From assembly GCF_903893715.1 (NCBI RefSeq), contig NZ_CAITNG010000153.1, forward strand, positions 21,632-85,631: DNA of 64,000 nt. Reading direction: 5' to 3'. Origin of the DNA: an uncultured Mucilaginibacter sp. (GTDB lineage Bacteria; Bacteroidota; Bacteroidia; Sphingobacteriales; Sphingobacteriaceae). Below the pieces are notes generated by a model. The model made no database searches. It was not told the DNA's origin and saw only the letters and a list, made by a program, of their open reading frames with translations. Shown here in pieces: positions 1 through 64,000 of this stretch. Both the position numbers and the translations under genes were made by a program. Every line of letters begins with the position of its first letter. The stretch's first letter is position 1.

Positions 1-2
1 CG

Positions 3-908
3 CTGATCGATACGATAACACGTTACCACACGGTATCGTCGGATGCGGAAATTACGCTGGAGGCTAATCCGGATGATCTTGACCAGGAGAAGGTATCTGC
101 CTTACGGCAAACGCCGGTGAACCGTTTTAGCATTGGTATTCAATCGTTCTTTGATGAAGATTTGTTTTGGATGAACCGTGCGCACCGGGCGAACGAAGCG
201 GAATCATCGATAAAGCGGGTGCAGGATTGCGGCTTTGAAAACATTACTGCCGACCTGATATACGGTTACCCCTTATTAACCGACCAAAAGTGGAAACAAA
301 ACCTGGAGCTATTATTTGCTTTGAATATACCGCATGTATCGGCTTATGGGATGACGGTGGAACCGAAAACGGCGTTAGCAGCTTATATCAAAAAGAAAGT
401 TTACGCACCTATGGATGAAGCCCAAAGCGCTGAACAGTTTATGGTGCTGATGAACGCAATGGAACAGCAGGGTTATGAGCAATACGAAATTTCGAACTTT
501 TGCAGGCCGGGGCATTACTCGCGGCATAACGCCAATTACTGGAAAGGGGTGAAATATTTAGGTGTAGGGCCGTCGGCGCACTCATTTAACGGTGAGGCAA
601 GAGCCTGGAACGTGGCCAATAATGCCAAATACATACAGGCGCTGGCGGGCAACCAAATACCCGCCGAAAGGGAAGAACTGACGGAGCAAAACCGGCTGAA
701 CGAATACATCATGACAGCATTACGCACCATGTGGGGATTGGATATCGATAAACTCGATAATATTGCCAATAACGCATCGACGGAATTGATATGCGCGGCA
801 GAGCCTTATTTTGACAAGGGTTGGCTGCAGCGCGAGGGGCAGATTTTTACCCTTACCCAAGAGGGGAAATTGTATGCCGACCTGGTTGCATCGGAGTTGT
901 TTTTTTAA
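3..908 (+). CDS. hemW: HemW-like radical SAM coproporphyrinogen III oxidase-like protein, 5'-truncated by window edge
   Basis: Frame is open from base 3 (LIDTITRYHTVSSDAEITLEANPDDL...NRFSIGIQSF); motifs EANPDDL, FSIGIQSF, YEISNFC, YWKGVKYLGVGPSAHSF are typical of HemW. Confidence 0.93.
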   Translation: MIDTITRYHTVSSDAEITLEANPDDLDQEKVSALRQTPVNRFSIGIQSFFDEDLFWMNRAHRANEAESSIKRVQDCGFENITADLIYGYPLLTDQKWKQNLELLFALNIPHVSAYGMTVEPKTALAAYIKKKVYAPMDEAQSAEQFMVLMNAMEQQGYEQYEISNFCRPGHYSRHNANYWKGVKYLGVGPSAHSFNGEARAWNVANNAKYIQALAGNQIPAEREELTEQNRLNEYIMTALRTMWGLDIDKLDNIANNASTELICAAEPYFDKGWLQREGQIFTLTQEGKLYADLVASELFF

Positions 909-1092
909 GAGCCCCAGTGGTTAATTTTTTACCACAAAGAGCGCCGGGGCTTGCACAGAGGTGGTTGAGTTTGCATTTTATTAAATTTCATTCCATTGAT
1001 TTACTGATAGTTGTATGATTTTTTGATATCTGAAAAATCCGTGGGCTAGCTACTGTCGTAAATCGCTACAAATTGAAAAACATCTCAAAAAA

Positions 1093-1641
1093 ATGAAAAA
1101 ATTTCTAATCGTGGCCTTTGCTTTAGCAGCTATCGCAATAGCGCCCAAAACTTACGCTCAAACTAAAATGGTTGGTGGCGCAGCAATGTACCCAACTAAA
1201 GACATTATTGATAATGCCGTAAACTCGAAAGACCATACCACCCTTGTTGCCGCTGTAAAAGCAGCCGGTTTGGTTGAAACTTTAAAAGGCGCAGGCCCCT
1301 TCACTGTGTTTGCACCAACCAACGAAGCCTTTGCGAAATTACCTGCCGGTACTGTTGACAATTTGTTGAAACCGGAAAACAAAGCTACCCTGACCAAAAT
1401 TTTAACTTACCATGTTGTTGCCGGCCGTTTAAGCGCTGCCGACCTGGTTGCCAAAATTAAAGAAGGCAATGGTAAAGCAACTTTGAAAACCGTGAGCGGC
1501 GGCACTTTAACTGCCATGCTGAAAGGTAAAAAAGTTTACCTGGTTGACGAAAAAGGCGGCGAAAGCTGGGTAACCATTGCCGACGTGAACCAAAGCAATG
1601 GTGTGATACATGTGGTAAACGCTGTATTGTTGCCTAACTAA
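1093..1641 (+). CDS. Fasciclin (FAS1) domain secreted protein
   Basis: Signal peptide; [25 protein letters not shown]...[12 protein letters not shown]...[13 protein letters not shown]. Confidence 0.93.
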
Positions 1642-1668
1642 TTAAACCATCCATCTACCTATGTTATG

Positions 1669-1700
1669 AGCCCGGTTGTAAAAGCGCCGGGCTTTTTTTT
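1669..1700 (+). terminator. Rho-independent terminator after fasciclin gene
   Basis: AGCCCGG...CCGGGCT stem followed by T-run. Confidence 0.8.
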
Positions 1701-1734
1701 GGCGTGTTTTGCTGGTAATGCTTAACTTAGCCTG

Positions 1735-2613
1735 ATGGGTTTTATACTTGCCAAAGTTGATGTTGTTGATACGATTAGCGCTGCCGATTTTAAGTCGAAA
1801 TATTTAAAGCCGCGCAAACCGGTGGTGATAAAAGGGCTGAGCAAAAACTGGCCTTCGCGCGATAAATGGACACCCGAATACTTAAAACAAGTGGTGGGCA
1901 GCAAAGTGGTGCCGCTGTACGATAACTCGAAAGCCGACCCGGCAAAACCGATAAATGCCGCTGCTGCCGAAATGCCTTTTGATGAATACGTTGACCTGAT
2001 ACGCAGGGAGCCTACGGAACTGCGGATATTTTTCTTCAATATTTTTAAGCACGCGCCGCAACTGCTGGACGATATTGTTTTACCGAAAGAGCTGATGGGT
2101 GGTTTTTTGGAGAGCATGCCCGCCATGTTTTTTGGGGGTTCAAATTCTATTACGTTTTTGCATTATGATATTGATTTACCGCATTTGTTCCATACCCATT
2201 TTGGGGGGCGCAAGCAGGTGATATTGTTCGAAAATAAATGGAAACGACGGCTGTACTGCATACCCAATGCCACCTATGCGCTGGAAGATTATGACGTGTC
2301 CAGTCCTGATTTTAAAAAATTCCCGGCGCTGAACGGCGTTGAGGGCTATGAGGTGTTTTTAGAACATGGCGATACCCTGTTTATGCCCACCGGCTACTGG
2401 CACTGGATGAAATACCTGGACGGCTCGTATTCGCTTAGCCTGCGCGCCTGGGACGCTTCGCTGGCGCGCAAAGCGGCAAGTTTGTATAACTTAGCGGTTA
2501 AAGGTGGTGTGGATAGTGTTTTAAAGATGCTGTTTAAAGGGAAGTACGCGGCATGGCGGGAAAGGCTGTCGGTGAAACGGGCGGAGCGGGCGTTGAGGAG
2601 TGGGAAGCTTTAA
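1735..2613 (+). CDS. Cupin-like (JmjC-fold) domain protein
   Basis: RKPVVIKGLSKNWP...FLHYDIDLPHLFHTHFGGRKQVILF...GDTLFMPTGYWHWMKYLDGSYSLSLR. Confidence 0.85.
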   Translation: MGFILAKVDVVDTISAADFKSKYLKPRKPVVIKGLSKNWPSRDKWTPEYLKQVVGSKVVPLYDNSKADPAKPINAAAAEMPFDEYVDLIRREPTELRIFFFNIFKHAPQLLDDIVLPKELMGGFLESMPAMFFGGSNSITFLHYDIDLPHLFHTHFGGRKQVILFENKWKRRLYCIPNATYALEDYDVSSPDFKKFPALNGVEGYEVFLEHGDTLFMPTGYWHWMKYLDGSYSLSLRAWDASLARKAASLYNLAVKGGVDSVLKMLFKGKYAAWRERLSVKRAERALRSGKL

Positions 2614-2679
2614 GTTTGTGCTTCGACATTGGGGTAAAAGTTGTTGGAGACATACCACCAACAACGCAAAAATAAAGAG

Positions 2680-3261
2680 CTATGAAACCCCATCGGCTAT
2701 TGTGACGGGTGTTGTTTTGAGTAGGTTAAAATGTTTCTCGAGCTTGCTCATATCCATGCGTTTTATAGTGTTGCCTTCAAAGGGGTAATCCACCACATGG
2801 TTGGTTAATTCAACGCGCAGGAAGCAAAGCAAAGCTTCTTTTTTTAACCGGGCGCGAAAACGGGCCAGCAGCACGGCACCGGCAATAAGCGCGGCTATAC
2901 CTGTGTAAATTATAAATGGAGTATGCCACACGTAGCCGGCAATCAAGCATAGCATAGTAATTATCAACACTAATATTGGCAACGCAAAACGGCCATTCTT
3001 TTGTTTTGGGTCGGAGGATAGGCCACCGGGCGTATTGTCAGCGTGGGCAATTATCTGCAAACGGGTAATTTCGGCGAGATGAAAAAATTCGACAGAAGTA
3101 TCGGTTTTAACGCTCAGGCCATCACCGGAAAGCGACACTTCAAATCCATCACAATCGCAAAAAAGAGCTAAGGGCTGGTTGTTATTGTCCACGTTAATTT
3201 TCAGATAAGGTTTGTAACCGGGTTTTTGGGTAAATATCCGCCTACGAAATTTTGTATACAA
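2680..3261 (-). CDS. Hypothetical membrane protein (two predicted TM segments)
   Basis: Intact 193 aa ORF with hydrophobic stretches FALPILVLIITMLCLIAGYVW and FIIYTGIAALIAGAVLLARF. Confidence 0.6.
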   Translation of the reverse strand: MYTKFRRRIFTQKPGYKPYLKINVDNNNQPLALFCDCDGFEVSLSGDGLSVKTDTSVEFFHLAEITRLQIIAHADNTPGGLSSDPKQKNGRFALPILVLIITMLCLIAGYVWHTPFIIYTGIAALIAGAVLLARFRARLKKEALLCFLRVELTNHVVDYPFEGNTIKRMDMSKLEKHFNLLKTTPVTIADGVS

Positions 3262-3629
3262 TTACTTAAACCAATAAGACGACTAAAAGTTTAAATGAGG
3301 GAGCAAAATAAAGTGCGGGCTGCATGGTTTGTTAACTTAGGCCGACTAAAATATTGCAAGTATCCTGCTTATCCGCAGGTTCATCTTTTCCAATAAAATT
3401 TTCCTAAATTAGCATCAACTGTTTTCACCAAAACTCAAATTATCAAATTTAGCATAGCAATTTGGTCGCATTTTTAGCAAGAAATATAATTTTTGTTGTT
3501 TTATATACCAATTTATCAAAAATTTATACCCATTATTGGCTTTTAGTTCTTTATTTTTAAAAAATATCTTTATAAATTACGTTTTTTTAAAACATACACC
3601 AAAATTACAGCAACAGAAAGGGACCAAAC

Positions 3630-5078
3630 ATGCATCATTCGGCTTATTTTAGCGATTACAACCCCGCCCCGAATACCTGGGACGAAATGTTTGGCACCGA
3701 TGCGCAAATACGCGGCCATTACGAAAAGGTAATAGAGTACCTGACCCGCGAATCGATAGACGAACTGAACAAAAAAGAAGACCTGGCCAAGCGCCTCTTT
3801 ATGAGCCAGGGCATTACCTTTACCGTGTACAACAGCGGCGAGGGTATTGAAAAAATATTCCCTTTCGATATCATCCCGCGTATTATTACCGGGCAGGAAT
3901 GGGCTTTTGTGGAGAAGGGGATTAAACAACGCCTGCATGTGCTTAACCTTTTTTTAAAGGATGTGTACAGCAACCAGTTTATCATAAAAGACGGTATTGT
4001 ACCAGCCGACATTATTTATAGCTGTCCGCACTTTTTGCGCGAAATGCATAATGTAAAAGTGCCCTACGATGTATACGTACACATAGCGGGTATCGATTTG
4101 ATACGTGATTACGACGGAACTTTTTATGTGTTGGAAGATAACCTGCGCACCCCATCGGGCGTAAGTTATATGTTGGAGAACCGCGAGATTACCAAGCGGC
4201 TTTTCCCCGACCTGCTGCCGCAATGCGGCGTACGCAGCGTTACCGAATACCCTAATATTTTGTACCGTAACCTGCTATCCTTATCACCAAGGCAAATTCC
4301 TCATCCTACCATAGTGTTACTGAGTCCGGGTATTTACAACTCTGCCTATTTTGAGCATACTACCCTGGCCCGTTTAATGGGTGTAGAATTAGTGGAGGGC
4401 CGCGACCTGGTGGTGGCGAATCATAAAGTGTATATGAAAACCACCACCGGCCTCCAACAAGTGGATGTTATTTACCGCAGGGTTGACGATGAGTTTCTGG
4501 ACCCATTGGTATTCAACCCGTCAAGCGTGTTGGGCGTGGCAGGCATTTTAGGTGCTTACCGCAAGGGCAATGTGGCTATTGTTAACGCCATAGGCAATGG
4601 CGTGGCCGACGATAAGGCCATTTACACCTATGTGCCGGATATGATACGGTATTATTTGAACGAAGAACCTATCCTTAAAAACGTGCCTACCTACCAGTTG
4701 GGCAATCCCGAAGAGGCCGAGTACGTGTTTGGCAACCTCAATAAAATGGTGGTAAAACGCACCAATGGTTCGGGAGGTTACGGTATGCTGATGGGCCATG
4801 CGGCCACGCAACAGGAAATGGACGATTACAAAGCCGAAATCATCAAAAACCCGCGCGATTTTATAGCGCAGCCAACCATCAGCCTGTCGGCAGCGCCATG
4901 TTATATGCAGGGCAAGCTAACACCCCGAAGGATCGATCTGCGGCCTTACGCGTTATGCGGGCCCGATGGTATCGAGATTGTTCCCGGTGGCCTTACACGG
5001 GTTGCATTGCGCGAAGGAAGCCTGGTGGTAAACAGCAGCCAAGGCGGGGGCAGCAAGGATACCTGGGTATTGGTTTAA
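3630..5078 (+). CDS. Circularly permuted type 2 ATP-grasp protein
   Basis: DIIPRIITGQEWAFVEKGIKQRLHVLNLFLKDVY, YVLEDNLRTPSGVSYMLENR, VVKRTNGSGGYGM, RRIDLRPYALCG motifs. Confidence 0.92.
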   Translation: MHHSAYFSDYNPAPNTWDEMFGTDAQIRGHYEKVIEYLTRESIDELNKKEDLAKRLFMSQGITFTVYNSGEGIEKIFPFDIIPRIITGQEWAFVEKGIKQRLHVLNLFLKDVYSNQFIIKDGIVPADIIYSCPHFLREMHNVKVPYDVYVHIAGIDLIRDYDGTFYVLEDNLRTPSGVSYMLENREITKRLFPDLLPQCGVRSVTEYPNILYRNLLSLSPRQIPHPTIVLLSPGIYNSAYFEHTTLARLMGVELVEGRDLVVANHKVYMKTTTGLQQVDVIYRRVDDEFLDPLVFNPSSVLGVAGILGAYRKGNVAIVNAIGNGVADDKAIYTYVPDMIRYYLNEEPILKNVPTYQLGNPEEAEYVFGNLNKMVVKRTNGSGGYGMLMGHAATQQEMDDYKAEIIKNPRDFIAQPTISLSAAPCYMQGKLTPRRIDLRPYALCGPDGIEIVPGGLTRVALREGSLVVNSSQGGGSKDTWVLV

Positions 5079-5110
5079 ATAAATTGGTTATTAGTATTGA
5101 AGAGTGATAT

Positions 5111-6046
5111 ATGTTAAGTAGAGTAGCCTCGAGTTTATATTGGATGAGCCGTTATATGGAGCGCAGCGACGGTATGTTGCGTATGCTCAAAATCAACTAC
5201 GCCTCATCGCAGGATACCATCCAAACTTTTACCTGGGAGCCTGTTATACGCATATTTGCCGGCGGTAAAGAAGATGAGATATTGGCACTGGGCAACGATA
5301 GCCGCGCGGTGTTAAAATATATGGTGCTGGATAGGGAAAACCCAAACTCTATCGTCAACATTATTACGCTTGCGCGCGAAAATGCCCGCGGCGTACAGGA
5401 GCTCATCAGTAAAGACCTTTGGCAATGCCTCAATGAGTTTTACCATACCGTTAAAGATCCCAAGCTAAAATTTTACCTCGAAAAAGACGGCCCTATTACC
5501 GCCCTCGATATCCTCATTAAACAAGGCATGCTTTACTCGGGCACGCTCGAAATTACAATGGAGCGTGGCGAAGGGCGTAGTTTTATCAATATTGGTAAGT
5601 TTTTAGAGCGCGGCATACAGTCGGTTGATATTTTGGATACCAAATTTGGCTCGATAGACAATAACCCCAACCTGTTGACCGACACCAGCTACTGGAAACA
5701 CCTTTTGCTGTCGCTGGGCGGGTACGAGATATACCTAAAGGCCTACCGCTCGGGCTTCGAGGCCGAAAACGTGCTGGAGCAGGTGGTATTGAACAATGAT
5801 TTCCCACGCTCGGTTATCTATTCGGTAAACCATATCCTGAGGTATTTTGAGCGCCTGAAGGCCGAAAGCAATATGCCCGATTTCCGTGAGTTATCATTCC
5901 TCATCGGCCGCTTGCAAAGCAGCATTAAATACAGTTCGGTTAAAACCATACGCCAGGATGGCCTGCACGATTATTTGACCAATATCCGCAGCGAATTGTT
6001 TAGAATTGGCGACTCGCTTAACCAACATTATTTTGCATATTCGTAA
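5111..6046 (+). CDS. Alpha-E domain-containing protein
   Basis: MLSRVASSLYWMSRYMERSDGMLRML start is characteristic; follows the ATP-grasp gene. Confidence 0.92.
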   Translation: MLSRVASSLYWMSRYMERSDGMLRMLKINYASSQDTIQTFTWEPVIRIFAGGKEDEILALGNDSRAVLKYMVLDRENPNSIVNIITLARENARGVQELISKDLWQCLNEFYHTVKDPKLKFYLEKDGPITALDILIKQGMLYSGTLEITMERGEGRSFINIGKFLERGIQSVDILDTKFGSIDNNPNLLTDTSYWKHLLLSLGGYEIYLKAYRSGFEAENVLEQVVLNNDFPRSVIYSVNHILRYFERLKAESNMPDFRELSFLIGRLQSSIKYSSVKTIRQDGLHDYLTNIRSELFRIGDSLNQHYFAYS

Positions 6047-6081
6047 ATACCGCATTAAATTTTACACCCAACCAATAAACC

Positions 6082-7065
6082 ATGCCTGAGTTTAAAATAC
6101 AGCATATCACCAAATATACTTATGATGGCCCTGTGCGCGACAGCGCCAACCAAATCATCCTGTACCCGATAAAGGATGATTACCAGGAGGTGATAAAGCA
6201 CGAGATAAAAATAAGCGGCGACCCTTCGGTTGATATCCATATTGATTATTATGGCAACGAAGTGGGCGATTTTACTTATATCGAACCACACTCCACGCTG
6301 GAAATAACATCGAGAATATGGGTGAACACCAAGCACCGCATGTACCCCATGGACGATATTTTTGCAGAGCAGCAATGGGAAGACTTGCGCCAATTGCACG
6401 GCCAGGTGGCGTATATAGATTTTTTAAGGCAGGAGTATTTTGATGGCCTGGATGAGTTGCAGCAAATTATTAATAAGGACAAGGTAGCGAATGAAACACC
6501 CTACCAGTTGGCCATGCGTTTTTGTAAATACGTGTACGAAAACTTTGAATATATAAAAGGCGTTACCACCGTGGAAACCACCCTGGATGAGATATGGGCG
6601 TTAAAAGCCGGCGTTTGCCAGGATTTTGCCCACATTTTGATGGAAATGCTGCGCCTGGTAAACATACCGGCGCGCTATGTGAGCGGGTATATCTGTTCAT
6701 CAAAAAGCCATTGGCGCGGCGAAGGTGCCACACATGCCTGGGCCGAAGCATACCTGCCGGGCTACGGCTGGCTGGGCCTTGACCCTACAAACAACATCAT
6801 AGCCAACGAAAACCATGTGCGGCTGGCTGTGGGCCGTAATTTTTCGGATTGCTCGCCGGTGAAGGGTGTTTATAAAGGTGCTGCCACCCATAGTTTAGAG
6901 GTTGCGGTTTCGGTGGGTAACCCCGGCGACAGCCATACTGAAGACTATGACCACGAAGTGCACCATGAGACGCCGCCGGCACTTAAAAAACTGACGCAGG
7001 TGCCCCAAAACAGTTATCGGCTGTACCTGGAGATGATGCAACAGCAGCAACAACAGCAGCAGTAA
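6082..7065 (+). CDS. Transglutaminase family protein with C-terminal poly-Q tail
   Basis: GVCQDFAHILMEMLR, GEGATHAWAEAYLPGYGWLGLDPTNN catalytic Cys/His/Asp context. Confidence 0.92.
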   Translation: MPEFKIQHITKYTYDGPVRDSANQIILYPIKDDYQEVIKHEIKISGDPSVDIHIDYYGNEVGDFTYIEPHSTLEITSRIWVNTKHRMYPMDDIFAEQQWEDLRQLHGQVAYIDFLRQEYFDGLDELQQIINKDKVANETPYQLAMRFCKYVYENFEYIKGVTTVETTLDEIWALKAGVCQDFAHILMEMLRLVNIPARYVSGYICSSKSHWRGEGATHAWAEAYLPGYGWLGLDPTNNIIANENHVRLAVGRNFSDCSPVKGVYKGAATHSLEVAVSVGNPGDSHTEDYDHEVHHETPPALKKLTQVPQNSYRLYLEMMQQQQQQQQ

Positions 7066-7082
7066 AAAGTGGCAGGTTTTTT

Positions 7083-7958
7083 TTAAGCACCGATAATTTG
7101 CGCAATTTTGGCCTCGTTGTAAACGGGGTTTGCGCCTCTTTGGCCGGCTACAAAGGCGCCAATGGCGCAGGCTTTTTCTAATACCTTGTCCATGGGTTGT
7201 TTGCTGAACATGCCTGCGATAAAGGTGGCCAAAAATGCATCTCCGGCGCCAACGGTGTCGACCACATCGACGGTAAAACCGGCGTGTTCGTAGAATTTAT
7301 TATCGTAGTAAACAATCGCCCCGTTTTGGCCGCGGGTTACGCAGATGCTTTGGCAGTGGAATTTCTTTCGAAACTCGGTTATCCTGTCTTTTAAAGTACC
7401 CTCATGGTTACCAGTCAATAAAATGGCTTCTTCTTCGTTCATTTTTACCACGTCGGCCATGACGGCCAGGGTTTCGATGGTTTCCTGCTCGTAGTGCGGG
7501 GCGCGCAGGTTCACGTCAAAAACCTTCAGCATTTTATTTTCGAACAGGTTGAGCAAGGTATCGCGGCTGGCTTTGCTGCGGCTGGCCAGGCTGCCGAAAA
7601 CAATTACCTGTGTGTGTTTTATTCTGGTGAGCAGGGCATCGGTAGGTTGGATATTGTCCCACGATATGGGCTTGGGGATGGTGTAGGTGGCCTGCTGATG
7701 CTCATCGAGGGTTACGGTTACGCTGCAGGTGGGTAGGTTATCATCAACTTGCACCAAATCGGTATTGAGTTAGTTAGATTTTAAGAAGGTTAATAGCTTT
7801 TTGCCTTCTTCATCGTCGCCTACGCGGCTTACCAGTGTGGCATCGATACCTTGTTTCACTAAATGCAATGCCACATTCATGGGCGCACCGCCGGGCACCT
7901 TTTCGGTACCAAAGGTGTCCCATAATACTTCGCCAAAACACAGCACTTGGTTTTTCAT
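7083..7958 (-). pseudogene. PfkB-family carbohydrate (fructo)kinase interrupted by an in-frame TAA
   Basis: ORFs 7770..8009 and 7083..7757 are in the same frame; readthrough gives ...LLTFLKSN*LNTDLVQVDDNLPTCSV...DTVGAGDAFLATF; start ATG at 7958 (MKNQVLCFGEVLWDTFG). Confidence 0.8.
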
Positions 7959-8020
7959 CATCGATTGTTGATTTGCAAAGCTATGAGCTTTTATCGCAAC
8001 AAATTGCATAAATTTAAATC

Positions 8021-8443
8021 ATGAAAAAATACATGGTGTTGGTTTTATTGCTCTGTGCCGGGATGGCTTGGGGGCAAGACAGGCAGGCCGTTATCAAGGT
8101 ACTGACCACCCAGCAGGATGCCTGGAACCGCGGCGATATTGATGGCTTTATGGCGGGGTACTGGAAGTCGGACTCGCTGGTGTTTGTAGGTAAAACGGCG
8201 CCCGCTTACGGCTGGCAAACCACGTTAGATCATTATAAAAAATCGTATCCCGATAAGGCTACCATGGGCAAGCTTGCATTTACCCTCATAAAAGTGGATG
8301 TGCTGGACAAAACCAATGCCTTTGTATTAGGCGCCTGGCACCTGAGCCGCGATGCCGGCAAGGGCGATGTGGGCGGCTATTTTACGCTGTGGTTTAAAAA
8401 GATTGACGGTGTTTGGATGATTGTTTGCGACCATACGAGTTAG
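8021..8443 (+). CDS. NTF2-like / DUF4440-type secreted protein
   Basis: QQDAWNRGDIDGFMAGYWKSDSLVFVG...WMIVCDHTS. Confidence 0.85.
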   Translation: MKKYMVLVLLLCAGMAWGQDRQAVIKVLTTQQDAWNRGDIDGFMAGYWKSDSLVFVGKTAPAYGWQTTLDHYKKSYPDKATMGKLAFTLIKVDVLDKTNAFVLGAWHLSRDAGKGDVGGYFTLWFKKIDGVWMIVCDHTS

Positions 8444-8497
8444 GTGGTGCTGTTGTGAGAGAGTATAGGCCTTTGTACGGCTTTTCGCTCAAGCAAT

Positions 8498-9268
8498 TTA
8501 GAGGTCCATGGCGAAGGCCAAACCGGGAGTTCCGTTTTGGTAGGTGGGCAACAGTACCGTTTTTTTACCATCAGCTTTGGTGTGGGTAAGGGCATTGCGG
8601 ATGTAGGGGTACACATAATAGGCTGCCTTGGTTGATAGGATACCGAAACCGGCACCGGCAACCACATCGATAAACCAATGATCGTGGTTATACAAACGGA
8701 ACACGCCTGTTGTGGCGGCAATGGCATAACCGGCAATGCCATACCAGTTGGACTTGGCGGAAAACTCCTGGTCCAAAAATTCGGCACCGGCAAATGCCGT
8801 TGATGTGTGGCCGGAGAAGAAGGAAAGATAGTCGGCACCGTTAGGGCGCAAGCGGTGGGTAGTTTGTTTGGATACGGTAGCCGTAAGGGCCAAAATACCA
8901 CCAGATAGGCCAAGCAGGGCTGTACGATCGATAAAGGTGTTTTTACCAGAGATACCGACCAGGTTGAGGCCATAAACTATAATGACCGGGGCAAACTGGA
9001 AATAGCTTTCGGCCTTGGTGCTAAAATCGGGGTCGGCGTTGGTTATTTCGTTGTTGATGAAATAGTCGAACGTACGCAAGGGTTTAACAGCGAATGACAG
9101 GCCGCCATAGGTTACCAAAGCGATGGGCACAATAAAGGCACCGCGTTTGGTGTGCAGGTGTTTTACGGTGTCGGGGGCGGTGAGCAGGTCTTTTTTTACA
9201 CTATCCAACACCTGGGCGTTGGCTCCAAAGGTTATGGCACAAAGTATGGCTAATATCAGTTGTTTCAT
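8498..9268 (-). CDS. PAP2 family phosphatase
   Basis: KQTTHRLRPNGAD...SFFSGHTSTAFAGAEFL...YNHDHWFIDVVAGAGFG. Confidence 0.88.
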   Translation of the reverse strand: MKQLILAILCAITFGANAQVLDSVKKDLLTAPDTVKHLHTKRGAFIVPIALVTYGGLSFAVKPLRTFDYFINNEITNADPDFSTKAESYFQFAPVIIVYGLNLVGISGKNTFIDRTALLGLSGGILALTATVSKQTTHRLRPNGADYLSFFSGHTSTAFAGAEFLDQEFSAKSNWYGIAGYAIAATTGVFRLYNHDHWFIDVVAGAGFGILSTKAAYYVYPYIRNALTHTKADGKKTVLLPTYQNGTPGLAFAMDL

Positions 9269-9384
9269 TTATGGGCAACGGGCAAGTAAGGCCGTTTTAA
9301 CACAACGCCCAATATTAACCAATTGTTTTTAAGGTGTGTATTTTGTGTTAAGCAATTGGTGGCAGGAGCCCGTTACAGGGCAGC

Positions 9385-10425
9385 TCAGGTTATGGTAACA
9401 TGGTGTTCGGACGATTCGCGGATAATGAGTTCGGTATCAAGCTTGCGGGTTTCGAACTCGGTAACGGGGTATTTACTTTCGATAAGCTGGATGAGCATTT
9501 CGGTGGCTATCTGGCCAATCTTAAATGCCGGCTGGCGTACAGTGGTAAGGGCCGGGTTGAAAAGTTCGGCCACATCGCTGTTGGTAAACCCGGCAATGGC
9601 AATATCGGCAGGCACCTTTATGCCATGCTTTTTGAGGGTATATAAGCAGCCTGTACTGAGGCGATCGGATGCGATAAAGATAGCGTCGGGCCTGTCGGAC
9701 AGGGCCAGCAACTGGTTTACGGCGATTTCCACTTCATCCTGTATCATGCCGCCATGGTCGCAATGTTTCAGGTAATCCGGGTTAAAGGGCACATCGTATT
9801 TTGCCAGGGCGGCTTTAAAGCCATCCAGGCGCTCGGCGGTGATGGACAGGTTTGGCGAATTGGTAAGATGGGCGATGCGGCGGGAACCCGTTTTGATGAG
9901 GTGTTCGGTAGCATCAAAAGCCCCGCGGTAGTTGTCGGCTATTACTTTATGAGTTTCTATATCATTGGCCACCCGATCGAAAAACACCATAGGCAGACCT
10001 TTCTCGTGCAGGGTTGTGAGGTGGTTAAGGTCGTTGGTTTCGGATGAGAGCGAGATAAGCAAACCATCCACGCCACGTGAGGCCATGTGCTGTACGTTGA
10101 CCACTTCGCGATCGAATGATTCGTGGGTTTGGGTAATGATAACGTGATAGCCCCGGCTATAAGCAATTGACTCGATGCCGTTTATGGCTTGCGAGAAATA
10201 ATTGTTGGCCACCTCGCACACCACCACACCAATGGAGTGGCTACGGCGTTCTTTGAGGCTTTGGGCGATGGGATTGGGTTGATAGCCTATTTTTTCGGCG
10301 TACTCTAATACAAGCTTCTTGGTTTCGACACTTATCTCATAACGGTCGGTGAGGGCGCGCGACACGGTAGAGGTTGAAAGCCCAAGGGCTTTTGCAATAT
10401 CTTTAATGGTTATCGGCTGGTACAT
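9385..10425 (-). CDS. LacI family transcriptional regulator
   Basis: ITIKDIAKALGLSTSTVSRALTDRYEIS HTH; periplasmic-binding-like effector domain. Confidence 0.95.
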   Translation of the reverse strand: MYQPITIKDIAKALGLSTSTVSRALTDRYEISVETKKLVLEYAEKIGYQPNPIAQSLKERRSHSIGVVVCEVANNYFSQAINGIESIAYSRGYHVIITQTHESFDREVVNVQHMASRGVDGLLISLSSETNDLNHLTTLHEKGLPMVFFDRVANDIETHKVIADNYRGAFDATEHLIKTGSRRIAHLTNSPNLSITAERLDGFKAALAKYDVPFNPDYLKHCDHGGMIQDEVEIAVNQLLALSDRPDAIFIASDRLSTGCLYTLKKHGIKVPADIAIAGFTNSDVAELFNPALTTVRQPAFKIGQIATEMLIQLIESKYPVTEFETRKLDTELIIRESSEHHVTIT

Positions 10426-10489
10426 GGCGGCCCCGGTTAGTGCGCTACAAATATAACATCAATTTTTTAACAATAATTTTATGCGGTTA

Positions 10490-10519
10490 TGGGAACGATT
10501 GCATAAATAATTTCGACAG
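10490..10519. promoter_or_regulatory. Candidate LacI-family operator (TGGGAACGATTGCA plus conserved 3' extension)
   Basis: CG-centred pseudo-palindrome in the lacI/sigma intergenic region; AACGATTGCATAAATAATTTCGACAG matches 23/26 bases upstream of kduD. Confidence 0.5.
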
Positions 10520-10681
10520 AAAGTTTTACTTATGGGTTAAAAACAGCTAATCTTGTAATACAAATTATAATACCTAAATATTAACGGGTAGTTTAAACCG
10601 CTGCCGACCAATAATTATTCTGAACAGTTTTTATATGATATGAGCACCCAAAGTGCTTATAATAGGTAAACTTATATCGCA

Positions 10682-11275
10682 ATGATGGGAGACGAAGTAA
10701 AGGACCTGCTTTTGAAGATTGCATTGAAAGATGATCACTTATCGTTCAAGAAGATCTACTTCGCCTATTACGACCGCTTGTTTCAATTGGCCAAAGCCAT
10801 CACAAAATGCACCGAAACGGCTGAAGAAATAGTAGACGACGTGTTTATGAAGATATGGACGAAGCGGAGCAACCTCATCCGTATTGACAACCTGACGGTT
10901 TACCTTTATGTGGCCGTTAAAAACTGCTCGCTTAACCATAACTCAAAAACGAACCAAATACTTACCACCAATATTGACGATGCCAAGGTGGAGTTTAAAG
11001 ACATTACCCCGGGAATAGAAGATATCATCATTACTGCCGACCTGGCCCGTGTTATCAATCAAACCGTCCAAAAAATGCCTGTTCAATGCAAAATAGTTTT
11101 TAAACTGGTGAAAGAAGATGGTCTGAAGTATCGCGAAGCGGCTGAGGTTTTGAATATCTCGGTAAAAACGGTAGAATACCATATTGGCAACGCCCTCAAA
11201 AAAATAGCCCAGGGTATAGCTGCATCGACAAAATCGTACCTGCAGGTGGCCGATAACAAATATTTATCCAATTAA
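10682..11275 (+). CDS. ECF RNA polymerase sigma-70 factor (Bacteroidota type)
   Basis: KAITKCTETAEEIVDDVFMKIWTKR; LKYREAAEVLNISVKTVEYHIGNALKKI. Confidence 0.93.
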   Translation: MMGDEVKDLLLKIALKDDHLSFKKIYFAYYDRLFQLAKAITKCTETAEEIVDDVFMKIWTKRSNLIRIDNLTVYLYVAVKNCSLNHNSKTNQILTTNIDDAKVEFKDITPGIEDIIITADLARVINQTVQKMPVQCKIVFKLVKEDGLKYREAAEVLNISVKTVEYHIGNALKKIAQGIAASTKSYLQVADNKYLSN

Positions 11276-11335
11276 TTTCAATTTGCACTAGGGTGTTTTC
11301 TGTTTGCGCTGTCCTTACAAGTGAACCCAACCTAA

Positions 11336-12436
11336 ATGGACTCAAATTACATCTGGATACTTATAGGCAAAAAACTAACCGGCGAAGCATCGGTTGAGGA
11401 ACTGCGCGAATTTGAACTGCTGATGAAGCAGGGCCTTGGCGACATATACCCTATACATGTGCTGGAAGATTTATGGAAAACGAACCCGGCAACGCCGCCC
11501 GTTCAATTCAGCAAGGCCCTTAACGACAAGTGGTTGCGCTTTGAGGCTCGTTTAAGAATGATAGATGAAGCCGAAAACGAGGAAGATACTGAAGACAAAA
11601 TTGCAGAAAAGAGGCCTTGGCGAAAATATATATTATGGTCATCGGGCTTGGCTGCCTGCCTGTTATTGGGCTTGGGCATATTTTGGCGCTCAAAAAACCC
11701 AGGCGCGGTTGTTGACAACCGCATAACCGAAATTACAGCACCCAAAGGAAGTATCAGCAAAATATTGCTGCCCGATGGAAGCCGGGTTTGGTTAAACAGC
11801 GGAAGTAAATTGAAGTACGAAAACCAATTTGGCACACAGTTTAGAAAAGTTAGCCTTACGGGCGAGGCTTTTTTTGATGTAGTTAAAGATGCGGGCCATC
11901 CGTTTATAGTTACCACCAATAGCTTTCAGGTAAAGGTTTTGGGTACGGCATTTAATGTGCGTTCTTATCCCAATGACAAAACCTCGGAAGCGGCACTGGT
12001 TAGGGGAAAAATACAAATCAAATTGCTGAAAAACCCGGACAAGGAGATCACGCTACTGCCATCTGAAAAACTGGTAGTAAAAAACACCGTACCCGAAAAC
12101 AAGCAACTTAAAAAGAAATCGGAATTATTGCTGATAAACAATGACATACCATTGATTACACTAAGCACTATACACCAAAGTGTGCACGATACTCTACCTG
12201 CTGAAGCATTATGGATGGAAAACAAGTTGGCGTTTGACGGGGAGAACTTTGAAGAAATAGCAAGCAAAATGCAACGGTGGTTTTCAGTGCGAATAGAATT
12301 TAAAAACAATAATGTTAAGAAGCTGACGTTTTCAGGTGTTTTCAAAAATGAATCGCTCGACCAAACGCTTTCATCGTTGCAATCAACTTATCCATTCCAT
12401 TATAATATCAAAGACAATAATGTGTATATATATTAA
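11336..12436 (+). CDS. FecR family anti-sigma factor
   Basis: Single TM; ITAPKGSISKILLPDGSRVWLNSGSKLKYE; C-terminal LTFSGVFKNESLDQTLSSL. Confidence 0.93.
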   Translation: MDSNYIWILIGKKLTGEASVEELREFELLMKQGLGDIYPIHVLEDLWKTNPATPPVQFSKALNDKWLRFEARLRMIDEAENEEDTEDKIAEKRPWRKYILWSSGLAACLLLGLGIFWRSKNPGAVVDNRITEITAPKGSISKILLPDGSRVWLNSGSKLKYENQFGTQFRKVSLTGEAFFDVVKDAGHPFIVTTNSFQVKVLGTAFNVRSYPNDKTSEAALVRGKIQIKLLKNPDKEITLLPSEKLVVKNTVPENKQLKKKSELLLINNDIPLITLSTIHQSVHDTLPAEALWMENKLAFDGENFEEIASKMQRWFSVRIEFKNNNVKKLTFSGVFKNESLDQTLSSLQSTYPFHYNIKDNNVYIY

Positions 12437-12593
12437 CCATAAAAACCTAAAAGAAAGCCTATGACGAGATTTTCAACCTAACCTCCATAAAGCAAGAAAC
12501 GGGAAATGTTGGCGCATTCCCCGTTAAACAGCGAGTAATTAACTACCAATCTCTCTAATAAACCAATAGTTATACTAACCTTAATACTAAATT

Positions 12594-15500
12594 ATGAAAA
12601 AAAATGCTTACCGCACCAACAATGGGCGGTTAAAATGCTTTTTAAAAATTCTTATGATTTCAAAGTGTATCCTCCTCCTGGTGTTGGCTTGCTCGCTGCA
12701 AGCTTTTTCCAAGGGTTACAGTCAAAACAGAATTAATGTCACCCTCAAAAATGCTTCGTTAAAGAAAGCACTGAAGGAGATAGAACGTAAAACCGACTAC
12801 CGGTTTGTTTATAATGACGATGTGTTGAACGCCGTTCCGGCTACAACCGTGGCCATCAACGACGCTTCTTTAAAAGATGCGATGAACGCTTTATTGAATA
12901 ACACTTCGCTGGAGTATCACCTATCAGATGACAACCTCGTTATTATTTCTGCCAAAGGCACTATCGTTGCCGATGTTGTAATAACAGGCACCGTTGTTGA
13001 CGAGCAAGGCGACCCCTTGCCGGGCGCGAGTGTAAGTTTAAAAGGGACCACCATTGGTGCACAAACCGATGTGAACGGTAAATTTAAGCTAAACATTACC
13101 GGCAACAGCGCCAACGCGGTGTTGTTGGTACGCTTTGTTGGTTATAAACAACAAGAAATTCCTGTGGGCAGCAAAACTGTATTCACTATTAAAATGGTGT
13201 CGGATGCGGTACAGTTGAACGAAGTTGTGGCTATTGGTTATGCCACTGTTAACCGGCGCGATTTGACCGGTTCGGTATCGTCGGTAAATGCCAAACAATT
13301 AAAGGATATCCCGATCAACTCGGCGGCCGAAGCACTGGCAGGCCGTTTGGCCGGCGTACAGGTAACCGGATCAGAAGGTTCGCCAGATGCACAAGTGAGC
13401 ATCAGAGTGCGCGGCGGCGGTTCCGTTACACAGGACAACTCGCCGTTGTACATTATTGATGGTGTGCAGGTTGAAAACGGTCTTAATACACTTTCGCCAC
13501 AAGATATTGAAACCATTGATGTTTTAAAGGATGCTGCCTCGACCTCCATTTATGGTGCGCGCGGTTCAAACGGTGTAGTTATCATCACCACCAAAGGTGG
13601 CCACGAAATGAAAACTACGGTATCGTACAACGGTTTTGTGGGTGTTAGCCATTTAGCCAAAGAACTACCTGTTTTAAGCCCCTATGATTTTGTGGTTTAC
13701 CAATACGAAAGAAGCCGAGGTAATGCAACGGACAGTACCTCCTTTGCCAGCCTTTATGGTAATAATTTCGGCGCCCTGGCAAGTTATCAGGATACCGCAG
13801 CAGTTGACTGGCAGAAATTGGTTTTTGACAATACCGCTTTCCAACAAACCCATAATGTAAGCGTTGCCGGTGGTGATAAGACCACCACCTTTAATGCAAG
13901 TTTTACAAACAACCACCAAAGTGGTATCGTGTTGAATACCGGGCTTGATCGTAACCTGATCAATTTCAGATTCGACCACACGGCCAGCGAGAAGTTCAGG
14001 CTTGGATTTAATGCAAGGTACAATGACCAGCAAGCAAATGGTGCCGGGGTTTCGAGTGCAGATGCGCCAACTTCGAACTTGACCGGGTCGACTTATAACA
14101 ACCTTCGCAGCACGGTAAAATATGAACCCTTTACCAGCGGCGGTTTACCTCCGGGAACTTTTAACTCGAACTATTTTAATATAACAAGCGCTGCAGGAAA
14201 TAACCTGGGTTTAATAGATCCAATTGTTTTGGCCAATGCCCAATATCGTAACACGCATACCACTGATTTAAATATCAACGGTTATGTAAACTATTCATTT
14301 ACTAAGTTCCTGTCGTTCAAATCAACTTTAGGGTACGATTTCAATAACGTTACCTTGAATAGTTTTGATGATTACCTTACACCCAACGCGCAAATCAATG
14401 GCGGAGGCCAACCTATGGCTGGTGTAAACCTTAGCGCTACCAACACCGTGGATTTTTCGAACGTGTTAACTTTTACTAATGCGGCATTTCATCCAATACA
14501 TAATAATGTTACCCTTTTAGCAGGTACTGAGCTTTACAATATCACCTTGAGCGGTACCAACAATCAATATAAAGGCTTTCCAATCGGTATCAGCCCGAGC
14601 AATGCTTTAAACCAATTACAGATTGGTGTACCGCTGCCCGGCTATCCCGCAATAACCAATTCCATCAGCCATTTATTCTCGGTGTTTGGCAGGGCCAATT
14701 ACTCATATGATAGTAAATACCTTGCATCATTCTCTTTACGTACTGATGCATCGTCGAAGTTTAATACCGGACAGCAGTATGGTTACTTCCCATCAGGATC
14801 ATTGGCCTGGAGGATTTCGGATGAGAAATTCATGAAGAGCCTGCCCACCATTTCGGATTTGAAACTGAGGGTTAGCTACGGTACATCAGGTAATAACCGC
14901 ATACCTGATTATCAAACACAAACCGTGTTTAACGCTACCAGTGTTTATTACCTTAACGGCAGTTCAACACCTACAACCGGCTTTAACACGCCATATCTTG
15001 CCAATCCGGACCTTAAATGGGAAACCACCTATTCGGAAAATATAGGTTTGGACATCGGTTTGTTTAAAGGTCGCTTACAGGCATCGTTTGACGCGTATAA
15101 CAACCACACTAAAAACCTGTTGATCCAGGTGCCTATCCCAACAAGTTCGGGCTATGCCACGCAACTGCAAAACGTTGGCGAAACCCAAAACAAAGGTTTA
15201 GAGGCCCAGTTGAGTGGTACTATTTTACAAAAGAAAGATTTCATGTGGTCGGCAAACTTCAACATTTCGTTCAACGTGAACAAAGTTGTAGCACTTGCAC
15301 CGGGTGAAACATCATACTTACAAAGCTCAGGATGGGGTGTCTCAGGACAGCCGGCCGACTTTATTGTCCAGGTTGGTCAACCAATCGGTAGTATTTATGG
15401 TTATCAAAGCGATGGTTACTATACCACTAACGATTTCAACTACAATCCCGCCAATAACCAGTACACTTTAAAGGCCGACGCAGGCGAAGTTGATCCGTCG

Positions 15501-16217
15501 AAAATTATCGGTACACCAATGCCGGGTATGATAAAATATAAAGTTACCAATCCTAATCCTACCCTTAATGCAAACGGCAACCCTGTACTCTCAACAGCAG
15601 ATCAAACCATCATAGGTAATACGCTGCCACAAATCACAGGTGGTTTAAACCAACAGTTTACCTATAAAAACTTTGATGCCAGCATATTTGTGAATTTCCA
15701 GGCAAGAGCACAGGTTTTAAATGCCAACAAAGTTGAGTTTACCAACGGTTATACTGCCGAAACCAACTTACTTGGTCAGGAAGCAAACCGCTGGAGGACC
15801 ATTGACGGAAACGGCAACGTAGTTGAAAAAATTGTTACTCCTTCTGGCGGTTCTGCTGTAGCTGTAGGTGCATCACCGGATGTTTTAAATGCATTAAATG
15901 CCGGTGCAACCGTACCAATACCCGTTACCGGAAGCGCAGCTTTTTACCCAACATCATCTGCTGTTGAAAGCGCAGCATTTATCCGCATCAACAACATCAC
16001 TTTAGGTTACAGGTTTGCTCCAAAACTTTTGCAAGCTGCCAGTATAAAAAGCCTTAGGATATATGTAACAGGTAATAACCTGGGTATTATTACACCTTAC
16101 TCGGGTTATGATCCGGAGGTGAACACACGCAGGGCAACACCGGTAACACCCGGGGTTGATTATTCAGCCTATCCACGCAGCCGTACATACATTATGGGCG
16201 TACAACTTTCTTTGTAA
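12594..16217 (+). CDS. SusC/RagA family TonB-linked outer membrane protein with N-terminal STN domain
   Basis: STN region (ALKEIERKTDYRFVYNDDVL), carboxypeptidase-like region, plug DAASTSIYGARGSNGVVIITTKGG. Confidence 0.96.
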   Translation: MKKNAYRTNNGRLKCFLKILMISKCILLLVLACSLQAFSKGYSQNRINVTLKNASLKKALKEIERKTDYRFVYNDDVLNAVPATTVAINDASLKDAMNALLNNTSLEYHLSDDNLVIISAKGTIVADVVITGTVVDEQGDPLPGASVSLKGTTIGAQTDVNGKFKLNITGNSANAVLLVRFVGYKQQEIPVGSKTVFTIKMVSDAVQLNEVVAIGYATVNRRDLTGSVSSVNAKQLKDIPINSAAEALAGRLAGVQVTGSEGSPDAQVSIRVRGGGSVTQDNSPLYIIDGVQVENGLNTLSPQDIETIDVLKDAASTSIYGARGSNGVVIITTKGGHEMKTTVSYNGFVGVSHLAKELPVLSPYDFVVYQYERSRGNATDSTSFASLYGNNFGALASYQDTAAVDWQKLVFDNTAFQQTHNVSVAGGDKTTTFNASFTNNHQSGIVLNTGLDRNLINFRFDHTASEKFRLGFNARYNDQQANGAGVSSADAPTSNLTGSTYNNLRSTVKYEPFTSGGLPPGTFNSNYFNITSAAGNNLGLIDPIVLANAQYRNTHTTDLNINGYVNYSFTKFLSFKSTLGYDFNNVTLNSFDDYLTPNAQINGGGQPMAGVNLSATNTVDFSNVLTFTNAAFHPIHNNVTLLAGTELYNITLSGTNNQYKGFPIGISPSNALNQLQIGVPLPGYPAITNSISHLFSVFGRANYSYDSKYLASFSLRTDASSKFNTGQQYGYFPSGSLAWRISDEKFMKSLPTISDLKLRVSYGTSGNNRIPDYQTQTVFNATSVYYLNGSSTPTTGFNTPYLANPDLKWETTYSENIGLDIGLFKGRLQASFDAYNNHTKNLLIQVPIPTSSGYATQLQNVGETQNKGLEAQLSGTILQKKDFMWSANFNISFNVNKVVALAPGETSYLQSSGWGVSGQPADFIVQVGQPIGSIYGYQSDGYYTTNDFNYNPANNQYTLKADAGEVDPSKIIGTPMPGMIKYKVTNPNPTLNANGNPVLSTADQTIIGNTLPQITGGLNQQFTYKNFDASIFVNFQARAQVLNANKVEFTNGYTAETNLLGQEANRWRTIDGNGNVVEKIVTPSGGSAVAVGASPDVLNALNAGATVPIPVTGSAAFYPTSSAVESAAFIRINNITLGYRFAPKLLQAASIKSLRIYVTGNNLGIITPYSGYDPEVNTRRATPVTPGVDYSAYPRSRTYIMGVQLSL

Positions 16218-16239
16218 AATTTGATAAATCTTAATAAAA

Positions 16240-18012
16240 ATGAAAAGAAAATCAATTTATAGTTTTATTGTGATCATGATGCTGGGTACGGTATCTATGA
16301 TCATCAGCTCGTGCACCAAATACCTGACCGAACTACCGAATGCCTCATTTTCGCAACAGGCGGCCTTTAGTAATGTTTCGAATGCTACCGATGCCGTAAT
16401 GGGTGTTTATAGCGAACTGGCCGGCGACCAAGGTTACGGCATACGTTTAAGCATGTATTACACCGTTGACGCCGATGATTTTGTAGGCCCACCAAACGCC
16501 AGCGCACCCGACGGTGACCGGCGTGATATTGCACGTTATGGCGCCAATTCATCAAATGCACAGTTGGAAAAACCCTGGGAACAATTATACGGCGGTGTTG
16601 AACGCGCGAATATTTGTATCAAGTACATTCCTTTGATGACGCAATATACCAGCGGCAACGCGGCAGATCAGGCGTCGTTAAAAAGGTTATATGGCGAGGC
16701 TTTGACTTTGCGTGCTCAGTTCTATTTTGAATTGATACGCAACTGGGGAGATGTGCCTGCGCCGTTTGTGCCATCGGCCGATCAACCAACACTGGCCTTA
16801 ACCCGCACTAACCGCGATGTTATTTACGCGCAAATTTTGGGTGATTTATTAAAAGCGGAAAGTTTGGTACCATGGGGCAACGCTGCCGGGGTGGCACGTA
16901 ATGAGCGTATCACTTTAGGCGCGGTAAAAGGTTTGCGTGCCCGTATTGCATTGTTTGCCGGCGGTTATTCGCTGCGCAACGATACACAAGTGATGTCGCG
17001 CAGATCGGATTACCTGACTTTTTATCAAATTGCATTAAGCGAATGCAACGATATCATCAACAGCGGGGTGCACGGTTTAAATGCCAGCTACCTCAATTTA
17101 TTTAAAAATTATGTGGACGCGCATACTGCGGACCCGGCTTATGAGATTATTTTTGAAGTAGGTATGGGTGGCGGCACAGGTGTTGCCGATAGTAAATTAG
17201 GTTATTATGACGGGCCAAAAGTGAACTCGCTTGGTAATGCCAGCCTTATTCCTAACGCAACTTACTTTTACGCTTTCGATCCAAACGATACCCGTAAGGA
17301 TGTTACCATCGCCACTTATTTTACCAACCTTGACGGAACCAAGGTTTTGCAAAAGATCAATGCAATTTGTTCGGGCAAATTCAGAAGGGACTGGATTACC
17401 CCTGCTGTTTCGCCTACTTCGTTATTGCAGTATTTTGGTATCGATTGGCCTGTTATACGCTATTCGGATATATTGCTGATGTACGCTGAGGCCGATAATG
17501 AAATTAACCAGGGGCCAAATGCTACGGACATCAACTACTTTAACCAGGTACGTACACGTGGCTTTGGTGGCAACGCCGCGCTAATCGGTACAACACCTAC
17601 TACCTACGCAGCCTTTTTTACTGCTATACAAAACGAAAGGGAGTTTGAGTTTGGTGGCGAAGGTATCCGCAAGTTTGATTTGATCCGTTGGAACCTGATC
17701 AATTCGGCTATAACAACTACCCGCGCTAATTTGACATTGATGATGAACAAACAAGCACCTTATGCAACTTTGCCACAATCAATGTTTTATCAAAATGCAC
17801 AGCAAACCTTGGTTTATGGTAACTCTTTGTATGCTGTAACACCCGCTACTACCCCAACAGGTTATACCAAGGTAACATGGGTAAGTACGTTAACATCAAC
17901 TATTATATCGAGTGTTGCGCAGTATTTTACGCCTAACCACAGCGAATTGCTGCCTATTCCTTTGGCATCGTTACAAGCCAATCCGAATTTGACGCAAAAC
18001 CCTGGTTATTAA
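16240..18012 (+). CDS. SusD/RagB family nutrient-binding lipoprotein
   Basis: Lipobox SSCTKYLTELP; ERANICIKYI; RFYFEL-like AQFYFELIRNWGDVP; directly after SusC. Confidence 0.95.
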   Translation: MKRKSIYSFIVIMMLGTVSMIISSCTKYLTELPNASFSQQAAFSNVSNATDAVMGVYSELAGDQGYGIRLSMYYTVDADDFVGPPNASAPDGDRRDIARYGANSSNAQLEKPWEQLYGGVERANICIKYIPLMTQYTSGNAADQASLKRLYGEALTLRAQFYFELIRNWGDVPAPFVPSADQPTLALTRTNRDVIYAQILGDLLKAESLVPWGNAAGVARNERITLGAVKGLRARIALFAGGYSLRNDTQVMSRRSDYLTFYQIALSECNDIINSGVHGLNASYLNLFKNYVDAHTADPAYEIIFEVGMGGGTGVADSKLGYYDGPKVNSLGNASLIPNATYFYAFDPNDTRKDVTIATYFTNLDGTKVLQKINAICSGKFRRDWITPAVSPTSLLQYFGIDWPVIRYSDILLMYAEADNEINQGPNATDINYFNQVRTRGFGGNAALIGTTPTTYAAFFTAIQNEREFEFGGEGIRKFDLIRWNLINSAITTTRANLTLMMNKQAPYATLPQSMFYQNAQQTLVYGNSLYAVTPATTPTGYTKVTWVSTLTSTIISSVAQYFTPNHSELLPIPLASLQANPNLTQNPGY

Positions 18013-18035
18013 AAGAAACCTATTCGTACTAATTC

Positions 18036-18062
18036 AAAGGCTGCCCTAATTGGGCAGCCTTT
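18036..18062 (+). terminator. Rho-independent terminator after susD
   Basis: Perfect 11-bp stem AAAGGCTGCCC/GGGCAGCCTTT with 5-nt loop. Confidence 0.8.
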
Positions 18063-18068
18063 GTTGGT

Positions 18069-18082
18069 GACAAACGTTTCCA
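18069..18082. promoter_or_regulatory. Candidate LacI-family operator upstream of GH28
   Basis: GACAAACGTTTCCA, CG-centred. Confidence 0.35.
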
Positions 18083-18127
18083 CACGTTTTATGAATCATT
18101 AAGTCAAATAATATCTATCATTGTAGC

Positions 18128-19771
18128 ATGAAATCCAATAAAGCACTCATACTGGCCATAGTATCGGTTTTGAGCTTGAAACAAGCAACCGCGCAAACCA
18201 AATACAGCTGGAGCAACCTACCCAAGGCCGCCGTACCTACCTTTAAAAAGGACACGTTCAACATTGTGAAATATGGCGCGACGCCTGACGGCATTACATT
18301 AAACACCAAAAGTATTAATGCGGCTATTACCGATTGCAGCACTAAAGGCGGCGGTGTAGTGTTGATACCGCAAGGCTTGTGGCTGAGTGGCCCTATTGTA
18401 CTGAAAAGCAATGTAAACCTGCACATTGACCGCGCTGGTATGGTGTTGTTTACTTCGGATAAGAGTCAATACGCGCTGGTTGAAGGGAATTACGAAGGGC
18501 ACCCTTCGCCGAGGAACGAATCGCCGGTATCGGGTACTGATTTGCAGAATATTGCCATCACAGGCGAAGGCATATTTGACGGCAACGGCGATGTTTGGCG
18601 CGCCATAGGCAAAGACAGGTTGATAGAATCAGACTGGAAACAATTGGTTGCATCCGGAGGCGTTGTAGGCGCTGATGGCAAAAGCTGGTACCCATCGGAC
18701 AGCTTTGAAAAGGCCAGTAAAATAAAAGATGTTACCATTGTACAGCCAGGCAAAACCATGGCCGATTACGCGCAATACAAAGATTTTTACCGCCCCAATA
18801 TGCTGGTGCTTACCAATTGCAAAAAAGTATTGCTTACAGGTATTACCTTCCAAAACTCCCCTGCATGGTGCCTGCACACGTTGTTGTGCGAAGATATGAC
18901 CTTGCGGGAAGTACACGTAAAAAACCCATGGAACGCGCAGAATGGTGATGGAATAGATGTGGAATCGTGCAGGAACGTGTTGATTGAAGGCAGTACTTTT
19001 GACGCGGGCGACGATGGCATTTGTGTTAAATCGGGCAGGGATGAAGAAGGAAGAAAACGCGGCAAGCCAACCGAAAATATGGTGGTGCGCAACAATGTTG
19101 TTTACCGGGCACACGGCGGCTTTGTAATAGGCAGCGAAATGAGCGGTGGCGCAAAGAACATATTTGTGACCGACTGTACTTTTATTGGTACTGATATAGG
19201 CCTAAGGTTTAAAACTGTAAGGGGTCGTGGCGGAGTATGCGAGGATATCTACATCAAAAACATCAGTATGCGCAATATAGTAAACGAAGCGATTTACTTT
19301 GATATGTACTACATGACCAAAGCAGCGCCAACCTTGCAAAAAGCAGAGATACCGGCTGTTAACGATGGTACACCACAGTTCCGTAATTTTTATGTGAGCA
19401 ACGTGGTTTGTAACGGTGCCAAGGAAGCTATTTTTGTAAGGGGCTTACCGGAGATGAGCATTAAAGGCATACACCTGGATAACATCACGATAAAGGCCGA
19501 TAAAGGTGTTGACCTGATAGAAGCCAAAGACATCGAATTAAAGAACGTTACCCTGCAAATAACCGACCGTACACACCTCATCAATGTAGAAAACAGCACC
19601 GGTATTGTTTTGGATGGCATTAAAAGCGTTGACCCTACCGACCTGTTTTTAAGCGTAAACGGCGACCGTATGGGAACCATACAATTATTGCATACCAATA
19701 TACCCGATGCACGACAAAAAGCAGCGTTTGGTTTTGGTGCCGACAAAAGCGCATTGACAGAGGTAAAATAA
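18128..19771 (+). CDS. Glycoside hydrolase family 28 polygalacturonase
   Basis: FNIVKYGATPDG, NGDGIDVESC, DAGDDGICVKSGRD, RAHGGFVIGSEMSGG. Confidence 0.95.
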   Translation: MKSNKALILAIVSVLSLKQATAQTKYSWSNLPKAAVPTFKKDTFNIVKYGATPDGITLNTKSINAAITDCSTKGGGVVLIPQGLWLSGPIVLKSNVNLHIDRAGMVLFTSDKSQYALVEGNYEGHPSPRNESPVSGTDLQNIAITGEGIFDGNGDVWRAIGKDRLIESDWKQLVASGGVVGADGKSWYPSDSFEKASKIKDVTIVQPGKTMADYAQYKDFYRPNMLVLTNCKKVLLTGITFQNSPAWCLHTLLCEDMTLREVHVKNPWNAQNGDGIDVESCRNVLIEGSTFDAGDDGICVKSGRDEEGRKRGKPTENMVVRNNVVYRAHGGFVIGSEMSGGAKNIFVTDCTFIGTDIGLRFKTVRGRGGVCEDIYIKNISMRNIVNEAIYFDMYYMTKAAPTLQKAEIPAVNDGTPQFRNFYVSNVVCNGAKEAIFVRGLPEMSIKGIHLDNITIKADKGVDLIEAKDIELKNVTLQITDRTHLINVENSTGIVLDGIKSVDPTDLFLSVNGDRMGTIQLLHTNIPDARQKAAFGFGADKSALTEVK

Positions 19772-19846
19772 ATTGTCATTGATGTTTACTCAGCAATACA
19801 AAGATTATCCCCGGAGCAACCTTTGTATTGCTAAATTGCTCTGTTT

Positions 19847-20620
19847 ATGAAGAACCGATTTTACAAGTGGGGTGTTTTTGCACTTTGTGTTTTTGCACCG
19901 GCAGTATTGTCGTTTATGAATGCGCCAAGTCATATTACTGTGTGGCTTGCCGGGGACTCGACCATGGCTGATAAAGCGGTGAAAGCTTATCCCGAAACCG
20001 GTTGGGGGATGCCGTTTAAGGCGTTTTTTGATTCGACGGTAACGGTAAAGAACATCGCCAAAAACGGGCGGAGTACCAAATCGTTCATCGCCGAGGGCTT
20101 ATGGGCTTCGATTGCTGACAACCTAAAACCCGGCGACTACGTTTTGATACAATTTGGACATAACGATGAGGTGCCAACCAAAGCCACCTACATACCCGAG
20201 GCCGGCTATACCGCCAATTTGGTAAGGTTTGTTAATGAAACCCGTGCCAAAGGTGCCAATCCGATTTTGATAACCCCCGTTGCCCGCCGTAAGTTTGATA
20301 AGGATGGGAAAGTGCAGGGAACGCATGATGTATATGCTGCATTGGTGCGCAAGGTTGCTGCCGATATGAATGTACCCATGATTGACCTTGACCTCGAGGC
20401 CCAGGCGCTTATACAAAAATTTGGTGTTGAAGACTCGAAAATGCTTTTTAATTACCTCACCCCGGGCGAAAACCCGAACTATCCTGATGGAAAAAGCGAC
20501 GATACGCACTTTAGTGAGTTGGGCGCACGAAAGGTAGCCGAGATGGTATTGGCGGATATTAAAGCATTAAAGTTAGACCTTGCGAACAGGATAGTGATAT
20601 CGCATTTAGGAATTAAATAA
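19847..20620 (+). CDS. SGNH rhamnogalacturonan acetylesterase (CE12-like)
   Basis: WLAGDSTMADK, GRSTKSF, VLIQFGHNDE, DDTHFSELGARKVAE. Confidence 0.93.
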   Translation: MKNRFYKWGVFALCVFAPAVLSFMNAPSHITVWLAGDSTMADKAVKAYPETGWGMPFKAFFDSTVTVKNIAKNGRSTKSFIAEGLWASIADNLKPGDYVLIQFGHNDEVPTKATYIPEAGYTANLVRFVNETRAKGANPILITPVARRKFDKDGKVQGTHDVYAALVRKVAADMNVPMIDLDLEAQALIQKFGVEDSKMLFNYLTPGENPNYPDGKSDDTHFSELGARKVAEMVLADIKALKLDLANRIVISHLGIK

Positions 20621-20630
20621 AAGCTCAGCT

Positions 20631-21425
20631 ATGAAACACCGGAGAAATTTTATCGCGATAGCCTGCAGTGTATTGGTGCTTATGTCATTTACACTTTCGC
20701 CGCCGGGTAAAATAAAGGTTTATTTGATTGGTGATTCGACCATGTGTTTGTATACCGCAAAACAGTTCCCGATAAACGGCTGGGGTATGCCTTTTGCCAA
20801 TTATTTTGATGAGGGCGTAACCATTGATAACCGCGCCAAAGGTGGTCGTAGCACCCGCACATTTTTAGCAGAGAACCGATGGAAACCTATTGCCGATAGC
20901 CTGAATGCAGGGGATTATGTAATAATCCAATTTGGCCATAATGATGAGGCGAAAGAACCGCAATTTGCCGACAGGTATACGCCGTTGCCCGACTATAAGG
21001 CCAACCTAACCAAATTCATCACCGAAACACGCGCTAAAAATGCCTACCCGATATTGATAACGCCGGTAAGCCGCCGCGGTTTTGATAAGGACGGCAAAGC
21101 CAAAGAAACGCATGTTGAATATAGCAAAGCCGTATTTGAGGTTGGCGCGCAATTGAATGTGCCGGTGATCGATCTGGATAAGATGAGCCGCGACTATTAT
21201 CAGCAATTAGGTCCCGACAAGGCGAAACTGTTATTTATGGAATTAGATTCGGCAGAGCACCCCAACTATCCCTTAGGCAGGCATGACGGGACGCACTTTA
21301 ACGAATTTGGCGCGCGTAAAATGGCTGAAATTGTACTGAACGAACTGAAAGCCCAACATAACCCACTGGCCGACCATATTGTTAAAGGCGCAAACGCGCC
21401 GACCGTTAATCCGCAAGCAAAATGA
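20631..21425 (+). CDS. SGNH rhamnogalacturonan acetylesterase (CE12-like), paralogue of preceding gene
   Basis: YLIGDSTMCLYT, GRSTRTF, VIIQFGHNDE, DGTHFNEFGARKMAE. Confidence 0.93.
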   Translation: MKHRRNFIAIACSVLVLMSFTLSPPGKIKVYLIGDSTMCLYTAKQFPINGWGMPFANYFDEGVTIDNRAKGGRSTRTFLAENRWKPIADSLNAGDYVIIQFGHNDEAKEPQFADRYTPLPDYKANLTKFITETRAKNAYPILITPVSRRGFDKDGKAKETHVEYSKAVFEVGAQLNVPVIDLDKMSRDYYQQLGPDKAKLLFMELDSAEHPNYPLGRHDGTHFNEFGARKMAEIVLNELKAQHNPLADHIVKGANAPTVNPQAK

Positions 21426-22423
21426 AAAAAATAATATTCATCGGTCTGTTGATACTGACCACAGCAGGCGTAAAAGCACAGGATGCAAAATACCCCAAAG
21501 ATATAACCGTTGCGCTTGATGGCAGCGGCAACTACAAAACCATACAAGAAGCTGTAAACTCGGTGCGCGATTTTGGGCAGCGGGTAACCATTCACATTAA
21601 AAAAGGCGTTTATCACGAAAAGTTGGTCGTCCCGGCATGGAAAACGCAAATCACCCTGTTGGGCGAGGATAAGGACAATACCGTTATCACCAACAACGAC
21701 TATTCGGGCAAAGTAATACCTACCGGAAAGGACCTGTTTGGGAACCTGAAGTTCAATACTTTTACTTCCTTTACGGTATTGGTACAGGGCGACGACTTTA
21801 TCGCCAAAAATCTCACTATAGAAAATACCGCAGGCAGGGTTGGGCAGGCACTGGCTTTATATGTTGAAGGCGACCGGTGCATGTTTGAAAATTGCCGGAT
21901 ATTGGGTAACCAGGACACGTTGTATACATCGAACGAAAACAGCAGGCAGTTTTATAAAGACTGCTATATTGAAGGTACCACCGACTTTATTTTTGGCGAG
22001 GCGACCTGTGTTTTTCAAAGCTGCACCATCCGTAACCTGATGGCGTCGTTCACCACCGCGGCATCAACCACCCAAAGGCAAAAATTTGGCTATGTACTGT
22101 TTGATTGCAAAATCATAGCCGATACTTCGGTGCATAAAGCCTTTTTGGGCAGGCCATGGCGTTCGTATGCAAAAACGGTTTATATCCGTTGCGAGCTGGG
22201 CGCGCAAATCATTCCGGAAGGCTGGAATTTGTGGAAAGGCGATGCCATGTTCCCTGATAAAGACAAAACAGCTTATTACGCCGAATACAAAAGTACCGGA
22301 CCCGGTGCTGCCCCCGAAAAGCGTGCGCCATGGAGCCATCAGTTGACGGAAAAGGAAGTTAAGGAGTACACGCTTACCAATATTTTAGGTGGGAAAGATG
22401 GGTGGGACCCATTAGAGAAATAG
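21422..22423 (+). CDS. Pectinesterase (CE8)
   Basis: YKTIQEAVNSV, GQALALYVEGDRCMFENCRILGNQDTLY, GTTDFIFGEATCVF, LGRPWRSYAKTVY. Confidence 0.95.
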   Translation: MKKIIFIGLLILTTAGVKAQDAKYPKDITVALDGSGNYKTIQEAVNSVRDFGQRVTIHIKKGVYHEKLVVPAWKTQITLLGEDKDNTVITNNDYSGKVIPTGKDLFGNLKFNTFTSFTVLVQGDDFIAKNLTIENTAGRVGQALALYVEGDRCMFENCRILGNQDTLYTSNENSRQFYKDCYIEGTTDFIFGEATCVFQSCTIRNLMASFTTAASTTQRQKFGYVLFDCKIIADTSVHKAFLGRPWRSYAKTVYIRCELGAQIIPEGWNLWKGDAMFPDKDKTAYYAEYKSTGPGAAPEKRAPWSHQLTEKEVKEYTLTNILGGKDGWDPLEK

Positions 22424-22437
22424 ATTTCGCAACATAT

Positions 22438-22451
22438 TGCAACCGTTTGCA
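22438..22451. promoter_or_regulatory. Candidate LacI-family operator upstream of GH43
   Basis: TGCAACCGTTTGCA fits the classical LacI/GalR-type pattern TGNAANCGNTNNCA at every fixed position. Confidence 0.5.
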
Positions 22452-22503
22452 TTTTGTTTTTTACTATTGTATTAGAAAAACATATCAATAGCTTAGATAA
22501 TTT

Positions 22504-24153
22504 ATGAAGACGTGTTTTGCAGTGGCATTCGTATTTCTTACCACATCGGCCATAGCCCAGCACAAGTCAATTAGGGCAGTAGCAACAGCACCAAAATATG
22601 TATCGAAAGTTTGGGTAGCCGACCAGGGTAACGGCACTTATAAAAACCCGATTTTGGATGCCGATTACAGCGACCCTGATGCGATTAGGGTTGGCGATGA
22701 TTTTTATCTCGTTTCTTCGAGCTTTGAGGATATGCCGGGTTTACCCATTCTTCATTCAAAAGACCTGGTGAACTGGAGCATAATAGGCCACGCCCTGATG
22801 CGCCAACCACCTTACGAACATTTTGGTCGGGTACAGCACGGCAACGGGGTTTGGGCGCCGAGCATTCGCTACCATAAAGGCGAGTTTTATATTTACTATC
22901 CAGACCCGGATTATGGTATCTATGTGTTAAAAGCCAAAAACCCTGCCGGGCCATGGAGCGAGCCGATTTTGGTTCGGGGCGGCGCTGGTTTGATAGACCC
23001 CTGTCCGCTTTGGGACGATGACGGGCAGCTGTACCTGGTGCATGCATGGGCGGGCAGCAGGGCAGGCATCAAAAGCATTATCACGGTAAACAAGATGAAC
23101 GCCGAAGGGACCAAAGTTATGGACGAGGGTGTGCTGGTGTTTGACGGACACGAAACCGACCCTACCATTGAAGGCCCTAAATTTTACAAGCGCCATGGTT
23201 ACTACTACATTTTTGCCCCGGGCGGCGGCGTGCCAACAGGCTGGCAGGTAGTACTGCGATCAAAAAATGTGTACGGGCCTTATGAGCGGAGGATAGTAAT
23301 GGACCAGGGCAGCACAACAACCAATGGCCCGCACCAGGGCGCCTGGGTGGATACCCAAACGGGCGAGGATTGGTTTATCCACTTTCAGGATAAGGGGCCC
23401 TACGGGCGGGTTACGCATCTGGAGCCGATGAAATGGGTGAACGATTGGCCGGTTATCGGGCTTGACCCTAAGCATACCGGTAAAGGCGAGCCGGTGTTGG
23501 TTTACAAAAAACCCAATGTGGGCAAAGTTTACCCAATTGAAACACCTGCCGAAAGCGATGAGTTTAACGATGTGAAGTTGGGGCTGCAATGGCAATGGAT
23601 GGCCAACCCAAAATCGACATGGGCGGCTACGACCAACGCCGGGGTTCTTACTTTATTTTCCTACATGCCTGATAGCACCAAGAACTTGTGGGAGGCGCCC
23701 AACCTGCTGCTACAAAAAACGCCGGCCGATGAGTTTACAGCGACCACCAAATTGACTTTCCATCCTAACACCAAACTGGACGAACGTACCGGTTTAGTGA
23801 TGATGGGCTTTAGCTACGCGGGATTGGTACTCCACTCGAAAAAGGATGGTTTGTATCTGGAGTATATTCATTGTAAGGACGCGCTAAAAGGAAACGCGGA
23901 GCAACAAGAAACGATTATGAAAGCAGCCAGCCCGACGATATATTTAAGAATGAAGGTTATGGCCGGCGCTAAATGCAAATTTAGTTACAGTTTGGATGGG
24001 AATACGTTTACGGATGCCGGTACAGAATTTCAGGCTGAAGTTGGGCGATGGATAGGTGCGAAGATGGGCATATTTTGTTCGCGTACTACGCAGACGAATG
24101 ACTCGGGTTATGCGGATTTTGATTGGTTTAGGGTGAGCCCCATCACCCCCTGA
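22504..24153 (+). CDS. Glycoside hydrolase family 43 protein (with C-terminal concanavalin-like region)
   Basis: NPILDADYSDPDAIRVGDDFYLVSSSFEDMPGLPILHSKDLVNW; VWAPSIRYHKGEFYIYYPDPDYGIYV. Confidence 0.94.
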   Translation: MKTCFAVAFVFLTTSAIAQHKSIRAVATAPKYVSKVWVADQGNGTYKNPILDADYSDPDAIRVGDDFYLVSSSFEDMPGLPILHSKDLVNWSIIGHALMRQPPYEHFGRVQHGNGVWAPSIRYHKGEFYIYYPDPDYGIYVLKAKNPAGPWSEPILVRGGAGLIDPCPLWDDDGQLYLVHAWAGSRAGIKSIITVNKMNAEGTKVMDEGVLVFDGHETDPTIEGPKFYKRHGYYYIFAPGGGVPTGWQVVLRSKNVYGPYERRIVMDQGSTTTNGPHQGAWVDTQTGEDWFIHFQDKGPYGRVTHLEPMKWVNDWPVIGLDPKHTGKGEPVLVYKKPNVGKVYPIETPAESDEFNDVKLGLQWQWMANPKSTWAATTNAGVLTLFSYMPDSTKNLWEAPNLLLQKTPADEFTATTKLTFHPNTKLDERTGLVMMGFSYAGLVLHSKKDGLYLEYIHCKDALKGNAEQQETIMKAASPTIYLRMKVMAGAKCKFSYSLDGNTFTDAGTEFQAEVGRWIGAKMGIFCSRTTQTNDSGYADFDWFRVSPITP

Positions 24154-24163
24154 TGGGGGTGAT

Positions 24164-24233
24164 ATATTGAATATTGAATATTGAATATTGAATATTGAAT
24201 ATTGAATAATGAATGCTGAATGTCGAACATCGA
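24164..24233. repeat. Heptamer tandem repeat: six perfect ATATTGA units followed by degenerate 7-bp units
   Basis: ATATTGA x6 (24164-24205), then ATAATGA, ATGCTGA, ATGTCGA, ACATCGA in phase. Confidence 0.9.
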
Positions 24234-24287
24234 AGTATTTCAGTATTCGATGTTCGTTATTGCGTGTTCGATATTGAATTAGGGTGT

Positions 24288-25217
24288 ATGAAAAGGATAG
24301 TTAGTTTAATAGTATTTGTACTTGTCAGCTTTTCGATAAGCTACGCGCAGGAATTTATCCCCTTATGGGAAAAAGGCAAAATACCCAACTCGAAGGGGAT
24401 GCACCTGACGGACAGTATTGCCAATGAGCGTATTTACCGTGTGGCTACGCCGGGTATGTACGTGTTTTTACCGGGCAAACAAGAGAACAAAGGCGCGGCT
24501 GTTGTGATATGCCCGGGTGGCGGGTACGAGCGTTTGGCTTATGTGATCAGCGGTTTGCAACTGGCCAAATGGTTTAACACGATGGGTATTTCGGCTTTTG
24601 TGCTCAATTACCGCCTGCCAAATTATGCCGACCTGAAACAACGCGAGATAGGCCCCCTGCAGGATGCCCAGCGCGCTATTCGTGTTATACGTGCCAACGC
24701 CGCGCAATGGGGTATCGACCCAAATAAAATTGGCGTAATGGGTTCGTCATCGGGGGGGCACCTGGCTACTACCCTGGGAACGCACCCCGAAGATGTGTCG
24801 GCAGTGAAGGATAGTTTGGATAAATTCGCCTTCAACCCCAATTTTATGATATTGGTTTCGCCGGTAGTTACGATGGACCAGAAGTACGCCCATAAAGGCA
24901 GCGTTAAGAATTTATTGGGCGAGCATCCAACCAATCAGCAAATAGCCGAATACTCGAACGAATTACAGGTTACGGCCAAAACCCCGCCCACATTTATTGT
25001 AGATGCGGAAAATGATAAAACCGTCAACCCGATGAACAGCCTGCTGTTTTATCAGGCCCTGCTCAACAATAGTGTGCCCGTAAGTTTCCACGTTTTCCCG
25101 CAAGGGGCACATGCTATCGCTTTGCGGAACAACCCCGGCTCTACCGAATTATGGACGGGGCTTTGCGAAGCCTGGCTGAATGAAATGAACATTATCGCAC
25201 CCATAAAAGCAAAATAA
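24288..25217 (+). CDS. Alpha/beta hydrolase (acetylxylan-esterase-like)
   Basis: VVICPGGGYERLAY, GVMGSSSGGHLATT; start chosen at MKRIVSLIVFVL signal peptide because the upstream ORF extension lies in the repeat. Confidence 0.9.
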   Translation: MKRIVSLIVFVLVSFSISYAQEFIPLWEKGKIPNSKGMHLTDSIANERIYRVATPGMYVFLPGKQENKGAAVVICPGGGYERLAYVISGLQLAKWFNTMGISAFVLNYRLPNYADLKQREIGPLQDAQRAIRVIRANAAQWGIDPNKIGVMGSSSGGHLATTLGTHPEDVSAVKDSLDKFAFNPNFMILVSPVVTMDQKYAHKGSVKNLLGEHPTNQQIAEYSNELQVTAKTPPTFIVDAENDKTVNPMNSLLFYQALLNNSVPVSFHVFPQGAHAIALRNNPGSTELWTGLCEAWLNEMNIIAPIKAK

Positions 25218-25218
25218 T

Positions 25219-26196
25219 ATGAAAGCGGTTTGGATGGTATTGGGCTTATTAAGTTTATCGGTGTTTAAAACGTCGGCGCAAACGCTCGAGGCTGGCCCGC
25301 GCGATACATCGTTCACTACCTACAGCGCCTATAAGAGCGCTTTGAAAAAATACCCGAATATTACGATTGCTAACCCACCTGTACCGGCCACTATCACATC
25401 AACAATAAATTTGGTGTATTGCACCGTCAACAACCGTCAATTGCATTTGGATATTTTTTATCCTGCCACAAATAAGGCGCTTTTACCCGGGGTATTGATT
25501 ATCCATGGCGGGGGCTGGCGCTCGGGCGACAGGTCGCAGCATGTGCCGTTGGCGCAGCAGTTAGCGGCTAAAGGATACGTTACTATTACTGCTGAATATC
25601 GGTTAAGTACAGAAGCCCTTTACCCGGCTGCCGTGAACGACCTGAAGACCGCGTTAAAATGGATGCGTGCCAATGCCAAAGTTTACCATATCGACCCGGA
25701 TAAAATTGCCGTTTGGGGATTTTCGGCAGGCGGGCAGCTGGCCACTTTGATAGGGACCACCGCCGGCGACAAGACCTTCGCTGGTGATGGTTGTTATGAT
25801 ACATATAGCGACAAAGTGCAGGCTATTGTTGATGCGGATGGAACGCTGGCTTTTATTCATCCTGAATCGGGCGAGGGGGACGACAGTAAACATAAATCGG
25901 CCGGTACACTTTGGTTCGGCGCATCCAAAACCGAGCGGCCCGACCTTTGGAATGAGGCAGGTGCTTTGAATCACGTAAGTAAAACCACGCCGCCGGTAGC
26001 ATTCATTAACAGTTCGGTAGACCGGATGCACGCGGGCAGAAGGGACTTTATCCGGAAACTCGACTCTTTACACATTTACAGCGAGGTGCATACCTTTCCC
26101 GATACCCCGCATCCATTCCTGTTGTTTAACCCCTGGTTTGAGCCGGTGTTGAATTATACCACTGCTTTTTTGGATAAAATATTTAAAAAGCAGTAA
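25219..26196 (+). CDS. Alpha/beta hydrolase (BD-FAE-like)
   Basis: PGVLIIHGGGWRSGDRSQHVPLAQQLA, AVWGFSAGGQLATLIG. Confidence 0.9.
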   Translation: MKAVWMVLGLLSLSVFKTSAQTLEAGPRDTSFTTYSAYKSALKKYPNITIANPPVPATITSTINLVYCTVNNRQLHLDIFYPATNKALLPGVLIIHGGGWRSGDRSQHVPLAQQLAAKGYVTITAEYRLSTEALYPAAVNDLKTALKWMRANAKVYHIDPDKIAVWGFSAGGQLATLIGTTAGDKTFAGDGCYDTYSDKVQAIVDADGTLAFIHPESGEGDDSKHKSAGTLWFGASKTERPDLWNEAGALNHVSKTTPPVAFINSSVDRMHAGRRDFIRKLDSLHIYSEVHTFPDTPHPFLLFNPWFEPVLNYTTAFLDKIFKKQ

Positions 26197-26211
26197 AAAC
26201 CAATTCCCGAT

Positions 26212-26237
26212 AACGATTGCGCAAATAAATTCGACAG
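26212..26237. promoter_or_regulatory. Candidate LacI-family operator upstream of kduD
   Basis: AACGATTGCGCAAATAAATTCGACAG, 23/26 identical to 10494-10519. Confidence 0.5.
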
Positions 26238-26329
26238 TCATGACAATTGTAAAGCAAAAACTCCTTAAAATTGCTTTATAAACTTATTATCCCCTAAAAT
26301 CACCTACATCTGAAAAAAACATATACTCA

Positions 26330-27100
26330 ATGCAAGTTCAAAAAATGTTCGACCTGAGCGGTAAGACCGCGTTAATAACGGGCTGCAACCGTGGTATAGG
26401 CATGGCCATGACTTTAGCTTTGGCCGCCGCCGGCGCTGATATTATTGGCGTTTCGGCAAACCTGGCACCGAGCGGCAGCGATGTTGAGAAAGAAGTAACC
26501 GCTTTAGGCCGGAAATTTAAAGCATACCAATGCGATTTTGGCAACCGCATTTCGCTGGAAGCATTCGCAAAACTGGTATTGGCTGAGAATGCCAACATCG
26601 ACATCCTGGTAAACAACGCGGGTACCATTATGCGTAAACCCGCTGCCGAACACCCGAACGATTACTGGGATACGGTGATCAATATCAACCTGGACGCGCC
26701 TTTCATCCTGACAAGGGAAATAGGCAGAAGAATGCTTGAACAAGGGCATGGGAAAGTGATATTCACCGCATCATTGTTGACCTTTCAAGGGGGTATCAAT
26801 GTGCCGGGTTATGCGGCAAGCAAAGGCGCTATCGGCAGTTTAACTAAAGCATTTGCCAACGAGTGGACCAGCAAAGGTGTGAACGTGAATGCTATTGCGC
26901 CGGGCTATATCTCGACAGATAATACAGAGGCATTAAGAGCTGACCCGGACAGGAGCAAATCGATATTAGACAGGATACCTGCAGGCCGTTGGGGCGAAGC
27001 AAGCGATTTGGGTGGCGCAACGGTGTTTTTAGCATCATCGGCATCTGATTATGTGAGCGGGGTTATTTTACCTGTTGACGGCGGATGGATGGGACGGTAA
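26330..27100 (+). CDS. kduD: 2-dehydro-3-deoxy-D-gluconate 5-dehydrogenase (SDR family)
   Basis: LSGKTALITGCNRGIGMAMTLALAAAGADI; NNAGTIMRKPAAEH; adjacent to kduI. Confidence 0.93.
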   Translation: MQVQKMFDLSGKTALITGCNRGIGMAMTLALAAAGADIIGVSANLAPSGSDVEKEVTALGRKFKAYQCDFGNRISLEAFAKLVLAENANIDILVNNAGTIMRKPAAEHPNDYWDTVININLDAPFILTREIGRRMLEQGHGKVIFTASLLTFQGGINVPGYAASKGAIGSLTKAFANEWTSKGVNVNAIAPGYISTDNTEALRADPDRSKSILDRIPAGRWGEASDLGGATVFLASSASDYVSGVILPVDGGWMGR

Positions 27101-27113
27101 TGTGCAAATGCGG

Positions 27114-27134
27114 AAATGTGCGGATGTGCAAATG
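27114..27134 (+). repeat. Dispersed repeat copy A (AAATGTGCGGATGTGCAAATG)
   Basis: Core of 20 bp identical to the reverse complement of 53236-53255. Confidence 0.85.
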
Positions 27135-27220
27135 AGTTAATGATGCAATTACAATTCGGTGTAATCAAATCACATCGGTGAAATCAAAATAATAAAATCA
27201 GTGTAATCACAACAAAAATA

Positions 27221-28051
27221 ATGGAACAGAGATATCATAACAGTCCGAAAGAAGTAAGTACCATGACCACTGCCGAAATGCGTGGCAGTTTTTTGGTTGA
27301 TGGCTTGATGCAGCCGGGCGAACTTAAATTTGTGTACAGCCACTACGACAGGGTTATTGTTGGAAGCGCGGTACCAACCGATAAAGCGATTGTTTTGGGA
27401 AATTACCCTAACCTGCGTGCCGAGTACTTTTTGGAACGCCGGGAGTTGGGTGCAATAAATATCGGCGGACCGGGTGAGGTGGTTGTTGATGGCCAAACCT
27501 TCGCGGTTAACAAACTGGATTGTGTTTACGCGGGCAAAGAAAGCAAAAGCGTGGAGTTTAAAAGTAAGGACGCGAAAAACCCGGCGATGTACTATTTATT
27601 GTCGTACCCGGCGCATATGGTGTACCCTACGCGTTTGCTGAAAAAGGAGGAAGCCATGCCGGTAAGTATCGGCTCGGCAGAAACATCGAACGCGAGGACA
27701 ATTTACAAGTACATTCATCTGGAAGGTATACGCAGTTGCCAGCTGGTAATGGGGCTGACCGTTCTGGATAAAGGCAGCGTTTGGAACACTATGCCATCGC
27801 ACGTGCACGACCGCCGTATGGAAATGTATTTTTACTTTGATGTACAACCCGGCCAGGTGGTGATGCACCTGATGGGCCAGCCGCAGGAAACACGCCATTT
27901 GGTAATGCAAAACAACGAGGCGGTGATATCGCCGCCATGGTCGATACACTCGGGTTGCGGAACGGCCAACTACGCCTTTATTTGGGGTATGGGCGGCGAG
28001 AACCAGGTGTATAGCGATATGGACCCTGTGGCTATTAACGAATTAAGATAA
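27221..28051 (+). CDS. kduI: 5-dehydro-4-deoxy-D-glucuronate isomerase
   Basis: GSFLVDGLMQPGELKFVYSHYDRVIVG; NTMPSHVHDRRMEMYFYFD. Confidence 0.95.
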   Translation: MEQRYHNSPKEVSTMTTAEMRGSFLVDGLMQPGELKFVYSHYDRVIVGSAVPTDKAIVLGNYPNLRAEYFLERRELGAINIGGPGEVVVDGQTFAVNKLDCVYAGKESKSVEFKSKDAKNPAMYYLLSYPAHMVYPTRLLKKEEAMPVSIGSAETSNARTIYKYIHLEGIRSCQLVMGLTVLDKGSVWNTMPSHVHDRRMEMYFYFDVQPGQVVMHLMGQPQETRHLVMQNNEAVISPPWSIHSGCGTANYAFIWGMGGENQVYSDMDPVAINELR

Positions 28052-28052
28052 G

Positions 28053-29963
28053 ATGAAAAAACTAACCGGGTTAGGCATTGCGGCGCTGCTTTTTGCAACA
28101 AGCGCAAACGCGCAGGATATACCTATGTCGCAAAAGATGGCGGCTACGGTAATGAAGGTGTGGCCGACGGATACGTCCTCGATAGTCGGTAAACCATTTA
28201 AAAAATGGAACTATGACGAAGGCGTGGTGCTAAAAGGCATGGAAGGTGTTTGGCAGCAAACAGCCGACCGGACTTACTTTAAATACATCCAGCAGAGCAT
28301 GGATAACCTGGTGAGCAAGGATGGCAGCACAATAACCGGTTATAAAGCCGACGATTATACCCTGGACAATATCCTTTGCGGGCGCAACCTGCTGATGTTG
28401 TACAACGTAACCGGCAGCGAAAAGTATTTTAAGGCTGCGACTATGTTATACGACCAGCTGAAAAAACAACCCCGCACACCCGAAGGCGGATTTTGGCATA
28501 AAAAACGTTATCCCGACCAAATGTGGCTGGATGGCCTGTACATGGGCGAATCGTTTTACGCGGAGTATGCGGGGATGATGCACAAGGAAGCCGACTTTGA
28601 CGATATTGCCAATCAATTTATCCTGATGGAAAAACATGCCCGCGATGCAAAGACCGGCCTGTTGTACCATGGCTGGGACTATAGTAAGAAAGAAAGATGG
28701 GCGAACCCGCAAACCGGCTTATCGCAGGAGTTTTGGGGAAGGGCCGATGGCTGGTACGCCATGGCGCTGGTGGATGTATTGGACTATTTTCCGCAAGATC
28801 ATCTTAAACGCCCGGAACTGATTGCGATACTGAACCGTTTGGCAACCGCTATTACCAAATACCAGGACCCAAAAACGGGTGTATGGTACGATATTTTAGA
28901 TAAACCGGAAGGCAAAGGCAATTATTTGGAAGCCTCTGCATCGAGTATGTTTACTTATGCTTTGGCAAAGGGTGTGCGGAATGGTTATCTGGCCGAGAGC
29001 TATTTGCCTGTTGCAGAGAAAGCTTATAAAGGTTTGCTGACGCAATTTATTACTACCGATGCGAGCGGTGCCGTTACATTGAAGGGCACGGTGAGCGTAT
29101 CGGGATTGGGCGGGCAGCCTTACCGGGACGGCACTTATGGCTATTATTTGAGCGAGAAAGTGGTGGACAATGACCCTAAAGGTGTGGGTGCATTTTTGCA
29201 AGCCTCGGTGGAGATAGAGCGTTTAGCTAACCGCGACCTGGGCAAGGGCAAAACAGTCATCGTGGATTCGTATTTTAATGATGAACACCGGGTGGATAAA
29301 ATTACCGGCGATCAAAACCTGTCGTACCATTACAAATGGGAAGAGGAAGATAACAACGGGTTCTCGTTCTTCGCTAACGCGTTCCATAATTATGGAGTGA
29401 AGACTGAAACCTTGTACCAGGCGCCAACGGCCGAGAACCTGAAAAAAGCGTCCATCTATATCATAGTCGACCCGGATATCCCGAAAGAAAACCCGAACAC
29501 CAAATACATTGAGGCACCGCATATCCAGGCGATAAGCGATTGGGTAAAAGGGGGCGGGACGCTCATTGTGCTAAACAATGATACCGGCAATGCCGAGTTT
29601 AAACATCTGAACATGCTACTGGCCAAGTTTGGCATACACGACAATGAGGACAGCCGTAACCATGTAGTTACACCACATTTTGAGACAGGCGCCGTAATAG
29701 TCCCCGCGACCGACCCGATATTTAAGACAGCGAAGAAAGTTTACATCAAAGAGATATCCACTTTCGCGGTAACGCCGCCTGCGGTAGCCAGTTTGGTTGA
29801 CAATAAGGACATCTTGATCGCGACGGCAAAATATGGCAAAGGCAAGGTGTTTGTGGTTGGCGACCCATGGTTTTATAACGAATATACCGACGGCAGGAAG
29901 CTGCCGGCCGACTACGATAATTTAAAAGCAGCAAACGACCTGATAAAATGGGCGTTGAAATGA
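28053..29963 (+). CDS. GH105 unsaturated rhamnogalacturonyl hydrolase fused to a C-terminal DUF4350/GATase-like domain
   Basis: WLDGLYMGESFYAEYA, WGRADGWYAMALVDVLDYFP; C-terminal IYIIVDPDIP...GGTLIVLNND...GKVFVVGDPWFYNEY. Confidence 0.92.
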   Translation: MKKLTGLGIAALLFATSANAQDIPMSQKMAATVMKVWPTDTSSIVGKPFKKWNYDEGVVLKGMEGVWQQTADRTYFKYIQQSMDNLVSKDGSTITGYKADDYTLDNILCGRNLLMLYNVTGSEKYFKAATMLYDQLKKQPRTPEGGFWHKKRYPDQMWLDGLYMGESFYAEYAGMMHKEADFDDIANQFILMEKHARDAKTGLLYHGWDYSKKERWANPQTGLSQEFWGRADGWYAMALVDVLDYFPQDHLKRPELIAILNRLATAITKYQDPKTGVWYDILDKPEGKGNYLEASASSMFTYALAKGVRNGYLAESYLPVAEKAYKGLLTQFITTDASGAVTLKGTVSVSGLGGQPYRDGTYGYYLSEKVVDNDPKGVGAFLQASVEIERLANRDLGKGKTVIVDSYFNDEHRVDKITGDQNLSYHYKWEEEDNNGFSFFANAFHNYGVKTETLYQAPTAENLKKASIYIIVDPDIPKENPNTKYIEAPHIQAISDWVKGGGTLIVLNNDTGNAEFKHLNMLLAKFGIHDNEDSRNHVVTPHFETGAVIVPATDPIFKTAKKVYIKEISTFAVTPPAVASLVDNKDILIATAKYGKGKVFVVGDPWFYNEYTDGRKLPADYDNLKAANDLIKWALK

Positions 29964-30011
29964 TATAGTGTCAGTATCTATTTTCGGGCACTAATTTTGA
30001 GCGATATAAAT

Positions 30012-31664
30012 ATGAAACAGAGCATATTGAAAGTGCATCCGGGCGATAACGTGTTGGTTGCATTAAGAGACCTGCAGGCCGGGGAATCAGCAGATTACGC
30101 AGGTAAAACATATACCGTTAAGGAGTTTATACCTGCCAAACACAAGTTTGCCGAACACGATTTTGCAGAAGGCGACAAAATATTGATGTATGGCGTTTTG
30201 GTGGGCAAGGCGCAAAACGCTATCCCTGCCGGCGGGTTGTTAACCACAGCCAATGTAAAACATGCGGCCAGTGGTTTTGTAGAAGCGCAGCAACATACCG
30301 GTTGGCACCAGCCCGATACCGCTAAATGGGCAGGACGAACTTTTATGGGCTACCACCGTGAAGACGGCAGTGTGGGCACCGGCAACTACTGGCTGGTGAT
30401 ACCTATGGTGTTTTGCGAAAACCGCAACCTGGAAGTGATGCAGGAAGCATTGGTAAAACCCCTGGGCTACGGCCGTAAAAAAACCTACGAGAGCAAAGCG
30501 CAACAACTCATCAACCTGGTAAAAAATGGCGGCAGCGTTGAGGAGGTTTTATATACCGAAGTTAAAGACGGCGACGCGTTGACAAAAGAAGAACGCCTGT
30601 TCCCGAATGTGGATGGCATAAAATTTTTGATACATGCAGGTGGCTGCGGCGGCACCAGGCAGGATGCGCAGGCGCTTTGTGGTTTACTGGCCGGTTATAT
30701 TACCCATCCGAATGTGGCAGGTGCAACCGTAATGAGTTTGGGTTGCCAAAACGCACAGGTAAGCATTTTAGAAGAAGAAATTAAGAAACGCAGTCCGGAT
30801 TTTAACAAGCGACTGTATATACTCGACCAGCAAAAGGTAGGGAAAGAGTCGGACCTGCTGGAACTGGCCATGCGGCAAACATTGGCAGGCTTGATGGAGG
30901 CGAATAACAATACACGCCAGCCCGCGCCTTTGAGCAAAATTACTATTGGTTTGGAATGTGGCGGGAGCGATGGTTTTTCGGGCATATCGGCTAACCCGGC
31001 CATAGGGTATACGTCCGATTTGCTGGTCAGCCTTGGCGGGACGGTAATCTTATCTGAATTTCCGGAATTGTGCGGGGTAGAACAAAATTTGATTGACCGT
31101 TGCGTAGATAAGGAAAAAGCCGACCGGTTTAGTCAGTTGGTAAAGTTATATAGTCAAAGGGCTGAGGAAGTAGGTTCGGGTTTTGATATGAACCCTTCGC
31201 CGGGCAATATTAAGGATGGATTGATTACGGACGCCATCAAATCGGCAGGAGCGGCAAAAAAGGGCGGCACATCGCCTGTGGTGGATGTGCTGGATTATCC
31301 CGAAAAGGTAAGCAAGCCGGGATTGAACCTGCTGTGCACACCGGGTAACGATGTGGAATCGACCACCGCGGAGGTAGCCAGTGGCGCCAATGTGGTGCTG
31401 TTTACTACCGGTTTGGGCACACCTACGGGCAACCCGATAACACCGGTAGTGAAGATATCGAGTAATACTACGCTTTTCAAAAAGATGAGCGATATCATCG
31501 ACATTGATACGGGCACCATTATCGATGGTGAAGAGACCATTGAACAAGCCGGTGAACGCATTTTGGACTATGTGATTAAAGTGGCCAGCGGTGAGATAGA
31601 AGTGAGTGCGGTAAGGCACGGGCAGGACGATTTTATCCCGTGGAAACGGGGGATATCGTTGTAG
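30012..31664 (+). CDS. uxaA: Altronate dehydratase
   Basis: LKVHPGDNVLVALRDL; GYHREDGSVGTGNYWLVIPMVFCENRN; ECGGSDGFSGISANPAIG; TGLGTPTGNPITPVVKISSNT. Confidence 0.94.
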   Translation: MKQSILKVHPGDNVLVALRDLQAGESADYAGKTYTVKEFIPAKHKFAEHDFAEGDKILMYGVLVGKAQNAIPAGGLLTTANVKHAASGFVEAQQHTGWHQPDTAKWAGRTFMGYHREDGSVGTGNYWLVIPMVFCENRNLEVMQEALVKPLGYGRKKTYESKAQQLINLVKNGGSVEEVLYTEVKDGDALTKEERLFPNVDGIKFLIHAGGCGGTRQDAQALCGLLAGYITHPNVAGATVMSLGCQNAQVSILEEEIKKRSPDFNKRLYILDQQKVGKESDLLELAMRQTLAGLMEANNNTRQPAPLSKITIGLECGGSDGFSGISANPAIGYTSDLLVSLGGTVILSEFPELCGVEQNLIDRCVDKEKADRFSQLVKLYSQRAEEVGSGFDMNPSPGNIKDGLITDAIKSAGAAKKGGTSPVVDVLDYPEKVSKPGLNLLCTPGNDVESTTAEVASGANVVLFTTGLGTPTGNPITPVVKISSNTTLFKKMSDIIDIDTGTIIDGEETIEQAGERILDYVIKVASGEIEVSAVRHGQDDFIPWKRGISL

Positions 31665-31667
31665 GAG

Positions 31668-31709
31668 CCCCCTCTAAATCTCCCCCTGTAGGGGGAGACT
31701 TAGAGGGGG
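31668..31709. repeat. Intergenic palindrome CCCCCTCTAAATCTCCCCC-TGTA-GGGGGAGACTTAGAGGGGG
   Basis: 19-bp arms pairing 18/19 around a TGTA loop. Confidence 0.9.
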
Positions 31710-31948
31710 TAATGTGCAGAATTTAGGGGCGGATTTCGTATTTTTGTAGTGGACGATTGCACCGATTTTTTGATGTGATTACACTGATTTTGTTCTTTGA
31801 TAATACCCATATTTACCCATGTCGCCAATAGGCCCGGTGATAGTTAGTCGCGAGCGACGAGGCTCGTGCCGACATTTTTTTGAATACCCATAATTACCCA
31901 TATAAAAATCGGTGGAATCAACAGCCATCGGTGCAATACAAATAAATA

Positions 31949-33349
31949 ATGAAGAAGTTCTTAGACGAAAATTTTTTACTGCAAAGTGCCACAGCGCAAA
32001 AGCTTTACCATGATTATGCAAAGCAAATGCCCATCATCGATTATCACTGCCATTTGCCGCCCGACCAGATAGCAAACGACATCAATTTTGCCAACCTGAC
32101 GCAAATTTGGCTGTATGGCGACCATTATAAGTGGCGTGCCATGCGTGCCAACGGTGTGAATGAGGATTACATTACCGGTAAAAAAAGCGACTTTGAGAAG
32201 TTTGAAAAATGGGCCGAAACCGTGCCTTATACCCTGCGCAACCCGCTATACCACTGGACGCATTTAGAATTGCAGCGTTATTTTGACGTGGACGCCATCC
32301 TATCGGGAAAGAACGCCAAAGAGGTTTATGATGCCTGTACGGCTAAATTGCAAACACCTGCATATTCTATCCGCAGCATCATCAAAAAAATGAACGTAAA
32401 GGTTATCTGTACTACGGATGACCCGATAGATAATTTGGAACATCACCAAAAAATTGCTGCCGATGGTTTTGAAACCAAAGTGGTACCTGCTTTCCGTCCG
32501 GATAAGGCGATGGCGGCCGATGATGTTGCGGGTTTGAACGCCTATATAAACAAAGTACAAGAGGTTACCAATATCGCCATAGACAGCTTTGATGCTTACC
32601 TGTCGGCCTTAAAAAAACGCCATGATTACTTTGCCGCCAACGGCTGTAAGGTATCGGACCATGGTTTGGAGCAGATATACGCCGAGGATTATACCGATGC
32701 CGAGATAAGCACCATCTTTAAAAAGATACGTGCCAATCAGTCCATCAGTTACCACGAAATGTTGCAGTTTAAATCGGCCATGCTGGTTTACTTTGCACAT
32801 TGGGACCATGAAAAAGGCTGGGTGCAACAGTTCCACTTAGGCGCTTTGCGTAACAATAATGCCCGTATGCTGAGCCAATTAGGCCCTGATACCGGTTGGG
32901 ATTCGATTGGCGATTTTAGCCAGAGCCGGATGTTGTCGAAATTCCTGAACAAGCTGGATTCGACAGACCAATTGGCCAAAACTATATTGTATAACCTGAA
33001 CCCGGCGGATAATGAGCTGATGGCGACCATGATCGGTAACTTTAACGACGGATCGGTGGCAGGTAAAGTACAGTTTGGTTCGGCATGGTGGTTTTTGGAC
33101 CAAAAGGATGGCATGACCAAACAAATCAACGCGCTATCAAATATGGGCCTGTTGAGCCGTTTGGTAGGTATGTTAACGGATTCAAGGAGCTTCCTTTCGT
33201 TTCCAAGGCATGAATATTTCCGGAGGTTGTTGTGTAATTTGTTTGGCGAGGATGTAGAGAACGGCGAATTACCGAACGACATTGAATGGCTGGGTAAAAT
33301 TGTGCAGGACATCAGCTATAACAACGCGAAAGATTATTTCAACTGGTAA
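31949..33349 (+). CDS. uxaC: Glucuronate isomerase
   Basis: MPIIDYHCHLPPDQIA; YGDHYKWRAMRANGV; FNDGSVAGKVQFGSAWWFLDQKDGM; DSRSFLSFPRHEYFRR. Confidence 0.96.
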   Translation: MKKFLDENFLLQSATAQKLYHDYAKQMPIIDYHCHLPPDQIANDINFANLTQIWLYGDHYKWRAMRANGVNEDYITGKKSDFEKFEKWAETVPYTLRNPLYHWTHLELQRYFDVDAILSGKNAKEVYDACTAKLQTPAYSIRSIIKKMNVKVICTTDDPIDNLEHHQKIAADGFETKVVPAFRPDKAMAADDVAGLNAYINKVQEVTNIAIDSFDAYLSALKKRHDYFAANGCKVSDHGLEQIYAEDYTDAEISTIFKKIRANQSISYHEMLQFKSAMLVYFAHWDHEKGWVQQFHLGALRNNNARMLSQLGPDTGWDSIGDFSQSRMLSKFLNKLDSTDQLAKTILYNLNPADNELMATMIGNFNDGSVAGKVQFGSAWWFLDQKDGMTKQINALSNMGLLSRLVGMLTDSRSFLSFPRHEYFRRLLCNLFGEDVENGELPNDIEWLGKIVQDISYNNAKDYFNW

Positions 33350-34365
33350 TGGTAAGCAAGGTACTGTGTTTCGGCGAGCTTTTATTGCGCATCTCACCTG
33401 CGCCCGATGAAGGCATATCGGAAAAACAGCCTTTCTTTTTATACATGGGCGGCGCCGAAGCAAACGCGGCAACCGCCCTTGCAGGTTGGAACGTACCGGT
33501 AAAATATTGTACGGTACTGCCCGATAATTTTATGAGCCGCCATGTAATAGAATACCTGGAGTATAAAGGCATTTACACCTCGTCGATTTTACACAGCGGC
33601 AGCCGTATCGGGGTTTATTACCTGGAGCGTGGCGCCGATTTGAAAGGCAGCATGGTTTACGACCGCGACCGCTCATCATTTTCGGAACTGAAACGCGGGA
33701 TGATTGATTGGGACAAGGTGCTGCGCGATGTATCGTGGTTCAATTTTACGGCTATTAGTCCGGCATTGAACCACAATGTGGCCGACGTTTGTTTAGAGGC
33801 CCTTGAAGCGGCATCCCGTAAGGGTATTACCATTTCGGTCGACCTGAACTACCGCTCGCGGTTGTGGAAATACGGCAAGGAACCAATTGAGATTATGCCC
33901 AAACTGATTGAACATTGCGATGTGGTGATGGGCAATATATGGAGCGCCAACCATTTGCTGGGCACAGATATCGATGCGCATATCCATAGCAAAAAAAGTA
34001 AGGAAGCATACCTGGCGCATGCTGAGGCTACTTCGAAACAGATTATAGCAATGTTTCCTAAAGTTAAAACGGTGGCCAATACCTTCAGGTTCGACAGCAA
34101 CGACCAAGACTTGCTGTACTATACCAGTTTATATACCGGCGGGGAGAGTTTTCATTCGCCCGAGTTTAGCTGCGAAGGCGTTGTTGACCGGTCGGGCAGC
34201 GGCGACTGCTTTATGGCCGGATTGATTTATGGCTTTTACAACCAAAACCAGCCGCAGGAAATATTGAACTACGCAACGGCCGCAGCCTTTGGCAAATTGC
34301 AGGAACAAGGCGATGCTACCGGGCAAGATGTTTTAACTGTTAAGAAAGTGAAAGCGGAGAATTGA
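33349..34365 (+). CDS. kdgK: PfkB family 2-dehydro-3-deoxygluconokinase
   Basis: LCFGELLLRISP; MGGAEANAATALAGW; VVDRSGSGDCFMAGLIYGF; overlaps uxaC. Confidence 0.88.
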   Translation: MVSKVLCFGELLLRISPAPDEGISEKQPFFLYMGGAEANAATALAGWNVPVKYCTVLPDNFMSRHVIEYLEYKGIYTSSILHSGSRIGVYYLERGADLKGSMVYDRDRSSFSELKRGMIDWDKVLRDVSWFNFTAISPALNHNVADVCLEALEAASRKGITISVDLNYRSRLWKYGKEPIEIMPKLIEHCDVVMGNIWSANHLLGTDIDAHIHSKKSKEAYLAHAEATSKQIIAMFPKVKTVANTFRFDSNDQDLLYYTSLYTGGESFHSPEFSCEGVVDRSGSGDCFMAGLIYGFYNQNQPQEILNYATAAAFGKLQEQGDATGQDVLTVKKVKAEN

Positions 34366-34477
34366 TTGAAAATTTTGTTTTATTAACTACATTTATAAAA
34401 TAATTACCATCGGGAAACCCTGATTGTTGTTGTTACGTAAGTTAAATTAAAATAATAGTCAATCCTTATCCGATTGT

Positions 34478-35632
34478 ATGTATAAAGTTCTGCTGGTATC
34501 AGTAGCAAGCTTTTTTGATTCGACAGGCGAGATACCTTACATGTTTAAACGTGCGGGGTGCAAGGTAGATGTATTTTGCGACCATGCATCGTGGCTCCTT
34601 TCCAATAAATTTTACGATGACTGGATTGAAAGCGGCGGCGATGAAGAAACGTTTAGGGATGACCTGCTTCGGTTGATAGAACGCGACCCTGACTATTACG
34701 ATTGGATTTTGTTGCTGGAAGACGCGGTGGTGAAGCTGATGAATAAGGCTATTACGTCTGAAGCACTCTTCAAAAAAATATTGCCTATCACCAAAATCGA
34801 AAACCGGGAGGTACTTTCGTCGAAGGCAGGGCTGTCGATAGTTTGCCAAAAACATGGAATTTCCACCCCGCGCTTTTTGAACTATGATGAGGCCAGCGAC
34901 ATTGAAACCATAAAGGAGCAATTACATTTCCCGATATTGTTGAAAGAAGACTTTAGCTTTTCGGGTATTGGCATTAAATACTGTGAAGAGCCTGCGCTAT
35001 TTGAGGAATGTCTCAACAGGGTTTGGGACAAGAGCAACCTGGTATTGCAGGAGTTTATTGAGGGTAAAGACATTGGCATTGAAGCTTTGTTTAGCCATGG
35101 TGAACTGGTAATGTACAACGCCGCTGATATACTGTCGTACATGTACGATAAATTCTCGTTCACTACCAGGCGTAAGTATTATCAAGGTGAGGCTATCACT
35201 GCAAAATTGAAGGAATTGGGTAAGAGCGTCGGCATAAACGGCTTTGCCAGTATACAATATATCTACCATCCCGAAAGGGACATTTATTATTTGATAGAGT
35301 TGGATATACGCACCAATTCGTGGATGCCCTACTCCCGGTTTATGGCCTGCGATTTTTCGGAAGGGATAAAACGCATTATCAACGGGCCGCTTAACGGCAG
35401 TGTGCCTGAAATACAACCCACAAGAGCTGTGGAAGTAGCCATTTTCGACAGGGATATCAGGCGCTGTATCAAAAACAAAGACTACAAGGGATTACTCCGC
35501 TGGGTTTTTAATTACCATGGCTACTGGAGGTTTATACCGCTATACGACAGGAAGTTATTCAAACGGATAACACGTAAAATCATCCATGACTTTACAGCCA
35601 AGTTTGGTCGTAACAAGTCCAAAACCTACTGA
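34478..35632 (+). CDS. ATP-grasp domain protein (carboxylate-amine ligase-like), substrate unknown
   Basis: FPILLKEDFSFSGIGIKY; VLQEFIEGKDIGIEALFSHGE; YLIELDIRTNSWM. Confidence 0.85.
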   Translation: MYKVLLVSVASFFDSTGEIPYMFKRAGCKVDVFCDHASWLLSNKFYDDWIESGGDEETFRDDLLRLIERDPDYYDWILLLEDAVVKLMNKAITSEALFKKILPITKIENREVLSSKAGLSIVCQKHGISTPRFLNYDEASDIETIKEQLHFPILLKEDFSFSGIGIKYCEEPALFEECLNRVWDKSNLVLQEFIEGKDIGIEALFSHGELVMYNAADILSYMYDKFSFTTRRKYYQGEAITAKLKELGKSVGINGFASIQYIYHPERDIYYLIELDIRTNSWMPYSRFMACDFSEGIKRIINGPLNGSVPEIQPTRAVEVAIFDRDIRRCIKNKDYKGLLRWVFNYHGYWRFIPLYDRKLFKRITRKIIHDFTAKFGRNKSKTY

Positions 35633-35641
35633 TTACCGTTA

Positions 35642-36820
35642 TTAGTTCTTTTTCAGCACATTATTGTCGGGTGCCCATTTTTGTTGCCATTCCGTGTAGT
35701 GGTCTAACACTTTTTGAGGGTTGTAGGTGTACCAGCCGTACCCATCGCGGCGTTCGCGGGTAACTTCGGCAAGAGAGTACACTACTTTACTGTCGCGGTT
35801 GCAAAATAATGGGCGATGTGTTTTTAGTTCGTAATAACGAGTCCAAATGGGTGGCGCAGTATTATCTTCAACCACCACCCTATCCGACACGGAAACCCGG
35901 AAAGGTGTTTGCATCCGCTCGGCAGGTATTGTTTTAACCCGGGTGTTATAAATTTTAGAAGCCTCGAACCAGGCAGTAGCGCCTTGTATCGAGTTGATGA
36001 TTGCTTTTGAAGGGTGGTCGATGCTCATCAGGAACAGGACCAGGTCGGCACTTTCACCATCGCAAATGCTTGGCGGTTCAAATTTGCGTGCCCAGGCCGG
36101 TTTCAAAGTAACTTCGTCGTGCTGCTGGCACCAGGCAGTCAGTTTGCCATCGTCAACAATCTGCGTTTTCAGGATACAATCTAAACCTTTGTCAAAAGCT
36201 ATTTTTAGCTTAGCGCGACGGGCGGCATCGACAAAAGCGTATTGAGGATCATTATCCAGAATGTTTTTGATTAGTTCCATTATGCCTTCGAATACGCCAT
36301 CGTTATAGGTAATGCAACGGCTATAGTTTTCTTCGAGCGGATAGTATTGCGGGAAGCCGCCGTTCTTATATTGTGATGAAAGGATAAAATCGAGCCCTTT
36401 AATGGCACCCTCCTTGTATTTATTGATTTTTGTAGCGGTGTATATCTGTGCCAGGGCAGCAATCTGGGTATAGGTATTGCCATTGTCGTAGGTGGTGTTC
36501 AACACATTTCTGCCCGCCGCAACGCTATCAACCTGGTCGGGTGCAAGTATGGCAAAGAAGTCATAATTTTTGGGCCAGCCACCATTCGCTTTTTGGAAGA
36601 GTAACATATTATCGCCTATCTGTGTTAACTGATCTTCTTTATAACGCGGCCTGCCGGCGCGGGCGTTAATCATATTACCTTTATCGGATATTGAATACCA
36701 GTGGCCTGTATTATCAGCAAAGGGTTTGTAATCTATCTTAACATCCTGGGCGCGCAACACTCCGGCAGATAGTGCGATAAAAAACGTTAACAGTAATTTT
36801 AGGCGACTTAGATTTTTCAT
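35642..36820 (-). CDS. Pectate lyase (PelA-like, PL10)
   Basis: ADNMLLFQKANGGWPKNYD; TYDNGNTYTQIAALAQIY; FPQYYPLEENYSRCITYNDGV; WTRYYEL. Confidence 0.93.
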   Translation of the reverse strand: MKNLSRLKLLLTFFIALSAGVLRAQDVKIDYKPFADNTGHWYSISDKGNMINARAGRPRYKEDQLTQIGDNMLLFQKANGGWPKNYDFFAILAPDQVDSVAAGRNVLNTTYDNGNTYTQIAALAQIYTATKINKYKEGAIKGLDFILSSQYKNGGFPQYYPLEENYSRCITYNDGVFEGIMELIKNILDNDPQYAFVDAARRAKLKIAFDKGLDCILKTQIVDDGKLTAWCQQHDEVTLKPAWARKFEPPSICDGESADLVLFLMSIDHPSKAIINSIQGATAWFEASKIYNTRVKTIPAERMQTPFRVSVSDRVVVEDNTAPPIWTRYYELKTHRPLFCNRDSKVVYSLAEVTRERRDGYGWYTYNPQKVLDHYTEWQQKWAPDNNVLKKN

Positions 36821-36920
36821 AAGAAAACAGTTTCGAATTGGTAGGTAAATTTACTGTTTTATTTTGCAAAGCGTAAATAGTTTGGCCCGTGTGCTTACCT
36901 TTACTGTTCAATTGCACTAA

Positions 36921-37790
36921 ATGAAAGTAGCGGGCTTTACCTTTATCAGGAACGCAGTAAAAAATGATTACCCGGTTGTTGAAGCTATCACTTCAATATT
37001 GCCCATATGCGATGAGTTTGTGGTTGCGCTTGGTAATTGTGATGACGGGACACGCGAACTGATAGCGGGCATCCACTCGCCAAAGATTAAAATATTGGAT
37101 ACCGCTTGGGACGAAACCAAGCTTGAGGGCGGTACTGTTTTTGCCGAAGAAACGGATAAGGCCTTCGCCGCGATAAGTCCGGATGTGGATTGGGCCTTTT
37201 ATATACAAGGCGATGAGTGTGTACACGAAAAGTATCTTCCGCTGATCAAAAAAGAGATGGAAGACAACTTAGCCGATAAGAAAATTGAAGGCCTGTTGTT
37301 TAAGTACCTGCATTTCTATGGTTCGTACGAGTATTACAGCCACTCGCGCAGGTGGTACAGGCGCGAGGTTAGGATAGTGAGAAATGATAAGTCTGTCCAC
37401 TCGTACCGCGACGCGCAGGGTTTCAGGATAGATGGGCGCAAGCTGAATGTGAAACTGATAGATGCTTATATTTACCATTATGGTTGGGTAAAAAAACCGG
37501 AAGGCATCATAAAAAAGCTGCACAGCTTTACACAGTTCTATATCGGCGACCAATGGAATCCGGCAGAGCCTCAAAGCTTCGATTTTGATTATAACAATGC
37601 CGATAACCTGGTAAAATTTACCGATACGCCGCCAGCCGTAATGAAAAACAGGATGGCTGCCAACAACTGGAAACTGAATTTGAACGAAGTTAAAAGCAGG
37701 ATGTCGTTCCGAAGGAAACTGTTGCAACAAATAGAGAACCTTACCGGCTGGCGGATAGGAGAATATCGGAACTATAAGATAGTGAAATAA
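36921..37790 (+). CDS. Glycosyltransferase family 2-like protein
   Basis: GFTFIRNAVKNDYPVVEAITSILPICDEFVVALGNCDDGT; WAFYIQGDECVHE. Confidence 0.87.
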   Translation: MKVAGFTFIRNAVKNDYPVVEAITSILPICDEFVVALGNCDDGTRELIAGIHSPKIKILDTAWDETKLEGGTVFAEETDKAFAAISPDVDWAFYIQGDECVHEKYLPLIKKEMEDNLADKKIEGLLFKYLHFYGSYEYYSHSRRWYRREVRIVRNDKSVHSYRDAQGFRIDGRKLNVKLIDAYIYHYGWVKKPEGIIKKLHSFTQFYIGDQWNPAEPQSFDFDYNNADNLVKFTDTPPAVMKNRMAANNWKLNLNEVKSRMSFRRKLLQQIENLTGWRIGEYRNYKIVK

Positions 37791-38741
37791 CTATTTGATC
37801 ATCCAGAACATTTTGATGCTGAAGAGTATCTTGCGCCATTCCGAGCGGTTTTTGTAGGCCAGTATCCGGTCGCGGTATTTTAAGAACAGGCGCATGCGGT
37901 TAAAGTCATTGATGAGCGAAAAGCTTTCGTAACTCGTTGAAAGTCCGGCGAAAGCGGCTTTTTGCTCGGTGAGATAGTCGGGGCATTTTTCGTACAGTAG
38001 TCGCATCCGTTCACGCGCTTTGGCTTGTATCACTTCTTTAGCCGGTTTCACTTTTTTTACCTTTTTAACACCTTCGGTTTTTACACCAAACACATTCGCG
38101 CTGTGCTGTCGGTACCATACCAACGGCTCATCCACAAACAACAGTTGACTTTCAAAAGTAGCTACAAAACCGAGCCAGTAATCGTGCGGTATCATGGTAG
38201 GCAGCGGCATACTATCGAGCATAGTTTTGCGGGTGAGTATCATGGCGTGGCCCGCGGCTGTGTTGCCAATGGTGTATTGCAGGCAATCGTCGTAAGTTTG
38301 CAGGTACTTGGTGTCGGATAGTTTTTTACCTGTCAGTTCGCCTGCTTCGTTAATAATGGCCGAGTTGCAATACACGATGGCATTACCGGCCAGTTTGGCC
38401 ATCAAAAACTCCGTTTTGTTCGGTAGCCAAATGTCGTCCTGATCGCAGGGCGAAATGTAGTTGGCAGTAGAAAGCAGGAGGCCTTTTTCAAAATTCTTTA
38501 CATATCCAAGATTTACTTCGTTAACATAAACCTTGATGTTGGCATATTTTGCAGCGTATGCGTTCAGGATAGCAACGGTATCATCAGTCGAGCAATCGTC
38601 GACGACAATGATCTCGAGGTTGGGATAAGTTTGGTTGACGATGCTGTCCAACTGTTCGCGCAAAAAGCGGGAACCGTTATAGGTAGCCATCACAACAGAA
38701 ACCAAAGGTTGAGCAATTTGAGCACTCATAGCTAAGGGCAA
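37791..38741 (-). CDS. Glycosyltransferase family 2 protein
   Basis: PLVSVVMATYNGSRFLREQLDSIVNQTYPNLEIIVVDDCSTDDT; SPCDQDDIW. Confidence 0.94.
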   Translation of the reverse strand: MPLAMSAQIAQPLVSVVMATYNGSRFLREQLDSIVNQTYPNLEIIVVDDCSTDDTVAILNAYAAKYANIKVYVNEVNLGYVKNFEKGLLLSTANYISPCDQDDIWLPNKTEFLMAKLAGNAIVYCNSAIINEAGELTGKKLSDTKYLQTYDDCLQYTIGNTAAGHAMILTRKTMLDSMPLPTMIPHDYWLGFVATFESQLLFVDEPLVWYRQHSANVFGVKTEGVKKVKKVKPAKEVIQAKARERMRLLYEKCPDYLTEQKAAFAGLSTSYESFSLINDFNRMRLFLKYRDRILAYKNRSEWRKILFSIKMFWMIK

Positions 38742-38838
38742 ATTAAACCATAAGCAATTTCAAATACAACTGTAATTGTGCGGGATGCCATTTTACCTGA
38801 ATATTTGTTTTATAATTGCATACAACAAACCTTTTTAA

Positions 38839-39900
38839 GTGGACAAGCCCAATATATTAGTCACGTTCGACTCGATGAAACATGCCAATTCGGGTTTCTT
38901 TTATTTTGGGAAAAGCCTGGGCGATGCTTTGATCGAAGAGAATAAGGAGGAGTTCGGCCTGACTTATTACCTGTCGAAAAACGCCACTTACCAGTTTGAC
39001 AACAAGGTGTATAAAGAGTTCCTCTCGACCTTCCATAAACTGTACTTCCCTTCATCAAAAAAGTACGACCTTGTTCATTTTACCGACCAGTACTGCCGCT
39101 TAAGGCCCAAAAATGTTGCTGCCAAAAGGATACTGACCGTGCACGATTTTAACCATGTGCACGAGGGACGTAAATCGCCAAAAAAGGTTGCCCGATTCAT
39201 CAAAAACCTGAAGCAGTACATCAGCGTTTGCGATTATGTGGTGGCTATTTCCAATTTTGTAGCCAACGATATTGCCACTTATATGCCCGAAGCAAAAGAT
39301 AAGATACGGGTAATTTATAATGGTGCCGATAAATTGATTGTACCAAAAAACCATAAGCCTCAATTTGTGCCGTCAAAGCCATTTATATTTACGATAGGCT
39401 ATGTGGTGGGGAAAAAAAACTTTCATGTATTGCCAGCGCTGTTAAAAGGTAACGATTATATACTGGTGATATCGGGCAAAGAATCGGCTTACCGGGACCG
39501 GATAATCGCGGAAGCCAAAAAATATAATTGCGAAGAAAGGGTGATCATTACCGGACCCATAAGCGAAGCGGATAAGGCCTGGTATTATCAAAATTGCGAA
39601 GCATTTGCGCTGCCATCAAAAACAGAGGGTTTTGGTTTACCGGTTATTGAGGCCATGCATTTTGGCAAGCCGGTTTTTTTATCCAACCTTACCTCGCTGC
39701 CCGAAGTTGGGGGCGATGCCGCGTATTACTTTGATAGCTTTGCACCGGAGGCTATGCAACAGGTTTTTAATGCGGGGATGAAAGATTTTAAGACTAACAA
39801 CAATGCAGCCGAAGTGATGGCACGTGCCCAAAAGTTTAATTGGGACAAAAGCGCACAACAATACCTGGCTTTATACCGGGAGTGCCTCGCACCCGCATAA
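38839..39900 (+). CDS. Glycosyltransferase family 4 (GTG start)
   Basis: FALPSKTEGFGLPVIEAMHFGKPVFLSNLTSLPEVGGDAAYYFD. Confidence 0.92.
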   Translation: MDKPNILVTFDSMKHANSGFFYFGKSLGDALIEENKEEFGLTYYLSKNATYQFDNKVYKEFLSTFHKLYFPSSKKYDLVHFTDQYCRLRPKNVAAKRILTVHDFNHVHEGRKSPKKVARFIKNLKQYISVCDYVVAISNFVANDIATYMPEAKDKIRVIYNGADKLIVPKNHKPQFVPSKPFIFTIGYVVGKKNFHVLPALLKGNDYILVISGKESAYRDRIIAEAKKYNCEERVIITGPISEADKAWYYQNCEAFALPSKTEGFGLPVIEAMHFGKPVFLSNLTSLPEVGGDAAYYFDSFAPEAMQQVFNAGMKDFKTNNNAAEVMARAQKFNWDKSAQQYLALYRECLAPA

Positions 39901-39974
39901 TTGACATACGGCTGTTTTATAGCATAATAATTATCGCCCATTAATACTTAATTTTGCGGGCTTTACACATATAA

Positions 39975-41798
39975 ATGAAAACATACTTCAGGTTACTTTC
40001 TTTTGCCAAGCCAATTGAAAAGTTTGCCATACCTTATATCATCTGCACTGTATTTTCGGTCATATTCAGTACGCTAAACTTTGCGTTATTAGCGCCTTTA
40101 TTGAAAACCTTATTCAACAATCAAAAACCCGACCCACATTTGTTAAAGCCAAGCAGTTGGTACGATGTTTTGGGGAAATTCAATTATTACGCTAACCTTG
40201 CCGACCTTAAATTTGGTGCAACTACTACCTTACAAATAGTTTGTTTGGTTATCGTGTTATCGGTGTTGCTGAGTAACATTTTTCGCTATCTCTCGCAGCG
40301 CATTATGGAAAACCTGCGTATCCATACCTTGCTGAATCTGCGTAGCTCAGTGTTTAATAATGTGATGGGCTTGCACATGGGCTATTTCAACAACGAACGC
40401 AAAGGCGATATCATATCAAAAGTTGCATCGGATGTCCAGGTGGTTCAGTATTCTGTTACGGGTACTTTGCAGGTAGTATTTAAAGAGCCGCTACAACTGT
40501 TCGCTTTTATGTTCATGCTATTCACTATATCATTTAAGCTTACACTTTTTTCGATGCTGGTTATCCCGGTATCGGCATTTGTGATATCGCGAATAGTAAA
40601 AAAGCTCAAACAACAAGCAATCGAGGCCCAAAAGACGTACGGTAACATGATCAGTTATTTGGATGAGGCACTTACCGGTATCAAAATTATCAAAGCATTT
40701 AATGCTGCTGAGTTTATCAAAAATAAGTTTAACATTGAAAATACGCGGTATTCAAAAATAATCCGTTCAATGGCTAAACGCCAGCAATCAGCATCACCGG
40801 TATCAGAATTTTTGGGTGTAACCATGATATCAAGTATCGTGTTGTACGGTGGATCGATGGTTATTTCTGGCCATTCTGAGTTAAAACCAGAGGCTTTTAT
40901 AGACTACATTATCCTGTTCTCGCAGGTAATGCGTCCCGCCAAGGCAATATCCGATTCGTTCAGCAACATACACTCAGGTATTGCTGCGGGTGAACGCGTA
41001 TTAGAACTGATTGATGAGAAGTCACTTATTACCGACTCCCCGGATGCTGTTGCAGCAAAAGAATTTAGTAGTGATGTTACCTTTAAGGATGTTTCATTTG
41101 CTTACAATGAAAAAATCGTTTTAAACAATATTAACCTTATTATCCCGAAAGGTAAAAAGGTAGCCTTAGTTGGGCCATCCGGTGGGGGCAAATCAACATT
41201 GATCGATCTGATACCGCGTTTTATTGAGCCACAGGAAGGAGCAATATTTATTGACGGAAAGAATATCCAAGACCTGACAACCGATTCAGTTCGTGCATTA
41301 ATGGGTATCGTTAACCAAGAATCGATTCTATTTAACGACACCATATTCAACAATATCGCCTTCGGTAAAACCGATGCCACGATGGAGCAGGTTGAAGCCG
41401 CGGCACGCATAGCAAATGCCCACGATTTCATTGTGGATACCGAAAATGGCTACGATACCAATATTGGCGACCGAGGCTCCAAGCTTTCGGGCGGCCAAAA
41501 ACAACGGATATGTATTGCGCGCGCTGTACTGAAGAACCCGCCGATCATGTTGCTGGATGAGGCGACATCGGCATTGGATACGGAATCGGAAAAGCTGGTG
41601 CAGGATGCCTTGAACAACCTGATGCAAAACCGTACCTCGCTCATCATAGCACACCGTTTAAGCACCATACAAAATGCCGATATTATCGTAGTGTTGGAGA
41701 GCGGTAACATTGTTGAGCAAGGTACCCATACCGAACTTGTTAACAAAAACGGCCTTTACCGTAAGCTGATAGATATGCAAACCTTTAATGCCGATTAA
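39975..41798 (+). CDS. ABC transporter, fused permease/ATPase (MsbA-like)
   Basis: VALVGPSGGGKSTLIDLIPRF; SGGQKQRICIARAVLKNPPIMLLDEATSALD. Confidence 0.95.
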   Translation: MKTYFRLLSFAKPIEKFAIPYIICTVFSVIFSTLNFALLAPLLKTLFNNQKPDPHLLKPSSWYDVLGKFNYYANLADLKFGATTTLQIVCLVIVLSVLLSNIFRYLSQRIMENLRIHTLLNLRSSVFNNVMGLHMGYFNNERKGDIISKVASDVQVVQYSVTGTLQVVFKEPLQLFAFMFMLFTISFKLTLFSMLVIPVSAFVISRIVKKLKQQAIEAQKTYGNMISYLDEALTGIKIIKAFNAAEFIKNKFNIENTRYSKIIRSMAKRQQSASPVSEFLGVTMISSIVLYGGSMVISGHSELKPEAFIDYIILFSQVMRPAKAISDSFSNIHSGIAAGERVLELIDEKSLITDSPDAVAAKEFSSDVTFKDVSFAYNEKIVLNNINLIIPKGKKVALVGPSGGGKSTLIDLIPRFIEPQEGAIFIDGKNIQDLTTDSVRALMGIVNQESILFNDTIFNNIAFGKTDATMEQVEAAARIANAHDFIVDTENGYDTNIGDRGSKLSGGQKQRICIARAVLKNPPIMLLDEATSALDTESEKLVQDALNNLMQNRTSLIIAHRLSTIQNADIIVVLESGNIVEQGTHTELVNKNGLYRKLIDMQTFNAD

Positions 41799-42526
41799 TG
41801 GAGAAGCAAGCTTTTTTGGTTTCGGTAATATGTGTAACCAGGAATGCCGCATCGCAATTGCCGGGATTGATTGATAGTGTGCGCAAGTACAAAACAGCTG
41901 AAGTTGAATTTATCATCATCGATGGGAATAGTACCGACGAAACCGTAAATTGCATCAAACAAAATAAGGACGTTATAGATTTTTGGTTGAGTGAGCCCGA
42001 TAAAGGTATTTACGATGCCATGAATAAAGCTGTTGGCTATGCGCATGGCAAATGGCTGTACTTTATTGGTGCCGATGATATTTTGTTGGACGGGTTTGCA
42101 GAGATGCTGCCTCGATTGGAAGATGATAGCACTGTTTACTACGGTGGAGTAATTTATCATGGGAAACCATTGTCGAAAGAGTTTGATAACTATACATTGG
42201 CCAAATCGAATATTTGCCACCAGGCAATATTTTACCCGGCTGCCGTTTTTAAGAAATATAGTTACGATACCAAATATGTGATTTGGGCAGACTTTCATTT
42301 GAATATACGCTGCTGGGCCGACCCTGAATTTAAGTTCGAGTACCATAAATTAATAGTAGCAAATTACGGGCAGGGCGGCTTTTCGGAAACGGCAGTTGAT
42401 GCTGTTTTTGAAAAGGAACGTGAAGGGCTGATCAGGAAGTATTTGGGGGCTTATGCCTATTGGCGCTTTTTAAACCGACAGCACGGAGCCTGGGGGATGA
42501 TAAAAAGGATATTTAAAGCAGCATGA
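41798..42526 (+). CDS. Glycosyltransferase family 2 protein
   Basis: VSVICVTRNAASQLPGLIDSV...FIIIDGNSTDETV; SEPDKGIYDAMNKAVGYAHGKWLYFIGADD. Confidence 0.93.
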   Translation: MEKQAFLVSVICVTRNAASQLPGLIDSVRKYKTAEVEFIIIDGNSTDETVNCIKQNKDVIDFWLSEPDKGIYDAMNKAVGYAHGKWLYFIGADDILLDGFAEMLPRLEDDSTVYYGGVIYHGKPLSKEFDNYTLAKSNICHQAIFYPAAVFKKYSYDTKYVIWADFHLNIRCWADPEFKFEYHKLIVANYGQGGFSETAVDAVFEKEREGLIRKYLGAYAYWRFLNRQHGAWGMIKRIFKAA

Positions 42527-43623
42527 TCAAAGTTTTATTCGACCATCAAAAATTCAGCGAGCAGAAGTACGGCGGTATCAGCCGGGTGTTTGCGCATTTG
42601 ATTGGCGGGATAAAAACGAGCAGTGAGTTTAGCTTAAAATTGGGCGTATTATACTCGGATAACTATTACATTAAAGACGAGCCACAACCATTTAACAATG
42701 CAATAGGACGATTTTTGTTAAAAGGGAAAGCCAAAAGGGCTTATAAATGGAACAAGCTATACAGCAAGTACCTGATCAAAAAAGGCGATTTCGATGTGTT
42801 TCATCCCACTTACTTCCACCCTTACTTTTTAAAGTACATTAACAAGCCCTACGTGCTTACCGTGCACGATATGATATACGAATGTTTGCCCGATTATTTC
42901 CCGCTAACTGACCCTTTGCCAAGATGGAAAAAGGAAACCGTACAGAAGGCGGCGGGTGTGATTGCGATATCAGAGTCGACAAAAAGGGATTTGGTAGAAA
43001 TACTCAAAGTACCTGTAGATAAAATTACTGTAATATACCATGGCATTGATTTGGACGCTCCGTTGGATGTAGAAGTTGTTCTTGGTCTGCCCGTCAAATA
43101 CCTGCTTTTTGTGGGCGAAAGGGGCAATTACAAAAATTTCTTCAGGTTTATTAATTGCTGCGGGCAACTGGCTGTTGATTACCCTGATCTGCATTTTGTT
43201 TTTGCCGGCGGCGGCGGGTTCCGGGTTTCGGACAGCGACTTCATCAACAGGTTGAATTTGACCGATAAATGCGTACAGCTTAACGCCACCGATGCGCAAT
43301 TGAACTACCTATATCAAAACGCGGAATTTTTTGTGTTCCCATCATTATACGAAGGCTTTGGATTGCCATTGCTCGAGGCTTTTAAAGCGGGTTGCGCGGT
43401 TGCAGCAAGCAACACCAGTAGTTTCCCCGAAATAGGCGGCGATGCAGTGTGCTATTTTGACCCGATGGATGAGCAAAGCATGTTTAAAGCTTTTAAGTTG
43501 TTATTGGATAAGCCCGAGATAAAAGCAGGATTCATTGCAAAGGGAACAGAGCGGGTTAAAGCATTTAGCCTTCAAAAACAAATTGACGCTACATTAGCCC
43601 TTTATAAAAGCGTGGTAGGGTAA
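42523..43623 (+). CDS. Glycosyltransferase family 4 protein
   Basis: FVFPSLYEGFGLPLLEAFKAGCAVAASNTSSFPEIGGDAVCYFDP. Confidence 0.94.
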   Translation: MIKVLFDHQKFSEQKYGGISRVFAHLIGGIKTSSEFSLKLGVLYSDNYYIKDEPQPFNNAIGRFLLKGKAKRAYKWNKLYSKYLIKKGDFDVFHPTYFHPYFLKYINKPYVLTVHDMIYECLPDYFPLTDPLPRWKKETVQKAAGVIAISESTKRDLVEILKVPVDKITVIYHGIDLDAPLDVEVVLGLPVKYLLFVGERGNYKNFFRFINCCGQLAVDYPDLHFVFAGGGGFRVSDSDFINRLNLTDKCVQLNATDAQLNYLYQNAEFFVFPSLYEGFGLPLLEAFKAGCAVAASNTSSFPEIGGDAVCYFDPMDEQSMFKAFKLLLDKPEIKAGFIAKGTERVKAFSLQKQIDATLALYKSVVG

Positions 43624-44433
43624 TCAGCCCAACTTGCTTTTTATCATTTCCCAATCGCGTTGCAGCAAGGTTTCTCTTAAATTGTAAACCTGTTTGTCGT
43701 GCTTCCTTAAAAACTTGCGCATTTTCCTGATAAAAAACGGATCACGTATTTTGAAGGGGTTAGTTCTTAGTTCCTTTTTGGTGAACAGGTGCCAGCGTTG
43801 ACCATCGGTATAAAAATTATAGCCTAACTTTTTAGCCATATAAGCTAAGGCTGCTTCGGTAAATATGGACACGTGCTGGCCGGTTTCGGGTATAAAGTAC
43901 CACCAGTCGTTCACGCTTTTAGGCGTTGGGTTTGGCAGTAGTTCGGTCGAAAACAGGAAACTATCGGAATATTTTAAAACCGTTTCAAGCTCTGCATAAG
44001 GGTTGGGCAGATGCTCCATCACTTCGAAAGCTGTTACCATTTCGAACCTGGTATCGGTGTCAATATCTTTCAGATCAAAAAACTCGGCAAACAGATTATC
44101 GCAATATCGGTCTGTGTTGTAAAAATCAAAACCTTTGTCGCGCATCAGTCGGGTAAATACGCCATACCCGCCACCATAGTCCAAAAACTTCCCATCGGCG
44201 TTAAAGTTTTTCGACAATATCTTTTCCAGCTCATTGCTCAGGTTAATGTTACGACCCAGCAAACCAATATCCAATTTGGTGATAACGGAGGAATAAGCTT
44301 CATCCAGCCAATAAGGTTCTTCGGTTTGGACAAAACCGGTTTCGTTGCATTGAAAATAGCTGACCTTGTATTTATTTAGGATGGTAGCTGTAAAAAGCAA
44401 TGTGGTTTGGCCGCCGGTAATTTTACTGAGCAT
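43624..44433 (-). CDS. Class I SAM-dependent methyltransferase
   Basis: GKFLDYGGGYGVFTRLMRDKGFDFYNTD; FEMVTAFEVMEHLPNPYAELE. Confidence 0.9.
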   Translation of the reverse strand: MLSKITGGQTTLLFTATILNKYKVSYFQCNETGFVQTEEPYWLDEAYSSVITKLDIGLLGRNINLSNELEKILSKNFNADGKFLDYGGGYGVFTRLMRDKGFDFYNTDRYCDNLFAEFFDLKDIDTDTRFEMVTAFEVMEHLPNPYAELETVLKYSDSFLFSTELLPNPTPKSVNDWWYFIPETGQHVSIFTEAALAYMAKKLGYNFYTDGQRWHLFTKKELRTNPFKIRDPFFIRKMRKFLRKHDKQVYNLRETLLQRDWEMIKSKLG

Positions 44434-44479
44434 GTTTTAATTTGAGCCCTAAATTATAAATAATATTTGATTGGCTTGG

Positions 44480-45409
44480 CTACCTGATGAACAGGCGTTT
44501 GAACCGGGCTTTTAAAGTTTTGTCCTTCTTTTTTCGGGCCTCCACATTAAAATCTTTGTTCAGGGTAAACATATCGGCTTCTTTTTCGGGCAACATATTT
44601 TTAGGATGGATAATGTCGTTGATATTGGATAAGGGGATGCCCGCGTTTTCGTTCTCTATATCCGAAGTATGGGTTGCACCGCTGCCAAAGCCTATATTGC
44701 TCACCAGGTTGACATTGGGCATAACGCTCAAACCTTTTTTCATAAAGTTGGTAAAAGCTAATTGGTAGTCCCAGGTGTTGATTTTTTTGGCTTTTAAGAC
44801 TTCAAATATTTGCATCCAGCTATTAACAACATAAGTATCGCCAAAGATATCGTGGAGTTGTTGTTTTACTTCATTGTCGTTATAGTCTGATAAGTCAACA
44901 TCATAATCCGCCCAAACGCGCTTCCAGCTTGCCCATCCCCAAACATGGGTCAGTTTCGAAAAGTAATAGGACGCTTCGCCCCAAGTATTACCTTGCTGAA
45001 AATTGGAGCCGGCTATATGTCTCACACGGTTATCGTTCCGGTAATAGTCAAGCAAGGTATCGCAAAAATAAAAGAAGCTTGTTACGGGTAAACAGTCGTC
45101 CTCTAAAATGATGCCTTCATCTTCCTGATCGAAAAACCAACCGATGGCAGATGAAACAGCCACCTTGCAGCCTAAATTCTCGTCCCGGTATAGTGTTTTG
45201 AGTTCACAGTCCCAATCAATTGCTTTGATAATAGCTCTGGTTTGTTCGCACAATAAAGCCTCATTTTCTTTATCGGACCTCGGCCCGTCGGCAGCTACAT
45301 ACAGGCGGGCCGGTTTTGCATGCCTTATTTGTTCGAAGACCTTTTTGGTTACATCGGGCCGGTTAAATATCAGGAATAATACGGCAGACCTTGTTTGGTA
45401 ATTTTGCAT
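44480..45409 (-). CDS. Nucleotide-diphospho-sugar transferase (GT-A fold)
   Basis: AVLFLIFNRPDVTKKVFEQI; GIILEDDCLPVTSFFYFCDTLL; HVWGWASWKRVW. Confidence 0.88.
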   Translation of the reverse strand: MQNYQTRSAVLFLIFNRPDVTKKVFEQIRHAKPARLYVAADGPRSDKENEALLCEQTRAIIKAIDWDCELKTLYRDENLGCKVAVSSAIGWFFDQEDEGIILEDDCLPVTSFFYFCDTLLDYYRNDNRVRHIAGSNFQQGNTWGEASYYFSKLTHVWGWASWKRVWADYDVDLSDYNDNEVKQQLHDIFGDTYVVNSWMQIFEVLKAKKINTWDYQLAFTNFMKKGLSVMPNVNLVSNIGFGSGATHTSDIENENAGIPLSNINDIIHPKNMLPEKEADMFTLNKDFNVEARKKKDKTLKARFKRLFIR

Positions 45410-45433
45410 GTACTATAAAATACAGGCAATATA

Positions 45434-46510
45434 CTATCGCCCGATAATCCACTTCAATTTTGTTTTGTTGAGCAATTTAACAAATGCAATAACAATAACA
45501 TAGATAATTAAAAAGCGCAGCAATTGGTAAACAACTAAAACCGGCAACCACAGATGGTTAGGGTTAATATTAAAAGGGTCGAAAATAGCAGAGAGTAAGC
45601 TTACCACTAAAATATAATGGATCAAATAAACTCCGTACGTTGTTTCACGGGGTTTAAATGAGGTTATTAATTTAAAATTTCGTCTTTTTAGCATCAGGAA
45701 AAAGCAACTTAGCGAAAATAGGATATTGCTGAAGCGCAACGAATTATAGGGGTCGCTGTTATGTAGTGATTTTAAAAAGCCCGTTTCGGTAACTCCAAGA
45801 AACAAAGTAGCAATGGTTAAGCCCCACCATAGCCAAAGCGGGGTTTTATCAATCCACAAATTGACTTTGTCCCAATTTTTATTTAATTGAGCACCCAGCC
45901 ATAAAAAAAACACAAAACCGAATATTGCAGTGGTATGCCCTGGCGGTATCCATGAGAAATAGATATTGACCGAATAGAAAATAGTAAATAATGCCAGTGC
46001 CGCACCCAAAACATAGTTGTACAGGTATTTTTTAAAAACCAGCAACAAAGTAATACAGAACAAGAAGTTTGGTATGAACCAATAAATGGTGTAAAGGTAA
46101 GTAGTTTTAACGTTGGTGATGAAGGATGAGTTATCGTCGGGTGTACCCGCAATGCCCCTCACCTTATTTAACAGAAAGCCGTAGTTTGTTACCACGATAT
46201 ATATTAACGACCAGATAACCCAAGGCCAAATGGTACTTTTAAGCCGACGGTTTAAATATTCAACGGGCGTGTAATCGGTAAATTTTTCACCAATTAAAAA
46301 ACCGGCTATCACAAAAAAGATGATGGTACCAAACTTGCTTATTTGTATCAGCGTTACGTATATAAACTCGCGAAAACCGGTTGGGTTGTATAATGCCGGC
46401 TGAAAATAAATGCTATGTTCCATCACGATGAACATCATCGCGATACCGCGGATTGCATCTATAAAGTCGTAGTTTTTTTTGGTAGTGTTATTATCAATTA
46501 AATTAGTCAT
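45434..46510 (-). CDS. Acyltransferase family 3 membrane protein
   Basis: YDFIDAIRGIAMMFIVMEHS start and multiple TM segments. Confidence 0.92.
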   Translation of the reverse strand: MTNLIDNNTTKKNYDFIDAIRGIAMMFIVMEHSIYFQPALYNPTGFREFIYVTLIQISKFGTIIFFVIAGFLIGEKFTDYTPVEYLNRRLKSTIWPWVIWSLIYIVVTNYGFLLNKVRGIAGTPDDNSSFITNVKTTYLYTIYWFIPNFLFCITLLLVFKKYLYNYVLGAALALFTIFYSVNIYFSWIPPGHTTAIFGFVFFLWLGAQLNKNWDKVNLWIDKTPLWLWWGLTIATLFLGVTETGFLKSLHNSDPYNSLRFSNILFSLSCFFLMLKRRNFKLITSFKPRETTYGVYLIHYILVVSLLSAIFDPFNINPNHLWLPVLVVYQLLRFLIIYVIVIAFVKLLNKTKLKWIIGR

Positions 46511-46613
46511 GTATGGCAGATATACCTATTGTACTATATTTTCAGGCAAAGGTTTAGTTGATTGATGAAATCAATATGAAAACTTACGGGTAAGTATGGA
46601 AAGCTTAGGGGCA

Positions 46614-46652
46614 GGCACAAAAAAGCCCCCGAAAGTAGTACTTCGGGGGCTT
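46614..46652 (-). terminator. Rho-independent terminator after infB
   Basis: Stem AAGCCCCCGAA/TTCGGGGGCTT with T-run on the minus strand. Confidence 0.85.
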
Positions 46653-46676
46653 ATATTAGCTAAGGTAAGTTGTTTG

Positions 46677-49556
46677 TTACAACTTACGTTTTACTTCCAC
46701 ATTTTCGTAGGCTTCCACTATGTCGCCAACTTCAATGTTGTTAAAGTTATGGATGTTCAAACCGCACTCGTAGCCGGTGGCCACTTCTTTCACATCGTCT
46801 TTAAAGCGTTTCAATGAAGCCAGTTCGCCCGTGTAAATTACCACACCCTCACGGATGATACGTATCTTGCTGTTTCGGTTGATTTTACCGTCCAATACCA
46901 TACAGCCTGCAATAGTACCGACTTTACTGATCTTGAAGGTTTCGCGTATCTCTACGTTAGCCACAATTTTCTCTTCGAATGTTGGTGCCAACATACCTTC
47001 CATCGCAGCCTTGATTTCGTTGATGGCATCGTAGATGATGGAATACAACCTGATGTCGATCTGCTCCTGTTCGGCCAATTTACGGGCACTACCCGAAGGG
47101 CGTACCTGGAAGCCGATAATGATCGCATCAGAAGCTGAAGCTAACAACACGTCCGATTCGGATATTTGACCAACGGCCTTAGATATGATGTTTACCTGTA
47201 TCTGATCGGTAGATAGTTTAAGCAACGAGTCGGATAAGGCCTCGATCGATCCATCCACGTCACCTTTTACAATGATGTTCAGTTCCTTGAAGTTACCAAT
47301 CGCTAAGCGGCGGCCAATTTCATCGAGCGTGATGTGTTTTTGCGTACGCAAGCCTTGTTCGCGCTGTAATTGTAAACGTTTGTTGGCAATTTCGCGGGCT
47401 TCAGGTTCGCTTTCGAGGGCATTGAATTTGTCGCCCGCTGTAGGGGCACCCTGCATACCCAGTACCTGTACCGGTGTTGATGGACCTGCGGATTCAACAC
47501 GCTGGCCACGCTCGTTGGTCAAGGCCTTAACACGGCCGCTATAGCAGCCGGCCAATATCGGGTCGCCCACGCGCAGCGTACCTGCCTGTACTAAAACAGT
47601 GGTAACAATACCACGGCCTTTATCTAATGCCGCCTCAATAACTGTACCTACGGCACGTTTATTAGGGTTAGCTTTTAATTCTAATAATTCAGCTTCGAGC
47701 AATACTTTTTCGAGCAACAGATCGACATTCAAACCTGTTTTGGCCGATATTTCCTGGCTCTGGTATTTACCGCCCCATTCTTCCACCAAAATATTCATGG
47801 CCGAAAGTTGCTCCCTTACCTTATCGGCATTGGCACCCGGTTTATCAATTTTATTGAAAGCGAAAATGATTGGTGCGCCTGCTGCCTGCGCGTGGTTAAT
47901 GGCCTCGCGCGTTTGCGGCATCACACTGTCATCCGCAGCTATAACGATGATGACAATATCTGTTACCTGCGCACCACGGGCACGCATAGCGGTAAAGGCC
48001 TCGTGGCCCGGTGTATCGAGGAAGGTGATTTTGCCTTTGTTTTCGGGCAATGTTACTTCGTAGGCACCAATATGCTGGGTTATACCACCCGCTTCGCCGC
48101 CTATAACGTTGGTTTTACGGATAAAATCGAGCAATGATGTTTTACCGTGATCGACGTGGCCCATAATGGTTACTATCGGTGCACGTGGTATCAGGTCGGC
48201 CGGATCATCCGGTTCGTTTAAGTTAGCTTCTTCGTCCTGTGGTTTTACAAACTCTACTTCAAAGCCAAATTCCTCGGCAACAATGCTCAAGGTTTCAGCA
48301 TCCAAACGCTGGTTGATGGATACGAACATACCCAGACTCATACAGGTAGAGATGATCTGTGTTACCGATACGTCCATCATCGAAGCCAGTTCGTTGGCGG
48401 TTACAAACTCGGTTACCTTTAATACTTTGCTTTGCAGTTCCTGCTCTAAAGCATCTTGTTCACTCATCGCGGCCACGTCATCGCGTTTTTGGCGACGGAA
48501 CTTGGCGCGTTGCGCAAATTTGCCCGATTTACCGGCACCACTTAAACGTGCGAGTGTTGCCTTGATCTGGTCTTGTATCTCTTTTTCCGAAGGTTCTTCT
48601 TTTTGGCCACCTGCCGATGTTGGTTGCTGTCCTTTATTCCTGAAATCGGGGCGCGAAATAGTGCTTTGGCCTTTTTTAAATTCGGGGCGCGGTGCACCAC
48701 CCGGCTGTTGGCCCGGTTGTTGCCCTTGCGGGTTTTGTTGGCCCGGCGCATTGGTTTGCGGCCTTTGGCCCGGCGCGTTTTCTTTGCGTTTGCGTTTGCG
48801 CCTTTGCTCGGCGGCGCTGTTTGATGATGCTATGGGCTGGTTGCGCTTAGGCGTATTTACAGGCAACGTTATCTTACCGATAACGTTAGGACCTGTCAAG
48901 CGTTCGGCCTTGGCGCGTATTACGTCATCTTCTTCACCGGCAACTTCCTCAATCTCTTCAACTACAGGTGCCTTTTCTTCTACTTTGGCAACAGGTTGTG
49001 GTATTGGCTCGGGTTTTGGTGCCTCGGGTATTTTTTCGACGGGTGCTGCTACAGGAGCGGCAGCCACCGGCTCAGGTTTTACCGGCTCCGGCGTCTCAAC
49101 TTTTACCTCCTGTTTTGGTTTGTTCAGGTTATCGAGGTCTATTTTCCCTACCACTTTAACGCCGGGCAAGCTGCTTTCCTCGTGCTCGGTTACAACCGGG
49201 GCAAGGGGCTTTGGCTTTTCAACCGGATGTGCAGGGGGGGAAAAAGTATGTAAATTTTTAACCAGTATTTCTTCCTGCTCAAAATCTTTTGGGCGCGTGG
49301 TGTGCGGTACATGTTCGGGCACACCGGTCTCTTCACGCCTAATTTTACCAATGCTTATTTGCTTGGCTTCTTCTTTCGTGATTTTATCTGCCTGAAATTC
49401 TTTCAAAAGGGCATCATACATTTCGCCTTCAATTTTAGCATTGGGTTGCTTTTCTATCTTGTAACCCTTTGATGCTAAAAAGTCGACGATGGTACCTGTA
49501 CCAATGTTGAGCTCTTTTGCTGCTTTAAATAACTTTATTGACTTGTCTTCTGACAT
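46677..49556 (-). CDS. infB: Translation initiation factor IF-2
   Basis: [57 protein letters not shown]. Confidence 0.98.
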
Positions 49557-49617
49557 TTATATTTTATTACCTCTTTATTCTTTTTTGCAAAAATACGTTT
49601 TAATTTGGTTATTCTGC

Positions 49618-50853
49618 TTATTCAAATTCGGCCTGAAGTATCGATACAACGTCTTTTATGGTTTCTTCTTCCAAGTCGGTACGTTTTACCAATTCGCCAA
49701 TGCTCAATGCCAGTACCGATTTAGCTGTATCTAACCCAATACGCTTAAATTCATCCAATATCCAGCCGTCAATTTCGTCGCTAAATTCTTCAATGTCCAC
49801 ATCTTCCTCTTGTTCATCGGCTTCGCGGTACACATCAATTTCGTAACCTGTCAATTTACCTGCCAGTTTTATATTATGACCGCCACGGCCAATGGCCAAC
49901 GATACCTGATCGGGTTTTAAGTACACCGCGGCTGTTTTTTTCTCATCATCTAATTTGATAGAGGTGATTTTTGCCGGCGATAAGGCACGTTGTATGTACA
50001 ACTGTAAGTTGTTGGTAAAGTTGATCACGTCGATATTCTCGTTCTTTAATTCGCGAACGATACCATGGATACGCGATCCTTTCATACCCACGCAGGCACC
50101 TACGGGGTCAATACGGTCATCGTACGATTCAACAGCTACTTTGGCACGCTCGCCCGGTTCGCGGACGATTTTTTTGATGGTGATCAGGCCGTCGAATATC
50201 TCGGGAACTTCCAACTCGAACAGGCGCTGTAAAAATTCGGGAGCAGTACGCGAGATGATGATCTTAGGGTTGGTATTCATCATATCAACCTTATGTACCA
50301 CCGCGCGAACGGTATCGCCTTTCTTAAAGTAATCGGCAGGTATCTGTTCCGATTTTGGCAACAACAGTTCGTTGCCTTCATCATCCAATACCAAAGTTTC
50401 CTTTTTCCAAACCTGATATACTTCGCCGGTTACAATTTCGCCTACGCGGTCTTTATATTTTTTATAGATCTCGTCTTTCTCCAGTTCTAAAATTTTTGAT
50501 ACCAGTGTTTGGCGTGCGGCCAAAATAGCACGGCGGCCAAAACTTTCGAGCGTAATCTGTTCAATGTGCTCATCGCCCACTTCCAAATCGGGGTCCAACA
50601 ATTTAGCTTCGGCCAATTCAATTTCCAGGTCATCATCTTCACTAAAGCCGTCTTCCATCACCACGCGTGTGCGCCATATTTCCAAGTCACCATTATCGGT
50701 ATTTACGATAACGTCGCAATTTTCGTCGGTACCGTATTTTTTGCGGATCATGCTCCTGAAAACGTCTTCCAAAACGCTCATCATTGTTGGGCGGTCAATG
50801 TTTTTGAAATCCTTAAACTCCTGGAAGGAATCGATTAAATTAATATTGCTCAT
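49618..50853 (-). CDS. nusA: Transcription termination/antitermination factor NusA
   Basis: EVPEIFDGLITIKKIVREPGERAKVAVESYDDRIDPVGACVGMKGSRI. Confidence 0.98.
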   Translation of the reverse strand: MSNINLIDSFQEFKDFKNIDRPTMMSVLEDVFRSMIRKKYGTDENCDVIVNTDNGDLEIWRTRVVMEDGFSEDDDLEIELAEAKLLDPDLEVGDEHIEQITLESFGRRAILAARQTLVSKILELEKDEIYKKYKDRVGEIVTGEVYQVWKKETLVLDDEGNELLLPKSEQIPADYFKKGDTVRAVVHKVDMMNTNPKIIISRTAPEFLQRLFELEVPEIFDGLITIKKIVREPGERAKVAVESYDDRIDPVGACVGMKGSRIHGIVRELKNENIDVINFTNNLQLYIQRALSPAKITSIKLDDEKKTAAVYLKPDQVSLAIGRGGHNIKLAGKLTGYEIDVYREADEQEEDVDIEEFSDEIDGWILDEFKRIGLDTAKSVLALSIGELVKRTDLEEETIKDVVSILQAEFE

Positions 50854-50860
50854 CGTTTTT

Positions 50861-51343
50861 TTACTTGAATGATATTACAACTTTTGTTTCAGCTATGTCG
50901 CTCAGCGCGATGGGGCTTTCAATAATTTCGGCCTTTTTTGCTTTTGCTCCGGCTGGTTTTATTTTTTCTTCAATTATTATGGTTTCGTTATCTATACTTT
51001 TTAATATGCCCTCGCGCTTAGAGCCGTCAATCATTTTAACAGCCAGCGTACGGCCAATGTTTTTGGTATACTGCCTTGGCAGTACCAGTGGTGTATCAAT
51101 GCCCGGCGATGATACTTCGAGGTTATAAGCCTCGTCTATCACTTCCTCTTCTTCCAGCTTAAAGCCTACAAACCGGCTGATGGCGGCGCAATCGCCAATA
51201 CCTATGCCCTTGTCGCCATCCACCAAAATCATCAATTTGCGGCCCGGCAGCATTTTGATATCCACCAAAAACAAGTCGGGGCGATCGGCAATCTTCTCCT
51301 CCACCAACATGGCCACCCTTTTCTCGATTTTCTTTTCTGACAC
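50861..51343 (-). CDS. rimP: Ribosome maturation factor RimP
   Basis: YNLEVSSPGIDTPLVLPRQYTKNIGR; upstream of nusA. Confidence 0.95.
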   Translation of the reverse strand: MSEKKIEKRVAMLVEEKIADRPDLFLVDIKMLPGRKLMILVDGDKGIGIGDCAAISRFVGFKLEEEEVIDEAYNLEVSSPGIDTPLVLPRQYTKNIGRTLAVKMIDGSKREGILKSIDNETIIIEEKIKPAGAKAKKAEIIESPIALSDIAETKVVISFK

Positions 51344-51361
51344 TTTTTTTTGAAAAATAAA

Positions 51362-51383
51362 AGAGGGGACTATTGTCCCCTCT
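51362..51383 (-). terminator. Rho-independent terminator between the ATPase module and rimP
   Basis: Stem AGAGGGGAC/GTCCCCTCT, loop TATT; minus-strand T-rich tail. Confidence 0.75.
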
Positions 51384-51440
51384 GCTGTATTATGCTACAA
51401 AGGTAAGTAATTTATTTGGAAAGTCAAGAGGGGGGAGTAA

Positions 51441-51468
51441 TTTCGGATTTCGGATGTTCGATTTCGGA
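51441..51468. repeat. Heptamer-phased intergenic repeat (TTTCGGA TTTCGGA TGTTCGA TTTCGGA)
   Basis: Four in-phase 7-bp units, read directly. Confidence 0.8.
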
Positions 51469-51473
51469 TTAGG

Positions 51474-51899
51474 TTATTTAGTCATTGGCCAAAATTTATG
51501 ATCTTTATCTAAGAAAACGATATAAAATGTGTCGTCTTCAATATAGCCAACTACAACTTCTTTACTTTTTGAAGTTATATGCATCACAGTCCAATCGACC
51601 GAACTTATGTGTTTCGGCTGTGTAAATTCTGAGTCTGGTGGAAAACTAACTTTAGTGTAGGGTTTTAAATATTGTTTTTGTATAGCTTCCTGACAGGAAA
51701 ATTGCCCCACAAACTGTAATCGCTCATTCATATCTGATAATAAGCCTAATTCTTCCCATTCTTGTAAAGTTTGTCCTTCTGTATTTACAATAAGTTGAAT
51801 AAGGCTAAATGTAATTTTTCTAACCTTTTTAGTTTGAGCCTCTCTATTACCCTGCTCGCGTAAGTACGCTGGGTCTTTTCTTTCCTTTTTAGGAGGCAT
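51474..51899 (-). CDS. Small protein of unknown function paired with AAA ATPase
   Basis: 141 aa intact ORF overlapping the end of the ATPase gene; C-terminal WTVMHITSKSKEVVVGYIEDDTFYIVFLDKDHKFWP. Confidence 0.75.
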   Translation of the reverse strand: MPPKKERKDPAYLREQGNREAQTKKVRKITFSLIQLIVNTEGQTLQEWEELGLLSDMNERLQFVGQFSCQEAIQKQYLKPYTKVSFPPDSEFTQPKHISSVDWTVMHITSKSKEVVVGYIEDDTFYIVFLDKDHKFWPMTK

Positions 51900-53100
51900 A
51901 AAGCAAGTCAGTTAATTTCGAATTTATGTCTAAGGTCTCGGCTGCCCCAAAAGTATTCTCAAGATATTTTTTATCATACGCGGATGAATTTCGGACGGCG
52001 CTCGATTTAAATTCAGCTAAGGAATAAAGTGAAGAAGCGCCAAACTGATCTTTTTCTACGAACCATATCTGGTCCCGTCGTAATATCTTCTTGTCCAGTA
52101 AGTTTGTATCTTGTCCTGAAAAAATGAATTGTGCTTTCAAAAAGTTAAATTCTTGAAAAAAGCACATTAATTTTTTTGTGAGATTCGGATGTAATTTACT
52201 ATCAAGTTCATCTATAAATAAAATACCACCCCTTCTTAAAGTATCATATATTGGACCGAGAATGTGAATCAATTTTACTGTTCCAGCCGATTCCATTTTT
52301 GATTGAAATGGAATTGCTTCAATTAACAAACCATTTTCATCATACTTGTTATGATAAGTTATTATTTCGCCGTCCTTTTCACCTGCTTCTATATTTGAAA
52401 TTTCCAAATATTTTAAAACGTTAGCCGCCCATTTTTGAAAATTTAAATCAGACCTCAATAATTTTGTCGTAAAATCTTTGTGAAATAGTTCATGAAGCCC
52501 GCTAATTACGTTAAAATTATAAAACCAAAATATGATTTTTTTAGAAACTTTTTGGTTGTATTGAGCTAAATGACTTAAGAAAAGCACATTTGAATTAACT
52601 TCATCTTTGTACTTTTCGCCTTCGCCAAACGATTCTTTATTAACGATAAAATTTTGGCCATCACGTGTAAAAAGAGCTATTTCCCTGTCAAGCTTACGGT
52701 ATAACCATTCCTTTTTAATTTCATATTTGTATATTTCAAAACCGTAACGGTATATAATTCCTTCTTGTAAAAAGGAAACCTCAAACATTGTGTTATTTTT
52801 TTCAGAACTTGAGTTTAATCGATATCCAAAATCGTTATTTGGTTTTTCTTCATCCTTTTTTAGAGAATCGCTAAATGAGTTTGAAATAATTCCATTCATA
52901 ACAACTGCGGCTTGAATAAAGTTACTTTTTCCACTACCATTTGAACCATAAATCGCTGCGCTTTTAAGCAGATCGAACTCCCGTCCAGTAGCTATAACAT
53001 TAGTTTTTAAATGCTCTTTAAAGGATTTTACCTTCGTCATTAAAAAACTAGTTTCATCCTTAAAGGACAAGAAATTTTTAAACTTAAATTCTATTAGCAT
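51889..53100 (-). CDS. AAA15/AAA_21-type ATPase (SMC/ABC-like, AbiLi/RloA-like architecture)
   Basis: MLIEFKFKNFLSFKDETSFLM; Walker A AAIYGSNGSGKSNFIQA; Walker B GGILFIDELDSKLHPNLTKKLM; QFIFSGQDTNLLD. Confidence 0.9.
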   Translation of the reverse strand: MLIEFKFKNFLSFKDETSFLMTKVKSFKEHLKTNVIATGREFDLLKSAAIYGSNGSGKSNFIQAAVVMNGIISNSFSDSLKKDEEKPNNDFGYRLNSSSEKNNTMFEVSFLQEGIIYRYGFEIYKYEIKKEWLYRKLDREIALFTRDGQNFIVNKESFGEGEKYKDEVNSNVLFLSHLAQYNQKVSKKIIFWFYNFNVISGLHELFHKDFTTKLLRSDLNFQKWAANVLKYLEISNIEAGEKDGEIITYHNKYDENGLLIEAIPFQSKMESAGTVKLIHILGPIYDTLRRGGILFIDELDSKLHPNLTKKLMCFFQEFNFLKAQFIFSGQDTNLLDKKILRRDQIWFVEKDQFGASSLYSLAEFKSSAVRNSSAYDKKYLENTFGAAETLDINSKLTDLLYAS

Positions 53101-53235
53101 TATTAAATTATTTATACAAAGATAACGATGTTAATTAAGATAATTGTATATTTTTGGTAAAAAATGCGAATAAGTAAGCGGTTGACGTTTTGCAACTAAG
53201 CAGAGCTGTTCAGTCAGTGATTCACACCCCCACCC

Positions 53236-53255
53236 CATTTGCACATCCGCACATT
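53236..53255 (-). repeat. Dispersed repeat copy B (same family)
   Basis: Reverse complement AATGTGCGGATGTGCAAATG identical to 27115-27134. Confidence 0.85.
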
Positions 53256-53266
53256 CCTACCCATCT

Positions 53267-54223
53267 TTGCATCCTATCAAAACAGCATTGAAACAAAAGA
53301 TACTCATTGTAGACGACCTGCACCCCATCTTTATCGAAATGGCGGAAGCCTTGGGTTACGAATGTAATTACCAACCAAAATTTACATTGGCCGATACGTT
53401 GGCGGTATTAGCCGACTATGAAGGCCTGGCCGTACGCTCTAAATTTTTGGTGGATAAGGCGGTTTTTGATGCCGCCACCAAACTTAGGTTCATTTGCCGG
53501 GCCGGCGCCGGGATGGATAATATTGATGAGCCATATGCGGCGCAAAAGAGCGTACATTTGATAAACGCACCTGAAGGCAACAAAGATGCGGTTGGCGAAC
53601 ATGTGATTGGGATGTTGCTTTGCCTGATGAACAACCTGAACCGGGCCGATGCTGAAGTACGTGCCGGTTTATGGCAGCGCGAAGCCAACCGCGGGCACGA
53701 ATTGAAAGGCAAAACGGTAGGCATCATCGGTTATGGTTTTATGGGGCAAAGCCTGGCGCGAAAGCTTTCGGGCTTTGACGTGAACGTGATAGCTTACGAT
53801 AAATATAAAACCGGCTTTAGCGACCGCTATGCACGCGAGGTGAGCATGGAAGAAATTGTAAAGCATAGCGACATACTGAGTATGCACGTGCCCCTCAGCA
53901 ACGAAACCAAATACCTGGTGAACGATGAATACCTGTTCCACTTTAAAAAGCCGATATTTTTAATCAATACCTCGCGCGGCAAAGTGGTACAAACACAGGC
54001 CGTGTTGAGCGCGATAAAAAGCGGTAAGGTATTAGGTGCTTGTTTGGATGTGTTGGAAGTGGAGAAATTTCCCGCCGTTGGTGAACAGCCTTGGTTTGAA
54101 GAGCTGAAAGCGTCGGGCAAGGTGCTGTTGGCCCCGCACATAGCCGGCTGGACGTTTGAATCGTATCGTAAAATAAGCGAGGTAATGGCCGAAAAGTTAA
54201 AAAATTTGGAAATTCAAACTTAA
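53267..54223 (+). CDS. D-isomer-specific 2-hydroxyacid dehydrogenase (phosphoglycerate dehydrogenase-like); start probably TTG
   Basis: GKTVGIIGYGFMGQSLARKL; PIFLINTSRGKVVQTQAVLSAIKSGKVLGACLDVLEVE. Confidence 0.92.
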   Translation: MHPIKTALKQKILIVDDLHPIFIEMAEALGYECNYQPKFTLADTLAVLADYEGLAVRSKFLVDKAVFDAATKLRFICRAGAGMDNIDEPYAAQKSVHLINAPEGNKDAVGEHVIGMLLCLMNNLNRADAEVRAGLWQREANRGHELKGKTVGIIGYGFMGQSLARKLSGFDVNVIAYDKYKTGFSDRYAREVSMEEIVKHSDILSMHVPLSNETKYLVNDEYLFHFKKPIFLINTSRGKVVQTQAVLSAIKSGKVLGACLDVLEVEKFPAVGEQPWFEELKASGKVLLAPHIAGWTFESYRKISEVMAEKLKNLEIQT

Positions 54224-54247
54224 ATATCTTATCTTCGTTCTACACTT

Positions 54248-54285
54248 AACAAGACTATGTAGGCAGGTGCCGATATAGTCTTGTT
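54248..54285 (+). terminator. Hairpin/terminator after 2-hydroxyacid dehydrogenase
   Basis: AACAAGACTAT/ATAGTCTTGTT 11-bp perfect stem followed by T-rich sequence. Confidence 0.65.
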
Positions 54286-54389
54286 TGTTTTTAATAGAAA
54301 CCTGTGATGTCCTTCTGTTGCAATAGGAGGGCTATTTTTTTTACAGGGTTTCGAGGGTTTTTGTTTCATAGTATTAATAATTGTGCGTT

Positions 54390-54863
54390 ATGGCAGATGT
54401 AGCTTACTACACCAAAGAAGGTTTAGAAAAATTAAAGGAAGAATTACAGTATTTAAAAACAACAGGCAGGGCTATTATTTCGAACGCGATAGCTGAGGCC
54501 AGGGACAAGGGCGACCTATCGGAAAACGCGGAGTACGACGCGGCAAAAGATGCCCAAGGACACCACGAACATAAAATATCGAAACTGGAAGAAGCGTTAT
54601 CGAACGCGCGCTTGTTGGACGATTCGAAGCTTGACCTGAGTAAGGTTTTGGCCCTGTCAATCGTGAAAATAAAAAACATGAAGAACGGCACCACGATGAG
54701 CTACCAATTGGTAAGCGAAAGCGAAGCCGATTTGAAAGCGGGCAAAATATCGGTAACATCGCCCATAGCCAAAGGCCTGTTGGGCAAAAAGGTTGGCGAG
54801 AAAACCGAAATCACCGTACCTGCCGGCAAGATTGAGTTTGAGATACTGGAAATATCAAGATAA
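54390..54863 (+). CDS. greA: Transcription elongation factor GreA
   Basis: YTKEGLEKLKEELQYLKT; AIAEARDKGDLSENAEYDAAKDAQ. Confidence 0.96.
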   Translation: MADVAYYTKEGLEKLKEELQYLKTTGRAIISNAIAEARDKGDLSENAEYDAAKDAQGHHEHKISKLEEALSNARLLDDSKLDLSKVLALSIVKIKNMKNGTTMSYQLVSESEADLKAGKISVTSPIAKGLLGKKVGEKTEITVPAGKIEFEILEISR

Positions 54864-54934
54864 GGATTGAATGATTGATTTTTAAAAAATGGTCATTCAA
54901 TAAACCTTTCAAACAATCGCGCAATAAATCAAAA

Positions 54935-55330
54935 ATGCCAAGCATCTTTACCAAAATAGTAAACCGCGAAATACCTGCGCATATAGTTGCGGAGACGACT
55001 GAGTTTTTGGCTTTTTTGGACATTAATCCGTTGGCTGCCGGGCACACGCTGGTTATCCCTAAAAAGGAGGTCGATTATCTATTCGATCTGGATGATGAAA
55101 CCTATACCGGCTTGTGCATATTTGCCAAGATTGTGGCGAAGGGCATTGAGAAGGTGATACAATGCGAGCGCATAGGTGTTACGGTAATCGGATTGGAAGT
55201 ACCCCATGCGCATATTCATTTGATACCCATCAATGGCGTTAACGATATGAATTTTTCGAAGCCGAAACTGAAAATGGGTCAGGAAGAACTCGCCGCAATC
55301 GCAACATCCATAAGAGAAGCCCTAAAGTAA
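54935..55330 (+). CDS. HIT family protein
   Basis: SIFTKIVNREIPAHIVAET; GLEVPHAHIHLIPI (HIT motif). Confidence 0.95.
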   Translation: MPSIFTKIVNREIPAHIVAETTEFLAFLDINPLAAGHTLVIPKKEVDYLFDLDDETYTGLCIFAKIVAKGIEKVIQCERIGVTVIGLEVPHAHIHLIPINGVNDMNFSKPKLKMGQEELAAIATSIREALK

Positions 55331-55338
55331 AAAGGCGG

Positions 55339-55359
55339 CATTTGCATATCCGCACATTT
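55339..55359 (-). repeat. Dispersed repeat copy C (same family, one mismatch)
   Basis: Reverse complement AAATGTGCGGATATGCAAATG. Confidence 0.8.
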
Positions 55360-55372
55360 ACTCATATGCATA

Positions 55373-55984
55373 TTACTTCTTTTTCGGCAATGCGCCGCTC
55401 ACCCGCTCCGTATTATCCTTCACAAAAGCCGCCCATCCTGTTTTGGCTTTTTTACCGCCGCCAATACTCGATGTTCCTTTAAGGCTTATTTTTTGGAAAG
55501 CATGGCAAACGGCCACGGCCAGCCCGTCTGTAGCGTCTAAAAACTGGGGTGTTTCTTCAAATTTCAGCAAGGTTTGCAGCATAGCGGCTACCTGTTCTTT
55601 GGTGGCGTTACCGTTCCCTGTGATAGACTGTTTTATTTTGCGAGGGGCGTACTCGGCAATAGGCAATTGGCGCGACAATGCCGCAGCCATGGCCACCCCT
55701 TGCGCCCGGCCCAATTTGAGCATCACTTGTATGTTTTTGCCATAAAACGGAGCTTCCAGTGCCATGCAATCGGGGTGATACTCATCAATAAGCGCGATGG
55801 TTTTTTCGAAGATACGCTGCAGCTTAAGGGCGTGGTCGTCAAGGTGGTCCAGTTTAACAATGCCCAGGCTCACCAATTCAACTTTGGGGCCGGTTTCTTT
55901 TACCAAACCATAACCCATTACGGCCGTACCCGGGTCAATTCCTAAAATCACACGTTCCTTAACATCGGGCTGCTGCATGGGCAA
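55373..55984 (-). CDS. ruvC: Crossover junction endodeoxyribonuclease RuvC
   Basis: VILGIDPGTAVMGYGLV; MALEAPFYGKNIQVMLKLGRAQG; DATDGLAVAVCHAF. Confidence 0.97.
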   Translation of the reverse strand: MPMQQPDVKERVILGIDPGTAVMGYGLVKETGPKVELVSLGIVKLDHLDDHALKLQRIFEKTIALIDEYHPDCMALEAPFYGKNIQVMLKLGRAQGVAMAAALSRQLPIAEYAPRKIKQSITGNGNATKEQVAAMLQTLLKFEETPQFLDATDGLAVAVCHAFQKISLKGTSSIGGGKKAKTGWAAFVKDNTERVSGALPKKK

Positions 55985-56092
55985 GTATAAGTAAATGCGG
56001 TGTTTTATTTAAAACAATTTAGCAAAGCTGCGTTATATTGCAATACATACTATTTTATATAGCGCATTTTGTAACATTGCACAAAATTACCT

Positions 56093-57067
56093 TTGTTGAC
56101 ACGCTCTGCCAAAAAAATACTCTCGTTCAGCATTAAAGCGCTTGTTATCGCCCTCGCCTATGTATTTATTTACAAAAGCGTAAGCAACAAGGCCGAGTTG
56201 CAACAGTTTAAAAACCTGCTGCAAACTGTCGACCAAAACAAGGTATATGTTACCATGTCGGCAGTTGTTTTGCTGATGCTGCTCAACTGGCTGCTCGAAG
56301 CCTTTAAATGGAAATACCTTACCCGCAGGTTACAACGGATGACGATATGGCGCTCGATAGCGGCGGTGTTTTGCGGCCTTACATGGGCTATATTCACACC
56401 AAACCGCTTAGGCGAGTACGGCGGTCGGATTTTATACTTACCTCCCTCAAAACGGGGCTACGGCGTGTTTACCATGGCGGTAGGTTCATTCGGGCAAAAC
56501 GTGGTGACTAATGTGGTTGGGGCTACGGCTTTAATGTGGTTTGTGTTCAGCTTTTTGCACCTTAATGTATGGGTGCTTATACTGCTTACGCTGTTAGCGG
56601 TTTCCCTGGCGGCAATTATGCTCGCTTGCTTTTTCAATATCAAATGGCTGGCGGTGTTGCTGAACAAAATCAAGTTTATGCACCAATATGAGCGGTTTTT
56701 TAATATCATAGCCAAATACCGCAAACGAGAGCTTGCGACAGTGATGTTGTTTTGCGTGTCGCGATTCGCGGTTTTTTCGTCGGAGTATTACCTGGTCATC
56801 AATTTGTTGTTGCCGCAACTATCTATATTCCCCACTTTGATGATGGTGTTCAATATGTTCTTTATCCAATCGGCCCTGCCAACGCTCGATTTGGTGGATG
56901 TTGGCCTTCGCGGCATGACGGCGGCCACATTTTTTAGCTATATTACATCGCAAAAGCTGGCCGTTATTGCCTGTGTATCGTCCATATGGTTTATCAACTT
57001 AATTATACCGGCTATTATTGGTTCAGTGTTCGTTTTAAAAATCAGGTTCTTTGATCGTACTGCATAG
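56093..57067 (+). CDS. Flippase-like domain (lysylphosphatidylglycerol synthase TM family) membrane protein
   Basis: Multi-TM; FTPNRLGEYGGRILYLPPSKRGYG. Confidence 0.82.
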   Translation: MLTRSAKKILSFSIKALVIALAYVFIYKSVSNKAELQQFKNLLQTVDQNKVYVTMSAVVLLMLLNWLLEAFKWKYLTRRLQRMTIWRSIAAVFCGLTWAIFTPNRLGEYGGRILYLPPSKRGYGVFTMAVGSFGQNVVTNVVGATALMWFVFSFLHLNVWVLILLTLLAVSLAAIMLACFFNIKWLAVLLNKIKFMHQYERFFNIIAKYRKRELATVMLFCVSRFAVFSSEYYLVINLLLPQLSIFPTLMMVFNMFFIQSALPTLDLVDVGLRGMTAATFFSYITSQKLAVIACVSSIWFINLIIPAIIGSVFVLKIRFFDRTA

Positions 57068-58181
57068 CATCATATCGCTTTTCGCAACAGCTGTTTATCT
57101 GTTTTTATTGTGCTACCTCACGATAGGTTGGGCACGGCTTAAAACTCCAAAGACAATAAAAAGGGCATTCACTACCAAGGTGACCATCCTGATAGCCGCC
57201 CGCAACGAAGAGGACAAGATTGCCTTGACTATCGACGATATCCTGGCGCAGGACTATCCTAAACATCTTTATGAGCTCATTATTGCCGACGACCACTCGA
57301 CCGACCGCACCGCCGAAATCATCAGCGGCTATGCCGACCGTGGCGTGCGCCTGTTGCAGCTGCGCGATAACAAGGTCCTCAATTCCTATAAAAAAAGGGC
57401 GATTGCGGAAGCGATCAGGATATCAACCGGCGACTTTATGGTGGCTACCGATGCCGATTGCCGCATGGGGCCGCAATGGTTGTCGTGCATCATCAATTAC
57501 CACGAGTCGAACGATTTGGTGATGGTTTCGTCGCCTGTTACTTACTTTGAGGAGAAGACCCTGTTTGAATATTTACAAACGCTGGAGTTTATGTACCTTA
57601 TTGGTATCGGTGGCGCCTTTATAGGTAACAAAAAGGCTTCCAACTGCAACGGCGCTAATTTTGCCTATCGAAAGGATGTGTTTTATGAAGTTGGTGGCTT
57701 TAGCGGTATCGACGAATTGGCATCGGGCGATGATGAGCTGTTGCTGCAAAAGGTGGCTGCGAAATATCCCGGAAGGATTGGCTTCCTGAAACGTACCGAA
57801 GCGGTGGTGTATACCCATGCCAAACATACGTTAACCGAGTTTATGCAGCAACGGAGGCGTTGGGCATCAAAATCGACCAAGTACAAAGACAAAAAGATCA
57901 TTGTATTTGGCATTTGCATTTGGCTGTTCAACTTATCCATACTGGTAAACGCGGCTTTGGGTTTTTACAACACGTACTTTTTTAAACTGGTATTGCTGCA
58001 ATTGTTACTAAAGTACGTTTTCGAGTTTACTTACCTGTTGCCATTGACGATGTTTTTCAAACGTGTTTGGCTCATTTCGCTGCTCATCATCCTGATACCT
58101 ATCCATGTAATCTACTTTGTGTATGTGGGAATTTTGGGAAATAGCAAACGCTACGATTGGAAGGGGCGCAACGTACGTTAA
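57051..58181 (+). CDS. Membrane glycosyltransferase family 2
   Basis: VTILIAARNEEDKIALTIDDILAQDYPKHLYELIIADDHSTDRTAEI; QQRRRWASKS; overlaps preceding gene. Confidence 0.93.
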   Translation: MIVLHSIISLFATAVYLFLLCYLTIGWARLKTPKTIKRAFTTKVTILIAARNEEDKIALTIDDILAQDYPKHLYELIIADDHSTDRTAEIISGYADRGVRLLQLRDNKVLNSYKKRAIAEAIRISTGDFMVATDADCRMGPQWLSCIINYHESNDLVMVSSPVTYFEEKTLFEYLQTLEFMYLIGIGGAFIGNKKASNCNGANFAYRKDVFYEVGGFSGIDELASGDDELLLQKVAAKYPGRIGFLKRTEAVVYTHAKHTLTEFMQQRRRWASKSTKYKDKKIIVFGICIWLFNLSILVNAALGFYNTYFFKLVLLQLLLKYVFEFTYLLPLTMFFKRVWLISLLIILIPIHVIYFVYVGILGNSKRYDWKGRNVR

Positions 58182-58184
58182 ACA

Positions 58185-58213
58185 AAAAAAGCACCCCAAT
58201 GTGGGATGCTTTT
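58185..58213. terminator. Bidirectional terminator between GT2 and csp
   Basis: AAAAGCACCCCA-ATG-TGGGATGCTTTT imperfect stem with flanking A/T tracts. Confidence 0.65.
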
Positions 58214-58235
58214 CAGGATAATGTATGGTATCTTA

Positions 58236-58430
58236 TTAAGAAACAAGCGAAACATTAACCGCGTTGAGGCCTTTCTTACCTTTTTCTACTTCAAATTGAA
58301 CTTCATCATCCTCGCGGATAACGTCGATTAAACCTGTAGAATGAACAAAAACATCTTCGCTGCCATCGGCCGGAATAATAAAACCGAAACCTTTGGTTAC
58401 ATTAAAAAACTTTACTTTACCGTTTTGCAT
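58236..58430 (-). CDS. Cold-shock domain protein
   Basis: MQNGKVKFFNVTKGFGFIIPADGSEDVFVHSTGLI; start trimmed from the longer ORF. Confidence 0.96.
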   Translation of the reverse strand: MQNGKVKFFNVTKGFGFIIPADGSEDVFVHSTGLIDVIREDDEVQFEVEKGKKGLNAVNVSLVS

Positions 58431-58503
58431 TATAATTATTGTTAAAAATTGGGCGAATATAGCCATTATTTTATCAGATTGCCAAAATAGGCCCAACGCA
58501 GGG

Positions 58504-59208
58504 CTAAACCATGTTGTTTTGCGTGAAGCGCAACACAAGGTTAGGATCGGGGATATTAGCCCGGTACCGCTCCATTTCCGAGTACCGGCAAACGCCCGGG
58601 TAATCGCCTATCATGCTTTCCATATCAAACATCAGTTGGAAATGCAGGTGCGGCAGCCATTGCCCGTTTTCGTCTGCATCGCCAAAATGGCCTAATACCT
58701 GGTTCATTTCCATAACCTTGCCTTCGTACAAGTTGTGCAGGCTTTCTCTCGATAAATGTCCGTATAAGGAATAAAGCAGCAAGCCATCTAAGTTATGTTC
58801 CAGTATGATAGTCGGGCCGTAATCGCCAAAGTTATTGTTGTCTTTAAAGCTATGCACTTTACCGGCGAGCGGTGCGTAAACCGGGGTTCCGGCAGCGGCC
58901 CAAATATCAATGCCCAGGTGCAGTCGGCGCGGTTCATCACCGGCATCAAACAAAGTGCTTCGGGCGTATATGGTACGATGCTCAAAGTATCCGCCAATGC
59001 CGTAACGACAATCGTTTCGGGCTATTTTGTTCGAAACCCAAGTGGAAAATCGCTCGGTATCGCCGAGGTCGGCAAGGGTAAGTTCATGGTTGGTTTCTGT
59101 AAAATCCAAGCCTATCAGGCGGTCCGTATCGGCATCAAAATCGACTACCTTGCCAATGGAGGCCGGGTGTTTCGCCAACCATGCCGTAAGCTGCCCATGT
59201 TTGTCCAT
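58504..59208 (-). CDS. M23 family metallopeptidase lacking an obvious signal peptide
   Basis: RRLHLGIDIWAAAGTPVYAPLAGKVHS; YGHLSRESL; LPHLHFQL. Confidence 0.9.
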   Translation of the reverse strand: MDKHGQLTAWLAKHPASIGKVVDFDADTDRLIGLDFTETNHELTLADLGDTERFSTWVSNKIARNDCRYGIGGYFEHRTIYARSTLFDAGDEPRRLHLGIDIWAAAGTPVYAPLAGKVHSFKDNNNFGDYGPTIILEHNLDGLLLYSLYGHLSRESLHNLYEGKVMEMNQVLGHFGDADENGQWLPHLHFQLMFDMESMIGDYPGVCRYSEMERYRANIPDPNLVLRFTQNNMV

Positions 59209-59215
59209 ACCCGAT

Positions 59216-59587
59216 TTACTCTTCCTCTTTCTGCCGCTCTTCCTTGCTTATCTTATCGAATATCTTGTCCATGCGTTCCACGTAATCGCTGGTATCGTCA
59301 ATAAAAAACTCCAGTTGCGGAATAATGCGCACCTGATCTTTTATACGGGCGCCCAATTTATAGCGTATTTCGGAGGCATGCAGCTTAATGGTCTGCAAGG
59401 CCAATTGCGTATTGGTATTGTTAAAAAAGCTCAAAAAAACACGCGCCAAAGCCAAATCGGGCGTAACCCTCACTTTGGTAATGGTAACCAGGGTATTCGG
59501 CAAAAAGGCCATGCCCTCGCGCTGAAATATGGCTGCAAGGTCTTCCTGGATTACTCCTGCAAATTTTTGTTGACGTTTTGATTCCAT
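59216..59587 (-). CDS. rbfA: 30S ribosome-binding factor RbfA
   Basis: SKRQQKFAGVIQEDLAAIFQ; VTITKVRVTPDLALARVFLSF; IRIIPQLEFFIDDT-like. Confidence 0.93.
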   Translation of the reverse strand: MESKRQQKFAGVIQEDLAAIFQREGMAFLPNTLVTITKVRVTPDLALARVFLSFFNNTNTQLALQTIKLHASEIRYKLGARIKDQVRIIPQLEFFIDDTSDYVERMDKIFDKISKEERQKEEE

Positions 59588-59820
59588 TGAGATGATTTTA
59601 TTAGCAGAGACGGTAAACTTTCACGACACTTGAGTGTCTCTATATTTTAAACAACTATTGCAATAATAAAGATTATAGCTAACATTTGGTTTTCAAATCG
59701 CGAAAAAAGATAATTAAAAAGATAATGCCTATAATTATAACAATTATTCATTTTTGTGTATCAAACCCGTAATAATTACGTTTAAATAACCGAAATTTAT
59801 ATTACACCGCTACCACTACT

Positions 59821-60510
59821 GTGAAAAGGCTTTGTCTGATAATTATATTTTTAACAAGTTTTGCCGGCAGCTTTGCGCAAAGCGGTAACATCTACAGTGC
59901 CTTTAGTATTGGCGCAGGTGTGGGCACCACCACTGTGTACGACTACGTTTTAGCCGCTCAAAACAAGTATGCCGTTAACGGAACGTTTAGCTACAATATT
60001 ACCCCCTTTTTTACTTTGACCGGTGAAAGCCAGTTTGGCAAATTTGAAGGCGGCGACCTGACCGCATTTAACATGAAATACTTTTACAGCACTTACGCCG
60101 CTGCTACCCTGCACGCCGACCTGCAATTGGGCGAGTTGATAGATTACGGCCGCAGCGATTTTTTGTACGGACTAAAAGATGCCTATTTTGGCAGCGGCTT
60201 TGGCCTTTTGGAAAACAGCATCACCTACGTGCAACCTATATCGCCAAACTCAAATACGCTGTACAATACCATTAACAGCTCTACTAATTTTTTAGTGCCC
60301 TTTGTTTTAGGTTACGATATCAAGATATTTAACGACTACGATGAGCCCCAAATACGCCTAGATATAAGTTATACCCTTAACGCCGCGTTTGGCCAGGGTA
60401 TAGACGGTTATGTTACCGCCGCGCCCGTTAAGTTTTACTCCTACTTTGCGGTAGGTGTTAAATACGGCTTTGGCCCCGGCAAACTTTACCGCAAACCTAT
60501 ACGCTATTAA
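59821..60510 (+). CDS. Outer-membrane beta-barrel-like protein (GTG start)
   Basis: Signal peptide; alternating aromatic beta-strand pattern; C-terminal YFAVGVKYGFGPGKLYRKPIRY. Confidence 0.65.
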   Translation: MKRLCLIIIFLTSFAGSFAQSGNIYSAFSIGAGVGTTTVYDYVLAAQNKYAVNGTFSYNITPFFTLTGESQFGKFEGGDLTAFNMKYFYSTYAAATLHADLQLGELIDYGRSDFLYGLKDAYFGSGFGLLENSITYVQPISPNSNTLYNTINSSTNFLVPFVLGYDIKIFNDYDEPQIRLDISYTLNAAFGQGIDGYVTAAPVKFYSYFAVGVKYGFGPGKLYRKPIRY

Positions 60511-61592
60511 TTTTTTTCTGCACTGTTTAATACCAGTTGCCAATCAAAATAGCCGGGTTTTGTACGGCTTCCAATAGTTTTGACTATTTCTGTGTACTTT
60601 GGATCGAAATATGCGGCAAGCGCCAATGTTTTTAGTCCGTTTAAGGGGTCGAACAGGGTGCCCGGCTTAAAGTCGGCCTCCCCATTCCTGGCCCTTTCGC
60701 CGTCAAACTTTTCGGTCGACTTCACATATTCGCGATGGGTTTTTTCGCCGGTAACATAAGGCAAAAACCACTCTACCGATTTTTTTATCGATGAGCCTGC
60801 AGGCGATCGCATACTGTAATAATCAATCCCGGTTGCGCGCTTTAAAACAATGGCTAATTTCAACAAGGGCTCCAGGGTGTAAGCATGGTAATGCAAGGCA
60901 TCGCGCAGCTTAAAATCCATACCCGAGCCATCGGCATACAGGTTTACTTCAATTTGCTTTTTTAAACCTTCGATAGCGAATTTCTGATAATCGGCATTAT
61001 CTATCGCGAAGCCAATCTCGCCCACTACCTTTAACCGGTGCGATTGCCAGTTGTTCGTACCGGTTATTTTGCCGGGAGTGAATGTTTTTATTTCGGCATC
61101 GGCAGCCTGTGCCAGCCAACGGCTAATCAAAACCCTTTCATCGGGTTTCAAATTGGCTTTCACCATATCGTAAGCTTCAATGGCATCATCCAAATTGGTA
61201 TCATCAATCGGGTCGCCTTTCGAAACATTCACCTTAGCCCATGCCGTTAAATAGGTCTTCAGGTTTTGGAGATAGCTCTTTTCGGCTTCAACTTTATAAG
61301 CAATGGCTAAGGCATACATTTTCTTCATGTCCCTTAGGGCAGTTGTTGTGGCTGTTTTTTTAGGGTTGCCTGCCAATAAGCCTTCGGTACGGATGGTATC
61401 TACCGGGTCAGGATTTTCGTTTACAGCCTGGTCGGCCAGTTTATGGTAATCGTTATAATATCGCATCGCGTCCGCATCGCTGCCCATACGGGTTTTCAGG
61501 TTTTGAATCTCCTTATCGTTCAACCCCACATACTGGGCCTTAACAACAAGTGTAAACAGTGTACATAAGGCCAACAGGGTTAATTTTTTCAT
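60507..61592 (-). CDS. Alginate lyase family protein
   Basis: TNNWQSHRLKVVGEIGFAIDN; DGSGMDFKLRDALHYHAYTLEPLLKLA. Confidence 0.8.
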   Translation of the reverse strand: MKKLTLLALCTLFTLVVKAQYVGLNDKEIQNLKTRMGSDADAMRYYNDYHKLADQAVNENPDPVDTIRTEGLLAGNPKKTATTTALRDMKKMYALAIAYKVEAEKSYLQNLKTYLTAWAKVNVSKGDPIDDTNLDDAIEAYDMVKANLKPDERVLISRWLAQAADAEIKTFTPGKITGTNNWQSHRLKVVGEIGFAIDNADYQKFAIEGLKKQIEVNLYADGSGMDFKLRDALHYHAYTLEPLLKLAIVLKRATGIDYYSMRSPAGSSIKKSVEWFLPYVTGEKTHREYVKSTEKFDGERARNGEADFKPGTLFDPLNGLKTLALAAYFDPKYTEIVKTIGSRTKPGYFDWQLVLNSAEKN

Positions 61593-61640
61593 TTGGGGTA
61601 ATGGGTTGAACTGTTTAGGGCTTTGCGGCCCGCAAAAGGG

Positions 61641-62825
61641 TTAATATAACAGCTTATCGTACGGATAGCGTTTGGTATGGATTTCTTTGATGTAATGGTA
61701 CAACAAAGCCCTGAACTCATCAACATTTTCTTTTTTTAACGCCGATATAAATATCGCCGGACTATTGTTCTTCGCCATCCAACTGTGTTTAAAGTCCTCG
61801 AGCGTCATCTTTATTTCGGGTTCGTCCGGGTCGACGGGGATAGGCTGGTAGGCATCCATTTTGTTAAATACCGTAATCATCTGCTTGTCTATCGCGCCAA
61901 GCTCTTTCAGCGTTTCGTTCACCGTTTTTATCTGGTCCTCAAAGTTGGGGTGCGATACATCCACCACATGTACCAATATATCCGCCTCGCGCACTTCGTC
62001 TAAGGTCGATTTAAAACACTCTACCAAATGGTGGGGCAGTTTGCGGATAAAACCTACTGTGTCCGACAACAGGAAAGGCAAATTCTCAATCACCACCTTG
62101 CGCACCGTAGTATCCAGTGTGGCGAAGAGTTTATTCTCGGCAAATACCTCCGATTTCGAGATCATGTTCATGATCGTCGACTTACCTACGTTAGTATACC
62201 CTACCAAAGCCGCGCGAACCAATTGCCCTCGGTTTTTGCGCTGGGTTTCGTTCTGCCGGTCTATCAGTTTTAGTTTATCCTTTAACAGCGATATTTTGGT
62301 GAGGATGATACGCCTGTCCGTCTCAATTTGCGACTCACCCGGTCCGCGCATACCGATACCACCTTTTTGGCGTTCCAAGTGGGTCCATAAGCGCGTCAGT
62401 CGCGGCAGCAGGTATTGCAATTGCGCCAGTTCCACCTGACTGCGTGCCTGCGCTGTTTGCGCACGCGCCGCGAAGATGTCTAAGATCAGGTTATTCCTGT
62501 CCAGTATCTTCACGCCCAGTTCATTCTCAATATTGCGCAATTGCGATGGCGAAAGCCCATCATCAAAAACCACAATATCTATCTCTTCCGATATCACGTA
62601 TGCCTTTATCTCTTCCAGTTTGCCCGTGCCCACAAAAGTGGCGCGCTCGGGGCGCAGCATTTTTTGGGTAAAGGTTTTTACGGTAAGGCCGCCGGCGGTC
62701 TCCACCAAAAACTCCAGCTCCTCCAAATACTCGCGCTCCTGCTCCGCGGTCTCATTGGGGGTAATAATGCCCACCAGTACCGCTTTCTCCTGCTTCACAG
62801 CAGTATCATAAAATTTTTGCTTCAT
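61641..62825 (-). CDS. hflX: GTPase HflX
   Basis: VFDDGLSPSQLRNIENELGVKILDRNNLILDIFAARA; GIGMRGPGESQIETDRR; ALVGYTNVGKSTIMN. Confidence 0.97.
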   Translation of the reverse strand: MKQKFYDTAVKQEKAVLVGIITPNETAEQEREYLEELEFLVETAGGLTVKTFTQKMLRPERATFVGTGKLEEIKAYVISEEIDIVVFDDGLSPSQLRNIENELGVKILDRNNLILDIFAARAQTAQARSQVELAQLQYLLPRLTRLWTHLERQKGGIGMRGPGESQIETDRRIILTKISLLKDKLKLIDRQNETQRKNRGQLVRAALVGYTNVGKSTIMNMISKSEVFAENKLFATLDTTVRKVVIENLPFLLSDTVGFIRKLPHHLVECFKSTLDEVREADILVHVVDVSHPNFEDQIKTVNETLKELGAIDKQMITVFNKMDAYQPIPVDPDEPEIKMTLEDFKHSWMAKNNSPAIFISALKKENVDEFRALLYHYIKEIHTKRYPYDKLLY

Positions 62826-62901
62826 TCAATTGTATTCAAGTGCAAAGGTACGTGTTTTTAATAAGTGGTGATTTTGGTGACTTGTTTTGAGGTAAGGTAG
62901 T

Positions 62902-63816
62902 CTAGTTAAGATTTCTCTTCCCAATCTCTTCGCCTTTTTTGAAAGTTTTAATCGCAGTCAACTTTCCAGCCAAATCATAGAATTTTATATCACCATTGGG
63001 CTGGTCATTCTCATAATTTCCTTCTCCCTTGATTTTACCGTTGTCATAATAAAAAATTTGATGCCCCTGCTTTTGACCGTTCTTTATATATCCGTTAAAT
63101 TTTAATTTACCATTCTCGTACCATCCCGTTGCAGCTCCGTAAACCCGTCCGTCTACATTTTGAGTTAAAAATTCCAGCCCGCCGCTTGAATAATATCGCT
63201 TGTATGCCCCATTGAAGTTTCCCCCTCGTATTTCACAAAATATGTGCACTTTTCCATTTTCGAACCATTGTTCAACACAAAGCTTTTTTTGTCCATCATA
63301 TAGACAGCTATCTTTGATTGTGCCACTTTCATAGTATTCGTTTATCCACCCCACTCCATGAGTGCAATTTTTTATCAATCGAATCTTTCCATTTTCATAA
63401 TAAATCTTCCATTTATTTCCGATTCTGTGATTTTGAATAATGCCTTCAGCTAATACAACTCCTTTTTGATTAAATATTTGAATTGGCCCGTCTTTTAAAT
63501 AATAATGGATTGTTGTATCTGCCTTTGGAAACGTGTACACCGCTGGTTCTCCATTCCGATCACAAGCGAAAATGGTGTCCACATTTTCTCCATCGACTAT
63601 TCTGCCTTTTTCATACACCTTCCCATCAAAATAAAACAAAGTATATCGTCCGTTTTTCACAGTTCTTTGGTTACCTATAGGTATCCATTTCCCCTTGCCT
63701 GTTTTAGCATCCACCCACCAACAGTTATCAGCGTTTCTTTTACTGCTATCGTTAATGTCATCCTTGCAACCAGCAAAAGCGAGCGCGAAAAAAAGCATCA
63801 AGTAAATGTTCTTCAT
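62902..63816 (-). CDS. YwqK/MORN-repeat lipoprotein
   Basis: Lipobox FAGCKDD; repeated YYENGKIR / WYENGKLKFNGYIKNGQKQG / YYDNGKIKGEGNY. Confidence 0.85.
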   Translation of the reverse strand: MKNIYLMLFFALAFAGCKDDINDSSKRNADNCWWVDAKTGKGKWIPIGNQRTVKNGRYTLFYFDGKVYEKGRIVDGENVDTIFACDRNGEPAVYTFPKADTTIHYYLKDGPIQIFNQKGVVLAEGIIQNHRIGNKWKIYYENGKIRLIKNCTHGVGWINEYYESGTIKDSCLYDGQKKLCVEQWFENGKVHIFCEIRGGNFNGAYKRYYSSGGLEFLTQNVDGRVYGAATGWYENGKLKFNGYIKNGQKQGHQIFYYDNGKIKGEGNYENDQPNGDIKFYDLAGKLTAIKTFKKGEEIGKRNLN

Positions 63817-64000
63817 TTATAGCTATTTTGCCTTCAATTTATAAATCTCTCAATTCAAAATGTCACGTCCTGAAAAAAGTTGACTGATTTGGTGATACAA
63901 TTATTGTTAATTAAGTTGACTATTTATTAAAGGTTTTACTTCTCTTTTATAAGTTTTTATTTTGATGTTTTTTTGCATGTGCATTTGTTTAGGTGTAAGC

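Follow-up and report, generated by a model that had tools for sequence, protein, structure and literature searches.

An accessory two-gene insertion next to rimP

The window, a 64,000-nucleotide stretch of Mucilaginibacter DNA, contains two contiguous genes that code for an ABC-type ATPase and for a protein of 141 amino acids, and the question raised by this locus is what such a pair does among housekeeping genes. A sequence-only reading had taken it for an uncharacterised two-gene defence or toxin-like system. Its description of two overlapping reading frames was correct: both lie on the minus strand and share 11 bp (Table 1), an arrangement that suggests a translationally coupled operon of the ATPase and the small gene. 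A TAnnTTTG-type box upstream of the ATPase gene is a candidate for the operon's own promoter. The flanking genes were also as had been described, with rimP-nusA-infB on one side and a D-2-hydroxyacid-dehydrogenase-like gene on the other, so that the surroundings of the pair in the Mucilaginibacter window are housekeeping genes and not a defence island. The AT-richness noticed beforehand was borne out by the composition of positions 52001-53000, whose GC content (31.2%) is the lowest among the 64 one-kb windows of the stretch.

Table 1. Location of the gene pair and associated features in the window
Feature	Positions	Strand	Evidence
AAA_21/AbiLi-type ABC ATPase of 403 amino acids, proposed antitoxin and sensor	51889..53100	-	Pfam AAA_21, 5.5e-31; PADLOC AbiLi, 1.2e-78, and AriA, 3.9e-29; Walker A, Walker B and S-x-GT invariant in 10 homologues
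Predicted RelE/YoeB-fold toxin of 141 amino acids (AarT-like)	51474..51899	-	AlphaFold pLDDT 80.9; top Foldseek matches in the PDB all of the RelE/ParE superfamily, likewise for a divergent homologue; upstream partner either an ATPase or Panacea
Overlap of the ATPase and small-gene reading frames, 11 bp	51889..51899	-	Positions of the reading frames; equal 11-bp overlap in L010
TATCTTTG, TAnnTTTG-type Bacteroidota promoter -7 box (candidate), 17 nt upstream of the ATPase start	53117..53124	-	Sequence; rimP preceded by the same type of box in 29 of 29 congeners
Inserted segment (approximate), by comparison with empty or alternative sites of congeners	51443..53260		Empty site in L033; end of the match with L031

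Comparison with other members of the genus revealed that the site can be empty. In the genome G007 (locus L033), rimP, a gap of 137 bp, the dehydrogenase gene and greA follow in succession with no insertion; in the closest congener at rimP (locus L031) the sequence is common with the window up to approximately position 51442 and then diverges. The inserted segment was delimited on the basis of these two sites. The small gene was not found in the 36 other genomes of the genus that formed the first sample. The pair is an accessory insertion, mobile at the rimP-dehydrogenase site, and not a core operon, which settles a point on which the defence reading had been made to depend.

The same reading had placed a terminator between the pair and rimP. 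A terminator-like hairpin does exist there (positions 51362-51383, minus strand), downstream of a rimP promoter-like box, but its role as a separator did not hold. In 29 of 29 congeners (loci L031-L059), including those without the module, the rimP start is preceded by a TAnnTTTG box, a GAGGGG-type hairpin and a T-run, in this order. Since the hairpin is kept even where the module is absent, it belongs to the rimP leader and was ruled out as a terminator of the module. An Rfam search returned nothing of note in the region, the leader element itself being absent from Rfam. This conserved intrinsic-terminator-like leader of rimP-nusA-infB is possibly an attenuator sensing NusA or RimP.

The upstream gene codes for an AbiLi-type ATPase

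The Walker A (GSNGSGKSN) and Walker B (ILFIDELDSKLHP) motifs reported previously for the ATPase are intact, as is an S-x-G-T signature (ESAGT), and these elements are conserved in ten homologues. The protein had been named an AAA15 ATPase. Its best Pfam match is AAA_21, and AAA_15 stays under its cut-off, so the assignment to this group of ATPases stands with AAA_21 as the better label. Among the PADLOC models the closest was AbiLi, followed by AriA, and the AbiLi model was also matched by all 10 homologous ATPases. Matches to azurin obtained with phmmer in the PDB were composition-like and were dismissed, and a scan of viral contigs with the window ATPase returned no relatives. At the H-loop position (codons near 52120) the window ATPase has Gln (SGQD), as do the ATPases of the enterobacterial plasmids described below; most relatives have His. 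This substitution may affect ATP hydrolysis.

The downstream gene codes for a predicted RelE-like toxin

No Pfam family was found for the 141-amino-acid protein, and searches of Pfam, NCBIfam and PDB sequences gave no family profile or sequence match to RelE, YoeB, YafQ or HigB; it matches an unannotated phage family, phrog_8366 (2.3e-6). Its predicted structure was also compared. AlphaFold models were obtained for the window protein (13 sequences) and for a homologue paired with a Panacea protein (pLDDT 74.8), and both showed the b-a-a-b-b-b layout of RelE-type proteins. In Foldseek searches of the PDB, ranks 1-29 for the window protein and ranks 1-37 for the Panacea-paired homologue were all occupied by chains of the RelE/YoeB/YafQ/HigB/ParE families, with Cami1, a RelE-domain CRISPR effector, at rank 30 of the former search. 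The best match was YoeB (E 0.024, probability 0.92), and neither model gave a PDB match with E < 0.001; TM-scores were approximately 0.26-0.40 when normalised to the query, reaching 0.61 for YoeB by target length. A fold search of BFVD gave no usable match. Single scores are weak, and the case for the fold is built on the consistency of the matches from two divergent sequences and on the agreement in the order of the elements. On these models the small protein is most likely a RelE/YoeB-like toxin, RelE-like by fold while falling outside the named Pfam families. Weak matches to the PADLOC models Cas6_IIIa (1.1e-3) and NsnC (8e-3), to PilW_C in Pfam and, with the toxin profile as query, to conglutin and others were judged to be chance or distant.

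Both ends of the protein had attracted attention beforehand, the N-terminus as very basic and the C-terminus as conserved in appearance, and both traits are real. The basic N-terminus is variable among family members and forms the poorly modelled tail of the window protein, and the conserved part of the family is the C-terminal motif FLDKDHKFW. Alignment of 23 predicted toxins revealed that Y81, P87, P95, W103, G118, F125 and F129 are invariant (23/23), that residue 107 is always basic (H in 14, R in 5 and K in 4), and that D131 and H134 occur in all 22 sequences that reach those positions. In YafQ, YoeB and HigB a histidine ends the last strand (H87, H83 and H92, respectively). H134 recalls this histidine, and the basic residue 107, D131 and H134 were accordingly selected as candidate active-site residues, which may be catalytic.

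Homologues of the small gene pair with an ATPase or with Panacea

Homologues were searched using the small protein or its family profile as queries, and never the ATPase. They were detected in other Bacteroidota genomes, in spirochaetes, in a conjugative Shewanella plasmid, in a Bacteroides phage, in ten IMG/VR contigs plus one more, and in small plasmids of Acinetobacter, Escherichia, Salmonella, Klebsiella, Enterobacter and Citrobacter. The gene directly upstream was then scored at the loci with an intact or nearly intact toxin gene and enough flanking sequence, which were 37. It coded for an AbiLi/AriA-type AAA_21 ATPase in 24 of them (the window, L002-L004, L010, L012-L014, L017, L024-L026, L061, L062, L076-L080, L088-L091 and L093) and for a Panacea antitoxin in 12 (L011, L016, L018-L023, L067, L075, L083 and L084); no locus had both, and the remaining one (L082, a weak, divergent but intact match) had neither. 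The ratio 24:12 is one of loci and should not be read as giving numbers of independent events, as the enterobacterial plasmid loci L013, L014 and L062 are close kin and the copies at L090 and L093 are damaged or incomplete. Excluded from it were the fragmentary L081/L086, L085, L087 and L092, as well as L015, in which the toxin gene is split by an insertion sequence. Pfam named SocA_Panacea in 9 of 9 upstream proteins scanned (1e-19 to 3e-25) and AAA_21 in 9 of 9 partner ATPases scanned besides that of the window. The presence of one or the other partner at 36 of the 37 loci bears out the proposal of a two-gene, toxin-like module.

The two partner types are not scattered over the family. In the tree of the toxins, sequences with the same type of partner cluster strongly, and their distribution calls for one or two switches of partner; a single switch is compatible with the tree as an alternative to two. 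Within 13 ATPase-paired loci, pairwise distances between toxins and between ATPases were correlated (r 0.90, Mantel p 0.0005), as expected of long-standing partners.

The genetic contexts of the homologues are diverse. In E. coli the pair was found in 14 of 5,426 genomes, always on plasmids of 4.7-9.3 kb and never in the chromosome, and small plasmids of Klebsiella and Enterobacter commonly carry it. Plasmids of 4.7-6 kb from Escherichia, Klebsiella, Enterobacter and Salmonella (including L014 and L062, the latter of ColRNAI type) have it as their main cargo, and the annotation of its two genes there goes no further than "ATP-binding protein" and "hypothetical protein". On one Klebsiella plasmid (L015, NZ_CP055177.1, 1754-3413) the IS3-family element ISKpn34 splits the toxin gene and leaves the ATPase gene intact, as would be expected if the toxin is costly. 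On the Shewanella baltica plasmid pSBP2_mcr4 (L061, 798-7890) the pair lies between site-specific integrases and adjoins an Ec67-type retron, a segment that looks like a small mobile defence cassette. Copies in P2-like prophages on viral contigs (L024, L025 and L026) form a divergent branch with a toxin of approximately 165-172 amino acids containing an inserted loop; they are located beside the portal gene, that of L025 being downstream of gene A. At L067 (1-4780), a Panacea-toxin pair is located between an integrase-like gene and an apparent large N6-adenine methyltransferase or restriction-type gene. The distant toxin relatives at L082, L083 and L084 are MAG6450-like, one of them with CHPIDW and GRIVGYF..LLDPEH motifs and two of them paired with Panacea, and suggest a much larger toxin superfamily.

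Proposed function of the pair

The Panacea domain has been established by experiment as an antitoxin, one that binds many unrelated toxins directly and thereby neutralises them (PMC8832971). Since the ATPase holds the exact position of Panacea, we assign the role of toxin to the small protein and that of antitoxin to the ATPase, and we are fairly confident that the two genes form a toxin-antitoxin module in which the ATPase neutralises the toxin, of the type described as AarT:AAA in Acinetobacter guerrae (Ernits et al., 2023; PMC10440598). The downstream gene would then provide a RelE/YoeB-fold endoribonuclease able to stop translation, probably by cutting mRNA on the ribosome, a ribosome dependence that is presumed here, and the upstream gene an AbiLi/AriA-type ABC ATPase that would bind and restrain this toxin in uninfected cells. 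Sensing of an invader by the ATPase would free the toxin, and so would loss of the operon, after which the ATPase would decay or no longer assemble; the resulting translation stop would lead to abortive infection or to maintenance of the plasmid or island.

The role of the module can be read in two ways. The pair may be dedicated to abortive infection against phages, the ATPase serving as a PARIS-like scaffold that would let go of the RelE-like effector on recognising a phage protein, and we give this reading somewhat better than even chances, since the ATPase matches the AbiLi and AriA models and the P2-like prophage copies occupy the segment between gene A and the portal gene. This segment of P2 holds old/tin-type defence genes. 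In the PARIS system, the AriB nuclease is caged by AriA until the binding of a phage protein sets it free (PMC12409363), and a sequester-and-release mechanism with a phage trigger is proposed here by analogy. Against an anti-phage function, the region of the window is a housekeeping one, and in the sole member tested, the A. guerrae pair, none of the BASEL coliphages was restricted in E. coli (PMC10440598). This negative screen fits better with a module that would serve mainly for addiction, keeping plasmids, prophages and islands stable and not being dedicated to the sensing of phages, in which the ATPase would be a plain antitoxin whose ATP cycle keeps the complex assembled; the confinement of the E. 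coli copies to small plasmids and their frequency on small Klebsiella and Enterobacter plasmids would be explained as well. We regard this second reading as possible but rather unlikely, as the pair is also present at single chromosomal sites and in prophages, the Shewanella plasmid copy adjoins a retron, and the large ATPase is of the sensor type of PARIS, AbiL and Septu.

Two further readings would alter the roles of the proteins. The name of Pfam AAA_21 mentions a "putative AbiEii toxin", and the small protein has a basic N-terminus, from which it could be argued that toxicity or effector function lies with an AbiEii-like ATPase and that the small protein is its antitoxin or a DNA-binding regulator. 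This is very improbable: the small protein pairs with Panacea antitoxins where the ATPase is absent, its predicted fold is that of RelE toxins, and in the A. guerrae pair it is the AAA protein that acts as antitoxin (PMC10440598). Even less credible is the idea that the pair is AbiL or RloAB in its classical form, the small protein being a TOPRIM/RloB partner that has diverged. AbiLi is indeed the PADLOC model closest to the ATPase, but the partner is too small, has a RelE-like predicted fold and gave no match to AbiLii, RloB, AriB (DUF4435) or TOPRIM models in Pfam, PADLOC and NCBIfam. Membership in AbiL, RloAB or PARIS was rejected on account of this partner of another type, in line with the sequence-only reading, which had recognised an AbiL/RloA-type ATPase with an effector other than RloB/TOPRIM.

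Among these readings, the ATPase-neutralised toxin-antitoxin module is the one we retain. A more specific version of it, which we put forward tentatively and at slightly less than even chances, is a PARIS-like immune system in which the AbiLi-class ATPase would be both the sensor of a phage protein and the cage for a ribosome-dependent mRNase, this toxin having moved between the sensor and Panacea. If true, it would give a direct view of a plain toxin-antitoxin pair turned into a triggered immune system. In the toxin family a simple antitoxin, Panacea, and an ATPase of sensor type replace each other in a clean partner swap, by which the passage from toxin-antitoxin pair to triggered immunity becomes testable, and the predicted fold and the candidate residues now provide targets for mutation. 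The range of a barely studied type of toxin-antitoxin system now also takes in chromosomes of Bacteroidota, spirochaetes, P2-like prophages and small plasmids that are common in Enterobacteriaceae.

Comparison with known systems

The AbiL system of Lactococcus (AbiLi/AbiLii) resembles the pair in being bicistronic and in its ATPase half, but AbiLii is TOPRIM/RloB-like whereas the window partner is a predicted RelE-like toxin. PARIS shares the same class of ABC ATPase and a small translation-blocking nuclease; AriB, however, is a TOPRIM tRNase. In PanA-PanT systems the antitoxin is a Panacea (PF13274) protein, and toxins homologous to the small protein have this kind of partner in phages, spirochaetes and Bacteroidales; the window copy has an AAA_21 ATPase in its place. 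The ptuXYZ operon (Gerdes, 2025; PMC11980606) also combines a defence-type ATPase with a YoeB-like BECR-fold toxin, but it consists of three genes, and the window pair lacks both its DUF262 nuclease and its fused PIN-like domain. The MAG6450 family (NCBIfam NF046006) gave a weak C-terminal match to the small protein (2.4e-5, 24.8 bits) and has a similar GxxxxxxxFxxxxLDxxH motif; as the match is below the curated cut-off of 40 bits and was obtained with only 2 of 13 members, this family would be a distant relative only.

The closest counterpart is AarT:AAA, and in view of it the pair cannot be called uncharacterised, since the same architecture has been validated as a toxin-antitoxin system. 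AarT is the toxin D3 of A. guerrae, paired with the AAA ATPase D29 (D3:D29) in the NetFlax network, which was seeded from Panacea; D29 is a domain of AriA, PtuA, GajA and AbiLi (Ernits et al., 2023; PMC10440598). Expression of A. guerrae AarT is toxic and blocks translation, the AAA partner neutralises it, and its authors speculated that AarT:AAA is an abortive-infection system (PMC10440598). A literature search with AarT as the name of a toxin found the original paper only. A. guerrae AarT has no HHpred match and an mRNA-interferase fold (PMC10440598), and the system studied here likewise combines a small toxin of no recognisable sequence family and with a predicted mRNA-interferase-type fold with an ATPase partner of AriA/AbiLi type. 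At 24 loci, that of the window included, the small toxin gene directly adjoins a D29-type ATPase gene, and the family also pairs with Panacea (12 loci) and has a member on an Acinetobacter plasmid (L012). The window copy differs in that it is inserted in a Bacteroidota chromosome and has 34% identity to the homologue on the Acinetobacter plasmid, and the fold is assigned here specifically to RelE/YoeB. Judged against the published description of A. guerrae AarT, the small-protein family is very likely the AarT family. The type of system was already described in 2023, and what is new here is the RelE-like fold, the candidate residues, the tally, over 37 loci, of the exchange between ATPase and Panacea, the mobile contexts, the hosts and the empty site.
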